Assembly (NCBI GenBank): GCA_903862935.1
Contig: CAIOZY010000024.1
Coordinates: 1-47,216, forward strand
DNA from: an uncultured Opitutaceae bacterium
Lineage (GTDB): Bacteria; Verrucomicrobiota; Verrucomicrobiia; Opitutales; Opitutaceae
Length of the DNA stretch: 47,216 nt
Reading direction: 5' to 3'
Of this stretch, positions 1-47,216 are shown one piece after another. Both the position numbers and the translations under genes were made by a program. The notes under the pieces are model-generated. The model made no database searches and was not told where the DNA came from. It saw only the letters and a program-made list of their open reading frames with translations. The stretch's first letter is position 1; each line of letters opens with the position of its first letter.

Positions 1-86
1 CCAACGCCTCGACATGAACCCGCATCAAAGAGTTGCTCTCCCACCGGAGGATGCGGTATCCGGGAAGAGTCAGGTGTAAGTGCATA

Positions 87-151
87 GGGGACATGGTGGC
101 GCTTCCAACGCCCCATGTCCCCAATCTTTGATCAAGAGCCAAAGATTGGGG
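87..151. repeat. Two adjacent stem-loops (REP-like palindromes)
   Basis: The first stem pairs 87-96 with 113-122 and, after a single bulged T at 97, 98-101 with 109-112, leaving a 7-nt loop. The second pairs 119-130 with 140-151 over 12 perfect base pairs with a 9-nt loop. The two stems share the CCCC at 119-122, so they are mutually exclusive at that edge. They lie just downstream of the HicB stop on the minus strand but have no T-run on either strand, so they do not look like a rho-independent terminator. The GGGGAC...GTCCCC frame recurs at 6553-6578. Confidence 0.6.
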
Positions 152-174
152 AGGGGGGGTATTGGATTGATGGG

Positions 175-528
175 TTACGCCTCAGCCAAGGTCTCCGCGA
201 CATATTGATTGAGGCTATCTCCACGAGCCATCGCCTTGAGGGCGACTTTTCTGTGAATCTCAGGGGATAGACGCACGACAAACTTTCCGCTGAATTTCCG
301 GTTGGTGGTGGAAGCAGGGAGGGGTCTGCCTTCCTTGATCAGCGTTTCGACCCATTCTTCAACAATGGTCTGAAGTTGAGCCAGAACCTCCGCTTCGCTG
401 GCTCCATGGCAGCTTTGTCCGATCAGTGGAGGGGCGCTGCCGACGTAGCATCGGTCCTCGGCGCTCCATTCGACGATTTTGAGATACCGTTTGGCGACTT
501 CTCCGATCTGTGCGGCAGTGGGTTTCAT
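175..528 (-). CDS. hicB: HicB-family antitoxin
   Basis: A 117-residue protein that neutralises the HicA mRNA interferase encoded immediately upstream and probably represses its own promoter. The N-terminal part (about residues 15-70) has the degraded RNase-H-like HicB fold: a YLKIVEW-like strand, a conserved glycine/cysteine stretch and a long helix ending VEEWVETLIKEG. The C-terminal part (about 79-117, beginning FSGKFVVRLSPEIH) is a ribbon-helix-helix DNA-binding domain, as found in HicB proteins that act as autorepressors. Its start codon overlaps the HicA stop by 4 nt (ATGA type), so the pair is translationally coupled. Family assignment is strong; binding of the palindrome at 728-742 is inference. 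Confidence 0.85.
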   Translation of the reverse strand: MKPTAAQIGEVAKRYLKIVEWSAEDRCYVGSAPPLIGQSCHGASEAEVLAQLQTIVEEWVETLIKEGRPLPASTTNRKFSGKFVVRLSPEIHRKVALKAMARGDSLNQYVAETLAEA

Positions 529-719
529 TTCCGGGAATCCTCGATGGCTTTACGTGTCTGTTTCTCTTGGTAGTGCAGCGCATCGTCTCCCAGTTGGCCA
601 GATATCGTCACCCGGAACCCCTTTGGATGCTCCAGGTTGCGATGGCTACCTTTGCCACCGCGATTAACAAAACCAGCACGCTCAAGATCGGAGACCAACT
701 GGCGGACTTTGCGCGGCAT
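525..719 (-). CDS. hicA: HicA-family mRNA interferase toxin
   Basis: A 64-residue protein of normal HicA length. It has the double-stranded RNA-binding-like fold and the hallmark G-K-G-S-H motif with the catalytic histidine at residue 26, preceded by the usual LVSDLERAGFV helix and strand. HicA proteins cleave mRNA and are held inactive by HicB. The toxin gene comes first and overlaps the antitoxin gene by 4 nt. The start is fixed by the family N-terminus. A good promoter (see 727-754) puts the expected transcription start at about the first base of the ATG, so the message may be leaderless. Toxin-antitoxin pairs of this kind are common in mobile gene cassettes and islands. Confidence 0.85.
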   Translation of the reverse strand: MPRKVRQLVSDLERAGFVNRGGKGSHRNLEHPKGFRVTISGQLGDDALHYQEKQTRKAIEDSRK

Positions 720-726
720 TAGGAGT

Positions 727-754
727 AGTATCGGAATGATACCAAAAAAGTCAA
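727..754 (-). promoter_or_regulatory. hicA promoter with overlapping palindromic operator
   Basis: On the minus strand a TTGACT -35 box (749-754) is followed after 16 nt by a GATACT -10 box (727-732). A palindrome with arms GTATC/GATAC (728-742) overlaps the -10 box, a natural site for HicB autorepression. The spacing predicts initiation at about 719-721, that is, at the hicA start codon. Boxes and dyad are directly visible; function is inferred. Confidence 0.5.
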
Positions 755-776
755 GCGGTGATCACATGGGAAGCAC

Positions 777-842
777 GGCAACCAAACGACAACCGGGCTG
801 CGCGTTCATTCTGTACGGTTGGACTCCAGTAGCGTCCACCAT
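777..842. repeat. 66-bp dispersed repeat, copy 1 (diverged)
   Basis: Aligns without gaps over 66 positions to 2206-2271 and 3726-3791, beginning GGCAACCAAAC and ending in GTCCACCAT. This is the most diverged copy, but it keeps both ends and the TGGACTCCAGT block. It lies between the HicAB pair and the mini-lipoprotein gene. The flanking sequences of the three copies are unrelated, so the repeat unit is sharply bounded. Confidence 0.7.
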
Positions 843-966
843 CACTCGGAGAGTGGGGTGCGGCGGGGCTGGGGGGGATGTCAGATCGCTGGGCTCGTGC
901 GGGCCCAGCTCCGTTGACTTCCATTCTACTTGTGGTAACCCCACCTCGTTACGTGAGCATCAGGCC

Positions 967-1200
967 ATGAAGCCGAGATTTCCGTCTACTCGACTTGCTG
1001 CCATTGTTCTTGGGTTCGCCTTTTCCGGATGCGCGACAGGACCATTCGACACAGCCCGGTCCGATCAGAATCAGGTTCCGCCGAACGGCCCCACCGAAAA
1101 TGCATTCTCGATCCCCAGCTTTTCGAGCGTGGGCCAAGGTGGCGTAGGGGTGGGAACAGATGGCGTGGATGTCCCCCATCCTCCAAACCCCCAGAGGTAA
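967..1200 (+). CDS. Small putative lipoprotein
   Basis: A 77-residue protein with a basic start (MKPR), a hydrophobic helix and an F-S-G-C lipobox-like end at about residues 18-21, predicting export and lipidation. The rest is a short hydrophilic and Gly/Pro-rich tail with no recognisable domain. An open frame continues upstream to 637, but that segment contains the 66-bp repeat and is not lipoprotein-like, so the ATG at 967 is chosen. No strong ribosome binding site is visible. It may be a cassette-borne gene together with the methyltransferase downstream. It could also be a fortuitous open frame, although the signal-peptide pattern argues against that. Confidence 0.45.
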   Translation: MKPRFPSTRLAAIVLGFAFSGCATGPFDTARSDQNQVPPNGPTENAFSIPSFSSVGQGGVGVGTDGVDVPHPPNPQR

Positions 1201-1523
1201 CTTCGCTACGTCTTCCGTCCGGTGTGCTGCGGTGGTCTCAGACGACATCAGTCCGTGGTGTCAAAGCCACACACTTCACCAAATCGTCTAGGCAGCCAAC
1301 CCATGTCTCAGAACCCGCAAGGATCCATACAAAAGTTCGGGGCGGAGTGTGCTTCCTCCGGACTTTCGGACTGGGACTGAGCGTTTAGAGCCGGCTTATT
1401 TGCCTGCGCATCACAGTCCCCAGAAGATAGCAAACCGAACGAACTGTGGCACTGCGGTGGATTCCACCTTGCGCCAAAGCTCACGCTCCTCTTTCTCCAA
1501 TGCAAATGAACTAATGCAGGACT
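1201..1523. other. Gene-poor stretch within the accessory region
   Basis: Between the mini-lipoprotein and the methyltransferase I see no convincing coding frame, RNA gene or terminator on either strand. Short open frames here have no domain signature and no ribosome binding site. It could be the decayed remains of an inserted cassette. Confidence 0.4.
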
Positions 1524-2225
1524 ATGGTGAATCACCGCCCAGATCCGATTGGGAACAGGAAAGGCTACGATCTCTGGTCATCCAGCTACGATGTCTATCC
1601 GAATCCGACTGTGGCAATGGACGAACGCCATTTCCCTTCACAGTGGAAGCATCTGGCTGGCTGCCGCGTGCTGGAAGTCGGCTGTGGCACCGGCCGACAC
1701 ACTGTGAAGCTTGTGGCACAGGGCAACAAAGTCACAGGCATTGACCTTTCGCCAGGTATGCTCGCGATTGCGAAAGAGAAACTGAAGAGCTACGCGGATG
1801 TGCGCTTGATCGAGGCGGACTTCCTGTTGGCTGATCTATCGAGGGATCAGCCCTTCGATGCATTGGTGGCCGCTTTGGTGCTTGAGCACATTAAACAATT
1901 GCCCGCTTTTTTTAAAGCCGCCCATCGGGTTCTCGGACCTGGAGGAGAGCTTCACGTTTCCGAGATCCACCCGGTTCGGGCGGCTAGGGGGATCCTTGCT
2001 CACTTCAAGATGCCCGACGGAAGTGAGTTTGCGCTGGAAAGCGTTCCCCATCTGGGCGGCGCGATTGAGCAGGCGGCATCGGCCGCGGGATTTGAGCTGG
2101 TTGGAATGAGGGATGCCTTGGGCGACAGGGATTTGGCCGCGATCAACCCAAAATGGGAGAAGTATCTCGGCGTTCCAATGATCAGGATGTTTCGGTGGAA
2201 GCTCCGGCAACCAAACAGCAACTAG
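1524..2225 (+). CDS. Class I SAM-dependent methyltransferase
   Basis: A 233-residue cytoplasmic enzyme with the seven-strand Rossmann methyltransferase fold. Motif I VLEVGCGTG lies at residues 49-57 and the ribose-binding acidic residue is Asp74 in VTGIDLSPG. An acidic/hydrophobic motif follows near EADFLLADL, and the post-motif segment is FDALVAALVLEHI. It resembles the UbiE/Methyltransf_11 group, where the substrate cannot be predicted from sequence. Its stop codon lies inside the second 66-bp repeat (2206-2271), so the last residues are encoded by repeat sequence, which suggests the repeat has joined to or replaced the original 3' end. The start has only a weak ribosome binding site. Confidence 0.8.
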   Translation: MVNHRPDPIGNRKGYDLWSSSYDVYPNPTVAMDERHFPSQWKHLAGCRVLEVGCGTGRHTVKLVAQGNKVTGIDLSPGMLAIAKEKLKSYADVRLIEADFLLADLSRDQPFDALVAALVLEHIKQLPAFFKAAHRVLGPGGELHVSEIHPVRAARGILAHFKMPDGSEFALESVPHLGGAIEQAASAAGFELVGMRDALGDRDLAAINPKWEKYLGVPMIRMFRWKLRQPNSN

Positions 2226-2271
2226 CGTGCTGCTCTCCTCTGTGCCGCTGGACTCCAATGGAGTCTACCGT
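2206..2271. repeat. 66-bp dispersed repeat, copy 2
   Basis: Differs from copy 3 (3726-3791) at 5 of 66 positions. It contains an AGCAAC...GCTGCT imperfect dyad and a TGGACTCCA/TGGAGTCTA dyad separated by one base. It contains the methyltransferase stop codon and abuts the 3' end of the HAAS membrane protein gene (2265) on the other strand. Confidence 0.85.
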
Positions 2272-3251
2272 CCTGTACTCCCGACGCGGTAAAGCCGGCG
2301 TACGTCTAGGAGAATAATCACCGCGCTTACAATGACGGCCAGGGGAAATGCCCTCGCAGCGCCCGCGTTAAGCGCGTCTTTAATTGCCGATTCCTTAGCC
2401 TGGGGAACGTTCGCCACCGCGATATCCAGCAGGATGCCGGCCTTAAGGAACCAGCAAAACAGCGCCGATCCCGCACAGTCGATTGCCAGACGAACTGCGG
2501 CGCGCACGCGCGTCCAGCGCGGTCGGAACAGGTTCGCGCCTGACAATGCAATATTGGCGAGCAAGACCAGTACGAAGCCGCACACCAGATAAGGCCATGA
2601 AGAGGCCAGCGTAACCTTTGCGCCCGCTACGTATAACACGACTTGCAACCCGAGGCACCCGATCCACCCAATCAAAAAGACGGCCGAGAAGATGAGGTCG
2701 AAGATGGAGGAAGCAAGCGGGATGAGATGCGGATCGCGCACGGCGGGGAGCTTGAGAGGATCCCAGTCGTCGGTCGCCTTGGCCATGGCCTTTGTCCGCT
2801 CGATGATGGCGAATGCGACGGTGACGACGCCCACCGAGAAAAAGGCGGATAGCCAAGAGGAGCCCCAGCACGATCCCAAGGCGGCAAGCAACGACCCGGC
2901 GGAATGCCAGGCATCACGGCCTGCGCTGTATGGCATCAGGCCGACCCACGCCAGAATCGGCAGCACCAGGCAGCAGACGACCACGAACTTCAGCACGCGC
3001 TGGTAAATCGGAAACAACACCGGGCCGATCAGGTACCGTTGGGGCAGATAGCGGTTTGCCACCACCAGGGGGGAGCCCAAGCGCCTGAGCACGGCCGCGA
3101 TCTCGGCCTCGCTCAGCTTGCGCCCGAATTCGGCCTCCTTGTCCTCGACTTGGGAGCGGATTTCCTCCGACAGTTCAGCGATAATGTCGTCCCGCTGTTT
3201 CTTGGGCAGCCAGAATCCGACGGCCTGCGAGTACCGATTGATGAGCTCCAT
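2265..3251 (-). CDS. HAAS-domain multi-pass membrane protein, PadR partner
   Basis: A 328-residue integral membrane protein. Residues about 1-70 form a soluble alpha-helical head (LINRYSQAVGFWLPKKQR, then ELSEEI...LRRLGSP) typical of HAAS/DUF1700-type signalling domains encoded next to PadR regulators. About seven hydrophobic segments follow. The ATG at 3251 is 2 nt after the stop of the PadR gene, so the two are cotranscribed and probably coupled; longer upstream starts would run into that gene. Known HAAS/PadR pairs are thought to let a membrane sensor feed back on transcription. The ligand is unknown. The 3' end overlaps the second 66-bp repeat by 7 bp. Confidence 0.7.
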   Translation of the reverse strand: MELINRYSQAVGFWLPKKQRDDIIAELSEEIRSQVEDKEAEFGRKLSEAEIAAVLRRLGSPLVVANRYLPQRYLIGPVLFPIYQRVLKFVVVCCLVLPILAWVGLMPYSAGRDAWHSAGSLLAALGSCWGSSWLSAFFSVGVVTVAFAIIERTKAMAKATDDWDPLKLPAVRDPHLIPLASSIFDLIFSAVFLIGWIGCLGLQVVLYVAGAKVTLASSWPYLVCGFVLVLLANIALSGANLFRPRWTRVRAAVRLAIDCAGSALFCWFLKAGILLDIAVANVPQAKESAIKDALNAGAARAFPLAVIVSAVIILLDVRRLYRVGSTGR

Positions 3252-3253
3252 GG

Positions 3254-3586
3254 TCAGCCTTTCTGAAGAATCTTGTTCAATGATTTGTTGATGTTTTCCC
3301 ACTCCACGCACAACAGGCCCAGCATTCTCTTGCCTTCGGCCGAGATGCGGTAGAAGCGCTTGTCGCGTTTGGCCTCCTCCCGCCATTCACTGACCAGTAA
3401 ACCCTGGCTTTCCAGCCGGCGCAGCAACGGGTAGAGCGTGCCCTCGTCGATCGCCAGGCCGAGGTCAGTCAGCGCCAAGCGCAGGGTGTAGCCATAATGC
3501 TCGGCTCGGAGCTGTCCAAGCACCGCCATGACCAAGCAGCCGCGGCGCAGCTCAAGACGGAGTTGGTCGAACAAGTCATCAGTCAT
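3254..3586 (-). CDS. PadR-family transcriptional regulator
   Basis: A 110-residue winged-helix regulator of normal PadR length. It has the family pattern LRRGCLVMAVLGQLR, then YGYTLRLAL, IDEGTLYPLLRRLESQGLL and KRFYRISAEG, followed by a short dimerisation helix. I chose the ATG at 3586 because the family starts a few residues before the first helix. A GTG at 3634 would add 16 residues and cannot be excluded. The gene is the first of a two-gene unit with the HAAS membrane protein. The inverted repeat at 3621-3637 is a candidate autoregulatory operator. Confidence 0.82.
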   Translation of the reverse strand: MTDDLFDQLRLELRRGCLVMAVLGQLRAEHYGYTLRLALTDLGLAIDEGTLYPLLRRLESQGLLVSEWREEAKRDKRFYRISAEGKRMLGLLCVEWENINKSLNKILQKG

Positions 3587-3620
3587 CTGAATGCTGTTTG
3601 GCATATAGCATGTGGCACAC

Positions 3621-3637
3621 ACTGTGTGGGACACAGT
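3621..3637. promoter_or_regulatory. Inverted repeat upstream of padR (candidate operator)
   Basis: ACTGTGT and ACACAGT form a perfect 7+3+7 inverted repeat, followed by a CACAC/GTGTG dyad. It sits 35-51 bp before the chosen PadR start. On the minus strand a TTGACA box (about 3643-3648) lies just upstream. PadR proteins commonly autoregulate through such sites. No clear -10 box at ideal spacing was found. Confidence 0.4.
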
Positions 3638-3725
3638 AATATGTCAATACCTTGATTCAGATTCGTTCGGCGCTTGCTCAATCGGACTCGGAGCATGAAT
3701 TCAAAGGATCGGCTCTCTGCCGGCT

Positions 3726-3791
3726 GGCAACCAAACAGCAACTAGCGTGTTGCTCTCCTCTGTACCGCTGGACTCCAGTGGAGTCCACCAT
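3726..3791. repeat. 66-bp dispersed repeat, copy 3
   Basis: The most symmetrical copy. It contains AGCAAC-TAGCGT-GTTGCT (a 6-bp stem) and TGGACTCCA-G-TGGAGTCCA (a perfect 9-bp stem). It lies just upstream of the PadR unit and marks the right-hand edge of the repeat-bearing accessory region, before the serpin gene. Confidence 0.85.
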
Positions 3792-3886
3792 GCTGGTGGG
3801 CAACTGACCAAACGCAGTGTGCAATAACATCGCTGACCGCGCATCGGCGATTCCTTCATGGTCCTGTGTTGCGGTTTGGCTGTGAA

Positions 3887-6136
3887 ATGGGCAAACTTAC
3901 GGACATGCAAGGCCGTTGCAGTCTCTGCGTTGTGACCACTGGCTTCCTTGCGTTGGCCTTCTTTGCCCGAGTCGCCGCGCAACCCGGGATAGCCTCGATC
4001 ACACCGTGCACGGTGGCGGTCAACCCAGCGTGGGATCCGGCCCTGGTCAAGATCAACACAGCATCCGCCCGCGGTGCATACCCAGCGCGGTTAGTCAATC
4101 TGTCGGCCCTGGCGACGATTGGAGGCTCGAAGACGATGACCGCCGGTGTCTCCACACTGGGGACCTCACCGCTTCCATTGCTTGTCCGCGCCATCGGACC
4201 GGGTCTGGCGCCGTTCGGAGTTGCCGCCACTGCGAGCAGCACCCAGCTGTCCATCTACCAGGGCAGTGCACTCGCGGCTCAGACGAACATCGTCACTGCG
4301 CCTGCGGTTGCGGTTGCAACCTACGATTGGGCATTTCCCGCAGCCGCACCCCGGCTGTCCTCTGGGGTCAGCGATGCAGCGCTGACCGGTGCGCCGACCG
4401 CGAACTCGATGACCGCGATCTGCTCGACCCCGTTGGGTACGGGCAACGCGCTTGTGGAATTTTACGACAGCGATTCCGGCGCATGCGCCACCTCAAATCG
4501 AATGGTCAATCTATCGGCTCGGCTTGAGGTCAATGCCAGCACGGGGATGGTCTTGGGCTTCGTTGTTTCGGGCGAAGGTGAGATCCGGCTCCTGCTCCGG
4601 GGCGTGGGGCCGACCCTTGCTCAATACGGAGTCAGCAGTCCCCTTGCTGACCCTACTATTGATCTGTATTCGGGAGCGACACGCATCGCGTCGAACGACG
4701 ACTGGCAGTCGGGTTCCGTTAGCAACACATTGGAATTGGAGGACGGGGCGAGATCCGCGGGTGCGTTCGCACTCCAGAGCGACAAGGATGCGGCGCTAAT
4801 CGTCACGTTGAAGGCTGGCGCCTATACGCTCGCCGTGCACGGCAATGTCCCTACCGGGACGCCGGCGCCGGCAAATGCGAGCGTCGGCACGATGCTCGCG
4901 GAGGTCTATGAGCTTTCACCGGCCGGAACCTTCGATGCTGCGCGGTCAACTAACGCGGTCGGGCTGGATGTCTACCGGCACCTCGCGGTCGGAACGTCCG
5001 GCAATTCCATCATCTCTCCGTACTCGATCGAGTCGGCTCTTGCTCTTGCCTATGCCGGAGCGGCCGGCGACACGCGGACGGAGATGGCTAGCGTGCTCTT
5101 GTTGCCGGGGGATAACGATCTGTTGCGATCCGGGTTTTCCGCGCTCGGTGATGCACTCGCGGCCGCCGCGACGAAGTCCGCCAAGGTTGCCCAAGCGCGC
5201 AAACTCGCCGGGGCCTCATCGGATCCAATGGAGTGGTCTTTCGCCAATTCCCTGTTCGGACTGATTGGATATCCATTCCGGGCATCCTACCTCTCGCTGA
5301 TGCAGAACGGCTTCAACGCGCCGCTGCAGGCGCTCGACTTCAAACTTCAAACGGAAGCATCGCGCCTGGTGATCAACGACTGGGTGGCGGAGCAGACCCG
5401 GCAGAAAATCCTAAACCTGATCCCCCCGGGCGGCGTCAGCGAGTTCACCCGGCTCGTGCTCGTTAACGCATTGTATCTGAAGATCTCCTGGGACAGTCCC
5501 TTTCCTCCAGAGCTGACGAGCCCGGCGCCTTTTTGGCTCGATGCGTCCACGACGAAATCCGTGCCCACAATGCATGAATCGGAGATGCTCGGGTATGCTA
5601 AGGAGGATGGGCTGACGGTGGTGACGCTCAACTACCTCGGCGGGGACCTGCAGTTTGTCGTGCTCCTCCCGGACCAAGGTGTCACCACCGACACGATCGC
5701 GAACCGACTCACCCCCGACGATCTTGCGCGATGGGCAACGCTCGCGAATCCAGGCAGCACGATGGTTTCCCTGTATCTGCCAAAGTTCATGGTCTCCGGG
5801 TCCACGGTGCCGCTGAGCCAGGCCCTCCAGGCGCTTGGAATGAGGCAGGCATTCAACATCCCCGTGGCCTCGGCCAATTTCGACGACATCGCACCGCGAA
5901 AGCCCGATGACTATTTATACATCTCGGAGGTGTTTCATCAGACCTATGTGGCCCTTGACGAGAAGGGAACGGAGGCAGCGGCGGCCACAGCCGTGATGAT
6001 GGCAACCACCACTGCCGTTACGACGCCACCGCCGCTTGTCGAAGTGCACGTGGACCGTCCGTTCCTATTCGCGATTCAGCATCGGGGAACCGGCGCCTGT
6101 CTGTTCTTCGGGCGCATCTCCAATCCAGGCAGCTGA
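3887..6136 (+). CDS. Secreted serpin with N-terminal tandem LVNLSAR-type domains
   Basis: A 749-residue exported protein. A signal peptide ends about residue 31 (ARVAAQ). Residues about 68-200 and 206-345 are two copies of a beta-rich domain: LVNLSA/MVNLSAR, then LVRAIGPGLAPFGV and LLRGVGPTLAQYGV, then SNDDW, ending EVYELSPAG. About 353-749 is a full serpin. Its reactive-loop hinge (EKGTEAAAATAV, from residue 692) fits the inhibitory consensus, and its C-terminus carries HVDRPFLFAI and FFGRISNP. By the usual 17-residue hinge count, P1-P1' fall in a Thr-Thr-Thr run, so a trypsin-like target is unlikely. Inhibitory serpins trap serine or cysteine proteases; here it probably acts outside the cell. 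Alternative starts are GTG 3866 and ATG 3905; 3905 also gives a good signal peptide. Confidence 0.9.
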   Translation: MGKLTDMQGRCSLCVVTTGFLALAFFARVAAQPGIASITPCTVAVNPAWDPALVKINTASARGAYPARLVNLSALATIGGSKTMTAGVSTLGTSPLPLLVRAIGPGLAPFGVAATASSTQLSIYQGSALAAQTNIVTAPAVAVATYDWAFPAAAPRLSSGVSDAALTGAPTANSMTAICSTPLGTGNALVEFYDSDSGACATSNRMVNLSARLEVNASTGMVLGFVVSGEGEIRLLLRGVGPTLAQYGVSSPLADPTIDLYSGATRIASNDDWQSGSVSNTLELEDGARSAGAFALQSDKDAALIVTLKAGAYTLAVHGNVPTGTPAPANASVGTMLAEVYELSPAGTFDAARSTNAVGLDVYRHLAVGTSGNSIISPYSIESALALAYAGAAGDTRTEMASVLLLPGDNDLLRSGFSALGDALAAAATKSAKVAQARKLAGASSDPMEWSFANSLFGLIGYPFRASYLSLMQNGFNAPLQALDFKLQTEASRLVINDWVAEQTRQKILNLIPPGGVSEFTRLVLVNALYLKISWDSPFPPELTSPAPFWLDASTTKSVPTMHESEMLGYAKEDGLTVVTLNYLGGDLQFVVLLPDQGVTTDTIANRLTPDDLARWATLANPGSTMVSLYLPKFMVSGSTVPLSQALQALGMRQAFNIPVASANFDDIAPRKPDDYLYISEVFHQTYVALDEKGTEAAAATAVMMATTTAVTTPPPLVEVHVDRPFLFAIQHRGTGACLFFGRISNPGS

Positions 6137-6526
6137 TTGGCCTGACATTTCACACAGCTCCTGGGAAGGTATCGCGGGCCTGTCTGTCTGCCCGTGGCGG
6201 CGTAATTCCTATGCGCGGAATGAGGGGAAGCAAGGCAGCCTCCCGCTATGCCCAATGAGACGGCGACATCGGAGAATGTGCAAGGTCTCGTGAGGCAGGC
6301 CGTTCGATACCTTTACACGCACGTGCGGAAATTGCTCGGTAGCGGTGCGGCGGAATTCTTCAAGGCGGCAGGGGATGGTCCGAGCTAGAACAGCAGTTGA
6401 AGCTCGAGGATGTGAGGCGCTGCCTCTGTGCAGGAGCCTTACGTTTGGCCATCAGCGACTCCAACACGGCAGGGTCGGCCTTGAATCGCATCTGTGAGAC
6501 CTGGGAGAGGGGGGGACCGGACGTGG
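6137..6526. other. Gene-free stretch after the serpin
   Basis: No supported gene. A 46-codon open frame (6248-6388, plus strand) and an overlapping minus-strand frame are open but show no domain, signal or ribosome binding site. This may be decayed coding sequence. The hairpin cluster begins immediately to the right. Confidence 0.4.
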
Positions 6527-6671
6527 CGGGGTTTCGGAAACCCCGTGACCTTGGGGACCCTGAGGCGCAGGTGTCCCCTTAGACCGGGATCTTGGACGCC
6601 TGTATGGATCGAAAACCAAGGGCGACCCGGTCCCGGGGTTGATTGCCCACTCGTTGGGCCGGGCGTTTTTT
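6527..6671 (+). ncRNA. Hairpin cluster / candidate structured leader of the beta-propeller gene
   Basis: Four successive foldable elements are visible. An 8-bp stem pairs 6527-6534 with 6538-6545. A stem with one bulged T pairs 6553-6562 with 6568-6578. A nested pair joins 6582-6588 to 6626-6632 and, inside it, 6591-6595 to 6616-6620. A last stem pairs 6645-6649 with 6655-6659 and is followed by CGGGCG and a 6-T run (6666-6671), like an intrinsic terminator. The next start codon is 40 nt downstream. This could be a cis-acting attenuator, a small RNA, or simply REP-like palindromes plus the serpin terminator. It matches no riboswitch class I can name. Confidence 0.35.
6645..6671 (+). terminator. 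Putative intrinsic terminator or attenuator
   Basis: GCCCA (6645-6649) pairs with TGGGC (6655-6659), and a T6 run lies at 6666-6671. The stem is short, and the T-run starts 6 nt after it, so termination may be inefficient. Its position just before the ribosome binding site of the downstream gene is compatible with attenuation. Confidence 0.4.
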
Positions 6672-6711
6672 CGTGGCGCTTGATCATGAATGGCTCAAGG
6701 AAAACCGGGGT

Positions 6712-8202
6712 ATGAACGCCATTCTTGCGACAGCCTCGGCGACTCTTGCCTTGGGCGCCGCGGCCATTCTTCACGCGGAGGGGCCTCCGCCCTCCAAGGT
6801 GGCGACGGACCCTATCGAAGGTATCTGGCTTGGGACCATAACGGCGCCGCAGGGCACTGTTGCCGACCTTGGCCTTGAGTTTTTCCGCACCCAGCGCGGC
6901 ACCCTGGTGTTTAAGTTGAACTTCCCCGACATGTTCACGTACGCCGTTCCTATGATGATTCCGGTCGAGGCGGACGGCCGGGGACACTACGCCATCACCC
7001 CGGCGTTTGACCTTGATCTGCGACTCGATGGCGGCCGGCTCAGCGGCACCTTTGGCAAGGGCAGGCTCCCCGTCGGACTGACGCGCAGCAGCCACTTTCC
7101 GCCCAGACCCGCCGGGCAGAGTTATCCCGCAGGCCCCGCGCCGATCTGGAGGTACACGATGGGCGCAGGTACTTGGGCCCCGCCCCTCGTGGAGGACGGC
7201 ACCGTCTATGTCGGCACCAGCGCAGGGCAGCTCCACGCCGTGAGGGCCTGCGACGGTGCCGCTGTATGGACCTGGAGGGGGGAATACGGAATCGACGGGC
7301 GCGCCGTTGCTAGCCCCGACACCATTTTTGTCCTCGACGCCAGGACGAACCTAATCGCTTTGGATCGTGCTCGAGGCTCGCTGCGGTGGCTCACGCGGCT
7401 TCATGACGAGCGGATTGCCGGGAAACCGGCTGCGGACAACCCCACCTTTAACCATCGAGCTGCCACCCCGCTGCTGCTCGATGGTGTGATCTACTGCGGC
7501 TCGAGCGACGGGGGACTGTATGCGCTAGACGCAACAACGGGCGCGGTGCTCTGGCGGCACGAGGCCGGGGCACCCGTTTTCTCAGGCGTCGGCCGACATG
7601 GGGACAACACGCTTATGTTTGGCACCATGGACGGCTCGGTGGTGCTTCTCGATCGCAGGAGCCGGCAGGAGATGCTGCGCCTGAGGACTGGCGGTGGAGT
7701 CGTTACGACGCCAATCATCGCCGCGGAGACGCTGATTGTCGGCAGTCGCGACTACATGCTCTATGGATTCCACATCCCTGACGGGGTACTCGCGTGGAGG
7801 TTCTCCTACTGGTTCTCCTGGATCGAATCTACCCCGGTGCTGTCCGGCGGGCTCGTCTATGTCGGCGCATCTGACTACAGCCGGGTAACTGCATTGGATC
7901 CTAAGACCGGCAGGGCTCGCTGGGCCACCCCCGTGCACGGCATGAACTGGGGGACGCCGCTCTTGACCGACGAAGGCGTGTTTACAGGCACGGTCTCGCA
8001 AAACATTGAAGGCACGGCGATCGCGCATGTCGGAGGCATCGTCGCTCTAGACCGGGCTACCGGCTCCGTGAAGTGGCAGGTGCTTGCTGCCCTCCCGCCG
8101 AAAGGCGGCTTCGGAGGCTACGCCGGCTCGCTGGCGCTCGCGGCCAACAAGATTATCGCCGCAGGACTTGATGGAGAGCTCGTAGCGTTCCCCGCGAAGT
8201 AG
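6712..8202 (+). CDS. Secreted PQQ/WD40-like beta-propeller protein
   Basis: A 496-residue exported protein with a signal peptide (MNAILATASATLALGAAAILHAEG). A small N-terminal beta domain (about residues 25-140) resembles substrate- or inhibitor-binding lipocalin-like folds. A propeller of PQQ-repeat type (about 145-496) has recurring blades of the form PLVEDGTVYVGTSAGQLHAV and LDATTGAVLW. The conserved tryptophans and glycine-rich turns of BamB/PQQ-like repeats are present. I do not see the acidic and calcium-binding residues needed to call a true PQQ dehydrogenase. The start at 6712 has AAGGAAAA...GGGG just upstream, better than the longer frame starting at 6643. Function is unknown; periplasmic scaffolding or binding is likely. 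Confidence 0.75.
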   Translation: MNAILATASATLALGAAAILHAEGPPPSKVATDPIEGIWLGTITAPQGTVADLGLEFFRTQRGTLVFKLNFPDMFTYAVPMMIPVEADGRGHYAITPAFDLDLRLDGGRLSGTFGKGRLPVGLTRSSHFPPRPAGQSYPAGPAPIWRYTMGAGTWAPPLVEDGTVYVGTSAGQLHAVRACDGAAVWTWRGEYGIDGRAVASPDTIFVLDARTNLIALDRARGSLRWLTRLHDERIAGKPAADNPTFNHRAATPLLLDGVIYCGSSDGGLYALDATTGAVLWRHEAGAPVFSGVGRHGDNTLMFGTMDGSVVLLDRRSRQEMLRLRTGGGVVTTPIIAAETLIVGSRDYMLYGFHIPDGVLAWRFSYWFSWIESTPVLSGGLVYVGASDYSRVTALDPKTGRARWATPVHGMNWGTPLLTDEGVFTGTVSQNIEGTAIAHVGGIVALDRATGSVKWQVLAALPPKGGFGGYAGSLALAANKIIAAGLDGELVAFPAK

Positions 8203-8315
8203 CATCTCTCTAATCTCGCTTCGTGGGACGGCAAACTGAAGCCCTAGCTGGGGGGCAGGTACGCTCCTACGCCGGCCAGACAACCCGGGATCCCCTTCGC
8301 GCCGGGCCGCCGAAC

Positions 8316-9251
8316 CTAAGGAGCAACCCGGCCAAGGTAAAATGCGAGGAAGGCCGCCGGGTCGACGCTGACCCCTGCGACCGTATTTGGCAGCTGGCCT
8401 TCCCTCACCTGTGTCATTCCCTGCCTGTCGACCCACACGCTCAGCCTCTCTGTGCGGCAGATCTCGGGATTGACGAGCATGGCTACCGCCATCGGATCAA
8501 ACAGGGTGGGGGTCTCCATGCCCCAGAGCCGGTACAGCTCCTCAAGCGGCTTCGCCAGGTCGCCCGCCCGCTCGAATGCGCGTTTCCGCCCGGCGGCGTC
8601 AAACTGGAGCATCGCGGTCACGTCCAAGGGGGCCATCACGATGGGAATCCCAGAGGAGAAGACCGCGCCCGCGGCCGCCGGATTCAACCGGATGTTCCAT
8701 TCGGGTTCCGGCGGAGATCCCTGGCGATAGCCCCGGCGGATGGCCCCTCCCATCAGCACGATCTGCCGGATTTGTCTGGCTGGGACGCCACCCTCACGGA
8801 GGACGGACGCGACGTTCGTCAGCTCCCCAAGGGCAACCAGAGTCACCTTGCCCGGGCGCTCGCGGAACGTTTGTTCCAGAAAGGGAACCGCCCCATCGAG
8901 ATGGAGGGCCGGGCTGGAGAAGCCCTCAGCCCAACGGCCCTGATCGAGCCTTTGGGTCGGCCCCGGACTCCCGGCATAGACCGGCACATTCCGCCAGCGG
9001 CCGCCAGCCGACCAGAGAAACTTCGCAGCGATGCGCGCCCGCGCCTGGGTGTCCCCGGACACCGTAGTCACGCCCAGCAGCTGGAGTTCAGGGCATTTCA
9101 GGATGAGCGCCAGGGCAAAGGCGTCGTCAATGTCCGTGCCGATGTCCGTGTCGACGACTATTGGGATGGGGGTCGGAACGGGTGAGGACAAGGCTGCGGG
9201 CACCGCGATCGCGGCGGCAAGGACAGCCAACAAGCGAAGGAATAGGGCCAT
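8316..9251 (-). CDS. Exported nucleoside hydrolase (IUNH family)
   Basis: A 311-residue enzyme that hydrolyses the N-glycosidic bond of nucleosides. A signal peptide (about residues 1-22) places it outside the cytoplasm. The calcium-binding DTDIGTDIDDA motif lies at about 34-44. Further family motifs are VALGELTNVA, IVLMGGA, EWNIRLNPAAA (ribose contacts) and FDPMAVAML near residue 255. In most relatives this last motif begins with a histidine used for leaving-group activation; here it is Phe, so base preference may differ. The start codon overlaps, on the other strand, the start of the fucosidase remnant. It probably scavenges nucleosides or modified ribosides in the periplasm. Confidence 0.88.
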   Translation of the reverse strand: MALFLRLLAVLAAAIAVPAALSSPVPTPIPIVVDTDIGTDIDDAFALALILKCPELQLLGVTTVSGDTQARARIAAKFLWSAGGRWRNVPVYAGSPGPTQRLDQGRWAEGFSSPALHLDGAVPFLEQTFRERPGKVTLVALGELTNVASVLREGGVPARQIRQIVLMGGAIRRGYRQGSPPEPEWNIRLNPAAAGAVFSSGIPIVMAPLDVTAMLQFDAAGRKRAFERAGDLAKPLEELYRLWGMETPTLFDPMAVAMLVNPEICRTERLSVWVDRQGMTQVREGQLPNTVAGVSVDPAAFLAFYLGRVAP

Positions 9252-9618
9252 GACGAGTGGGCCTGTACTACGAACGGCTCCACAGGTGAGTCAACCGTGG
9301 CGCTTCGGCCCGCAGCCGTTGCAGGCCGGGGCGGAAGATCCCGTGCTGAAGGATGCGAAGGGCAATCCGGTTTTCCATCCGCAGTGGGTCTGGCGCTGCA
9401 CGTCCAAGCCGGGACGGCTGTACCTGCATTTCTTCCAGTGGCCCAAAGGAAGTTTCACCATCCCTCCACTCCGCACCAAGGTGGCGCGGGCCTACCTGCT
9501 GGCCGATCCTGCGCGCAGCGTAGGGGTCCTTCAACCGAACGGAACCGTCACGCTTGCATTGCCGCCCGATGCGCCTGATCCCATCGCCAGCGTCGTTGTG
9601 CTGGAGACGACACCCTGA
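9250..9618 (+). pseudogene. 3' remnant of an alpha-L-fucosidase (GH29)
   Basis: The encoded sequence matches only the C-terminal beta-sandwich of GH29 alpha-L-fucosidases: PQWVWRCTSKPGRLYLHFFQWP, then IPPLRTKVARAYLLAD, and PPDAPDPIASVVVLE at the end. The catalytic barrel, with its nucleophile aspartate, is missing. Upstream of about 9290 the frame runs into the antisense of the nucleoside hydrolase gene. An ATG at 9250 could still give a 122-residue product, but it would be catalytically inert. The loss probably accompanied a rearrangement that brought in the hydrolase. The neighbouring FucP and dehydrogenase genes support a former fucose-release function. Confidence 0.7.
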
Positions 9619-9718
9619 CCGGGAGGCAGATCCAGGCCGATATCGCCCGTTGTAAGCTGCACCCCCCCACTGAACGTTGACTCGACGGGACTTTGGCTGT
9701 TTTTCCATAGCTGAACCC

Positions 9719-10489
9719 ATGACTCAAAACATCATCGATCGTTTCAGACTCGACGGGAATGTAGCCGTCGTCACCGGCGCCTCCCGCGGCCTGGGCCAGG
9801 GCATGGCGCTGGCCCTTGCCGAGGCGGGTGCCGACATTGCCGCGGTGGACGTTCTGCCCGCTGATGACACGGTGAAGCAGGTGCGTGCTCTCGGCCGCCG
9901 ATGCGCCGCCGTAACGGCGAACCTGGGCGACCGCGGGTCCATCCCGGGTGTGATCGCTCAGGCGAAGGAGCAGCTCGGCAAGCTGGACATCCTCGTTAAC
10001 TGCGCCGGCATCATCCGGCGAGAGGCGTTTGAGAAGTTCAGCGAGAAGGACTGGGATGACGTGATGGGCATCAACATCGACGCCGTCTTCTTCCTAAGTC
10101 AGTGCTTTGTGCGCGAACTGTTCGCCCGCAATGCCCCCGGAAAGATCGTCAATATTGCCTCGATGCTTTCGTTCCAGGGCGGCATCCGCGTCCCGTCGTA
10201 CACGGCGTCGAAAAGCGCCGTGCAGGGCCTCACCCGGCTGATGGCCAACGAACTCGCCTCGCGGAACATCAATGTCAACGCGATCGCCCCTGGTTACATG
10301 GCGACCGACAACACGGCTCCGCTTCGCGCCGACGCCGACCGGAGCGCCTCCATCCTCACGCGGATTCCGGCGAACCGCTGGGGCACGCCGGACGATCTCA
10401 AGGGAGCCGTTGTCTTTCTTGCGTCGCCCGCATCGGATTACATCAACGGGTACACGATTGCGGTCGACGGGGGCTGGCTGGCCCGCTGA
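9719..10489 (+). CDS. kduD: KduD-like short-chain dehydrogenase
   Basis: A 256-residue classical SDR. The cofactor motif TGASRGLG is at 19-26, NCAG at about 94-97, and the catalytic set is Ser148, Tyr161, Lys165 (SYTASK). The C-terminal stretch NVNAIAPGYMATDNT, then RIPANRWGTPDDLKG and NGYTIAVDGGWLAR, is characteristic of 2-deoxy-D-gluconate 3-dehydrogenase / 2-keto-3-deoxy-sugar-acid dehydrogenases (KduD group). Next to FucP and a fucosidase remnant, it may act on 2-keto-3-deoxy-L-fuconate, giving a diketo acid, rather than on a pectin-derived acid. That is inference. Start chosen at the ATG 12 residues before the Rossmann strand; an in-frame start at 9677 is less likely. Confidence 0.85.
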   Translation: MTQNIIDRFRLDGNVAVVTGASRGLGQGMALALAEAGADIAAVDVLPADDTVKQVRALGRRCAAVTANLGDRGSIPGVIAQAKEQLGKLDILVNCAGIIRREAFEKFSEKDWDDVMGINIDAVFFLSQCFVRELFARNAPGKIVNIASMLSFQGGIRVPSYTASKSAVQGLTRLMANELASRNINVNAIAPGYMATDNTAPLRADADRSASILTRIPANRWGTPDDLKGAVVFLASPASDYINGYTIAVDGGWLAR

Positions 10490-10593
10490 CCGCCCATGCC
10501 CCGTTACGACACATGTTTCACCAGAACAGAGAGCGCATTTTGGCGCGCGGCGGCCGGTGCCGACTCAGGCTGCACAACGAAGGGCCATAAATC

Positions 10594-11613
10594 ATGAAAG
10601 CACTGGCAATAACGGAAGCCGGGAAGACAGGCTTTGTTGAGCGTCCGCAGCCGAAGCCCGCCCCGGGCGAGGTCCTGCTGCAGGTGAAGCAACTCGGTTA
10701 CTGCGGGAGTGACCTTAACACCTTCCGCGGGCTGAATCCCCTGGTCGGCTACCCGCGGATCCCCGGGCACGAGATAGGGGCGATCATCGCGGAGGTGACC
10801 GCCGGCGTTCCCGAGCGCTTCAAGGTGGGCATGAAAACGACGGTCCTGCCCTACACAGCTTGCGGCACGTGCCCAGCCTGCCGGACCGGGCGTCCGAACG
10901 CCTGTCGCAGCAACCTCACCCTGGGGGTGCAGCGCGATGGAGCCTTCACTGAGTTTATCTGCGTTCCTTGGGAAAAGCTGGTGCGTTCGGATAAGCTCTC
11001 GCTGGCCGAGCACGCGCTGGTCGAACCGCTAAGCGTGGGATTCCACGCGGCGGGGCGGGGGGAAGTCACCAGCGCGGATACGGTGCTCGTCCTCGGCTGC
11101 GGAATGATCGGCTTGGGGGCGATCACGGCAGCCGCGCGGGTGCGCGGAGCGCGCGTCATCGCGGTGGATGTCGACGATGCAAAGCTGGCCCTAGCCCTGA
11201 AGGCGGGCGCAACGGAGACGATCAATTCCAAGGCCCAGAACCTCCACGACAGGCTGCAGGCGTTGACGAGCGGCGACGGGCCGGGGGTTGCGATCGAGGC
11301 TGTGGGGCAGGCCGCGACATTCCGGGCCGCCGTGGACGAGGTTTCCTTTGCGGGTCGGGTGGTCTATATCGGCTACGCCAAGGAGGCGGTCAGCTACGAG
11401 ACGAAGTATTTCGTAATGAAGGAGCTCGATATCCGGGGCTCGCGGAACGCGGTGCCGAAAGACTTCGACAAGGTGATCGCTGAGCTCGAATCCGGTCGCT
11501 ACCCGGTCGCGGAGACGATCACCCGGACAGTCCGGTTCTCGCAGGCGGGCGAAGTGCTCGCCGAATGGTCGGCCGATACGAGCCGTGTGACAAAGATCCA
11601 CGTTGTGCTCTGA
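10594..11613 (+). CDS. Zn-dependent medium-chain dehydrogenase (sugar acid/polyol type)
   Basis: A 339-residue MDR enzyme. Catalytic zinc ligands are Cys37 (GYCGSD) and His59-Glu60 (GHE). The four structural-zinc cysteines are 90, 93, 96 and 104 (ACGTCPAC...C). The NAD-binding glycine motif is [10 protein letters not shown] near residue 170. It resembles the sorbitol, threonine and L-galactonate/L-idonate 5-dehydrogenase group. It lies about 100 nt after the SDR and just before FucP, in the same direction, so it is probably cotranscribed with them and oxidises a hydroxyl of an L-fucose or L-galactonate-type intermediate. The exact substrate cannot be read from sequence. Confidence 0.82.
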
Positions 11614-11637
11614 TCGCGGGCGCAGGAAGCCCGGGGG

Positions 11638-13011
11638 ATGAGGCGGAAGCCCCAAAGACGGATGATGGCCCGCGACAAGAAAAGCCTGTTTGCGATTCCC
11701 GACGGCAGGAACCTTGCCGTAACGTTCACCCTGGTCAGCTCGCTGTTCCTCCTGTGGGGATTTTGCAACGGGATGATCGACGTGATGGACAAGCATTTCC
11801 AGCGGGAGCTGCACCTGACGCTAGCGCGTTCGGCCTGGGTCCAATTTGCCCACTACCTAGGGTATTTCCTGATGGCGCTTCCCGCGGGCTGGCTAGCGAC
11901 CCGGCTGGGATACAAGGGAGGGATCATCGCCGGACTACTCATGGTGGCGGTGGGCGGCCTATGGTTTATTCCGGCGACCCATCTCGCCGCCTTCTGGGCG
12001 TTCCTCCTGGGCGTTTGCCTCATAGCCGCCGGCCTTACCTTTCTCGAGACGGTGGCCAACCCCTACACGACGGTGCTCGGGCCGCCGGAGTTTGCTGCAA
12101 CCCGGATCAATCTCGCCCAGTCCTGCAACGGAATCGGGTGGATATTCGGACCGATCGCCGGCGGGATGTTCTTCTACGGCAAGGATGCCGCGGGTGTCAG
12201 CACGGGCAGCCAGACTCTCTGGATCCCGTACGCGGGGGTCGCGGTTTTGGTCATCGTGCTGGCGGTGGTCTTTCGCTTTGCCGACGTGCCCGATATCAAG
12301 GCGCGGGACGCCTATCACTTGGACGACAACGCCCCCGGCGCCTCCCGCTCGATCTGGGCCCATCCGCACTTCGTCTTGGCCGTGGCGGCACAGTTCCTCT
12401 ATGTTGCGGCCCAGGCCGGCATCTTCAGTTTCTTCATAAACTACATGACGACCGAGGTGCCGCCCATCCCGGAGTCGTGGCGCTCGGGGATCGTGGCATC
12501 CTGGTTCGAGCCCGGCAGGGTGGGGGCGCTGGCTCTCAGCGACAAGGGAGCGGCCTATCTCGCCTCGCTCGGGTTTCTCTGCTTCCTGGCGGGTCGGTTC
12601 TCCGGGGCGGGCATCCTCAAGAAATTCAGCCCGCACCGGGTGCTTGGGCTCTACGGCCTCGTCAACGTGGTGGCCTGCGCCCTGGTGTTCCTGAAGCTCG
12701 GCTGGCTGTCGGTAACCTGCGTCTTCCTGAGCTACTTTTTCATGTCGATCATGTTTCCGACCATATTCGCCCTGGGAATCCACGGCCTTGGGGCTCGGGC
12801 AAAGAAGGCCTCGGCCTTCATCGTCATGGCGATCATGGGCGGGGCGATCCTGCCCAAGCTTATGGGTGCGGTCGGCGACCTCTACGGGATGTCTCGCGCC
12901 TTCATCGTACCCCTGGGCTGCTTTGCCTTTGTCTCCTTCTACGGCTTCAACTGGGCGCGCCTCAGCAAGGCGGACTCGCCCGGCGCCGCCCCGTCCGGCG
13001 GCGGGCACTGA
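11638..13011 (+). CDS. fucP: L-fucose:H+ symporter (FucP-type MFS permease)
   Basis: A 457-residue inner-membrane transporter with about 12 hydrophobic segments and the FHS/FucP family signatures. Asp48 in GFCNGMIDVMDK and Glu137 in FLETVANPY correspond to the two acidic residues (Asp46, Glu135) essential for proton coupling and sugar binding in E. coli FucP. Ribosome binding site AGGAAG lies 9 nt before the ATG at 11638, favouring it over ATGs 24-27 nt further in. It follows the dehydrogenase by 24 nt. The transported sugar is probably L-fucose or a close 6-deoxy or L-galacto sugar; related FHS proteins also take glucose/galactose. Confidence 0.88.
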   Translation: MRRKPQRRMMARDKKSLFAIPDGRNLAVTFTLVSSLFLLWGFCNGMIDVMDKHFQRELHLTLARSAWVQFAHYLGYFLMALPAGWLATRLGYKGGIIAGLLMVAVGGLWFIPATHLAAFWAFLLGVCLIAAGLTFLETVANPYTTVLGPPEFAATRINLAQSCNGIGWIFGPIAGGMFFYGKDAAGVSTGSQTLWIPYAGVAVLVIVLAVVFRFADVPDIKARDAYHLDDNAPGASRSIWAHPHFVLAVAAQFLYVAAQAGIFSFFINYMTTEVPPIPESWRSGIVASWFEPGRVGALALSDKGAAYLASLGFLCFLAGRFSGAGILKKFSPHRVLGLYGLVNVVACALVFLKLGWLSVTCVFLSYFFMSIMFPTIFALGIHGLGARAKKASAFIVMAIMGGAILPKLMGAVGDLYGMSRAFIVPLGCFAFVSFYGFNWARLSKADSPGAAPSGGGH

Positions 13012-13045
13012 GCGCCGGCTCCGACAGCCTCTAGTGCTCGCTAGG

Positions 13046-13068
13046 GTCCGCCAAATCTTCTGGCGGAC
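13046..13068 (+). promoter_or_regulatory. Intercistronic hairpin between two transporter genes
   Basis: GTCCGCCA (13046-13053) and TGGCGGAC (13061-13068) form a perfect 8-bp stem with a 7-nt loop, 40 nt before the TTG start of the next gene. No T-run follows, so it is more likely an mRNA-stability or processing element than a terminator. Confidence 0.4.
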
Positions 13069-13107
13069 GCGGTCAAGTTCCCCAAGCATGGCCCCGGGGA
13101 CACTTCC

Positions 13108-14319
13108 TTGACGATCCTCCCGGAACTGCAGGCGCTGTCCCGCCCACAGCGCGCCGTGTTTTTCGCCAGCCTGCTGGGCTGGGCGCTCGATGCCTTCGAC
13201 TTTTTCCTGGTGGTTTTTGTGATCCGCTCGATCGCGGCCGACTTCCACGCCCAGGTCGCCGATGTGGCCTATGCAATCACGCTGACCCTGATGTTTCGGC
13301 CACTCGGGGCCCTGATTTTTGGCTGGCTGGCAGATCGGTTCGGGCGCCGCCCGGTCCTCATGGCGGACATCTTGCTGTATTCGGGCTTGGAACTGGGGGC
13401 GGCCTTCGCGCCGTCTCTCGGCTGGTTTCTCGTCCTGAGGGCCCTCTTTGGGATCGCGATGGGCGGAGAGTGGGGCGTGGGCTCGTCGCTTGTGATGGAG
13501 AGCATACCGGCCGCGAGCCGGGGTGTAGTCTCGGGGATCCTCCAGCAGGGCTACGCCCTCGGCTATCTTCTCGCCGGGGTCGTCTACGGACTATTCTTCG
13601 ACCTGGTCGGATGGCGCGGCATGTTCGTCATCGGGACCCTGCCGGCGCTTCTGGTCGTTTACATCCGCCTCGGGGTCCAGGAGTCCCCCGCCTGGGAGCG
13701 CAGGCGCACCCGGACGGGGGCCGCGGGCATCGTGGCCTCGGTGCGCGGGCACTGGAAACTTTTCGTTTATGTGATCGTCCTGATGACCGCCTTCAACTTC
13801 TTGGCCCACGGAACGCAGGATCTCTACCCCACGCTCCTCCAGGCACAGAGGAAGCTGTCGACGCACATCGTGAGCGCCGTGGCGATCATGGCGAACCTAG
13901 GGGCTATTGCGGGCGGGATATTCTTCGGGGCTCTATCGCAGCGCGTGGGGCGGCGGCGCGCCATCATGGCGGCGGCGATCTTCGCCCTGCCGATGATACC
14001 GCTGTGGGCCTATGCGGTCGCGCCCGTCTGGATCGCGTGCGGAGCCTTCCTGATCCAGTTTGGCGTGCAGGGGGCCTGGGGCGTGGTTCCCGCGCACCTC
14101 AACGAGCTGTCCCCCGAGGCCGTCCGGGGCACGTTTCCCGGGCTGGCCTACCAGCTCGGCAACCTGATCGCCTCCTCCAACGCGGTCTTCCAGGCCAGGG
14201 CGGCGGCCGCCTCCGGCGGCAACTATGCCCTGGTTCTGGCGGTGACCGCTGCGATCACCGCGGTTGTGCTTGTGGTTCTGACCTACCGGGGTCCGGAGGC
14301 CATGGAGGCGGTCTTCTGA
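13108..14319 (+). CDS. MFS transporter, SHS/JEN (lactate/sialate-type) family
   Basis: A 403-residue 12-segment permease. It carries the MFS loop motif GWLADRFGRRPVLMADI between helices 2 and 3, a helix-1 pattern GWALDAFDFFLVVFVI and the helix-4/5 pattern GIAMGGEWGVGSSLVMES typical of the sialate:H+ symporter / lactate (JEN1, NanT) group. The only fitting start is TTG at 13108, preceded by CGGGGA. Such proteins move monocarboxylates or sialic acid with protons. Beside FucP, lactate is attractive, because the non-phosphorylated fucose route ends in pyruvate and lactate; this is inference. Confidence 0.78.
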   Translation: MTILPELQALSRPQRAVFFASLLGWALDAFDFFLVVFVIRSIAADFHAQVADVAYAITLTLMFRPLGALIFGWLADRFGRRPVLMADILLYSGLELGAAFAPSLGWFLVLRALFGIAMGGEWGVGSSLVMESIPAASRGVVSGILQQGYALGYLLAGVVYGLFFDLVGWRGMFVIGTLPALLVVYIRLGVQESPAWERRRTRTGAAGIVASVRGHWKLFVYVIVLMTAFNFLAHGTQDLYPTLLQAQRKLSTHIVSAVAIMANLGAIAGGIFFGALSQRVGRRRAIMAAAIFALPMIPLWAYAVAPVWIACGAFLIQFGVQGAWGVVPAHLNELSPEAVRGTFPGLAYQLGNLIASSNAVFQARAAAASGGNYALVLAVTAAITAVVLVVLTYRGPEAMEAVF

Positions 14320-14387
14320 GCGGTCGGCCGCCCCCGTGCTTGGTTTTTTTGGTGACACGGCGCCTCCGTGCGGCGAGGGTCGCCGGG

Positions 14388-15173
14388 ATGCCGCCCAAAC
14401 TGAGGTCGAGTCCACTCGCCTGGCTCCTGGCGGTTGGCCTTGCCTCCGCAGCCGGCCTTCGCGCCCAGGTCACGGAGACTCCCCAGACGATGGGATTCGG
14501 CAGGGCCCAAGTGCGCATGGAGGCGATTTCGCTCGGGGTCGCTCCCGACACGTCCGCTCCGAACCAGTACAAGGCCCTGGGGCTGGGGACGCTGTTGGTC
14601 TCCGCGGGCCTCACCAACACCGTCGATCTTCAGGTCGGGACTCAATTGTACGTGAGGGAGACCTTTTCATCCGCGGGAACGGACCAAACCCGCAGCGGGA
14701 TTGGGAGCATCACCGTGCGGCCGAAATGGACCTTCTGGAGCGATCCCTCCTCGGGTCAGCAGGCGGCGATCATCCCATACGTCATTCTGCCGAGCCATTC
14801 AGGCGGCACAGGCAGCAAGTCCACCCAGGGGGGCATCATCCTGCCCTGGTCGGCGGACCTTCCGGCGGGGGCCAAAGCGGCCGCCATGCTGGAGTGGGAC
14901 GCGCTGCGAAACGAAGCGGACACCCGCTACGACAGCCGGCTGTACGGAAGCGCCTATGTTAAATGGGCGCTCGGCCAGCTGCTCAGCGCCTACGCCGAGA
15001 CAACGCTGAGCGAGTCGACCGCCGGGTCGTCAACCTTTTCCGGGACCGTGGGAGGGGGGGCGACCCTCTCCCTGTCGAAGGACTTCGAGTGGGACTACGA
15101 GATCGGCAAGGTCCTAGGGCCGGGCCGGAACTCGTGGATGCAGATCCTGCGGTTCCGGTGGAGGCTGTTCTAG
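14388..15173 (+). CDS. Outer-membrane beta-barrel protein (phenol MetA-like transporter family)
   Basis: A 261-residue exported protein. A signal peptide ends at LRAQ (about residue 27). The rest is alternating amphipathic beta strands with repeated aromatic/glycine turns and a C-terminal strand ending MQILRFRWRLF, with a terminal Phe typical of barrel proteins inserted by BamA. It resembles the MetA-pathway phenol-degradation (PF13557-like) outer-membrane group, whose members are presumed channels. It follows the MFS gene by 68 nt on the same strand and may supply the outer-membrane step for the same substrate. Family call is moderate; barrel call is good. Confidence 0.7.
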   Translation: MPPKLRSSPLAWLLAVGLASAAGLRAQVTETPQTMGFGRAQVRMEAISLGVAPDTSAPNQYKALGLGTLLVSAGLTNTVDLQVGTQLYVRETFSSAGTDQTRSGIGSITVRPKWTFWSDPSSGQQAAIIPYVILPSHSGGTGSKSTQGGIILPWSADLPAGAKAAAMLEWDALRNEADTRYDSRLYGSAYVKWALGQLLSAYAETTLSESTAGSSTFSGTVGGGATLSLSKDFEWDYEIGKVLGPGRNSWMQILRFRWRLF

Positions 15174-15191
15174 GGTCCCGGCTCCCGGCGG

Positions 15192-15314
15192 TCAGAACGC
15201 GACGTAGACAAACGGCTGTGCCGGCATCGTCAGGCAGTACAGGATGAGCACGAGCCCCGCTCCGAGGACCACGCCCGCCAGAAACCAGAGGATGAGCCGC
15301 AGGGTCGTCTTCAT
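15192..15314 (-). CDS. 40-residue membrane protein, DUF5989-like
   Basis: A short gene whose ATG overlaps the stop of the SGNH gene by 4 nt (ATGA), giving strong positional support despite its size. The product has a basic N-terminus, one transmembrane helix (about residues 5-28) and the ending QPFVYVAF. This resembles DUF5989 mini-proteins, which end in PFIYTLF-like motifs and sit beside membrane O-acyltransferase and polysaccharide genes. It is probably a small accessory subunit of the MBOAT/SGNH complex in the inner membrane. The family match is by eye from a short motif. Confidence 0.6.
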   Translation of the reverse strand: MKTTLRLILWFLAGVVLGAGLVLILYCLTMPAQPFVYVAF

Positions 15315-16504
15315 CTGTTTTCCGGGTGTGCGTGGGGGAACCATCCCCCGGCCGCCGTCAGATTATCCGTCACCGCGGAGGCGAGTTTAGCCTGCCCCCG
15401 CACGGTCAGGTGCCCCAGATCGCTGAAATCGTCGGGTGAGAGTCCGCCGTCGGCCCCTGTGAGCGAGATCCACTGCAGGTCCGCCATCCGGGGCATTTCC
15501 GAGCGGATCTTTTCCCAATTGGCGCGCCAGACCCGGATCTTTTCCGGGTCGGACCAGGGAGCAAAGTGCGGGTTGTAGTCGAGGGTCACCAGGATGAGGT
15601 GGCTGCGGACCTCGGCCGGATAGATCGTCGCAAAATAGGCGGCGAGGTCAGCGAACGGCCGCTTCACGTACCTTTCCTGGGCCTCGACGTGGGCGGAGAA
15701 CAGGTTTGCGAGGTAGGCCTCGGTCTTCTCGTCGGGCGGGATGAAGCGCAGGATCGGCACCTCGGTGTCGGCCACCTCGCGGAGCGGCCGGAGCTTCACC
15801 ATCCGGTCCGAGTCACAGTAGACCTGCCCGAGCCAGAGGTAGCGCACCCAGTTGCCGACATCGAGGTAGTTGGAGGCGATGTTTGTGGCCGCCAGGGCGA
15901 AGGCGCTGCGCTCCGCCTCCGTCTTGACCGGGGAAATAGGGTAGGAAATTCGAACGGCCGGGTTCGTGTCGCCGTCCCGCAGCGCGATCTCGGAGGTGAG
16001 CCAGAAATGGAACGGGTGTCGTACCCCCACCTCGCTTGAGAAGTGCCACTGCATGACGTAGTAGGCCTGCGGGTAGATCCTGCGCAGGTGGTGGTAGAGG
16101 AACGGGCCCATGAGGTCACCCGCGTTCTGGGCGTAGTTGACGACCCGGATCCTCGGGTCGGATTCCCTGAGCCACCTCTCCAGGATCCGAGTCCACACAT
16201 CCTGGCCCGCGGCGCTCGTGCCGCGGAAGGTCGAGTCGCCGAACACAACCACGGGCGTGTTCCCCTCGGCCAGAATCCGCCCGACCTGCTCCTCGTACGA
16301 ACGCAGGCTTGCGAAGTAGGACGTCTCGTAGGACTGCCAGTAGGTGGCCCGGCCGAGTGCGGGTGAGAAGACCGGGGCCGGGGGGACCCGGCGCAGAAGC
16401 AGGATCACGGCGCAAGTTCCGAGCGCCATTGCGGCCGTCGCCGCCCGGAGCCAGCCGGTCTGCCGGGATTGTCCCCCCATGGCCTGTGACGCGGGGTTGG
16501 TCAT
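15311..16504 (-). CDS. AlgX/AlgJ-like SGNH-fold O-acyltransferase partner
   Basis: A 397-residue protein with one N-terminal membrane anchor (about residues 17-38) and an extracytoplasmic SGNH hydrolase-like domain. VVVFGDSTFRG carries the nucleophile serine (block I GDS). NYAQNAGD is a block-like Asn/Gly segment. SDLGHLTVRG near the C-terminus supplies the DxxH-type Asp/His pair. Proteins of this type accept acyl groups delivered by an MBOAT partner and transfer them to a polysaccharide. The ATG at 16504 overlaps the MBOAT stop by 4 nt, and the downstream mini-protein again overlaps by 4 nt, so the three proteins are made as a coupled set. Confidence 0.8.
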   Translation of the reverse strand: MTNPASQAMGGQSRQTGWLRAATAAMALGTCAVILLLRRVPPAPVFSPALGRATYWQSYETSYFASLRSYEEQVGRILAEGNTPVVVFGDSTFRGTSAAGQDVWTRILERWLRESDPRIRVVNYAQNAGDLMGPFLYHHLRRIYPQAYYVMQWHFSSEVGVRHPFHFWLTSEIALRDGDTNPAVRISYPISPVKTEAERSAFALAATNIASNYLDVGNWVRYLWLGQVYCDSDRMVKLRPLREVADTEVPILRFIPPDEKTEAYLANLFSAHVEAQERYVKRPFADLAAYFATIYPAEVRSHLILVTLDYNPHFAPWSDPEKIRVWRANWEKIRSEMPRMADLQWISLTGADGGLSPDDFSDLGHLTVRGQAKLASAVTDNLTAAGGWFPHAHPENR

Positions 16505-17745
16505 GGCCACACCGTGATCTTCCCAATCATCCTCCAGGCCGAATCGGCGGGGAAGAAAAAGACGATCCAGGTTGCGCTGACGAAGGCCTGGGTCATCACC
16601 CAGCCGAGTCCTTTCGATGCGACCGCCCAAGCCCGGGCCGGTGCCCCGCAACCGGCGAGGCGGCCGTCAACCCAGCCGCACGCGGCACCGAGGCCGTGGC
16701 CGATTTGTAGGGCGAGGCCATGGAGCACGCCCCAGAGGACGAAGTTCCAGGAGGATCCGTGCCAGAGGCCGCACAGGCCCATAGCGAAGAGCAAGTTCAG
16801 GCTCTTGCGCACCGGCGACACGCGGCCCCCTCCCAGGGGAATGTAGATGTAGTCGCGAATCCAGGTCGAAAGGCTGATGTGCCACCGCTTCCAGAACTCC
16901 GAGGGCGACGAGGCGATGAAGGGGAAGTTGAAGTTTTCCGGAAGCCGGATCCCAAACAGCCGCGCCAAGCCGATCGCCATGTCGCAGTAGCCCCCGAAGT
17001 CCATGTAGATCCTAACGTACAGCAGCAGGCACAGCCAGAGCACGTCGGTGCCCACCAGGACGTTGCCTGGATTGAAGATCGGCAGAACGCCGACGATTGG
17101 GTCCGCAAGGATAAACTTCTTTGCAAAACCGGTCGCGATGCGGGACAGACCCCAGAAGACGTCCTCGTGGGTTGCGGGCGGCAGCGCCTTGAGCTGGGGG
17201 ACGATCTGCTGGAAGCGCACGATCGGGCCGGAGGCCAGCCTGGGGTAGAACAGCGCGAAGATAGAGAAATAAACGACGTTGCGGACCGGTTCGGCCCCCT
17301 TGTAGACGTCGACCAGGTAGTGGCAGAACTCGAAGGCGAAAAACGAGATTCCAAGGGGTTTTACGGCCGGGGCGCCAGCTGCGAGCAGGGCGCGAAGTGC
17401 ACCGGGTGGCGTGAGGCCCGCCAGCGTCAGGCCCTGTACTGCCGTGTCGCCCAGGAAGTTGAAGTAGCGAAAATACAGCAGCGCGATGACGGCCGGGCTC
17501 AGGCAAAGGGCGAGCCGCCAGGGCCTGCGCGCCCCGGGCGCATGCAGGCCGAGCCCCGCAAAGTAGGTGAAGACGGACAGGGCCCCCATGACGGCGAAGC
17601 CGCTCACGCCGGCAAAGTGCACGTAGAATACGACCGAGGCGATGGGGAGCAGGATCAGCCGGAGAAGGTACCAGCGCCGAACGGCCAGGTAGGCGGCTGC
17701 GGCCGCCAGGCTGAAGACCAGAAACCAGGGGCTACAGAAGATCAT
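16501..17745 (-). CDS. MBOAT-family membrane O-acyltransferase (AlgI-like)
   Basis: A 414-residue polytopic membrane protein. Family marks are YPRLASGPIVRF, then YMDFGGYCDMAIG, the FWKRWHISLSTWIRDY-IYIPLGG block, and LCGLWHGSSWNFVLWG containing the near-invariant active-site histidine. It moves acetyl (or other acyl) groups across the inner membrane to the SGNH partner for polymer O-acylation. Start chosen at 17745 where the first hydrophobic helix begins; an ATG at 17769 adds 8 residues. It is the first gene of the three-gene unit. No glycosyltransferase or polymerase lies alongside, so the acylated polymer is made from genes elsewhere. Confidence 0.88.
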   Translation of the reverse strand: MIFCSPWFLVFSLAAAAAYLAVRRWYLLRLILLPIASVVFYVHFAGVSGFAVMGALSVFTYFAGLGLHAPGARRPWRLALCLSPAVIALLYFRYFNFLGDTAVQGLTLAGLTPPGALRALLAAGAPAVKPLGISFFAFEFCHYLVDVYKGAEPVRNVVYFSIFALFYPRLASGPIVRFQQIVPQLKALPPATHEDVFWGLSRIATGFAKKFILADPIVGVLPIFNPGNVLVGTDVLWLCLLLYVRIYMDFGGYCDMAIGLARLFGIRLPENFNFPFIASSPSEFWKRWHISLSTWIRDYIYIPLGGGRVSPVRKSLNLLFAMGLCGLWHGSSWNFVLWGVLHGLALQIGHGLGAACGWVDGRLAGCGAPARAWAVASKGLGWVMTQAFVSATWIVFFFPADSAWRMIGKITVWP

Positions 17746-17941
17746 GGGCCGGCCCCGCCATAGGCGCATCCCCTCCGCGCGGCCCTGAATCTTTCCGGCA
17801 TGGGCGACCACTCTAGGGGGACTGGCCGGGGCATCGAGAAAAACTTTGTGGGCGGTCGGGTGCCTGGAGTGCCCCATCCTGACGATTTTCTGACAATTGT
17901 TTTCGTGAGTCGCGACCCGAGCTGGGCCGAGGATCGTCCGC

Positions 17942-18586
17942 ATGAAGCTTGTCCTCGCTGACGACCACCGCATCACGCGGGAGCTGCTCAGGCGGGTTTC
18001 GACGTCGGAGCTTGGACACGAGGTGGTGGCCGAGGCGGCCGACGGCTTTCAGGCCCTGGAGTCCATTGGGGATCTGCGGCCGGACCTGGTGCTCCTGGAC
18101 CTGCAGCTGCCGAGGCTGGACGGGTTCGGCGTGATCGAGGAGGTCCGCAGATGGCCGAGGCGGCCGAGAATCATCGTCTTGTCGGCCCTGTGCAACGCCT
18201 ACACCGTCTACCGGGTCGAGCGGCTGCCGGTCGAGGGCTTCCTCGACAAGCACACCGCCACCGTGGAGGCCCTCCGGGAGGCCGTTGAGGCCGTAGACAA
18301 GGGAAGGCGGTACTTCTCGGAGGAGTTTCACCGGGTACGGGCGGCGCGTCGCGCCGACCCCTGGGCCTTCGACAAGGTGCTCTCAGACCGGGAGCAGACT
18401 GTGCTCGCCCTGATCGGCGACTGGCTCACGGACCGGGAGATCGCGGCGCGCCTGGGGCTCGAGCCGTGCACGGCCGAGAAGCACCGGTTCAACATCCAGC
18501 GCAAGCTCGACCTGAGGACCAAGACTGAGCTGGTAAGGTACGCCTCCCGGCAGGGGTTCAGGCAGTTTGGGGCCTGCGGGACCTGA
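17942..18586 (+). CDS. NarL/LuxR-family response regulator (orphan)
   Basis: A 214-residue two-domain regulator. The receiver domain (about 1-120) has the acidic pair Asp7-Asp8, phospho-acceptor Asp53 in LLDLQLP, Ser81 and Lys103. The C-terminal LuxR-type helix-turn-helix (about 147-203) has LSDREQTVLALI, TDREIAARLGL and TAEKHRFNIQRKLDL. The conserved TV(K/E)xH recognition helix is present as TAEKH. No histidine kinase is adjacent on either side, so its partner is elsewhere. It is divergent from the O-acylation operon, with about 200 nt between the start codons, and could regulate it. Confidence 0.87.
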   Translation: MKLVLADDHRITRELLRRVSTSELGHEVVAEAADGFQALESIGDLRPDLVLLDLQLPRLDGFGVIEEVRRWPRRPRIIVLSALCNAYTVYRVERLPVEGFLDKHTATVEALREAVEAVDKGRRYFSEEFHRVRAARRADPWAFDKVLSDREQTVLALIGDWLTDREIAARLGLEPCTAEKHRFNIQRKLDLRTKTELVRYASRQGFRQFGACGT

Positions 18587-18648
18587 GCACCGAAAACTTG
18601 CCTTGGGGGCGGCGCAGCGGAGAGAGTGGGCCGGCTCGCAGACCAACC

Positions 18649-19641
18649 ATGCCGACCCAAGTCATTACCCTGCGAAGTGGAGAACGGGTCGAAGCCTCCG
18701 TCATCCGGGCTCCCGATCCGGTCTGGGCGGACCGGATCGAGGCGATGGTGCGGCACAAGGGGGACCCGTGGGACTGGCAGAATTCCGAGCTCCTGAGGAG
18801 GGAGGTGGGGCTTGAGACGCGCTTTTTCATCCTGCACCGGGGGGGCGCCCCGTTTGCCAACATCATGCTGGCTGAGGCGGGAGGGGCGGCGATCTTGGGG
18901 CACGTGTGGACGGAGCCGGCTGACCGCGGCGCGGGCGCAAGCTCGGTCCTGATGGACCTGGTCCTCGGAGACTTCCGGGCTCGGGGAGGGCAGGCGCTCT
19001 TCCTCGGGACCGAGTTTGGGACAACCCCCTGGCACTACTACCGCCGCCGGGGATTTGAGCCGGTCGAGCCGGGGAGCGACTACATGGAGCTTTTCAACGT
19101 GCCGCCGGGTCTGTTTGCCGAAACGTGGTTCGGCGCGGCCGAGGCGGTGGTCGAACCGCTCGACTGGCGGCACTGGCCGGCCTCGGTGCCGCTCTTTATG
19201 GGTCCCTGGCCGGGCATGGTCCGGATCGCCGCCGTGAAGCTTTTCGGGAGACGCTCGCCGGAGGCGGGCCTCCTGGGAATGTTGAGGCAGGAACGCAGGC
19301 TCCAGGCGGCGGGAGAGCCCGGCTGCGCCCGGGTCCTGCGCGCGGCTGCGGGCGCGGCGGTCCTGGGTTTCGCCAGCTTGCAGCCCGACCCGGACGGGCC
19401 GGGCCGTGTGGTCGACCTGTACTGCCATCCACGGTGGTGGGCCCGAGCGGACGGGCTGCTTGCGGCCCTGCCCCAGCCCCGGGGGGAGAGGATCCGGGCC
19501 TATGCGGACTCGGGCTTTGCTGAGAAGCTCGGTGCCCTGGAGCGGGCGGGATTCCGCCGCGAGGCGGTCCTGCCGGGCCGTGTGGCGGCAGATGCCGCGG
19601 GGCGCGTCCGGGTGGATGTTGAGATCTGGGTGCGCGGCTGA
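18649..19641 (+). CDS. Two-domain GNAT-like acetyltransferase
   Basis: A 330-residue cytoplasmic protein. The N-terminal half (about 30-155) has a clear GNAT pattern: GHVWTEPADRGAGASSVLMDLVL forms the acetyl-CoA loop (R-G-x-G-A type), followed by YYRRRGFEPV, the usual C-terminal helix and strand. The C-terminal half (about 220-330) has a weaker second copy with LGFASLQ, VVDLYCHPRWW and LERAGFRREAVLPGR, lacking a clean Q/R-x-x-G-x-G/A loop. The second domain probably lost catalysis. Start chosen at the ATG 18649 just before the first strand. The substrate is unknown; no obvious operon partner is seen. Confidence 0.7.
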   Translation: MPTQVITLRSGERVEASVIRAPDPVWADRIEAMVRHKGDPWDWQNSELLRREVGLETRFFILHRGGAPFANIMLAEAGGAAILGHVWTEPADRGAGASSVLMDLVLGDFRARGGQALFLGTEFGTTPWHYYRRRGFEPVEPGSDYMELFNVPPGLFAETWFGAAEAVVEPLDWRHWPASVPLFMGPWPGMVRIAAVKLFGRRSPEAGLLGMLRQERRLQAAGEPGCARVLRAAAGAAVLGFASLQPDPDGPGRVVDLYCHPRWWARADGLLAALPQPRGERIRAYADSGFAEKLGALERAGFRREAVLPGRVAADAAGRVRVDVEIWVRG

Positions 19642-19706
19642 GCTCGGGAAATACGCCCCGGCTCTTTCCGGTTGTTCGCCGCGCCCACACCGTCCAACCT
19701 AAGGGG

Positions 19707-21494
19707 ATGAGATACCCCAGACTGCCCATCACAGCTTTGGCCTTTCTTGCAGTGGCAGCGGCGGCCGCCGCCCCGGCAAACCCCGTGCAGGACCGGGCCG
19801 ACGTCTTCCTCAAGCTGGCCAATGCCGGCTACCAGGCGCTCTACCGGGTCAACAGCGAGGCCCAATGGGCTGCGGACACCGACGTCACGGCGGAGCACGA
19901 CGCCGCCGCCGCGGTGGCCGGGAAGGCCTATGCCGCATTCGCGGGCAACCCGGCCCTCATCTCCGAGGCTAAGGACCTGCTGGCCCAGAAAGAAAGGCTC
20001 AACGACCTGACGGTCCGCCAGCTGAGGCAGGTGCTGCTCAATGCCGCCGAGGGCCCCATGACAAACCCGACCCTTGTGGAGGCCCGGGTCGATGCTGAGA
20101 CCAGGCAGGCCTCCATCCTCAACAGCTTTGTCTTCAAGCTGCACGGCAAGCCGGTCACGGCCAACCAGATCGATGACGCCCTGACATCGAGCACAGACCT
20201 GGCCGAACGCCAAGCCGTCTGGGAGGCCTCCAAGGAGTCGGGCAAGGCGCTCAAGCCGGGGTTGATCAAGCTGCGCGACTTAAGAAACGGCGTCGCCCAG
20301 GAGCTGGGGCACAAAGACTACTTTGCCCTGCAGGTGGCGGCCTACGGCATGACGACACAGGAGATGGTTGCCATGCAGGAGGACTTCATGAGGGAGCTGC
20401 GCCCTCTCTACCTGCAGCTGCACACCTGGGCGAAGTACGAGCTGGCCCGCAAGTACCACCAGCCGGTTCCCAACCGCATCCCGGCCCACTGGCTCAACAA
20501 CCGCTGGTCCCAGCTGTGGACGGGCATGGTTCCCGCGGCCAATCTGGACGACCGGTTCACGGGGCGCTCCCCGGAGTGGATCGTCCGGACGGCCGAGCGC
20601 TTCTACACCGGCATGGGATTCGAGCCGCTGCCGCCGAGCTTCTGGACCAAGTCGGATCTGTATGCGCTCCCGGCCGGTGACCCGCGCCACAAAAACACCC
20701 ACGCCTCCTGCTGGCACATCGACCTGGACCGGGACATCCGTTCTCTTCAGAACATAGAGCCCAACGAGGACTGGTTCCACACGGCCCACCACGAGCTCGG
20801 CCACGGGCACTACTTCATGAGCTACACGCGGCCCGAGGTCCCGCCGCTGCTGCGGATCGGGGCGAACCCGGGCTTCCATGAGGGGATCGGGGAGCTGATC
20901 TCATTGGCCTCCAGCCAAGTACCGTACCTGAAGTCCGTCGGGGTCCTTCCTGCAGACTTCAAGGCTGACACGACAGCGTTTCTCCTCAACGACGCCCTGG
21001 GCAGCTCGGTTCCATTCATCTTCTGGGCGTCGGGGACGATGACCCACTGGGAGGCCGACGTGTACGCGGGCGGTCTGCCCGCCGACCAGTGGAACGCCCG
21101 CTGGTGGAAGCACGTCCGCGACTGGCAGGGGGTCGAGCCCCCGACGGAGCGGGGCGAGGAGTGGTGCGACGCGGCGACCAAGACTCACATCAACGACAAC
21201 CCCTGCTACTACTATTCGTACGCCGTGGCGACCGTGCTCAAGTTTCAGCTGCACGACTACATCGCCCGGCACATCCTCCACCAGAGCCCGCAGTCGTGCA
21301 ACTACGCGGACAGCCGCGAGGTCGGCGACTGGCTCCGCAGCATCCTCGACAAGGGTGGCACCCAGGACTGGCGTACGCTGCTCAAGGAGAAGACTGGCGA
21401 GGACCTCTCCACCCGGGCGATGGTCGAGTACTTCCGGCCCCTTAGTCTCTGGCTCGAGGAGCAGAACCGCGGACGAAAGATCGGCTGGGACTAA
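19707..21494 (+). CDS. M2-family metallopeptidase (ACE-like dipeptidyl carboxypeptidase)
   Basis: A 595-residue exported zinc peptidase with a signal peptide (about residues 1-22). The zinc motif is His362-Glu363-Leu-Gly-His366 in TAHHELGHGHYF, and the third ligand is Glu392 in FHEGIGELIS. The length matches a single ACE domain. C-terminal family features include TMTHWEADVYAGGLPADQWNARWW and PCYYYSYAVATVLKFQLH. M2 enzymes remove C-terminal dipeptides. In this setting it would trim peptides in the periplasm. The AAGGGG purine stretch abuts the ATG directly, so initiation may be weak or start elsewhere, but the signal peptide supports this start. Confidence 0.92.
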   Translation: MRYPRLPITALAFLAVAAAAAAPANPVQDRADVFLKLANAGYQALYRVNSEAQWAADTDVTAEHDAAAAVAGKAYAAFAGNPALISEAKDLLAQKERLNDLTVRQLRQVLLNAAEGPMTNPTLVEARVDAETRQASILNSFVFKLHGKPVTANQIDDALTSSTDLAERQAVWEASKESGKALKPGLIKLRDLRNGVAQELGHKDYFALQVAAYGMTTQEMVAMQEDFMRELRPLYLQLHTWAKYELARKYHQPVPNRIPAHWLNNRWSQLWTGMVPAANLDDRFTGRSPEWIVRTAERFYTGMGFEPLPPSFWTKSDLYALPAGDPRHKNTHASCWHIDLDRDIRSLQNIEPNEDWFHTAHHELGHGHYFMSYTRPEVPPLLRIGANPGFHEGIGELISLASSQVPYLKSVGVLPADFKADTTAFLLNDALGSSVPFIFWASGTMTHWEADVYAGGLPADQWNARWWKHVRDWQGVEPPTERGEEWCDAATKTHINDNPCYYYSYAVATVLKFQLHDYIARHILHQSPQSCNYADSREVGDWLRSILDKGGTQDWRTLLKEKTGEDLSTRAMVEYFRPLSLWLEEQNRGRKIGWD

Positions 21495-21496
21495 GA

Positions 21497-21991
21497 TCAG
21501 CCTGCCGGCCGGTGGTTTCCGCCGATCGGGATTCGGGCGTCCTCGAAGTAGTTGTCGTCGACCTCACAGGGCATCGACAGCTCGAGGATGAGCGAGGGCT
21601 CCATCCCCGTGAACCGGTGATAGACGCCGGGTGGAACCGGGAGCGACTGCCCACGGCCGAGCTCGAGGAGCCGGCCGCCGCAGTCGACTTCGATCCGCCC
21701 CTGGACGACGAAGAACGTTTCGTGCTTCACCCGGTGGCGGTGCTTGGGGCAGGTCTGGCCTGCGGTGACGGCCAGGTACTTTCCGCAGTACCCGGCCGCC
21801 GCCTCGTTCGCTATCCAGAACTCGATCAGGCCGACCTTGCCGAAGTCGCCCAGGCCGAAGTCCAGCACAAGGGGCGCCACGGGCGGCAGGGCAAGGTTCC
21901 AGATCGCGGCCTGCCGCCGGAACTCCGCGAGCGCGCGGTCGCGCCCGGGCCCCGACAGCGAAATCGCCAGTCCCTTGTCCAGCTCGTCCAT
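21497..21991 (-). CDS. Cupin protein, D-lyxose isomerase-like
   Basis: A 164-residue single-domain cupin. The metal site motif is PKHRHRVKHETFFVVQG (two His and Glu) followed about 30 residues later by PPGVYHRF (third His). The ending DDNYFEDARIPIGGN resembles D-lyxose ketol-isomerase-type cupins, which interconvert aldoses and ketoses using manganese. It is the third gene of a minus-strand unit after the DeoR regulator and the class III aminotransferase (22-nt gap), so it probably handles a sugar intermediate of that pathway. Start chosen at 21991, preceded by AAAGGCG. Binding-only cupin functions cannot be excluded. Confidence 0.7.
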   Translation of the reverse strand: MDELDKGLAISLSGPGRDRALAEFRRQAAIWNLALPPVAPLVLDFGLGDFGKVGLIEFWIANEAAAGYCGKYLAVTAGQTCPKHRHRVKHETFFVVQGRIEVDCGGRLLELGRGQSLPVPPGVYHRFTGMEPSLILELSMPCEVDDNYFEDARIPIGGNHRPAG

Positions 21992-22013
21992 GGCGCCTTT
22001 GCCAGTGGGGCCC

Positions 22014-23405
22014 TCAGCCGGCGTAGCCGAGCTCCTTCTCGGTCTCGCCGATCGCCTCATCGATCATGTCCATGCCCTTGAGCAGGGCCTTCTCGTCCAT
22101 GACGATCGGGGGGCTCATGCGCAGGATGTGCCCGGCGGGAATCCAGGCCAGGCCCTTGCGGAATGCCTTCTGGTAGACGAGCACGCCGGCCTTGTCGAAG
22201 GGCTCCTTGGTCTTGCGGTCCTTGACGAGCTCGATGCCCATGAGGCACCCCTTGGCGCGGACGTCGCCGATGATCTTGTGGGAGGCCTTCATCTTCTCCA
22301 TGCGCTTGAGGGCGAGCTCGCCCAGCTTGGTCGCGTGGTCGAGCAGGTTCTCCTCCTCGATCACCTCGATCGAGGCCAGGGCCGCCGCGCAGGCCATCGG
22401 GTTGCCCCCGTAGCTACTCGAGGCCGAGATCGACTCGAAGCTCTCCTTGAACGGCTCCCGTACGGCGACCGCCGTGACGGGGAACCCGTTGCCGAAGCCC
22501 TTGCCCAGGGTGACGACGTCCGGAATGACTCCCCAGTGCTCCATGCACAGCCATTTGCCGGTGCGCCCCCAGCTGGTGAGCACCTCGTCGGCCATGAGCA
22601 GCATCTTGTGCTGGTCGCAGAACTTCCTGAGCTTCGGGAAAAAGTCGTCCGGCGGCATGACCGAGCCGCCCCACCCCTGGATCGGCTCCAGGACAAAGCC
22701 GGCCACGGAGCCGACGGTCGCCTTCTCAATGTACTGGCCGTAGAACTCGATGTACTTGTCGGTGTCGATCGTCCCGTCGGCCTTGGCCCAGACGGGCCGG
22801 TAGGGGTCCGGGCGGGGCACCATGTGGGCGCCGGGGGCCCGCACCGCGCCGTAGACCGACGAGCGGATGTGTCCGAGGGAGACGGCGCTGTAGGTCTTTC
22901 CATGGAAGTCGTAGAAGCAGCTGATCGTCTCGTGCTTGCCGGTGGCGGCCCGAAGGACGCGTATCCCTGCCTCGACCGCCGTGGTGCCCGAGTCGTACAG
23001 CTGGTAGCCGTTGAGGTCGCCCGGGAGGATCTGGGCCATCTTCTCCATCAGCAGTGTCTTGATCGGCGTCGTGAAGTCGTGGGCGTTCATCAGGGTCGAG
23101 GCCGCCTTGGCGATCGCCTGGCTGATCTTGGGGTGGCAGTGGCCCAGGGTCGTCACGTAGATCCCCGACGAAAAGTCGATGTACTCGTTGCCGTCGACGT
23201 CCTTAAGCACGCATCCGGAGCCCGACTCGAACGAGACCGGGAAGAGCTTAACCTGGCCGCTGAGGCCCTTGAAGTGCTTGGTGCACCGGTCGTGCCAGGA
23301 CTTCGAGGCGGGGCCAGGGGGAGGAACGACGATGTGGGGGACCCGGTTCAGGTCGACTCGGCCCCAGTTGAGGGTGGAGAACGTTTGTGCGTTGGACTTT
23401 GTCAT
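22014..23405 (-). CDS. Class III PLP-dependent aminotransferase
   Basis: A 463-residue fold-type I enzyme. The PLP-binding lysine is Lys302 in TLGKGFGNG, the pyridine-N-contacting aspartate is Asp273 in MADEVLTSWGRTG, and the cofactor phosphate loop is DSGTTAVEAGIR at about 138-149. It resembles 4-aminobutyrate, ornithine and sugar-acid aminotransferases, but the longer N-terminus and its neighbours do not fit simple GABA catabolism. It lies 11 nt downstream of the DeoR regulator gene and upstream of the cupin. In this cluster it may add or remove an amino group on a sugar or aminopolyol. The substrate is open. Confidence 0.85.
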   Translation of the reverse strand: MTKSNAQTFSTLNWGRVDLNRVPHIVVPPPGPASKSWHDRCTKHFKGLSGQVKLFPVSFESGSGCVLKDVDGNEYIDFSSGIYVTTLGHCHPKISQAIAKAASTLMNAHDFTTPIKTLLMEKMAQILPGDLNGYQLYDSGTTAVEAGIRVLRAATGKHETISCFYDFHGKTYSAVSLGHIRSSVYGAVRAPGAHMVPRPDPYRPVWAKADGTIDTDKYIEFYGQYIEKATVGSVAGFVLEPIQGWGGSVMPPDDFFPKLRKFCDQHKMLLMADEVLTSWGRTGKWLCMEHWGVIPDVVTLGKGFGNGFPVTAVAVREPFKESFESISASSSYGGNPMACAAALASIEVIEEENLLDHATKLGELALKRMEKMKASHKIIGDVRAKGCLMGIELVKDRKTKEPFDKAGVLVYQKAFRKGLAWIPAGHILRMSPPIVMDEKALLKGMDMIDEAIGETEKELGYAG

Positions 23406-23416
23406 GGAGGGATTTC

Positions 23417-24193
23417 TCAGGCGGTTACGGTGATCACTTTGACTCCGAGGCGCGCGAAACGCCGGAGGGCGTCTCGGGGTGCGGCGGAGTCCGTGATGAA
23501 AATGTCGACATCGGCGAGGGAGCCGGAGCGGGCGAGGGCGGTGCGGCCGATCTTCGTGTGGTCGGCCAGCACGCACGTCCTTTTCGAGCTGCGCCGCATC
23601 ATCCTGTCGACGCGGGCGAGTCTTAAGTCGGTGTTGTAGATGGATCCGTCCAGCCCGATCCCGTCGGCCCCCTGGAAGGTCGTGTCCGCGGAGAACAGCT
23701 CCAGCCCGTGCTCGGTCAGGGGCCCGGTCAGGTCCGGGCTGCCGCGGCGGATGACGCCGCCGAGGAGGATCACCTCAACCCCGGGGGAATGCTGCAGTTC
23801 CGAGGCGACGGCGAGGCTCGGTGTGATCACGGTCAACCTCTCCCCGTCCCGCAGGACGGTCGCGAGTTCCAGGGTGGTCGTGCCCGTGTCCAGGATCAGG
23901 CGCTCGCCCGGTTGGACGAGCTTGCGCGCCTCGGCGACGATCGCCCGCTTGGCCGCCCGGTTTCTCTCTCGCTGGTTGCGGTAGTCGAACTCCAGGATCA
24001 TCCGCTCGCCCACGACCGCGCCGCCGTGTGTGCGGCGGATGTGCGCGTTGCTTTCCAGGGCCGCCAGGTCGCGGCGGATTGTCATCTCGCTGACCCCGAA
24101 CTCGGCCGCCAGCTCGGAGACGGCCACGCCGGGCCGCTCTGCGAGCAGCTCGCGGATCTTCGCGTGGCGCACGGCCGAGGAGGGCTTTTTCAC
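23417..24193 (-). CDS. DeoR-family transcriptional repressor
   Basis: A 258-residue regulator. The N-terminal winged helix-turn-helix (about 6-60) contains VAVSELAAEFGVSEMTIRRDLAAL, the DeoR family signature, followed by IRRTHGGAV. The C-terminal sugar-phosphate-sensing DeoRC domain (about 75-250) has LILDTGTTTLELA, LLGGVIRR and ADHTKIGR. Members are usually released from DNA by a phosphorylated sugar made by the operon kinase, here plausibly the FGGY kinase product. The gene leads the minus-strand unit and is divergent from the ceramidase-like gene, with a shared AT-rich control region at 24194-24311. Confidence 0.9.
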   Translation of the reverse strand: MKKPSSAVRHAKIRELLAERPGVAVSELAAEFGVSEMTIRRDLAALESNAHIRRTHGGAVVGERMILEFDYRNQRERNRAAKRAIVAEARKLVQPGERLILDTGTTTLELATVLRDGERLTVITPSLAVASELQHSPGVEVILLGGVIRRGSPDLTGPLTEHGLELFSADTTFQGADGIGLDGSIYNTDLRLARVDRMMRRSSKRTCVLADHTKIGRTALARSGSLADVDIFITDSAAPRDALRRFARLGVKVITVTA

Positions 24194-24311
24194 AATCGAA
24201 AGCGAGCGTCAAAAAAATGTTCGAAAGTGTCAATAACAACAAAATCAAACGTTTTTTAACATTTACAGGCCGAGGCCTGCGGGACAGGCTTACGGGCACG
24301 GATTCCCTCCC
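24194..24311. promoter_or_regulatory. Divergent AT-rich control region with DeoR-type repeats
   Basis: Between the DeoR gene and the ceramidase-like gene lies a markedly AT-rich stretch in an otherwise GC-rich region. It contains AAATGTT (24215-24221) and AACATTT (24258-24264) as an inverted pair. Two direct TCGAAAG blocks, at about 24197 and 24221, are each followed by GTCAA or TCAA. ATGTTCG is a half-site typical of GlpR/DeoR-type operators. It probably drives both divergent units and is bound by the DeoR protein. Confidence 0.5.
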
Positions 24312-25685
24312 ATGAAACATCCCGCAAGCGACGCGAAGCACTCCCCAAAACCCGCGGGCGGCCCGGCCGCCGCTCTCCTGGCCGGCGCAGCCGTCGCGGA
24401 CCTGACCCCGAAGACCAGCCAGTTCCTGTACGGCTACCCGCATGTCCCGCGTTACAGTACGGGCGTGCACGACCCGCTGCAGTGCTCGGCGCTGTACCTG
24501 AAGGGTGGAGGGGGAAGCGCGCTATTCCTCGCAAACGACATCATCCTGGTCGAAAAGAGCTTTGTCTTGTCGGTCCGGAAGCGGATCGCAGCCGAAACGG
24601 GCATAGCGCCGGACTCGGTGATGATCTCGGCGACCCACACCCACTCGGGGCCGCTGATGGCCGACTACATCAGCCACGCGTCGGACCCTGTGCTGCCGAA
24701 GACCGACCAGAAGTACGTCGCCTGGGCCGCCGACCAGATGGTCAAAGCCGGGGTTGCGGCGGTGAAGGCTGCGGTGCCCGCGGAGGTGGGGCTTGTGGCG
24801 GTCCGGGCCGAGGGTGTGGGCACAAACCGGCACGACCCGGCCGGGCCTGCCGACCCGCAGGTACCGGTGCTGGTGGCCCGGTCGCTGACGACGCACACGG
24901 CCCTGGCGGCGATGCTCGTCTACTCGATGCACCCCACGGTCCTCCACGAGGACTCGACCCTCATCAGCGGGGACTTTCCCCACTTCGCGCGCGAATACCT
25001 GCGCGGCAAGGTTCTCCCGGCCGGCTGCCCCATCCTCTACCACATGGGCACCGCGGGCAACCAGAGCCCTCGGCATGTCACCAAGGCGAATACGTTTGCG
25101 GAGGCTCAGCGGCTCGGCGAGAGGCTGGGCCAGACGATAGCCGCGGCGATCCCTGGGATCGTTTACCACAGCGACCTCCCGGTGTGGGTTCGGCAAAGCT
25201 ACTTGGAGCTCACGATGCGCAAGTTCCCCTCGCCCGAGGAGGCCGACCGAAATGAGAAAGAGGCCCGGGCGAGGTTCGACCACCTCAGGACGAGCGGGGC
25301 GCCCCGCCAGCAGACCCGCACAGCGGAGTGCGACTGGTTTGGCTCCGAGGAGACAGCCTGCATGGCCCGGGCCGCGGCCGACGGCCGCCTCGCTGAGGAG
25401 GCCGCATCCGCGCTGCCCATGGAGATCCAGGTCGCCCAGGTCGGCCCCTGGAAGTTCGTCGGGTGGCCGGGCGAGCACTTCGTGGAGTACGGACTGGCGG
25501 TCAAGGCCCGCTCCCCGGACACCTTCGTCATCACCGCCGCAAACGGGATGCTCCAGGGTTACATGGTGACCGCCGAGGCCGTCGCCGGTAAGTACTACGA
25601 GTCGACGAACGCGGTCTTCGAGCACACGAACGGGCCCCGGATCGTCGAGGCGACGCTCGGGCTCATCCTTGCGAAGAAACCCTGA
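24312..25685 (+). CDS. Neutral/alkaline ceramidase-like amidohydrolase (PF04734-like)
   Basis: A 457-residue protein related to neutral ceramidases, zinc amidases that cleave N-acyl bonds. Visible active-site matches: HTHSGP with His109 and His111, His207 in YSMHPTV, Ser252 in TAGNQSP (aligning with the nucleophile-bearing DVSP of bacterial ceramidase), Glu in GWPGEHFVEYG, and the GYMVTAEA...YYES segment that carries the zinc-binding tyrosine. Unlike secreted ceramidases it has no clear signal peptide, so it is probably cytoplasmic. It also lacks the C-terminal immunoglobulin-like domain. It leads an operon with an FGGY kinase (11-nt gap). This suggests it de-acylates an amino sugar or aminopolyol, not a sphingolipid. 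Confidence 0.8.
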   Translation: MKHPASDAKHSPKPAGGPAAALLAGAAVADLTPKTSQFLYGYPHVPRYSTGVHDPLQCSALYLKGGGGSALFLANDIILVEKSFVLSVRKRIAAETGIAPDSVMISATHTHSGPLMADYISHASDPVLPKTDQKYVAWAADQMVKAGVAAVKAAVPAEVGLVAVRAEGVGTNRHDPAGPADPQVPVLVARSLTTHTALAAMLVYSMHPTVLHEDSTLISGDFPHFAREYLRGKVLPAGCPILYHMGTAGNQSPRHVTKANTFAEAQRLGERLGQTIAAAIPGIVYHSDLPVWVRQSYLELTMRKFPSPEEADRNEKEARARFDHLRTSGAPRQQTRTAECDWFGSEETACMARAAADGRLAEEAASALPMEIQVAQVGPWKFVGWPGEHFVEYGLAVKARSPDTFVITAANGMLQGYMVTAEAVAGKYYESTNAVFEHTNGPRIVEATLGLILAKKP

Positions 25686-25696
25686 CCGAATAGGCC

Positions 25697-27073
25697 ATGT
25701 CGCTCTACCTCGGCATCGACCTGGGCACCTCCTACTTCAAGGTCGGCCTGTTCGACGCGGCCGGATCGCTCAAGGGACTGGGGCGGGTTGCGGTCGATCC
25801 GCGCACGCCCCGGCCCGGCCGCTATGAACTGCCCGCCCAGGCCTTTTGGCAGAAGCTCCGCAGGGGCCTGGACGAAGCCCTGGCTCAGGCCGGGGCGCGC
25901 GCGGACTCGATCGCGGCCCTGTCGTACTCCTCCCAGGCTAACAGCTTCCTCATCCTCGATCAGGCGGATGCCCCCCTGACCCCGTTGATCCTGTGGACGG
26001 ACACCCGGGGCGCCGAGGTGCCCCCGGCTTGGGAGGAGTTCTCCCAGACCGAGCCGTTCCGGCGCCACGTAGGATTCGCGGGAATCTCCGGAGGGTTTGC
26101 CGTCGGCAAGTGGCTTTGGATTGAGAAAAACCAACCGGAGATCTGGGCGAAGGCCCGCAGGCTGCTGACGATCTCCGACTACTTCACGTATGCCCTGACG
26201 GGAGAGCCTGTAGGGGACGGGAGTACCGCGGCCTTCTTGGGGATCTTCGACCTGACTGCGGGGACCTGGTGGGAGCGGTCCCTGGCGACCTTCTCGATCG
26301 ATGCGGGCAAGCTGTCGAGACCCATCAGGCCGGGATCGCGCTGCGGGGTCGTCAGTGCCCGGGGGGCCGCCTTGCTGGGCGTGCCCTCGGGGACGGCGGT
26401 TGCCGTCGGCGGCCTCGACCACCACATCGCCGCGGTCGGCTCGGGGGTCGGCCGCTTCGCCGAGATGAGCATCTCGACCGGGACTGTGCTCGCGGCCCTT
26501 GCGCTGGTCGACGAGCCCGCGCCGAAGGAGGGGTGCTACCACGGACCCCACGTCGACGGCCAGCGGTACTTCCGGCTCGCGTTCGACCCGGACGGCGCGG
26601 GGCAGCTTGAGGACTACCAGAAGCGGTTTTCGCCCGGGCTCTCCATTGAACAGCTTATCGCGCTTGCGGCCAAGACACCGGCCGGCTCCCGCCCGAGCGG
26701 AACCCCGACGGCCGGAGCCTCGGACAAGGAGCACGGAGCCCGGATTCGATGTATCCTCGAAAAGGTCGCGGCGACCCACTGCCGTCTCGCCCGGGACGCG
26801 GCCGACCCCGGGTCGGTCCGCCGGATCGTCGCCACGGGCGGCGGCGCGCGAAGCCCGTTCTGGCTCCAGATCAAGGCCGACATGCTCGGGATCCCGATCG
26901 TGAAGTCCTCGTCTTCCGAACGCGCCTGTCTGGGTGCCGCCGCGATAGCGGCCGCAGCAGCGGGGGCCTACGCCTCAGTCGACGAGGCCACCCTCGGGAT
27001 GGTGCACCCCGGCGACACGTTCGACCCGGACCCGAAGGTGACCGAGTTCTACCGGAAGCTGGCCGCTCAGTAG
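25697..27073 (+). CDS. FGGY-family carbohydrate kinase
   Basis: A 458-residue kinase of the hexokinase/actin fold. Phosphate-1 motif GIDLGTSYFKVGLFD lies at residues 6-20. The catalytic base is Asp241 in GGLDHH, with the ADP-binding STGTVLAAL shortly after and the C-terminal glycine motif IVATGGGARSPFW. The family phosphorylates ketoses, polyols and related sugars. It is cotranscribed with the ceramidase-like gene upstream and ends 7 bp inside the convergent NagB-like gene. The product is probably the inducer of the DeoR repressor and the substrate of the NagB-like enzyme. The exact sugar is not predictable. Confidence 0.87.
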   Translation: MSLYLGIDLGTSYFKVGLFDAAGSLKGLGRVAVDPRTPRPGRYELPAQAFWQKLRRGLDEALAQAGARADSIAALSYSSQANSFLILDQADAPLTPLILWTDTRGAEVPPAWEEFSQTEPFRRHVGFAGISGGFAVGKWLWIEKNQPEIWAKARRLLTISDYFTYALTGEPVGDGSTAAFLGIFDLTAGTWWERSLATFSIDAGKLSRPIRPGSRCGVVSARGAALLGVPSGTAVAVGGLDHHIAAVGSGVGRFAEMSISTGTVLAALALVDEPAPKEGCYHGPHVDGQRYFRLAFDPDGAGQLEDYQKRFSPGLSIEQLIALAAKTPAGSRPSGTPTAGASDKEHGARIRCILEKVAATHCRLARDAADPGSVRRIVATGGGARSPFWLQIKADMLGIPIVKSSSSERACLGAAAIAAAAAGAYASVDEATLGMVHPGDTFDPDPKVTEFYRKLAAQ

Positions 27074-28002
27074 GCCTTGTTCCAGTAGGGGCGGATCTCG
27101 GCGAGGGTCGACTCGCCGACCCAGCAGTCCGTCTCGAGCAGCTGGTGGATCGAGGTCGGCAGCAGCGGAGTGACCGGCCCGTGGATCACCAGGCGGGAGG
27201 TCAGGCGCTGCCAGGAGGCGAACGACCCGTCGATGCTCAGGGAGTGCAGGTCGAAGCGGTTCTTCGAACCGATCACCTCAGCCGGACCGATCGTCGCGGC
27301 CATCGGAGGAACCGCGCAGAGGTTGCCGGCCATGCCGAAGCTACCGTGCAGCGAGTTCTGGGCGAGCGTGAAGGGGCTCATCCGGCAGATCCTGGGCCCG
27401 TACGTCATCCACTCCTTGAGACTGGATGCGGCGAACTCGGGGGCGTCCGGCTCGATGAAGGCGAGGTGTCCGGTCCATCCGGGGCCGCTGTAGCAGGCAT
27501 CTGCGCCGCCCATGTCGGCGATCATCTTGCCGTAATCCTTGATGTTCTTGTGGGTCGGCCCCAGGGCCTGCTTTTCCGGTGGGCGCAGCTTCGGATCGAT
27601 CTGATAATAGAAGTACTTCTTGAACTGGTGCGCGAAACCCTGCGGCCAATCCTCGGGGGCGGTCTCGCCCTTCTCGTTGGCGTACTCGTCCATGTTGAAC
27701 GTGTGCAGTTTCTTGCAGTTCACCCGGAACTTGTTGATCAAGTAGGCGACCTTCTTGTACATCGGCGCCGGATTCGGGGTGATCAGGACGCACTCCCGGT
27801 TGTGGTCTGCCGCGTCCTTGATCCGGTGGAACATGTCCGCCATCCAGCGGAACTCGATCTCCCAGTCAGGCATCACGGTAATCCGGAATTTCGGATTCTT
27901 GTGCTTCGTGAAGTCCTTGTCCTTGATCCGGATTACGCGCTCGATCGCCTTGGTGTCCCGGAAGGGAATTATCGGTGATGGGGTGAACTTGAATGTGCTC
28001 AT
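27067..28002 (-). CDS. NagB-like (glucosamine-6-phosphate deaminase family) protein
   Basis: A 311-residue member of the NagB/RpiA fold, longer than the usual 260-270. It keeps the active-site loop FNMDEY (Asp105, the ring-opening/proton-transfer Asp72 of E. coli NagB) and GHLAFIEP with His179 and Glu184 (E. coli His143, Glu148). The residue matching catalytic Asp141 is Thr177 in GPGWTGHLAF, so the standard triad is broken and the reaction or substrate is likely altered. It has its own transcription unit, with AAGGAG 7 nt before the ATG. It converges on the FGGY kinase gene with a 7-bp overlap, supporting a shared pathway. Confidence 0.8.
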   Translation of the reverse strand: MSTFKFTPSPIIPFRDTKAIERVIRIKDKDFTKHKNPKFRITVMPDWEIEFRWMADMFHRIKDAADHNRECVLITPNPAPMYKKVAYLINKFRVNCKKLHTFNMDEYANEKGETAPEDWPQGFAHQFKKYFYYQIDPKLRPPEKQALGPTHKNIKDYGKMIADMGGADACYSGPGWTGHLAFIEPDAPEFAASSLKEWMTYGPRICRMSPFTLAQNSLHGSFGMAGNLCAVPPMAATIGPAEVIGSKNRFDLHSLSIDGSFASWQRLTSRLVIHGPVTPLLPTSIHQLLETDCWVGESTLAEIRPYWNKAY

Positions 28003-28098
28003 AAGAAGGCTCCTTGGACGAGGTGTCTTGATGTGTCCTCGTGTACACTCAGGATCGAACCGACCCACGGCAAGCCATATCGAGCCTGGCCCAAACGA

Positions 28099-28791
28099 TC
28101 AGAAAAGCTCCGGATCCTCGGGGGGCGGCGGGGCCACGCAACGGGGGCCCTCGTGCCGCGAATTGTTGACGTAGGGATCGACCCGCCTGGCCCGCAAAAG
28201 CCCGTCGGCCGCCGGCAGCGTCAGTTGCGCCAGTTCCGCAGAGTTCAAGGGGCTGTCCCCGAACCAAAGCGCAGCCGACTCGCCGGTCAGGATGACCGGC
28301 ATGCGGTCGTGAACCTCGCCGACCACCCGGTTGGCCGTTGTAGTGACGATGCAAAATGTGGGCGGGTCCGCGCCGTCCGGAGGTTCCCATAATCCCGCGA
28401 GGGCCATCGGCTCGTCATCGTCGAGCGTGAAAAGCCAGGGCTGCTTTCGGGTGCCGAGGTCCCTGAATTCATAGAAGCCGCAGGCTGGGACCAGGCACCG
28501 CCGGCCGGCCGCCGCCGCCCTAAATGCGGGCAATCCCGCGATTGTCTCTGCCCGGGCGTTGGGCAACGCTCGCTTGCGCTCCGCCCCGCGGTCGCCGGGC
28601 GGCAGCAGACCGAACCGCATTGACCCCAGGGAGGGCTCCCCGGATTCCTTGGCCACGATGGGCGCAAGCTGCGAGGGGGCTATGTTGTAGCGGGGCTCAA
28701 GCAGGGTCTTCCCGCGCAGGGCCGCGTTGAGCACCCCTTCCAGGGCCTCGAGCGCGGCTTCCGGCTTGTGCACGGTGTAACGGACGCACAT
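28099..28791 (-). CDS. SRAP-domain protein (YedK/HMCES family)
   Basis: A 230-residue enzyme that forms a covalent thiazolidine link with abasic sites in single-stranded DNA and protects them. The start at 28791 gives MCVRYT, exposing the essential Cys2 after Met removal; longer starts would not. Other conserved parts are NIAPSQ, then NARAET, the ACGFYEF block with the catalytic Glu, and the EVHDRMPVIL block with the catalytic His. Length is normal. No SOS-type genes are adjacent. A short AT-rich stretch at 28867-28883 may contain its promoter. Confidence 0.9.
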   Translation of the reverse strand: MCVRYTVHKPEAALEALEGVLNAALRGKTLLEPRYNIAPSQLAPIVAKESGEPSLGSMRFGLLPPGDRGAERKRALPNARAETIAGLPAFRAAAAGRRCLVPACGFYEFRDLGTRKQPWLFTLDDDEPMALAGLWEPPDGADPPTFCIVTTTANRVVGEVHDRMPVILTGESAALWFGDSPLNSAELAQLTLPAADGLLRARRVDPYVNNSRHEGPRCVAPPPPEDPELF

Positions 28792-28938
28792 GGCAGAGGC
28801 CCTGAAGCTGGATCCGGTCGCCTGGCGTTGCAACTCCAGCCCGGAAGGAGTTCGGCGCGGCCGCACCAAAATTATTTATGTTTTTTCCGGGTTAGGCCTT
28901 GCGGTTGGGGCACGATCGGGATACGTAGTTCTACGTAG

Positions 28939-29628
28939 TTGATGCCACTCCTGCACAGGAATCCTCAGGTCGTGGATCAAGACACCGGTGACGGGGTTTG
29001 CGGGGAGAAGTGCGCGGCGTTACGGGTTATCTTGTTCGGCTTTGCCGCGGGCGTTTCTGCCGTACTCTCGGGACCTGGCTGCACCACCGAGCCGGAGCTG
29101 GCCGCAGCTCCGTGGATCCCGCCCGAGGCCGTCGCACAGCTGTCGCCCCCACCGCTCGCTTCGACCCCGGGTCAGGCAATTGACTATGTCACTCACTACG
29201 TGCGCGAGCATCCCGGCTCTGATTTTGCGGTGGGCAGGGGCGACTCGATGCTTCCGCTCTACCGCGACAGGGACGTAATCCTCCTGGACCGGCCGGCCCT
29301 CGCCGATATCAAGCCGGGCCAGACGATCGTATTCATGAGCCAGGACGGGTTGCCGGTTGCGCACATTCTGGTCGCGCACACAGGCGGCGGGGTGATGACC
29401 CGGGGCCTAAACAACAGCGTCTGCGACCCGGACATCCTTCGCGACAACGCCTACATTGGGGTCGTCGTGAAGGCCTTCCGCCCCAGCCGGAGCGCGATCC
29501 TCGCATCAGCCAGGCCCGCTCCCCAGCAGCTCGCGCACCCGACTTCGCCGGAGTATGGGGCGCGCCTCCTGCGGTCCGTCATGCCGCGCCGCGAGGATGT
29601 TGACACCCAGCTCGGCGGGCAGATGTGA
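28939..29628 (+). CDS. Exported protein with S26/S24-type peptidase fold, ER/archaeal-like
   Basis: A 229-residue protein. A hydrophobic segment (about residues 28-45) followed by SGPGC suggests export, perhaps as an atypical lipoprotein, though the lipobox is poor. From residue 98 the pattern follows type I signal peptidases: GRGDSMLPLYRDRDVILLD with candidate nucleophile Ser103, then IKPGQTIVF, PVAHILVA and TRGLNNSVCDP. Position 142 is His where bacterial enzymes have the general-base Lys. His at this place, and the T-x-G-x-N-N motif, are marks of ER/archaeal signal peptidases. Ends 5 nt from the convergent ATPase gene. Protease activity is plausible but unproven. Confidence 0.6.
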   Translation: MMPLLHRNPQVVDQDTGDGVCGEKCAALRVILFGFAAGVSAVLSGPGCTTEPELAAAPWIPPEAVAQLSPPPLASTPGQAIDYVTHYVREHPGSDFAVGRGDSMLPLYRDRDVILLDRPALADIKPGQTIVFMSQDGLPVAHILVAHTGGGVMTRGLNNSVCDPDILRDNAYIGVVVKAFRPSRSAILASARPAPQQLAHPTSPEYGARLLRSVMPRREDVDTQLGGQM

Positions 29629-29633
29629 GGCGC

Positions 29634-30341
29634 TCAGACTGCTCCGCGCTCGTCCGAGGCGATGACTCCGCCTCGAAGGCGCAGGATTCGTCCGCAGCGC
29701 GCCGCCAACTCCGTGTCGTGGGTCACCAGGACCAGCGTCGTTCCCCGCTCCCGGTTCATGCCGAAGATCAGCCCTGCCATGTTCTGGGCCGTCGCATTGT
29801 CCAATTCCCCCGTCGGCTCGTCGCAGAACAGGATTTTCGGGCGGTTGATAAACGCGCGGGCCAGGGCCACCCGCTGTTGCTCGCCCCCGGACAGCTGAAC
29901 CGGGTAGTGGCCGCAGCGGTCCCCCAGGCCTACCCGCCCGAGCAGCTCGCGGCCCTCCTGTTCATAGTCGGCGCCCAGGCGGCCGCGGGCCGGCCGCAGA
30001 TCAATCGGCACGCACACGTTCTCGAGGGCCGTCAGGGTCGGGATGAGCTGGAAGTTCTGGAATACAAATCCGACGTGGGCGTTGCGCACGCGGGCGCGCC
30101 CGTCCTCGTTGAGGCTGTCTAGCGCCTCTCCGGCCAGCCGGACTGATCCGCTCGACGCCCGGTCCAGACCCGCGCACAGCCCCAGAAGCGTCGTCTTCCC
30201 GCTGCCGCTCGGCCCCACGACGGCGAGGCTCGCCTCCGAGGCGAGCTCAAAGCTCACGTCCCGCAGCACGGTGAGCGATCCGGACGCGGTCGCGTACGTC
30301 TTCGTCAGGCGCTCGACTTTCAGGATGGGGGAGTCGCTCAT
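29634..30341 (-). CDS. LolD/MacB-type ABC transporter ATP-binding protein
   Basis: A 235-residue nucleotide-binding subunit. Walker A GPSGSGKTT begins at residue 43, a Q-loop follows in VFQNFQLIP, the signature is LSGGEQQRVALARA, Walker B is ILFCDEPTGELD, and the switch histidine is in VTHD. This is the FtsE/LolD/MacB group that drives mechanotransmission across the periplasm, for example lipoprotein release or peptide efflux. No FtsX/MacB-like permease is encoded beside it. The gene lies only 7 nt downstream of the large Ig-like secreted protein, so it may belong to that unit. Start chosen at 30341; upstream in-frame codons are shadows of the neighbouring gene. Confidence 0.87.
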   Translation of the reverse strand: MSDSPILKVERLTKTYATASGSLTVLRDVSFELASEASLAVVGPSGSGKTTLLGLCAGLDRASSGSVRLAGEALDSLNEDGRARVRNAHVGFVFQNFQLIPTLTALENVCVPIDLRPARGRLGADYEQEGRELLGRVGLGDRCGHYPVQLSGGEQQRVALARAFINRPKILFCDEPTGELDNATAQNMAGLIFGMNRERGTTLVLVTHDTELAARCGRILRLRGGVIASDERGAV

Positions 30342-30348
30342 GGGTGCC

Positions 30349-32478
30349 CTACCGGCGGGCGGCCGGAACAGCGGGCACTTCGACGTTGGAGGAACCGGCC
30401 CGGACGGGCAAGGGATTCGCGAACGAAGGCCAGGGGGACCGCCCGAGCCCCGCCGGATCGGTCCAAAGGGCCGAGGTTCCGAGAAGTCCTCGGGGGCCTG
30501 AAACACGGACGTCGCGCCCTGAGGCGTCGAACCGGATCCTTGCCACGGGCACAATTGCGACCGCGTTCACGGAGGCGGTGAGTGAAGGCGCCGCGAGCCA
30601 GGGTCCGCCACCGTCCTGGGAGGCCTCGATGAGGATGGTCCCGGTCCCGGTGGGTGTCAGCTCGCCCGCTGAGATGAAGCCCGGGCCCGAGATGACGGCG
30701 AGGCTCACCGGCAGCCCCGAGGTGGAGGTGGCGGACACAGGCACCGGCGGGCCTGGAAAGGGCGCAGTCGCCGGGGCTGAGAGCGAGATCGACTGCGGGC
30801 TCAGGGACGAGAAGTTCCCGAAAAGCGTCAGGTTTCCGGTCATCGAGACCAGCAGGGGGTTCGCCGCAGAGCTGAGGCTCCCGGACCAGCCCGAGAAGGC
30901 CGCCCCGGGCCCGGGCGTTGCGGAGACGGAGACCAGGGCCCCGGCCGGGTAGGTTCCGCCGCCGGTTACGCTGCCGGAACCCGAGACGTAGGTGACCAGT
31001 AAATACATCGGGGCGGTGGCGGTGACGGCCGCGGAAAGAGACACCGGGCCGCCCGGGCCGGAAGCAGCCAGGGTGTACGTGTAGGTCCCCGGCTGGCTCA
31101 GGATTAGGGTCTGCGACCCGGACAGCGACGCCCCCGAGACACCGGGGCCTGCTACCGTCACGGAATCGGCTCCGGTGCAGGTCCACGAGACCGTGACCGA
31201 CATGGGGGTCGTTCCGGAAAGGGGGCTGGCCGACAGGGTCGCTATTGGGGGCGAAGGCGGAGATGGAGGAGGAGGCGGGGGAGGCGGGGGATCAACGCTC
31301 AGATGGTACGGGCCTGCGATCGCCGAGGGCTTGTTGTCTTGGTCTCCGTCCCGGGCCACATAAAAGGTGTAGGTACCGGCGGCGGGTGGGGTCCAGCTGG
31401 GAACCCAGACCGCCCCGGCGCAATCCCCGGGGCTCGGGCCCAGGTTCGTGCCGGCGTAGGCCGACGCGCCCGCATCCCAGTTCGTGTAGCCGGCGATGCA
31501 GAACTGCCAGGCCCCGGTGCCCGCCCCGCCGAAGACCTGCGGCGTGAACCCCTGGCCAAGCGGGATCTCGGCGGGAACAGAACTCACGGGCGGCTGGCCG
31601 GACTTTCCGGTGACCGAGACGCTCCAGGTGATCACCGGCGACTGAGCTCCGCAGGAGTCCACAGACCAGGCTGAGTAGGTGACGGAGCCCGTCGGGTCGC
31701 TTGTGAGATTTTGGGCGTTGCCCGAGAAACCGTCGCCCCCGAGAGGGTAGGCGAACGGCTGTCCGTTCTTGTCGATCCGGACGCCGGCCAGGTTTCCGTT
31801 GTCGTCCTCGGCGTCGGCGGAGATGGAGTACGCCTGGCCGGCAAGGACCTGGGAGGGGTTGATCCCGCCGGAGCTGGGGCTCCAGCGGATCCGAGGAGGA
31901 TCGTTGGCCGGCCCGGTCACGACGGGCGCCGTGGCGCTGCAGATCGGGAAGACGCCCTGGCTTCCGCCACCCTGGTTGTAGATGTAGACGTAGACGAAGA
32001 CCCGGAAGGCCGTGTTCGGCGGGAGTTGGGCCGGGTTGAAGCTCCAGGTGAACGTGTAGGGCGGGCTCGGACCCGGATTCGGGGTGTTTACCGGCTGATA
32101 GGGCCCGCCCTGGTCGGGCAGGCCCCCGTTGAGGGCGGATGGGGCCCATGATCCCGAGCTGTCCTTCTGTTCAAGCCACACGTCCATCCCGTACACGCCC
32201 TCGGAGCCTCGCGGCGTGAACGGAGCCACCGCGTAGATGAACCGGCCCCGGGAGGAGTCGATCCGGCCGAACGGCCCGTAGTAGGGATAGGACAGGTTGA
32301 GGGAGCCTCCCCCGTGGTCGGCTCCGTAGTTTGCGTCGGGAAACGGAGAGTCGACCGCAATCGGCGCAGAGTAGACCCTCCCGTCCGCCGAGACGGACTG
32401 GGTCGGCCCCGGGTCGTCGGCCCAAAGGCCCGTCGCGGCCCAGAGTGCCAGCGCCGCTGTGAGACTAGGGAGCCTCAT
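30349..32478 (-). CDS. Large secreted Ig-like / bacterial-repeat protein
   Basis: A 709-residue exported protein with a signal peptide (about 1-20). The N-terminal half is a beta-rich region of unknown family (about 30-390), with a PKD/Ig-like stretch in IRWSPSSGGINPSQVLAG. A proline-rich linker of about ten prolines follows near 397-410. An Ig-like domain (about 412-500) and an InlB-B-type repeat (SGSGSVTGGGTYPAGA, then AAFSGWSG) come next. The C-terminus is a beta-rich tail. No enzyme motif is seen. The start overlaps the stop of the CAP-like gene by 14 nt, so the two secreted proteins are cotranscribed. Probably a cell-surface or matrix protein. Confidence 0.7.
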   Translation of the reverse strand: MRLPSLTAALALWAATGLWADDPGPTQSVSADGRVYSAPIAVDSPFPDANYGADHGGGSLNLSYPYYGPFGRIDSSRGRFIYAVAPFTPRGSEGVYGMDVWLEQKDSSGSWAPSALNGGLPDQGGPYQPVNTPNPGPSPPYTFTWSFNPAQLPPNTAFRVFVYVYIYNQGGGSQGVFPICSATAPVVTGPANDPPRIRWSPSSGGINPSQVLAGQAYSISADAEDDNGNLAGVRIDKNGQPFAYPLGGDGFSGNAQNLTSDPTGSVTYSAWSVDSCGAQSPVITWSVSVTGKSGQPPVSSVPAEIPLGQGFTPQVFGGAGTGAWQFCIAGYTNWDAGASAYAGTNLGPSPGDCAGAVWVPSWTPPAAGTYTFYVARDGDQDNKPSAIAGPYHLSVDPPPPPPPPPSPPSPPIATLSASPLSGTTPMSVTVSWTCTGADSVTVAGPGVSGASLSGSQTLILSQPGTYTYTLAASGPGGPVSLSAAVTATAPMYLLVTYVSGSGSVTGGGTYPAGALVSVSATPGPGAAFSGWSGSLSSAANPLLVSMTGNLTLFGNFSSLSPQSISLSAPATAPFPGPPVPVSATSTSGLPVSLAVISGPGFISAGELTPTGTGTILIEASQDGGGPWLAAPSLTASVNAVAIVPVARIRFDASGRDVRVSGPRGLLGTSALWTDPAGLGRSPWPSFANPLPVRAGSSNVEVPAVPAARR

Positions 32479-34450
32479 AGAGTTCGACTAGGGCAAGGCC
32501 CTCCGCTGTGCTCCCCGGCTTTGCGGCTACGGTCGCTGTCCAATTGCCGGGGGCCAGCCGGGTGACAAGGGCCGAGTCGGCGCTGCCCTCCGGAAATGCA
32601 AAGGCGCCGGACGAGGCTGCCAGCGTGCGAATCTGGTCGGTTTGCGCCGAGAGGCCCCAGGCGCCGCAGGACAAGACCGGGTTTGCGGCGCTGTCGTTCA
32701 GCGTGAGCACCGGAGAGGGAAGCGTTTCCGAGAGCCCGTAGCGGGCGAGGACCGGACCGGCCGCGCGCAGGAGCAGCCGCTCGTGGCCGCTTCCGGCCAC
32801 GGTGCATCCGACAGTCAGTCGGGCATCGGCTGCGCCGGTGACCGCGCGCGCCGACAGGTTGACAAGCCTTGAGCCGTCTCCGGGACTCAAGTCGTAGATC
32901 TCGACCAGGCCGATCCGGCCGTTTTGAAAGGCGGACGCCGTGCCGGGCGCCGGCAGGACGCTCACGGTGTAGGCGCCGGGAGCGAGGGTGGCTATGAGGG
33001 CGCTGTCGCCTCCGCCCCCGACCCAGTTCAGGAGCGGAAAGTCCCCGGCCTGCGCCGCGGCTGCGGCCACTGCGCCGCCTCCGTCCGGGGAGTTCATCCA
33101 GCCGCAGTTGGACGCGACAGGGAATGGGCCGCAGTTGAGCTGGATCTGTGTTGCGGGAATGCAGGAGCTGGCCGCGACCCCTGCGGTCTGGAGCGAGGGG
33201 CCCACCCCGCGGATGAGCAGGCGCTTGCGCGCCGGCGCCGGCCCGCTGATCACAAACCCGCCGACCAACGCCCCATCCCCAGCCTGCACCAGGCCGCGGC
33301 TGGAGAGGCCGACCAACTGGGCTGATCCGTCCGACGGCTCGACCGCAACCTGTGGGGGAGCGCCGAGGGAAAGAGCGGGCAGGATCCAGTCGGCCTTGAC
33401 GCTCCCGGCTCCGACCGCGACCGACTGCGGCGATCCTGCGAAGGGACCGCCCTCCGCGGTCAGCAGGTAATCTCCCGAGTTCGCCGGAACCGGGATGGCG
33501 TAACCCCCGGCGGGTGCGGTGACCGCGCACCATTCCCCCCGGTCGGGGCTGATCATCACGCCGCCGATTCCCTCTCCCGGATCGTAGGAGCCGTTTGAGT
33601 TTGCGTCCCGGTAGGCCACCCCCGTGACAAACACGGTCGCTGCGGAGCCGAAGGGAAGGTCGCTCTGGGTCAAGAATTCCGAGCTCGCCCGGAAGACGGT
33701 GAGGGTGCGTCCGCCCCCGGCTGAGGGCTGGATCGAGATTCCGGCCATGCGGGTGTGGCCGAGCGTCAGGCCGGGAAGCGGATCGCCCTGGCGAAGAAAC
33801 GACGGGGCCGGGGAGCCGGATCCAGGATTGGTAAGCAGACTTAGGATGTATTCGCGGCCGGTGATCGCGGGGTCGTAGAGATTGGCCAGGTCGAGCTGCG
33901 CGTAGTTGGCCCCGAAGGGGCCGAAGGCCGCGGAGCCCCCTGTGGCGTCGGGACCTCGGAACAGGTTGGAGGATCCGGAGAGCACGGTTGCGACCTGCGG
34001 GGTCGGGTACAGGGTCAAGGGAACCGGCCGCTCAGTCGGCGCGTCGGGTGGAGGGAGTTGAACCCCGGCGCCGAGGGCGGCCGCCCGGACCTGGAACAGC
34101 GGATAGAGGGCGAGCGGCGCCGTGCTGATCGCGCTCGAGAAGGGAAAGGCCTGGGCTCGGTCCTGGGCCACGTCCCAGGCTGCCTGAAGGTTCTGCCGGA
34201 GCTGGGCGGCGCCTGTCCCGGCCTGGCCGGCAAGGAACGCGGCGATCACCGCATCCGACCGGGCCAGGCCGAGCAGCCCGTCGAGAGTCTCGACAGGATC
34301 CCTGCGGGCGGCGTTGAGCCATTCCAGTGCCGCCTGCTCCTCCGGGGTCGGATCCCCCTGGTTCCAGGGCCTCTGGGCAGGCCCGGCTAGTGAGCAGGCA
34401 AGGACAAGGGGCGGCGCTATGAGGCCCAGCAGAAGACGGAGGCGGAGCAT
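32465..34450 (-). CDS. CAP-like lipoprotein with SdrD-type and tandem LVNLSAR-type domains
   Basis: A 661-residue exported protein with a lipobox-like LVLAC at about residues 15-19. An N-terminal helical/CAP-like segment (EEQAALEWLNAARRDP, about 37-52) resembles SCP/PR1 domains, but the canonical His/Glu set is not obvious. About 285-350 is a carboxypeptidase-regulatory/SdrD-like beta domain with the calcium-type motif YRDANSNGSYDPGEG. The last 290 residues are two copies of the same beta domain as in the serpin at 3887: RLLIRGVGPSLQTAGV and RLLLRAAGPVLARYGL, with VEIYDLSP and VELYEAP ends. Likely anchored in the outer membrane or released. A 14-bp hairpin lies just before the start codon. 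Confidence 0.75.
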   Translation of the reverse strand: MLRLRLLLGLIAPPLVLACSLAGPAQRPWNQGDPTPEEQAALEWLNAARRDPVETLDGLLGLARSDAVIAAFLAGQAGTGAAQLRQNLQAAWDVAQDRAQAFPFSSAISTAPLALYPLFQVRAAALGAGVQLPPPDAPTERPVPLTLYPTPQVATVLSGSSNLFRGPDATGGSAAFGPFGANYAQLDLANLYDPAITGREYILSLLTNPGSGSPAPSFLRQGDPLPGLTLGHTRMAGISIQPSAGGGRTLTVFRASSEFLTQSDLPFGSAATVFVTGVAYRDANSNGSYDPGEGIGGVMISPDRGEWCAVTAPAGGYAIPVPANSGDYLLTAEGGPFAGSPQSVAVGAGSVKADWILPALSLGAPPQVAVEPSDGSAQLVGLSSRGLVQAGDGALVGGFVISGPAPARKRLLIRGVGPSLQTAGVAASSCIPATQIQLNCGPFPVASNCGWMNSPDGGGAVAAAAAQAGDFPLLNWVGGGGDSALIATLAPGAYTVSVLPAPGTASAFQNGRIGLVEIYDLSPGDGSRLVNLSARAVTGAADARLTVGCTVAGSGHERLLLRAAGPVLARYGLSETLPSPVLTLNDSAANPVLSCGAWGLSAQTDQIRTLAASSGAFAFPEGSADSALVTRLAPGNWTATVAAKPGSTAEGLALVELYEAP

Positions 34451-34456
34451 GGAGGG

Positions 34457-34488
34457 GATGATGGCAAGGCTGCGGCCTTGCCATCATC
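34457..34488. promoter_or_regulatory. Perfect 14-bp hairpin between divergent genes
   Basis: 34457-34470 and 34475-34488 are exact reverse complements around a TGCG tetraloop. The element lies 6 nt upstream of the CAP-like start codon on the minus strand and 6 nt upstream of the plus-strand ATG at 34495. It could be a transcription-factor operator or an RNA hairpin hiding the ribosome binding site. There is no T-run for a terminator. Confidence 0.55.
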
Positions 34489-34494
34489 CGGGAC

Positions 34495-34827
34495 ATGTCA
34501 TCGAGCCCCCGTCCGAGGAGTCTAGCTCCAGCGTTCAGCCTTGCGGGAACCGTGGCCACCCTCGCCCTGGTCTTCGCGACGATCGCCGTCGCTGGACCGG
34601 GCCTGATGGAGTTTGTGCGTAGCAAGCTCGGGCAAGCCGGGGAGGCGCTCGGCCACCTCGGGCCTGCGAACGGCCTTGGGGCCGGGCCTTCCCCAGGCCC
34701 AGTGTGGGCCCCTCCCGTCCCGCCGCTCAGCCGGACAGAGATGTGGGCTCCCCCTCCTGCAATCTGGTACTGCCCGCCGCGGGGCCTTCCTCGGCCCGCC
34801 CTGGATCACGACTGGCGCGGGAGGGAG
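34495..34827 (+). CDS. Possible short membrane-anchored protein (boundaries uncertain)
   Basis: A plus-strand frame from ATG 34495 encodes a basic N-terminus, one clear hydrophobic helix (about residues 15-37, AGTVATLALVFATIAVAG) and a Pro/Gly-rich tail. The first part uses G/C-ending codons like real genes here. Beyond about 34800 the frame reads as the antisense shadow of the minus-strand gene 34727-35404 and stays open to 35022, so the true end is unclear and a frameshift may be hidden. No homologue is recognised. The end given here is approximate, marking where coding signal fades, not a stop codon. Confidence 0.3.
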
Positions 34828-35404
34828 CGGCCGCTGCTGCCCCATCGCCACCCCGGGTCTTCGGATCGGCCAGGCAGATGCGCTCCTCGACGGCGGCCAA
34901 GAAGGCCGAGTCCTCCCCGCGCACGTAAAGCTCCGTGGCCGGATCCCCGGCCAGGATCGCTCCCGCGGCTGCGTGAATCAGGGTCTCGGCGCGCTGGGAA
35001 GCCCGGACCGAGTGGAGGATGACCCGCCAGTCGGCGTCCTCGCCGCGCGGCAACACTGCGGAAGCCGAGGGACCTGCCACCGCGGCCAAGCTGACCGAGA
35101 AGACCCCCTGGGAATCGACGGCAACCGAGAAGTGCCTGGGATTGACGAGCAGGAATTCAAAATCGGCCGAGGCCCTGCTCGCGCGGTCAAGACCCTCTGG
35201 ATTCCAGCGGGCCGACCGAAGCCACCAGCCGGCGGAGCCCGACTCAAGCCCGCTAAACGGCTCCGCCTCGAGCCACGCCGCCTCGATTCCCAAGGGTGAG
35301 AGATAGGCCGAGAGGGCGCGGCGAAGGACCGGGTGGGTCAGGGATGTCGGGCCCTGGGAAAACCAGCGGGCCAGGGCCGCCTCTCGGGCGTCTGTGTGGG
35401 GCAT
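34727..35404 (-). CDS. Hypothetical protein, SRPBCC/chaperone-like length, unknown family
   Basis: A 225-residue cytoplasmic protein, not recognised. Residues 1-190 look genuinely coding, with alternating alpha/beta patterns (EFLLVNPRHFSVAVDSQGVFSVSLAAV, then DWRVILHSVRAS and ELYVRGEDSAFLAAVEERICLA). The last 35 residues are Ala/Gly/Arg-rich and low in complexity. No signal peptide or membrane helix. Upstream on the same strand there is no partner; the sigma-like gene is divergent, 143 nt away, and a shared control region is possible. The 3' end overlaps the questionable plus-strand frame at 34495. Confidence 0.55.
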   Translation of the reverse strand: MPHTDAREAALARWFSQGPTSLTHPVLRRALSAYLSPLGIEAAWLEAEPFSGLESGSAGWWLRSARWNPEGLDRASRASADFEFLLVNPRHFSVAVDSQGVFSVSLAAVAGPSASAVLPRGEDADWRVILHSVRASQRAETLIHAAAGAILAGDPATELYVRGEDSAFLAAVEERICLADPKTRGGDGAAAAAPSRASRDPGRAEEGPAAGSTRLQEGEPTSLSG

Positions 35405-35461
35405 TCCCTCCGATCATGGCAGGTCCTGGGAGATCCCGCTGGGAGGCTTTTCTGAGCCTGT

Positions 35462-35489
35462 CCGGACCCGGGGCTTCACCCCAGTCCGG
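35462..35489 (+). promoter_or_regulatory. Imperfect hairpin upstream of the sigma-like gene
   Basis: CCGGAC (35462-35467) pairs with GTCCGG (35484-35489), and GGGG (35470-35473) pairs with CCCC (35479-35482), around a CTTCA loop. It lies 58 nt before the sigma-like start codon. Could be part of a 5' leader or an operator for the divergent pair. Confidence 0.3.
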
Positions 35490-35547
35490 TAAGTCATCCT
35501 AGGTCTGCAGACCTTTCCCGGGAATCCTGCTTCAATCCCTTCCCGCC

Positions 35548-36600
35548 ATGGATCCCGCCCCCTCCTACACCCGCAACGCTGAACTCTTCGCCCGTTTCTA
35601 CGTCCTGCAGCGAGACTTCACCGGCCACCTCGCGGCGCATCCGGACCTGGTCCGCCTGTGGCTTGGGGCGCGGCCGGGGCCGGCCGCCGGCGAGGGCTCC
35701 TGCGCCGAGGGCAAGTCGAAGTCTTGGCGGACGTCCCGCCTGAGCGTGCCGAGGCGGCGCCAGCTCGCCGCTTTGCTCGATTGCGCGGAGGGCCCCGCGG
35801 CGGACCGGGCGCCGCTTGCCGCGTGGCTGCTGGCCCGCGTCCCCGTCGGCACGTACCTTGAGATCGCGCAATCGGCGCGCCCCGAGCAGATCGAATGCGA
35901 GGCCCGGCGATGCCACGGCGAACTGGTGGACCTGCGGGAGACCCTGCTGGTGGCAAACTACGGGCTCGCGCTGAGCGCGGCCCGGGCCCGTCGGTATCCG
36001 GATTACGACGACAGGTTGAGCGCCGCCGCCTGCGGGCTTTTGGACGCGATCGACCGATACGTGCCGGGGGAGAAGGCCGCGCGGTTCGGATACTTCGCGA
36101 GCTACTGGATCCGCTACCATCTGTCCCGGCAGGCGCAAAAGGAGGGTTCGCTGGTGTCCTTCCCCATCCACCAGCAGCGGATCAGCCGGAAGATTTTCCG
36201 GTACGTCTCCGAGTGCTGCGAGGACGGCGGCCCGCCCCCGTCGCAGGCGCAGATCCGCTCCAGGCTGCAGCTCGGGGCCGATGCGTGGTACTGGCACCGG
36301 AGGCGGCCCGAGATGGTCTCGCTCCAGGCCCCCGCGAACCCCTCCCCGGACGCCGGCACAATCGAGCAGATGCTCGGCGACCCGTGCCCCGGGCCGGCGG
36401 AGGCGCTCGACGAGGCGGACGCCCTGCGGGGCCTGAACGCGATGGTCCGCGCAGGCGCCGCGCCGGCGACCCGCATCATGCTTGCTTACACGCGCGGGCT
36501 CGGCCTGCTCGCCGAGGCGGCGCAGGACTACCTTGCCGAGCTCCACGGCCAGGTGCGGGCCCGCCTGAGCGCCGCCCCCGCGGCCGCCCTCGGCACTTGA
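35548..36600 (+). CDS. Sigma-70-like factor with degenerate region 4
   Basis: A 350-residue protein. Residues about 131-215 match sigma regions 2.1-2.4 and the start of 3: ANYGLALSAARARRYPDYDD, then GLLDAIDRYVPGEKAARFGYFASYWIRYHLSRQA and the VSFPIHQQR extension typical of group 1-3 factors. The N-terminal 110 residues are unlike a normal region 1. The C-terminus keeps a short acidic run-in (DEADALRGLNAM) and a helix where region 4.1 should be, but has no recognisable region 4.2 helix-turn-helix for the -35 box. The gene is monocistronic. It may direct polymerase to -10-only promoters, act with a partner, or be decaying. Confidence 0.75.
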   Translation: MDPAPSYTRNAELFARFYVLQRDFTGHLAAHPDLVRLWLGARPGPAAGEGSCAEGKSKSWRTSRLSVPRRRQLAALLDCAEGPAADRAPLAAWLLARVPVGTYLEIAQSARPEQIECEARRCHGELVDLRETLLVANYGLALSAARARRYPDYDDRLSAAACGLLDAIDRYVPGEKAARFGYFASYWIRYHLSRQAQKEGSLVSFPIHQQRISRKIFRYVSECCEDGGPPPSQAQIRSRLQLGADAWYWHRRRPEMVSLQAPANPSPDAGTIEQMLGDPCPGPAEALDEADALRGLNAMVRAGAAPATRIMLAYTRGLGLLAEAAQDYLAELHGQVRARLSAAPAAALGT

Positions 36601-36640
36601 CGGGGCGGCCCGGGAGGGCTTCCGCTAGGAGCCCCCGGCA

Positions 36641-38551
36641 ATGGAAGAACCCCTTTATGGCCGGGAAGCAGGGCGGCCCTCAAGGTCCGCGGACTTCCTG
36701 CGGGCGTCGGCTATCGTCCTATGCACCTTCTGGGTGTTCGCGCCGGCGATCCGAGGAACGTGGCTTTGGGACGACAACCTGGAGATCACCGAGGCAACGG
36801 CCCTGAGGACCCCCGGGGGGCTTGCGCGGATCTGGCTTGGGCAGGCCGGATGGGACTATTTTCCGCTCAAGACCTCCCTGCAATGGGTCCAGTGGCACCT
36901 CTGGGGCGACAGCCCGGCGGGCTACCACCTCACCAACATCGCACTGCACACGCTGGGAGCGCTCCTGCTGTGGCGCCTGATGAAAAGGCTCGGCACCCCC
37001 TGCGCGTGGTGGGCGGGGGTCGTATTCGCGGTCCACCCCATGGCAGTCGAGTCGGTCGCCTGGATTGCGGAGTTCAAGAACGCGCTGTCGCTGCCGCTGG
37101 TTCTCCTGGCGATGGGCGCCTACCTCCGCTACGACGCCGGGGGGAGGGGGAGCGGGCGGCGGCTCGCCCTGTCCGTGCTGCTCTTTTTCGCGGCGATACT
37201 GAGCAAGAGCTCGGTCGCGATGTTCCCTTTCGTCCTGCTGCTTTACGCCTGGTGGAAGAGGGGGCGGATCGCGGCCCGGGACCTCCGCTCAGCCGCGCCC
37301 TTCTTTGCCGTGTCGCTCGCCCTCGGGCTTGTGACCGTGTGGTTCCAGCACAGCCGCGCGATCGGCGGCGAGTACATCCCCCTCGGAGGGGCCATCTCCC
37401 GGATTGCCGGGGCGGGCCTTGCGGCCGCCTTTTACCTGGAGCAGGTGGCGTTTCCCCTTGGCGTCATGCCGATCTATCCCCGGTGGGACATCGATCCCCC
37501 GTCCCTTGCGCAGTTCCTGCCGTGGGCCGGGTTCGCTGCCGCCGCAGCTTGGCTTTGGGCTCGCAGGCACTCCCCGGCGGGGCGGGCCGCCGCGTTCGGG
37601 CTGGGCGTTTTCCTCGTGAATCTCGGCCCGGTCCTGGGGTTCATCCCGATGGCTTATTCGCGCATCAGCCTTGTCGCCGACCACCTGGCGTACCTGTCGG
37701 TCGCGGCGGCCGCCGGGCTGGCGGCGGCAGCCCTGGGGGCGGCTGAGGCCTGGCTCAAAAATCGGGGCTTGCGTCTGCATTCCATTGCCTGCTCGGGACT
37801 GGCCGGGGCCGCTTGCCTTGGGCTTGCCTGGGAGAGTCGCGCCTACGCGGCGAGCTTCAGCAGCGAGGCCGCCAGCGTCACCTACGCCCTGCGGTGCAAT
37901 CCGGGCTCTTGGTTTGCCCACTTCCGGATGGGAAACCTCCTGCGCGAGGCGGTCAAGATCTTCCCGGGGGCGATCGAGGCCCGCTCCAACCTGGGCAACG
38001 TCCTGTTCGGGCAGCGGGGCAGGGCGGAGGAGGCAGTGGCCGAGTACGAGCAGGCCCTCCGGATCTTTCCCCAGTCGGCCGAGGTCCACTGCAACCTCGG
38101 AAACCTCCTATTTGAGGCCGGGCGCCACCGGGAGGCAGCCGCCCAGTTCAAAGAAGCGGTGCGGCTTCTTCCCAGCTACGCGGCGGCCCACAACGGGCTG
38201 GCGATGGCCCTGGGAGAGGCCGGGCAGCTCGACGAGGCCCTTCTCCACTCCCGGGTTGCCCTGAGGCTCGACCCCGACTTTGCCGAGGCGCGAAACAACC
38301 TGGCCAACACCCTGCTGAGGCTGGGCAGGGCCGACGAGGCGATCGCCCAGTACCGGGAGGCCCTCCGGCTCAAGCCCGGCTTTGCGCAGGCCTGCGGGAA
38401 CCTCGGGGTCGCCCTGGGCATAGCCGGGCGGCTGCCCGAGGCGATCGCGGTCCTGGAGCGGGCCCAGCGCCTGAATCCGGCCGACGAGGGGGTCCGCAGG
38501 AACCTGGAGGCCGTGCGGGCCCGGGCCGGGGCGCAGGCCGGGCCTCAGTAA
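36641..38551 (+). CDS. TMTC-like polytopic membrane protein with C-terminal TPRs
   Basis: A 636-residue protein. The N-terminal 400 residues contain about ten membrane segments with an acidic luminal/periplasmic motif WDDN (residues 43-46) after the first helix. This resembles GT-C glycosyltransferase-like, O-mannosyltransferase-related TMTC proteins. The last about 200 residues are five to six tetratricopeptide repeats (for example HCNLGNLLFEAGRHREAAAQF and NNLANTLLRLGRADEAIAQY). Such fusions are frequent in Verrucomicrobiota and Planctomycetota and are often annotated only as TPR proteins. Glycosyltransferase activity is inference. It ends 7 bp inside the convergent ABC permease gene. Confidence 0.78.
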   Translation: MEEPLYGREAGRPSRSADFLRASAIVLCTFWVFAPAIRGTWLWDDNLEITEATALRTPGGLARIWLGQAGWDYFPLKTSLQWVQWHLWGDSPAGYHLTNIALHTLGALLLWRLMKRLGTPCAWWAGVVFAVHPMAVESVAWIAEFKNALSLPLVLLAMGAYLRYDAGGRGSGRRLALSVLLFFAAILSKSSVAMFPFVLLLYAWWKRGRIAARDLRSAAPFFAVSLALGLVTVWFQHSRAIGGEYIPLGGAISRIAGAGLAAAFYLEQVAFPLGVMPIYPRWDIDPPSLAQFLPWAGFAAAAAWLWARRHSPAGRAAAFGLGVFLVNLGPVLGFIPMAYSRISLVADHLAYLSVAAAAGLAAAALGAAEAWLKNRGLRLHSIACSGLAGAACLGLAWESRAYAASFSSEAASVTYALRCNPGSWFAHFRMGNLLREAVKIFPGAIEARSNLGNVLFGQRGRAEEAVAEYEQALRIFPQSAEVHCNLGNLLFEAGRHREAAAQFKEAVRLLPSYAAAHNGLAMALGEAGQLDEALLHSRVALRLDPDFAEARNNLANTLLRLGRADEAIAQYREALRLKPGFAQACGNLGVALGIAGRLPEAIAVLERAQRLNPADEGVRRNLEAVRARAGAQAGPQ

Positions 38552-39654
38552 AGACGGCGCCGAAACAGGAAGCTTGCGGCCGCCATGTTGACCGCGCCAA
38601 TAAGGGCCATAGGCCAGAGCTGCCCGACGAGAAGGTGGAATGGGGTCCCCTGCAGGAAGATCCCGCGGACGATCACCAGGAAGTAGCGCAGCGGGTTCAC
38701 AAGGGTGAGCTCCTGCATCCAGGGCGGCATGTTCGCGATCGGAGTGGCGAAGCCCGAGAGCATCACCGAGGGGACGAGGAAAAGGAACGCCCCGAGGAGC
38801 CCCTGCTGCTGGGTGACCGCAAGGGACGAGATCATGAGCCCGACCCCGATCGAGGAAGCCAGGAAGAAGAATAGCCCCACGTAGAGGGTCGCGATCTCCC
38901 CGCGGAGGGGCACCCGGAACCACAAGGTCGCGATCAGGACGATCGCCGTCATCTCCGCGAATCCCAAGATGAAGCCCGGCAGCGCCTTCCCAATGAGGAT
39001 CTCCCCGGGGCGGAACGGGGTGACGAGCAGCTGGTCGAAGGTCCCCTGCTCGCGCTCGCGGGCGACCGAGAGCGCCGTCACCAGGGTCGTCACGAGCAGG
39101 GTCAGCAGTCCCACGATCCCGGGGACGAGGAACCAGCGGCTTTCAAGGTTCGGATTGAACCAGGCCCTGATCTCGAGCCTGGCCGGGCCCGGGGAGCCCC
39201 CGGAGCGCTGCAGCCACTCGGAGCTGAAGTCGGCCGTCATCGTCGACACGTAGCCCAGAAGGATGGCGGCGGTGTTTGAGTTTCGGCCGTCGACGATCAC
39301 CTGCACCGGGCCGGGCCGGCCCGCCGCGAGCTCGCGGCTGAACTGGGGACCCACGTGGAGCACCATGAGGGCCGTGCGGCTGTCGACCACCGGGGCGACC
39401 TCGGCGTCGCTTGACAGGACGGCGACCTGCTGGAAGTTGGGGGCGGCCGTGAAGCGCTCGACCAGCTCGCGGCCGGCCGGCCCCGTATCCTCGTTGTAGA
39501 CGGCGAAGGGGATCCGGTTCAGGTCGAAGGTCGCCGCGTAGCCGAAAACCAGCAGCTGGATGAGAGGCGGGACGATGATCACGAAGCGGCTTCGCTTGTC
39601 CTTGAGCAGGGCGAGGAACTCCTTGATCGCGAGGGCGTAGATGCGTCGGAGCAT
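38545..39654 (-). CDS. ybhR: ABC-2 type permease (YbhR/YhhJ-like)
   Basis: A 369-residue membrane protein. One N-terminal helix (LLKDKRSRFVIIVPPLIQLLVFGYA) precedes a periplasmic domain of about 130 residues (PVQVIVDGRNSNTAA), followed by five C-terminal helices including the ABC-2 signature REREQGTFDQLLVTPFRPGEI. It pairs with the similar permease encoded 9 nt upstream to form the membrane part of a YbhFSR-type exporter. It is the last gene of the four-gene operon. In E. coli this system exports drugs/cations and affects the envelope; the substrate here is unknown. Confidence 0.85.
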   Translation of the reverse strand: MLRRIYALAIKEFLALLKDKRSRFVIIVPPLIQLLVFGYAATFDLNRIPFAVYNEDTGPAGRELVERFTAAPNFQQVAVLSSDAEVAPVVDSRTALMVLHVGPQFSRELAAGRPGPVQVIVDGRNSNTAAILLGYVSTMTADFSSEWLQRSGGSPGPARLEIRAWFNPNLESRWFLVPGIVGLLTLLVTTLVTALSVAREREQGTFDQLLVTPFRPGEILIGKALPGFILGFAEMTAIVLIATLWFRVPLRGEIATLYVGLFFFLASSIGVGLMISSLAVTQQQGLLGAFLFLVPSVMLSGFATPIANMPPWMQELTLVNPLRYFLVIVRGIFLQGTPFHLLVGQLWPMALIGAVNMAAASFLFRRRLY

Positions 39655-39663
39655 GGCTTGCGC

Positions 39664-40788
39664 TCAGTCGAGTCTTTTGCGGAGTTTCTGCCTGCTTGCG
39701 CCCAGGAAGATCACCGCGAAGGCGGCCAGTGCAGCGGCGTTGGGCAGGACCACCGACCAGACGTTTCCCGCAAGGAAGATCGTCTGCAGCGCGGCGACGA
39801 AGTAGCGCGCTGGCAGCACCCGGGTGATCGCCTGTACGACCACAGGCATGCTTCCAATGTCGAAGATGAACCCGGACAGCAGGAAGGCCGGCAGGAAGGT
39901 CGTGACGATCGCCACCGTACCGGCGACGAACTGGTTCTTGGTGGCTATCGAGATCAACAGCCCCATGCCCAGAGCCGCCAGGAGGAACAGCGAGGATACG
40001 GCGAACAGCAGCCACGCCGAGCCCAGGAGCGGCACCCCGAATAGCCACAGGCCCATGGCCACCGACAGCGCCATGCCCCCGAGCCCGAGCAGGAAGTAGG
40101 GGAGAATCTTTCCGACCAGGACCTCGCCCATGGTGACCGGGGTTACGAGAAGGGCCTCCATCGTGCCGCGCTCCCACTCGCGCGCCATGACCAGCGCCGT
40201 GAGCAGCCCTCCGATCAGAGTCATGATGATCGCGATCAGGCCGGGGACCAGAAAGTTGCGGCTGCGCAGCTCGCTGTTGAACCAGACCCGCTGGTCGAGC
40301 TGGAGAGGCGCGGCGAGAACACCGCCGCTCTCGGCCGCCCGCCGGGAGAGCCAGTTCTGCCAAACGCCCTGTACGTAGCCCATGACCAGCCGCGCCGTGT
40401 TGGCATCGGTCCCGTTTACGATCACCTGGATCGGCGCCCCGTCCGGGCGCTGCAGGCGGCGGGAGAAATCGGGCTGCAGGTGGATAATGGCATTCACGCG
40501 GCGCCCCATGAGGGACTCCTCGGCCTGCCCGATGTCGCGCACGAACACGGGTGAGAAGTAGCTCGAGCCCAGGAACCGGGCCGTCAGGCCGGCCGTGTCC
40601 CCGTCGGGCTGATCGACGACGATCGCAACGGGCACGTGTTCGGTGTCGAGCGATATACCGTAGCCGAAGATCAGCAGGAGAATGACCGGGAGCAGGAAGG
40701 CGATCGCGATGCTGCTCGGGTCCCTGAGGATCTGGCAGAACTCCTTGCGAACGAGGCCGCGCAGGCGCATGCGGGAGGCGGCGCTCAT
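39664..40788 (-). CDS. ybhS: ABC-2 type permease (YbhS-like)
   Basis: A 374-residue paralogue of the next permease. It has one N-terminal helix (ILLLIFGYGISLD), a periplasmic domain with QVIVNGTDANTARLV, and C-terminal helices with the ABC-2 motif REWERGTMEALLVTPVTMGEV. The start overlaps the ATPase stop by 4 nt (ATGA), so the subunits are coupled in translation. It forms a heterodimer with the 38545-39654 product in the predicted exporter. Confidence 0.86.
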   Translation of the reverse strand: MSAASRMRLRGLVRKEFCQILRDPSSIAIAFLLPVILLLIFGYGISLDTEHVPVAIVVDQPDGDTAGLTARFLGSSYFSPVFVRDIGQAEESLMGRRVNAIIHLQPDFSRRLQRPDGAPIQVIVNGTDANTARLVMGYVQGVWQNWLSRRAAESGGVLAAPLQLDQRVWFNSELRSRNFLVPGLIAIIMTLIGGLLTALVMAREWERGTMEALLVTPVTMGEVLVGKILPYFLLGLGGMALSVAMGLWLFGVPLLGSAWLLFAVSSLFLLAALGMGLLISIATKNQFVAGTVAIVTTFLPAFLLSGFIFDIGSMPVVVQAITRVLPARYFVAALQTIFLAGNVWSVVLPNAAALAAFAVIFLGASRQKLRKRLD

Positions 40789-42551
40789 GAGGATTGGCCC
40801 CCCTTGGCCCGGCCCTCGATCAGCGAGATGAAGGCCTCCTCCATCGTGGGCGCGGGGTGCCCCGGCGCCCCCTGGGCCCGCTTGATGTCCGAGGGCTCGC
40901 CCAGGGCCAGGACCTCCCCGTCGGCCATGATCGCCAGCCGGTCGCAGTATTCAGCCTCCTCCATGAAGTGAGTCGTCACGAGGATGGTGACGCCCGTCTC
41001 GGCGAGGGCGTTGATGCGGCTCCAGAACTCCCGGCGGGCGAGGGGATCCACCCCCGAGGTCGGCTCATCCAGGAAGAGGATCTCCGGCTCGTGCATGAGG
41101 GAGCAGGCCATCGCCAGCCGCTGCTTGTGGCCGAGCGAGAGGTCGTGCGCCGCGGCCTCCGCAAACTCGGATAGCTCGAACTGCTCCAGGGCCCAGCCGA
41201 TCCGCTCGCGCTGGCGGGCGCCCGCCAGGTCGTAGGCGCTGCTGAAGAACCGCAGGTTGTCGCTGACGCTCAGGTTCCCGTACAGGGAGAACTTCTGGGA
41301 CATGTAGCCGATCCGGGCCCGCGCCGCGGAGGCTGCGTGCCGCAGGTCGAGACCGGCGACGCGCAGGGTTCCCTCGGATGCCGGCAGGAGCCCGCACAGC
41401 ATCCGGAAGGTCGTGGACTTCCCGGCCCCGTTGGGCCCCAGAAGCCCAAACACCTCGCCTGAGGCCACCTCGAAGCTCGCATGCCGCACGGCGTAGAAAT
41501 CCCCAAACCGGCGGTTGACGTCCCGCACCTCGATGACCGGGCCCGTCCGGGCCGGTCCCCGGGCGGGGTGGCTTCCCTGACCCTGGGCTCTTGCGGGGGC
41601 GCGGTGCCTCTCCCGGCTGCTCAGCAGTGTGACGAAGGCGTCCTCCAGGCGCGGCGGAACCGGCTCTATCACCGCCCCGGGCCAGCCCGCGGCCAGGCCC
41701 TCCGGCCCGGCGCCCTCCCGGGTGACGACCCTCACGCTGTCGGCCTGGATCACCGCGTCGAGGACCCCCGGCAGGGCGGAAAGGGCCTTCTGCAGCGCCC
41801 GCTTGCCCACCCCCGGTGCGCTGACCGCGAAGGACCTTCCCCGAAGGGGATCCCGGAAGTCGGCCGGCCGGCCCCGGCCGAGGATCTCGCCCCCGTGCAG
41901 GAGCGCGATCTCGTCGCAGCGCTCGGCCTCGTCCAGGTACGCGGTGCTCAGGAGCACCGTCATCTTCTCCTCGCGCACGAGCCGGTAGACGATCTGCCAG
42001 AGCTCGCGGCGGGACACGGGGTCGACCCCGACCGTTGGTTCGTCGAGCAGCAGAAGCCGCGGCGGGCGCACCAGGGTGCACGCAAGCCCCAGCTTTTGCT
42101 TCATTCCGCCGGAGAGCCGGCCGGCCAGTCTGGCGGTGAACCGGGCGAGCCCGGTCATGCGCATCAGCTCCGCGTACCGGGCCTTCCGGTCGGCCCCGGG
42201 CACCCCCTGGAGATCCGAGTACAAGTCGAGGTTCTCCTGGACTGTCAGGTCCTCGTACAGGCCGAACCGCTGCGGCATGTAGCCGACGGACGACTGCACG
42301 GTCTGGGACTCGCGGGTTGCGTCGTGCCCGAGGACCATCACGCGGCCCTCGTCCGGGGCGAGCAGCCCCACGGCCAGCCGCATCAGGGTCGTTTTGCCGG
42401 CGCCGTCCGGGCCGATGAGTCCGGTCACACGGCCCCGCTGTACCTCGAGGGTCACCCCGCGCAGCGCCTCTGCGACGCGCGGGCCCGACGGGAAGCGTTT
42501 GCTCACCCCGCGCAGCTCGAGGACGACTTCGGCTGCGGGATCCGGGCTCAC
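40785..42551 (-). CDS. ybhF: Fused double ABC ATPase (YbhF-like)
   Basis: A 588-residue protein with two complete nucleotide-binding domains in tandem. The first has Walker A GPDGAGKTT, signature LSGGMKQKLG and Walker B LLLLDEPTVGVDP. The second, after an Ala/Arg/Gly-rich linker, has Walker A GPNGAGKST, LSLGHKQRLAMA (a modified signature) and Walker B ILFLDEPTSGVDP. Such fusions energise YbhFSR-type exporters. It overlaps both neighbouring genes by 4 nt. The LSLGH variation in the second signature may make the two ATP sites unequal. Confidence 0.88.
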   Translation of the reverse strand: MSPDPAAEVVLELRGVSKRFPSGPRVAEALRGVTLEVQRGRVTGLIGPDGAGKTTLMRLAVGLLAPDEGRVMVLGHDATRESQTVQSSVGYMPQRFGLYEDLTVQENLDLYSDLQGVPGADRKARYAELMRMTGLARFTARLAGRLSGGMKQKLGLACTLVRPPRLLLLDEPTVGVDPVSRRELWQIVYRLVREEKMTVLLSTAYLDEAERCDEIALLHGGEILGRGRPADFRDPLRGRSFAVSAPGVGKRALQKALSALPGVLDAVIQADSVRVVTREGAGPEGLAAGWPGAVIEPVPPRLEDAFVTLLSSRERHRAPARAQGQGSHPARGPARTGPVIEVRDVNRRFGDFYAVRHASFEVASGEVFGLLGPNGAGKSTTFRMLCGLLPASEGTLRVAGLDLRHAASAARARIGYMSQKFSLYGNLSVSDNLRFFSSAYDLAGARQRERIGWALEQFELSEFAEAAAHDLSLGHKQRLAMACSLMHEPEILFLDEPTSGVDPLARREFWSRINALAETGVTILVTTHFMEEAEYCDRLAIMADGEVLALGEPSDIKRAQGAPGHPAPTMEEAFISLIEGRAKGGQSS

Positions 42552-43549
42552 GGCTGCGCCGGCTGGTCCAGGGGCACGGTTGCCACGGCGGGCATCCCCA
42601 GCCGGAGCTCGTTGCGCGAGTTAGTGACGAAGACGCGCACCTGGTAGACGAGCTTCGTGCGCACCTCGGAGGTCTCCACGGACTTGGGCGTGAATTCGGC
42701 TGTCGGGGAGATATAGCCGACCCACCCGTCGTACTTGCGGCCGGGGAAGCCGTCGGTAGTGACCCAGGCCTTCATGCCCGGATGGATCCGGGGCAGGTCG
42801 GACTCGGCCACGTACGCGCGGACCCACAGAGGGTCGTCGAGCGCCAGGGTGAGGACGGGCTTCTGCGGCGAGGCCATGTCGCCGGGCTCGAGGATACGGT
42901 TCTCGACGACGGCGTTGGCGGGGGCGAAAAGCTCCGAATCCGAGAGGTCCCGGCGGGCCCGCTCGAGCTGGGCCTCGTAGGCTTGCAGGGTGGCCCGGGC
43001 CGCGGCGATGTCCTCCTGCCTCGACCCGATTGTCATCAGGGCCAAAGCCTCCTGAGCCGCGGCCTGCCGGGCCGCGGCGACCGAGAGGGCCGCCCTGGCG
43101 TCATCCGAGGCCTGGGGGGTGGATGCCCCTTGGGAGACCAGCTGGAAGACGCGGTCGGCGGTCAGGCCCGCGTTCTTCAGGTCGGCGCTGGCCGCCTCGA
43201 GGTCCGCGCGGGCCTTGCGGATCTCCTCGGGCCGGTTGCCGGCCTCGAGGCGGCGGAGGATCTCGCGCTGCGCCTCGAGCAGGGCCTTGCGGTTCACCAG
43301 GGCCGCTTCGAGGCGACCCTTGTCGAGCGAGGCCAGAAGCTGACCCTTGCGGACGTGGTCGCCCTCCTGGACGGCGACCGACGCGATCCGCTCGCTGCCG
43401 TAGAAGGCGAGCTGGATCTGGCGGATGTCCACGTTGCCGGGAAGGACCAGTTCGCGGGCCTGCGGCCCGGCCCCGCGGCCCAGCCACAGCCAGAGCCCGA
43501 GGGCGACGGCAATGACAGCGAGGACGGCGGCCAGGCGGATCGGCTTCAT
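42548..43549 (-). CDS. ybhG: HlyD-family periplasmic adaptor (YbhG-like)
   Basis: A 333-residue membrane-fusion protein. It has an N-terminal anchor helix (about 5-23), a biotinyl-lipoyl half (AFYGSERIASVAVQEGDHVRKGQLLASLDKG), and a long alpha-helical hairpin (about 80-190) of coiled-coil character. The second lipoyl half (LFAPANAVVENRILEPGDMA) and beta-barrel follow. It bridges the inner-membrane exporter to an outer-membrane channel encoded elsewhere. It is the first gene of the operon, followed by the ATPase with a 4-nt overlap. No TetR regulator, present in the E. coli locus, is seen next to it. Confidence 0.87.
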   Translation of the reverse strand: MKPIRLAAVLAVIAVALGLWLWLGRGAGPQARELVLPGNVDIRQIQLAFYGSERIASVAVQEGDHVRKGQLLASLDKGRLEAALVNRKALLEAQREILRRLEAGNRPEEIRKARADLEAASADLKNAGLTADRVFQLVSQGASTPQASDDARAALSVAAARQAAAQEALALMTIGSRQEDIAAARATLQAYEAQLERARRDLSDSELFAPANAVVENRILEPGDMASPQKPVLTLALDDPLWVRAYVAESDLPRIHPGMKAWVTTDGFPGRKYDGWVGYISPTAEFTPKSVETSEVRTKLVYQVRVFVTNSRNELRLGMPAVATVPLDQPAQP

Positions 43550-43675
43550 CGTGCGAACCAGTCTGGCTTGCGAGAAAAGGCTGTCAACGTCCCCAGGCCG
43601 GCCGCCCCCGAAAAGAATTGGCTCGGCAACCGGGCCGGCATCTGGGATGGCTGGAAGCTAGTCATCAACCAATTT

Positions 43676-45304
43676 ATGCCCGTTTGGGAATACAAAGTCA
43701 TAACCAGCGGCAAGGGGGGCTTTGCCACGCCCGCGCTTCTGGAATCGTTTCTCAACCAGCTCGGCAAGGACGAGTGGGAGATACTTCATTTTCAATCGCT
43801 GCCGGACAATCCCCTGGCCTTTACGGGGCTGGCTCGCCGGCCCACGCAGCGCGACTGGACGCTCGAGGACGCGGCGGCCGCGGCGGCCCGGGTCGAGGCG
43901 GACAAATTGCGGGCCGAGTTCGAGGCCAAGTTCAAGGGGACGCAGTCGGCCGCGGGATCCGCTGAGGAGAAAACCGACGAGACCGCCGTTCAGGCCGAAG
44001 GCCCAGACGGGGGTCTCCGCAGGCTGCGGGACACCGAGTCCGACATGGATCCCGACGCACCCGAGGAGGAGGGCGAGGCCGACGAGTGGGAGAAGCTGTC
44101 CAAGGAGGACGAGCTTCCGACGCTTTTCGAGGCGATCGAGCCGCTCATGCGCCGCAACCAGCGCGGCGCCGGAATGTCCGTGGGAGTCGACCACCTGGCC
44201 AAGAAATGGGGCCTTGAGGAGGAGGAGCTGCTCGGAGCCCTCCGGGAGTGCGGCTTCACAATCCCCGACGACGAGGATGCGAAGCCGGCCTATGTCGAGT
44301 ACGACGGGGACCTATACTGGGTGAACGTGAACCGCCGGGGCGAGCTTTGGATCAACACCAAGGAAAAGCCCCGCCCGGTCTTCCGGGTGGTAGCCGGAAC
44401 CAAGATCGAGTCACCTGCCGAGGAGCCCTCGAGCGAGGCCCCCAAGGCCGATGCGCCGCAGGAAGCCCAGGCCGAGGACGCGCCGTCTGCCGCCCTGCCT
44501 GAGGGCCCCGAGATTTTGGAGAAGATCCGGCCCCTGATGCGCCGCAACCGCGGAGGGCAGGGCGGGTCCGGAAGCGTCGGATTCTTGTCGCGGGCCCTCA
44601 AGTGCCGGCAGGCCGACTTGGAGGCCGCTTTCACTAAGCTGGGGCTAAACGCGCCGGCGGCGCCGGGCGAAAACCCGCCGCCGGTCGAGATCTCGGGCCT
44701 TTTCTGGTGGCTCAACCGCGACCAGCGCGGCGGCATCTGGATCAACGGAGGAGAGGCGCAGAAGCCCGAGTCCAAAGGCACCGAGGCCCAGACGTCCGAG
44801 GCATCTGCCCCGGCGCCGCTGGCTGACGGGGCGGTGGTGCTCGCAGCGGTGCGGCTGCTTCTCAAGAAGACCAGAACTGGTGCCTCGGCGGGCCGAATCC
44901 CCCAGCTTGCGGAGACTTTGGGCAAGACGGCCGACGAACTCATCTCGGCCCTTACGGCCGCCGGACTCAAGCTCCCCGAGAAGTCCCGCGAGAAGCCGGT
45001 CTTTGTCGAGCACGCCGGCGAGATCTTCTGGCTGAACAAGAACGCCAAGGAAGAGCTCTGGCTGAACGCAAAGGCCTCGAAGTTTTCGGGCGGCGACTCC
45101 GGGGACAAGCCCCACAGGTCCCGCTCCCGCCGCCGCGATGCCGAGTCGGAAGGGGAATCAGCCGCCCCGATTCAGCCCGAGACAGCCGCGCCGGTTGAGA
45201 CCCCGGCGCAGCCCGAGGCTGCGGCACCGGTCCCGCCCGCCCCCGCGCCGGCTGAGCCGCCTAGCGCCGGAGCCGAAGGGTCAGCGCCAGTTCCACCTGT
45301 GTGA
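43676..45304 (+). CDS. Protein with N-terminal DUF4177-like domain and three winged-helix-like repeats
   Basis: A 542-residue cytoplasmic protein. Residues 1-50 (VWEYKVITSG, then LNQLGKDEWEILHFQ) resemble DUF4177. Three repeats follow at about 149-229, 279-358 and 387-467. Each opens with two helices (PLMRRNQRG and LAKKWGLEEEELLGALRECGF in the first) and closes with a beta-hairpin of pattern (Y/F)W(V/L)N-x-N/D-x-x-(G/E)-x-(L/I)W(I/L)N. Linkers are acidic and Ala/Pro-rich, and a basic RSRSRRR patch at about 481 precedes a Pro/Ala tail. The repeats look like nucleic-acid-binding winged helices, but I cannot name the family. It is divergent from the exporter operon, and its 3' end overlaps the convergent gene by 44 bp. 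Confidence 0.75.
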   Translation: MPVWEYKVITSGKGGFATPALLESFLNQLGKDEWEILHFQSLPDNPLAFTGLARRPTQRDWTLEDAAAAAARVEADKLRAEFEAKFKGTQSAAGSAEEKTDETAVQAEGPDGGLRRLRDTESDMDPDAPEEEGEADEWEKLSKEDELPTLFEAIEPLMRRNQRGAGMSVGVDHLAKKWGLEEEELLGALRECGFTIPDDEDAKPAYVEYDGDLYWVNVNRRGELWINTKEKPRPVFRVVAGTKIESPAEEPSSEAPKADAPQEAQAEDAPSAALPEGPEILEKIRPLMRRNRGGQGGSGSVGFLSRALKCRQADLEAAFTKLGLNAPAAPGENPPPVEISGLFWWLNRDQRGGIWINGGEAQKPESKGTEAQTSEASAPAPLADGAVVLAAVRLLLKKTRTGASAGRIPQLAETLGKTADELISALTAAGLKLPEKSREKPVFVEHAGEIFWLNKNAKEELWLNAKASKFSGGDSGDKPHRSRSRRRDAESEGESAAPIQPETAAPVETPAQPEAAAPVPPAPAPAEPPSAGAEGSAPVPPV

Positions 45305-46907
45305 ACCCCCCTCCGGCGCCGTCCGGTGCCGAGGCCAGGGTGAGCCGCTCGATCGCCAGACCGGGTTGGCAGCAGCACGCGCGGATTGTCTCCACGATCT
45401 GAGGCCAGTCCTCGGGCCAGGGGCGGTCGATTGCCAGGGTCAATTTTCTGATTTCCCATCCTGACCGGGCCTGGACGGAAGACTCCCGGATGGTCCAGCG
45501 ACTTCCCCAGGGGTGTGTCTCCGAATCAAAGGCCGCTGCCGTGGGCAACACGGAGAGCGCTGCCGCGAGCCGGGGTTCGGCCCCCGGGGCCGGTCCACCG
45601 CCCTGCGCAGGGCCCGGGATGTCTCCGGTGGCCTCGAAACGGCCGTACAGGGCGAAGTCGGGAAGGGGCGCGGCCTCGGGCCCGCCCTGCAGCGCCCAGG
45701 GCGAGCCGGGGGCGCTAAGTTCCCTCCGCAGGGCGGTCCGGGGGTCCCCTCCGGACTGGGGGGCACCCTCGACGATCTTTCCCGTGATCGAAAAATCGGA
45801 TCTGCGCACCGCCAGGCGCCGCACGACCAGGCTTGTCGGAGCGCCCCGGGCCAGGGCCTCCAGAAGTTCGTAGTGGTGCTGGGGAGGGCTCGATGCTTCG
45901 GCGCACTCCGAGGCGAGCCGCTCCTCGCGGGAGCGGCGCTCGCGGTCCTGAGCCTGCTTGCCCCGCGCCTGATCAAGCCGGGAAACCGCCTCGGCCGACT
46001 CGCGCCTTTGCCTCTCCCGCGCGCAGGTCCCGAGCCATCCCTGCGCGGCTGCCCCGAGGGCGGCCAGGCCAAGGGCTACCGCTACACCCCGCCGCGAGAA
46101 TCTTCCCGGATGGCGCCGCAGGCAGGGCAGGAAGTCGCTCAAGCCCCCCGGGCGCAGCCGCCGGACCGATCCGATCACTTCCGCCATCCCGACCTCGGAC
46201 ATCCCGAGCCCCATTGAGGTCTCGCGAAGGAGGGGTTCGCCGGGTCCGCCTTCCAGGGCGAACCGGGCGTCGGGCCTCGCGCTGTCGTCAAAGCGGGCCA
46301 GGGCCGCCCGCAGCGAGGTGACCGCCTGGGCCGCCCAGTTGTCCCCGGAGAACGGCTCCGCGCCGGCATCGCCCCCGGGGACGAACCAGGACACCAGGGC
46401 GCGGTCTTGAGCGGCCGCAAGTGTCACGAACCCCGCGGCAGCCCCTCCCGCGGTGGCCTCGGCTGCGGCGGACAGGGGCCACACCCCCTCGGTTCGCACG
46501 CCTGAGCGGGCGAGGGAGCGGACGATCTCATTGAGCGGGGAGCAGGGCTCGAGCTGCAGGGTTGCTCGGCCCGGGCCGCTGGCCGGCCACAGGCAGAAGA
46601 CCGACTCCGGCTCCGAGAGTGTGGGATGATCCGCCGCAAGCCGTCGCCGCAGCCGTCGGCGGGCCGCGCGCGCCCCCGGGATCAATCCCCGGCCTTCGGC
46701 CCGGCTGCCGGCAGTGTCGGCATCCCGCACCTCGAGGCGGTCGGGCTGGTAGATGATCCTCGCCCGCCGCGGAAGGGCCCCCTCCCCACAGAGAACCCGC
46801 AGGGCGGAGGGAAGGCCGCCAGGGCCCGCCTGGGCGGCGCCGAGACCGTCGCCCGCACCCAGGACGTGAACCCGCTCCCCCCACAGAAAAATGACGGCCG
46901 GCTCCAC
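45261..46907 (-). CDS. PilM/PilN- or GspL-like protein of a type IV pilus/type II secretion system
   Basis: A 548-residue protein. The N-terminal 270 residues resemble the actin-like cytoplasmic domain of PilM/GspL (weak; segments NEIVRSLARSGV and GFVTLAAAQDRALVSWF). One membrane helix follows (about 275-292, VAVALGLAALGAAAQGWL), then a coiled-coil rich in Glu/Arg (about 295-345) and a ferredoxin-like PilN/GspL periplasmic domain (LLEALARGAPTSLVVRRLAV, then SDFSITGKI). The start is a GTG 2 nt after the stop of the upstream gene. The order fits a pilus/secretion inner-membrane platform. Assignment rests on architecture, not on a diagnostic motif. Confidence 0.5.
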   Translation of the reverse strand: MEPAVIFLWGERVHVLGAGDGLGAAQAGPGGLPSALRVLCGEGALPRRARIIYQPDRLEVRDADTAGSRAEGRGLIPGARAARRRLRRRLAADHPTLSEPESVFCLWPASGPGRATLQLEPCSPLNEIVRSLARSGVRTEGVWPLSAAAEATAGGAAAGFVTLAAAQDRALVSWFVPGGDAGAEPFSGDNWAAQAVTSLRAALARFDDSARPDARFALEGGPGEPLLRETSMGLGMSEVGMAEVIGSVRRLRPGGLSDFLPCLRRHPGRFSRRGVAVALGLAALGAAAQGWLGTCARERQRRESAEAVSRLDQARGKQAQDRERRSREERLASECAEASSPPQHHYELLEALARGAPTSLVVRRLAVRRSDFSITGKIVEGAPQSGGDPRTALRRELSAPGSPWALQGGPEAAPLPDFALYGRFEATGDIPGPAQGGGPAPGAEPRLAAALSVLPTAAAFDSETHPWGSRWTIRESSVQARSGWEIRKLTLAIDRPWPEDWPQIVETIRACCCQPGLAIERLTLASAPDGAGGGFTQVELALTLRLRR

Positions 46908-46909
46908 CC

Positions 46910-47216
46910 TCAGATGTTCGTGAGGTAGTAGTAGACGTCCACGAAGCCGCTGCTTGAAGCGTCCTTAGCATAGGCGACGGCGCCCTGGGTCTGGTCCGCC
47001 GCGGCCGGCGCGGTCGAGATGTTCTGCGTGAGGCCCGCGCCGTCCACGTCGATGGCCAGCTGGTAGGCATCCGCTGCCTGCGAGCGGCGGCGCGAACGTA
47101 GGCCGATTCTGGCGATTTGAAAACCGACACGGCCCCGAGGGCGGTCGCCTCCGCGGGATTCGTTGCGTGTGACGCAAAAGAGCCGATGGCGTGGGTGACC
47201 ATCGGCGATGCCAGCG
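46910..47216 (-). pseudogene. 3' part of a frame-disrupted gene upstream of the PilM/N-like gene
   Basis: The gene enters from the right edge. From about 47214 to about 47090 one minus-strand frame reads as plausible protein (MVTHAIGSFASHATNPAEA, then LGAVSVFKSPESAYVRAAA). From about 47090 to the stop at 46910 a different frame continues plausibly (DAYQLAIDVDGAGLTQ, then AYAKDASSSGFVDVYYYLTNI). A single-base indel between about 47072 and 47098, in a GC-rich run, would join them. This is either a sequencing error or a real frameshift. The family is unrecognised. It directly precedes the PilM/N-like gene (2-nt gap), so it is in the same transcription unit. Confidence 0.5.

Follow-up and report, generated by a model that had tools for sequence, protein, structure and literature searches.

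A candidate multi-phylum gene cluster for the catabolism of an uncommon N-acylated amino sugar

On balance, six neighboring genes of an uncultured Opitutaceae bacterium probably form a co-regulated catabolic cluster for an uncommon N-acylated amino sugar. The genes lie at positions 21497-28002 of the window, that is, the whole stretch of DNA that was analyzed (47,216 nt, GC 66.3%), and the observed co-occurrence exceeds chance. Gene content, co-occurrence, a conserved promoter element, protein folds and the residues kept or lost are what the analysis shows; from these we infer which reactions take place and in what sequence, that they serve breakdown, and to which class the substrate belongs. 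The locus comprises the following features:

21497..21991, minus strand: cupin resembling D-lyxose isomerase, a probable sugar isomerase and rare accessory (Pfam)
22014..23405, minus strand: class III PLP aminotransferase, AT3 (Pfam Aminotran_3, PLP lysine)
23417..24193, minus strand: DeoR-family repressor with a GTG start, nearest curated model AgaR (Pfam, NCBIfam)
24216..24263, unstranded: palindrome-like element, candidate DeoR operator (or operator plus promoter) for both divergent operons (conserved pattern)
24312..25685, plus strand: putative ceramidase-fold Zn amidohydrolase, CER, apparently cytoplasmic and shorter than ceramidases (PF04734, fold match, residues)
25697..27073, plus strand: FGGY-family sugar kinase (Pfam FGGY_N, FGGY_C)
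27067..28002, minus strand: NagB-like protein with a non-canonical active site, gene convergent with that of the kinase (modelled NagB fold, residues)

All six genes described in a first-pass annotation were recovered with agreeing coordinates, as were the spacings of 11-22 nt (22 between the cupin and AT3 genes, 11 between AT3 and DeoR, 11 between CER and FGGY), the 7-bp convergent overlap of the FGGY and NagB-like genes (27067-27073) and the AT-rich divergent promoter (24194-24270), whose GC content of 32.5% is equalled in lowness by just 0.025% of 77-bp windows. Its family assignments held for five of the six proteins, which score above Pfam cut-offs: Aminotran_3 for AT3 (E 2.2e-93), FGGY_N and FGGY_C for the kinase (4.1e-41 and 9.1e-14), Cupin_2 and Lyx_isomer for the cupin (7e-13 and 1.8e-11), PF04734 for CER (7.5e-10), and DeoRC and HTH_DeoR for the repressor. 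For the sixth, the NagB-like protein, Pfam gives nothing at E 0.01 and NCBIfam only weak nagB matches (best TIGR00502, E 2e-10, with 40.4 bits where the cut-off is 236.9). The cupin query began at 21985 (two residues short) in the Pfam, NCBIfam and neighborhood searches, and the AT3 query at 23408 (one codon early) in these and in the search for relatives.

The same annotation had proposed comparing gene neighborhoods across Verrucomicrobiota and Planctomycetota, and the families do co-occur, extending past these two phyla. In a set of 194 genomes from the phylum, those with a close relative of CER and those with one of the NagB-like protein are the identical nine, and all nine have AT3 (the presence-profile probabilities, 1e-15 and 4e-9, ignore relatedness). 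In eight of the nine, AT3 is no more than about 10 kb away from CER; FGGY adjoins CER in seven, and the NagB-like gene is at a distance of up to about 10 kb in six, being apart from CER in G110, G124 and G185. Relatives of CER are encoded in 368 stretches of named genomes, of which the best 80, picked by similarity to CER, span nine named phyla and KSB1. Since 47 of these 80 loci are shorter than 19 kb, the partner counts in them are lower bounds: FGGY kinase in 67, NagB-like protein in 55, aminotransferase in 49, NagA-like deacetylase in 46 (none in the source window), DeoR in 45, Gfo/Idh oxidoreductase in 26, and at least three of six core partners in 59. Gene order is rearranged between phyla; in the same best 80 of 368, CER and FGGY are co-directional neighbors 58 times, and NagA-like and NagB-like genes form 38 adjacent, co-directional pairs. 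The cupin, listed earlier as a cluster member, proved to be a rare partner outside the core, with relatives in three of these best 80 loci (L112, where it adjoins the AT3 gene, L123 and L155). Cluster membership of the aminotransferase stands in part: no AT3 match at E 1e-100 was found in seven of 14 cluster genomes searched, including five of six Bacteroidota (L119 being the exception), and some of these absences may be gaps because most of the genomes are drafts by record title. Gene calls in the loci came from a codon-usage script and some are wrong (e.g. in L039 and L043, where calls are fused). Names of many partner genes derive from a single scanned member of their group or from inspection of the N-terminal residues, and the CER tree is a quick tree. 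A plasmid search found no CER relatives, and among the papers listed in literature searches none is about the cluster, judged by titles and abstract openings.

The divergent promoter carries, at 24216-24263, the palindrome-like element AATGTT-N6-TGTCAA-N24-AACATT, which from its sequence is a candidate DeoR operator common to both divergent operons. Its inner pattern occurs in 15 of 25 divergent DeoR/CER intergenic regions, as against a mean of 0.02 and a maximum of 1 in shuffles that ignore relatedness, a post hoc discovery because the pattern was derived from the very regions tested. All 15 regions are from Verrucomicrobiota, and three (L095, L096 and L098) are near-copies. In genome-wide searches the outer palindrome, which came from the same site, was found once in the source genome (G000, 3.35 Mb) and once in G122, both times at this promoter, and not in G018 or G010; a reversed control pattern had a single place in G010 and no match in the other three genomes. 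Read on the opposite strand, TGTCAA is the promoter hexamer TTGACA, and therefore its conservation may be partly that of a promoter; a sigma-70 scan gave one weak match, on the plus strand. No copy of the element was found upstream of the NagB-like gene. The repressor itself matches the NCBIfam model AgaR (E 3e-54) with 183.9 bits, below the cut-off of 260; an AgaR-like operator made of simple TTTCG/CGAAA repeats was considered and rejected (5 observed versus 8.1 expected in 19 regions).

The predicted model of CER (pLDDT 94.7) has its best fold match in 2zws (TMq 0.71), with 4wgk at TMq 0.69-0.71. H109, H207, E388 and Y417 of CER, invariant in 79 of 79 sequences, align with H97, H204, E411 and Y448 of 2zws, which we take to be zinc ligands, the second alignment stretch (E411, Y448) being weak alone (E 0.4). 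The Ser within GNQSPR is retained. Alignment A4, used for CER, holds nine earlier rows and 47 of 74 CER rows. By eye, no signal peptide is obvious, in line with the apparently cytoplasmic location claimed earlier for this ceramidase-like enzyme.

The NagB-like protein (311 residues) is predicted to adopt the NagB fold (pLDDT 94.0; NagB matches at TMq 0.66-0.68); the top 18 Foldseek matches are all NagB (best E 3.1e-17), and the model is nearer NagB than 6-phosphogluconolactonase, which has the same fold. With NagB (7lqn, 1dea, 2bkv) it shares, besides the fold, the MDE and GH motifs and a Glu/Asp at the Glu148 position. D105 and H179, at the positions of the catalytic Asp72 and His143 of NagB, are invariant in 59 of 59 sequences. 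Unlike those NagB chains, it has a longer N-terminus, and in the alignment to solved chains its family has no counterpart to the TGG of PTGGTP, which we take to be the phosphate loop. The position of E. coli Asp141, to which we ascribe a catalytic role, is likewise replaced (T 50, A 4, S 3, N 1, C 1; Asp in none of 59). Alignment A3 comprises 13 earlier rows and 46 of 54 eligible NagB-like rows. His143 of NagB is a catalytic residue (PMC4008608), and Asp141 is named among the activator-binding residues (PMC4281351). The source genome encodes a second copy of the NagB-like protein (G000:C50:1281-2213, 84% identical).

A similar pattern is seen in the NagA-like deacetylase of relatives. E129, H191, H212 and D275, presumably metal and catalytic residues, are invariant (19/19), while the REPG segment is mostly DPG and the FNAM motif mostly FYDVF (L110 and L154 are among the exceptions). 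Three NagA-like proteins scanned against TIGR00221 gave 173.5-181.5 bits against a cut-off of 225.65. Both the NagA-like and the NagB-like proteins have thus kept most catalytic residues and largely lost the features linked to the 6-phosphate. In the source window no NagA-like, aldolase or Gfo/Idh gene was noted adjoining the six genes; elsewhere in the source genome Gfo/Idh has a relative (52%) and NagA no more than a distant one (35%). AT3 is 75-85% identical to the AT3 of other cluster-holding genomes, with its PLP lysine, K303, in 50 of 50, and the conserved Asp of the FGGY kinase, which we assume to be catalytic, is found in all 66 sequences having a residue there.

Taken together, the cluster may work as follows. 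The cytoplasmic ceramidase-fold zinc enzyme, joined by the NagA-like protein in many relatives, would strip the N-acyl group. Nitrogen would then be lost by action of the NagB-like protein on a sugar without 6-phosphate, by the class III aminotransferase, or by both, and the Gfo/Idh oxidoreductase could reduce the keto product of the aminotransferase. The resulting ketose would be phosphorylated by the FGGY kinase and cleaved by a DhnA/LsrF-type aldolase, or alternatively processed by an HpaI-type aldolase with KpsF-type and triose-phosphate isomerases, its products entering central metabolism. DeoR, bound to the palindrome-like element, would repress both divergent operons until a phosphorylated intermediate appears. 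The earlier proposal of N-acylated amino-sugar catabolism is supported in part: the frequent placing of NagA-type beside NagB-like genes in relatives fits such a substrate. Its order, phosphorylation before deamination, is called into question, since neither the TGG loop nor Asp141 is found in the NagB-like protein and REPG is mostly missing from the NagA-like one; the loss of the 6-phosphate loop fits a kinase acting later. Deacylation and deamination would come first here. With Asp141 lost, however, the NagB-like protein may have ceased to act as a deaminase, and CER may have a target other than N-acyl amino sugars. An acetyl-CoA synthetase gene lies within the G122 cluster, as expected if acetate is released. 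Going further, we tentatively suggest a pathway as yet undescribed and spread over several phyla, serving unusual N-acyl sugars that may be diamino sugars. In it, the unphosphorylated sugar would lose its acyl and amino groups to a cytosolic ceramidase-fold amidase and to re-tooled NagA and NagB homologues, and only afterwards would the FGGY kinase direct the ketose into aldol cleavage, which turns the classical GlcNAc order around.

It could also be, which we consider rather unlikely, that the substrate is a di-N-acylated diamino sugar (e.g. a sugar of the bacillosamine type or a nonulosonic acid product), CER and AT3 with Gfo/Idh handling one nitrogen and the NagA-like and NagB-like proteins the other. 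Two amidohydrolases and two nitrogen-removing enzymes do often occur together (NagA-like and AT3 in 13 of 33 long CER loci), NanA/DapA-type lyases are found in L086, L123 and L154, and elsewhere in the phylum there are AT3 relatives (64-70%) in the company of Gfo/Idh, FGGY and DeoR genes and of a distant ceramidase-domain gene, where BLAST with the NagB-like protein gave no match at the loci read. However, 11 of the 33 long loci have AT3 without NagA-like, seven the reverse and two neither, and the five Bacteroidota genomes without an AT3 match keep NagA-like, NagB-like, CER and FGGY. The absences in seven of 14 genomes weaken an obligate form of this reading.

An N-acylated aminocyclitol or amino-alditol, with Gfo/Idh and AT3 acting as in inosose/inosamine interconversion, is an unlikely substrate. 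In its favor are the Gfo/Idh partner in L124, which gives sub-cut-off matches to the models for inositol 2-dehydrogenase and levoglucosan dehydrogenase, the ability of FGGY kinases to use polyols, and the structure of ceramide, an N-acyl 2-amino-1,3-diol. Against it, NagB-type aldose/ketose chemistry and the lyxose-isomerase-type cupin suggest a sugar, and no IolE-type gene was found among the recurrent families scanned (a subset). It also seems improbable that the cluster serves something other than amino sugars, with CER as an esterase or other hydrolase and the NagB-like protein as an isomerase or lactonase in the breakdown of an acylated sugar or sugar acid, or in biosynthesis. The NagB-like protein has lost Asp141 and the phosphate loop, 6-phosphogluconolactonases also have the NagB fold, a family containing an HpaI-type aldolase occurs in 13 of the best 80 of 368 loci, and L123 has sugar-acid-type dehydrogenases. 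Against this, an aminotransferase and a NagA-type deacetylase recur with the cluster, the NagB-like model is nearer NagB, and breakdown is suggested by the presence of DeoR, a sugar kinase and, at some loci, genes for transporters. That chance neighbors serve separate pathways has a negligible probability and is refuted for the CER-FGGY-DeoR-AT3 core by the phylum profiles and the 80 loci: the NagB-like gene is convergent, lacks an upstream element copy and stands apart from CER in three genomes, but the families co-occur across phyla in rearranged order, their presence profiles are identical, and the shared promoter has a conserved element.

Confirmation of the amino-sugar cluster would give a function to a NagB-like family without Pfam match, to a cytosolic family with the ceramidase fold whose members could be misannotated as ceramidases, and to an FGGY group at present without assignment; to our knowledge, no activity is known for the subfamilies of the cluster. 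It would further suggest that bacteria of lakes, groundwater and guts (habitats from record titles) recycle a particular glycan component. The Bacteroidota version in L157, with NagA-like, NagB-like, CER, FGGY, KpsF-like isomerase and triose-phosphate isomerase, is compact enough for in vitro reconstitution.

CER has the fold, the zinc-site residues and the Ser in GN-x-SP of the neutral ceramidases (P. aeruginosa 2zws, human 4wgk). It is shorter, with 457 aa versus their 646 and 688; the final 160-180 residues of the solved enzymes have no CER counterpart, the matches stopping at 484 and 508. It scores 17.5 bits against a cut-off of 1200 with the ceramidase NCBIfam equivalog, and unlike ceramidases it has no obvious secretion signal and has sugar-enzyme neighbors. 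The kinase shares both Pfam domains and the conserved Asp with FGGY ketose kinases (xylulokinase, the AI-2 kinase LsrK), whereas all subfamily models score below cut-off (best XylB, 194.5 versus 380.25 bits), and we know of no characterized subfamily that its SSQANSF motif matches. The nag and aga clusters for GlcNAc and GalNAc comprise a NagA/AgaA deacetylase, a NagB/AgaS deaminase and the DeoR-type AgaR. The present cluster resembles them in its AgaR-nearest DeoR, its NagA-like and NagB-like proteins and, in relatives, a DeoC/LacD-type aldolase. It differs in that an FGGY kinase replaces the PTS or hexokinase, in that a ceramidase-fold amidase and a class III aminotransferase are present, and in that its NagA and NagB homologues are mostly without the canonical 6-phosphate features, those scanned falling below family cut-offs.

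The families of the cluster occur together in Verrucomicrobiota, Planctomycetota and further phyla, as emerged from the neighbourhood comparison that the first-pass annotation had asked for. An alignment of the ceramidase-fold hydrolase (CER), scanned against 84,980 species, gave 368 relatives, and the best 80 loci, which were read, come from Planctomycetota, Verrucomicrobiota, Bacteroidota, Spirochaetota, Chloroflexota, Hydrogenedentota, Sumerlaeota, Lentisphaerota and Kiritimatiellota, and additionally from KSB1 and unplaced bins. Partners were counted by clustering the 1037 predicted genes of these 80 loci. Three or more of the six core partners, which are FGGY kinase, NagB-like, class III PLP aminotransferase (AT3), NagA-like, DeoR and Gfo/Idh, are present in 29 of the 33 loci of at least 19 kb.

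Table. Partner families and neighbour pairs in the best 80 of 368 CER loci
FGGY kinase: 67/80
NagB-like: 55/80
AT3: 49/80
NagA-like: 46/80
DeoR: 45/80
Gfo/Idh: 26/80
DhnA/LsrF-type aldolase: 15/80
MFS: 15/80
HpaI-type aldolase: 13/80
GntR: 11/80
Cupin: 3/80
Neighbour pair CER-FGGY: 58 (gap below 50 nt in 50)
Neighbour pair NagA-NagB: 38
Neighbour pair DeoR-AT3: 32
Neighbour pair NagB-CER: 23
Divergent CER/DeoR pair: 22

Some loci carry more. The Bacteroidota locus L157 additionally encodes a KpsF-type SIS isomerase, triose-phosphate isomerase and a YjbQ-type protein, with similar genes, judged by gene starts, in L152 and L158. In Chloroflexota, Bacteroidota, Verrucomicrobiota and Hydrogenedentota, small adjacent gene pairs (~130-185 aa) recur close to the cluster (L089, L119, L121, L144, L147, L151, L152, L154, L156); Pfam gave no match for the three proteins of this kind that were scanned, from L123, L147 and L154. 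A module of HpaI-type aldolase, SDR, Gfo/Idh-like protein and aldo/keto reductase, whole or partial, lies near NagB-like or CER genes in L117, L154, L123, L036 and L073 (the last two by gene starts only), and is perhaps a second sub-pathway.

Within the phylum, CER relatives of at least 40% identity and NagB-like relatives of at least 51% identity are found in an identical set of nine of 194 genomes, from which the next-best genomes are clearly separated (E 3e-25 and 5e-29, respectively). All nine are among the 26 of 194 genomes in which an AT3 relative matches at E ≤ 1e-100. AT3 lies within ~10 kb of CER in eight of the nine and NagB-like in six, and FGGY adjoins CER in seven; gene order varies, with several different arrangements. 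AT3 and CER sit on separate contigs in genome G124, whose CER gene (G124:C47:57447-58754, L073) contains an internal TGA stop and is either broken or misassembled; in G185 CER is at a contig end, and the cluster of G122 includes an acetyl-CoA synthetase gene. Another 16 genomes have AT3 relatives of 64-70% identity but lack the close CER and NagB-like families. Eight of these loci were read (L077-L084): frequent neighbours of the AT3 relative are Gfo/Idh, FGGY, DeoR and a distant gene with a ceramidase domain (L078, L079 and L082 by BLAST, L080 by Pfam), L077 has few of these partners, and BLAST matched no NagB-like gene in any of the eight. These clusters may represent a sister pathway. L080, L082 and L084 encode a 453-455-aa protein starting ...GFVGFGEVNTPREFI, of which the L080 copy had no Pfam match.

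The window sequence agrees with the annotated six-gene layout in order, strands and spacings, and with an AT-rich divergent promoter. The features concerned here, in the window and elsewhere in its genome (3.35 Mb in 62 contigs, the window being C24), are:

19707-21494, plus strand: peptidase M2 (angiotensin-converting-enzyme family) gene directly flanking the cluster, no link to it seen
24194-24270: AT-rich stretch of the divergent promoter, GC 32.5% versus 66.3% for the window
G000:C50:1281-2213 (L034): second NagB-like copy, 84% identity
G000:C19:9268-10626 (L035): second CER, 65% identity

C13 carries a Gfo/Idh relative (52%) and C31 a NagA relative that is only distant (35%), and the pathway looks dispersed over contigs in this genome. 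In a quick tree the two CER copies group as sisters and therefore look like a duplication inside the lineage. BLAST found no further cluster genes in the 20 kb read around the C19 copy, which adjoins genes resembling, by their starts, thymidine kinase and short-chain dehydrogenase. About 1 kb from the C50 copy is a gene start resembling, by eye, URO-D-type proteins; cluster locus L140 likewise contains a URO-D-type gene (Pfam).

The pattern GTCAA...(T/A)AACATT(T/G) is common to 15 of 25 divergent DeoR/CER intergenic regions (200 shuffles: mean 0.02, maximum 1). Because every one of these 15 regions is verrucomicrobial, common descent accounts for part of the sharing. The outer palindrome AATGTT-N(30-40)-AACATT has one site each in the window's genome and in G122, in both at this promoter, and no perfect copy in the G018 or G010 genomes; the Planctomycetota loci L131, L133, L134, L146 and L153 carry TGTT-N-AACA palindromes instead, e.g. 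TGTTCAAAATGAACA. The natural reading is a candidate DeoR operator serving both divergent operons, a portion of which may be promoter, because TGTCAA reads as TTGACA on the opposite strand. No such element lies upstream of the NagB-like gene in the window.

Phosphorylation had been proposed to precede deamination; sequence features argue for the opposite order. NagA and NagB classically need a 6-phosphate. The NagB-like protein (confident predicted model, pLDDT 94.0) is predicted to share the NagB fold and retains equivalents of Asp72 and His143, but Asp141 is substituted in 59/59 sequences and the TGG phosphate loop is missing; NagA-like proteins retain the metal and catalytic residues of NagA, whereas the REPG and FNAM segments are altered in most. 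The lost segments are presumably tied to the 6-phosphate. FGGY kinases usually act on ketoses or polyols; here the catalytic Asp is present in 66/66 sequences with a residue at that position, no subfamily model cut-off was reached, and the motif SSQANSF is unlike those of FGGY subfamilies known to us. Since the 6-phosphate features are largely lost and the kinase is FGGY-type, deacylation and deamination would come first and phosphorylation by the FGGY kinase second. The widespread NagA-like and NagB-like partners favor the N-acyl amino sugar of the original proposal over its alternative, an aminocyclitol. A diamino sugar would also fit, as AT3 (PLP lysine in 50/50 sequences, C-terminal Arg in 47/47 with a residue at that position; closest solved relatives amino-acid racemases and GABA-type transaminases) could, with Gfo/Idh, convert a second or differently placed C-N to C-OH. 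However, five Bacteroidota genomes with AT3-less loci have no AT3 match anywhere, and the genomes of L117 and L126 likewise lack it, although a sixth Bacteroidota genome, that of L119, has one. AT3 may thus be dispensable and serve to widen the substrate range.

No paper on this gene combination was found among the listings of open-licence literature searched, and no described pathway known to us has this combination, the modified NagA/NagB pair or the cytosolic ceramidase-fold enzyme. The parts come from known superfamilies. The confident predicted model of CER (pLDDT 94.7) has the neutral ceramidase fold (TMq 0.71 to 2zws, the solved Pseudomonas enzyme). As annotated, CER is apparently cytoplasmic: no signal peptide was seen by eye, and a hydrophobic stretch near residues 20-31 overlaps with the model's first strand. 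CER has no counterpart to the final 160-180 residues of the solved ceramidases. The positions aligned to H97, H204, E411 and Y448 of 2zws, which we take to be the Zn ligands of that enzyme, are invariant in 79/79 CER sequences.
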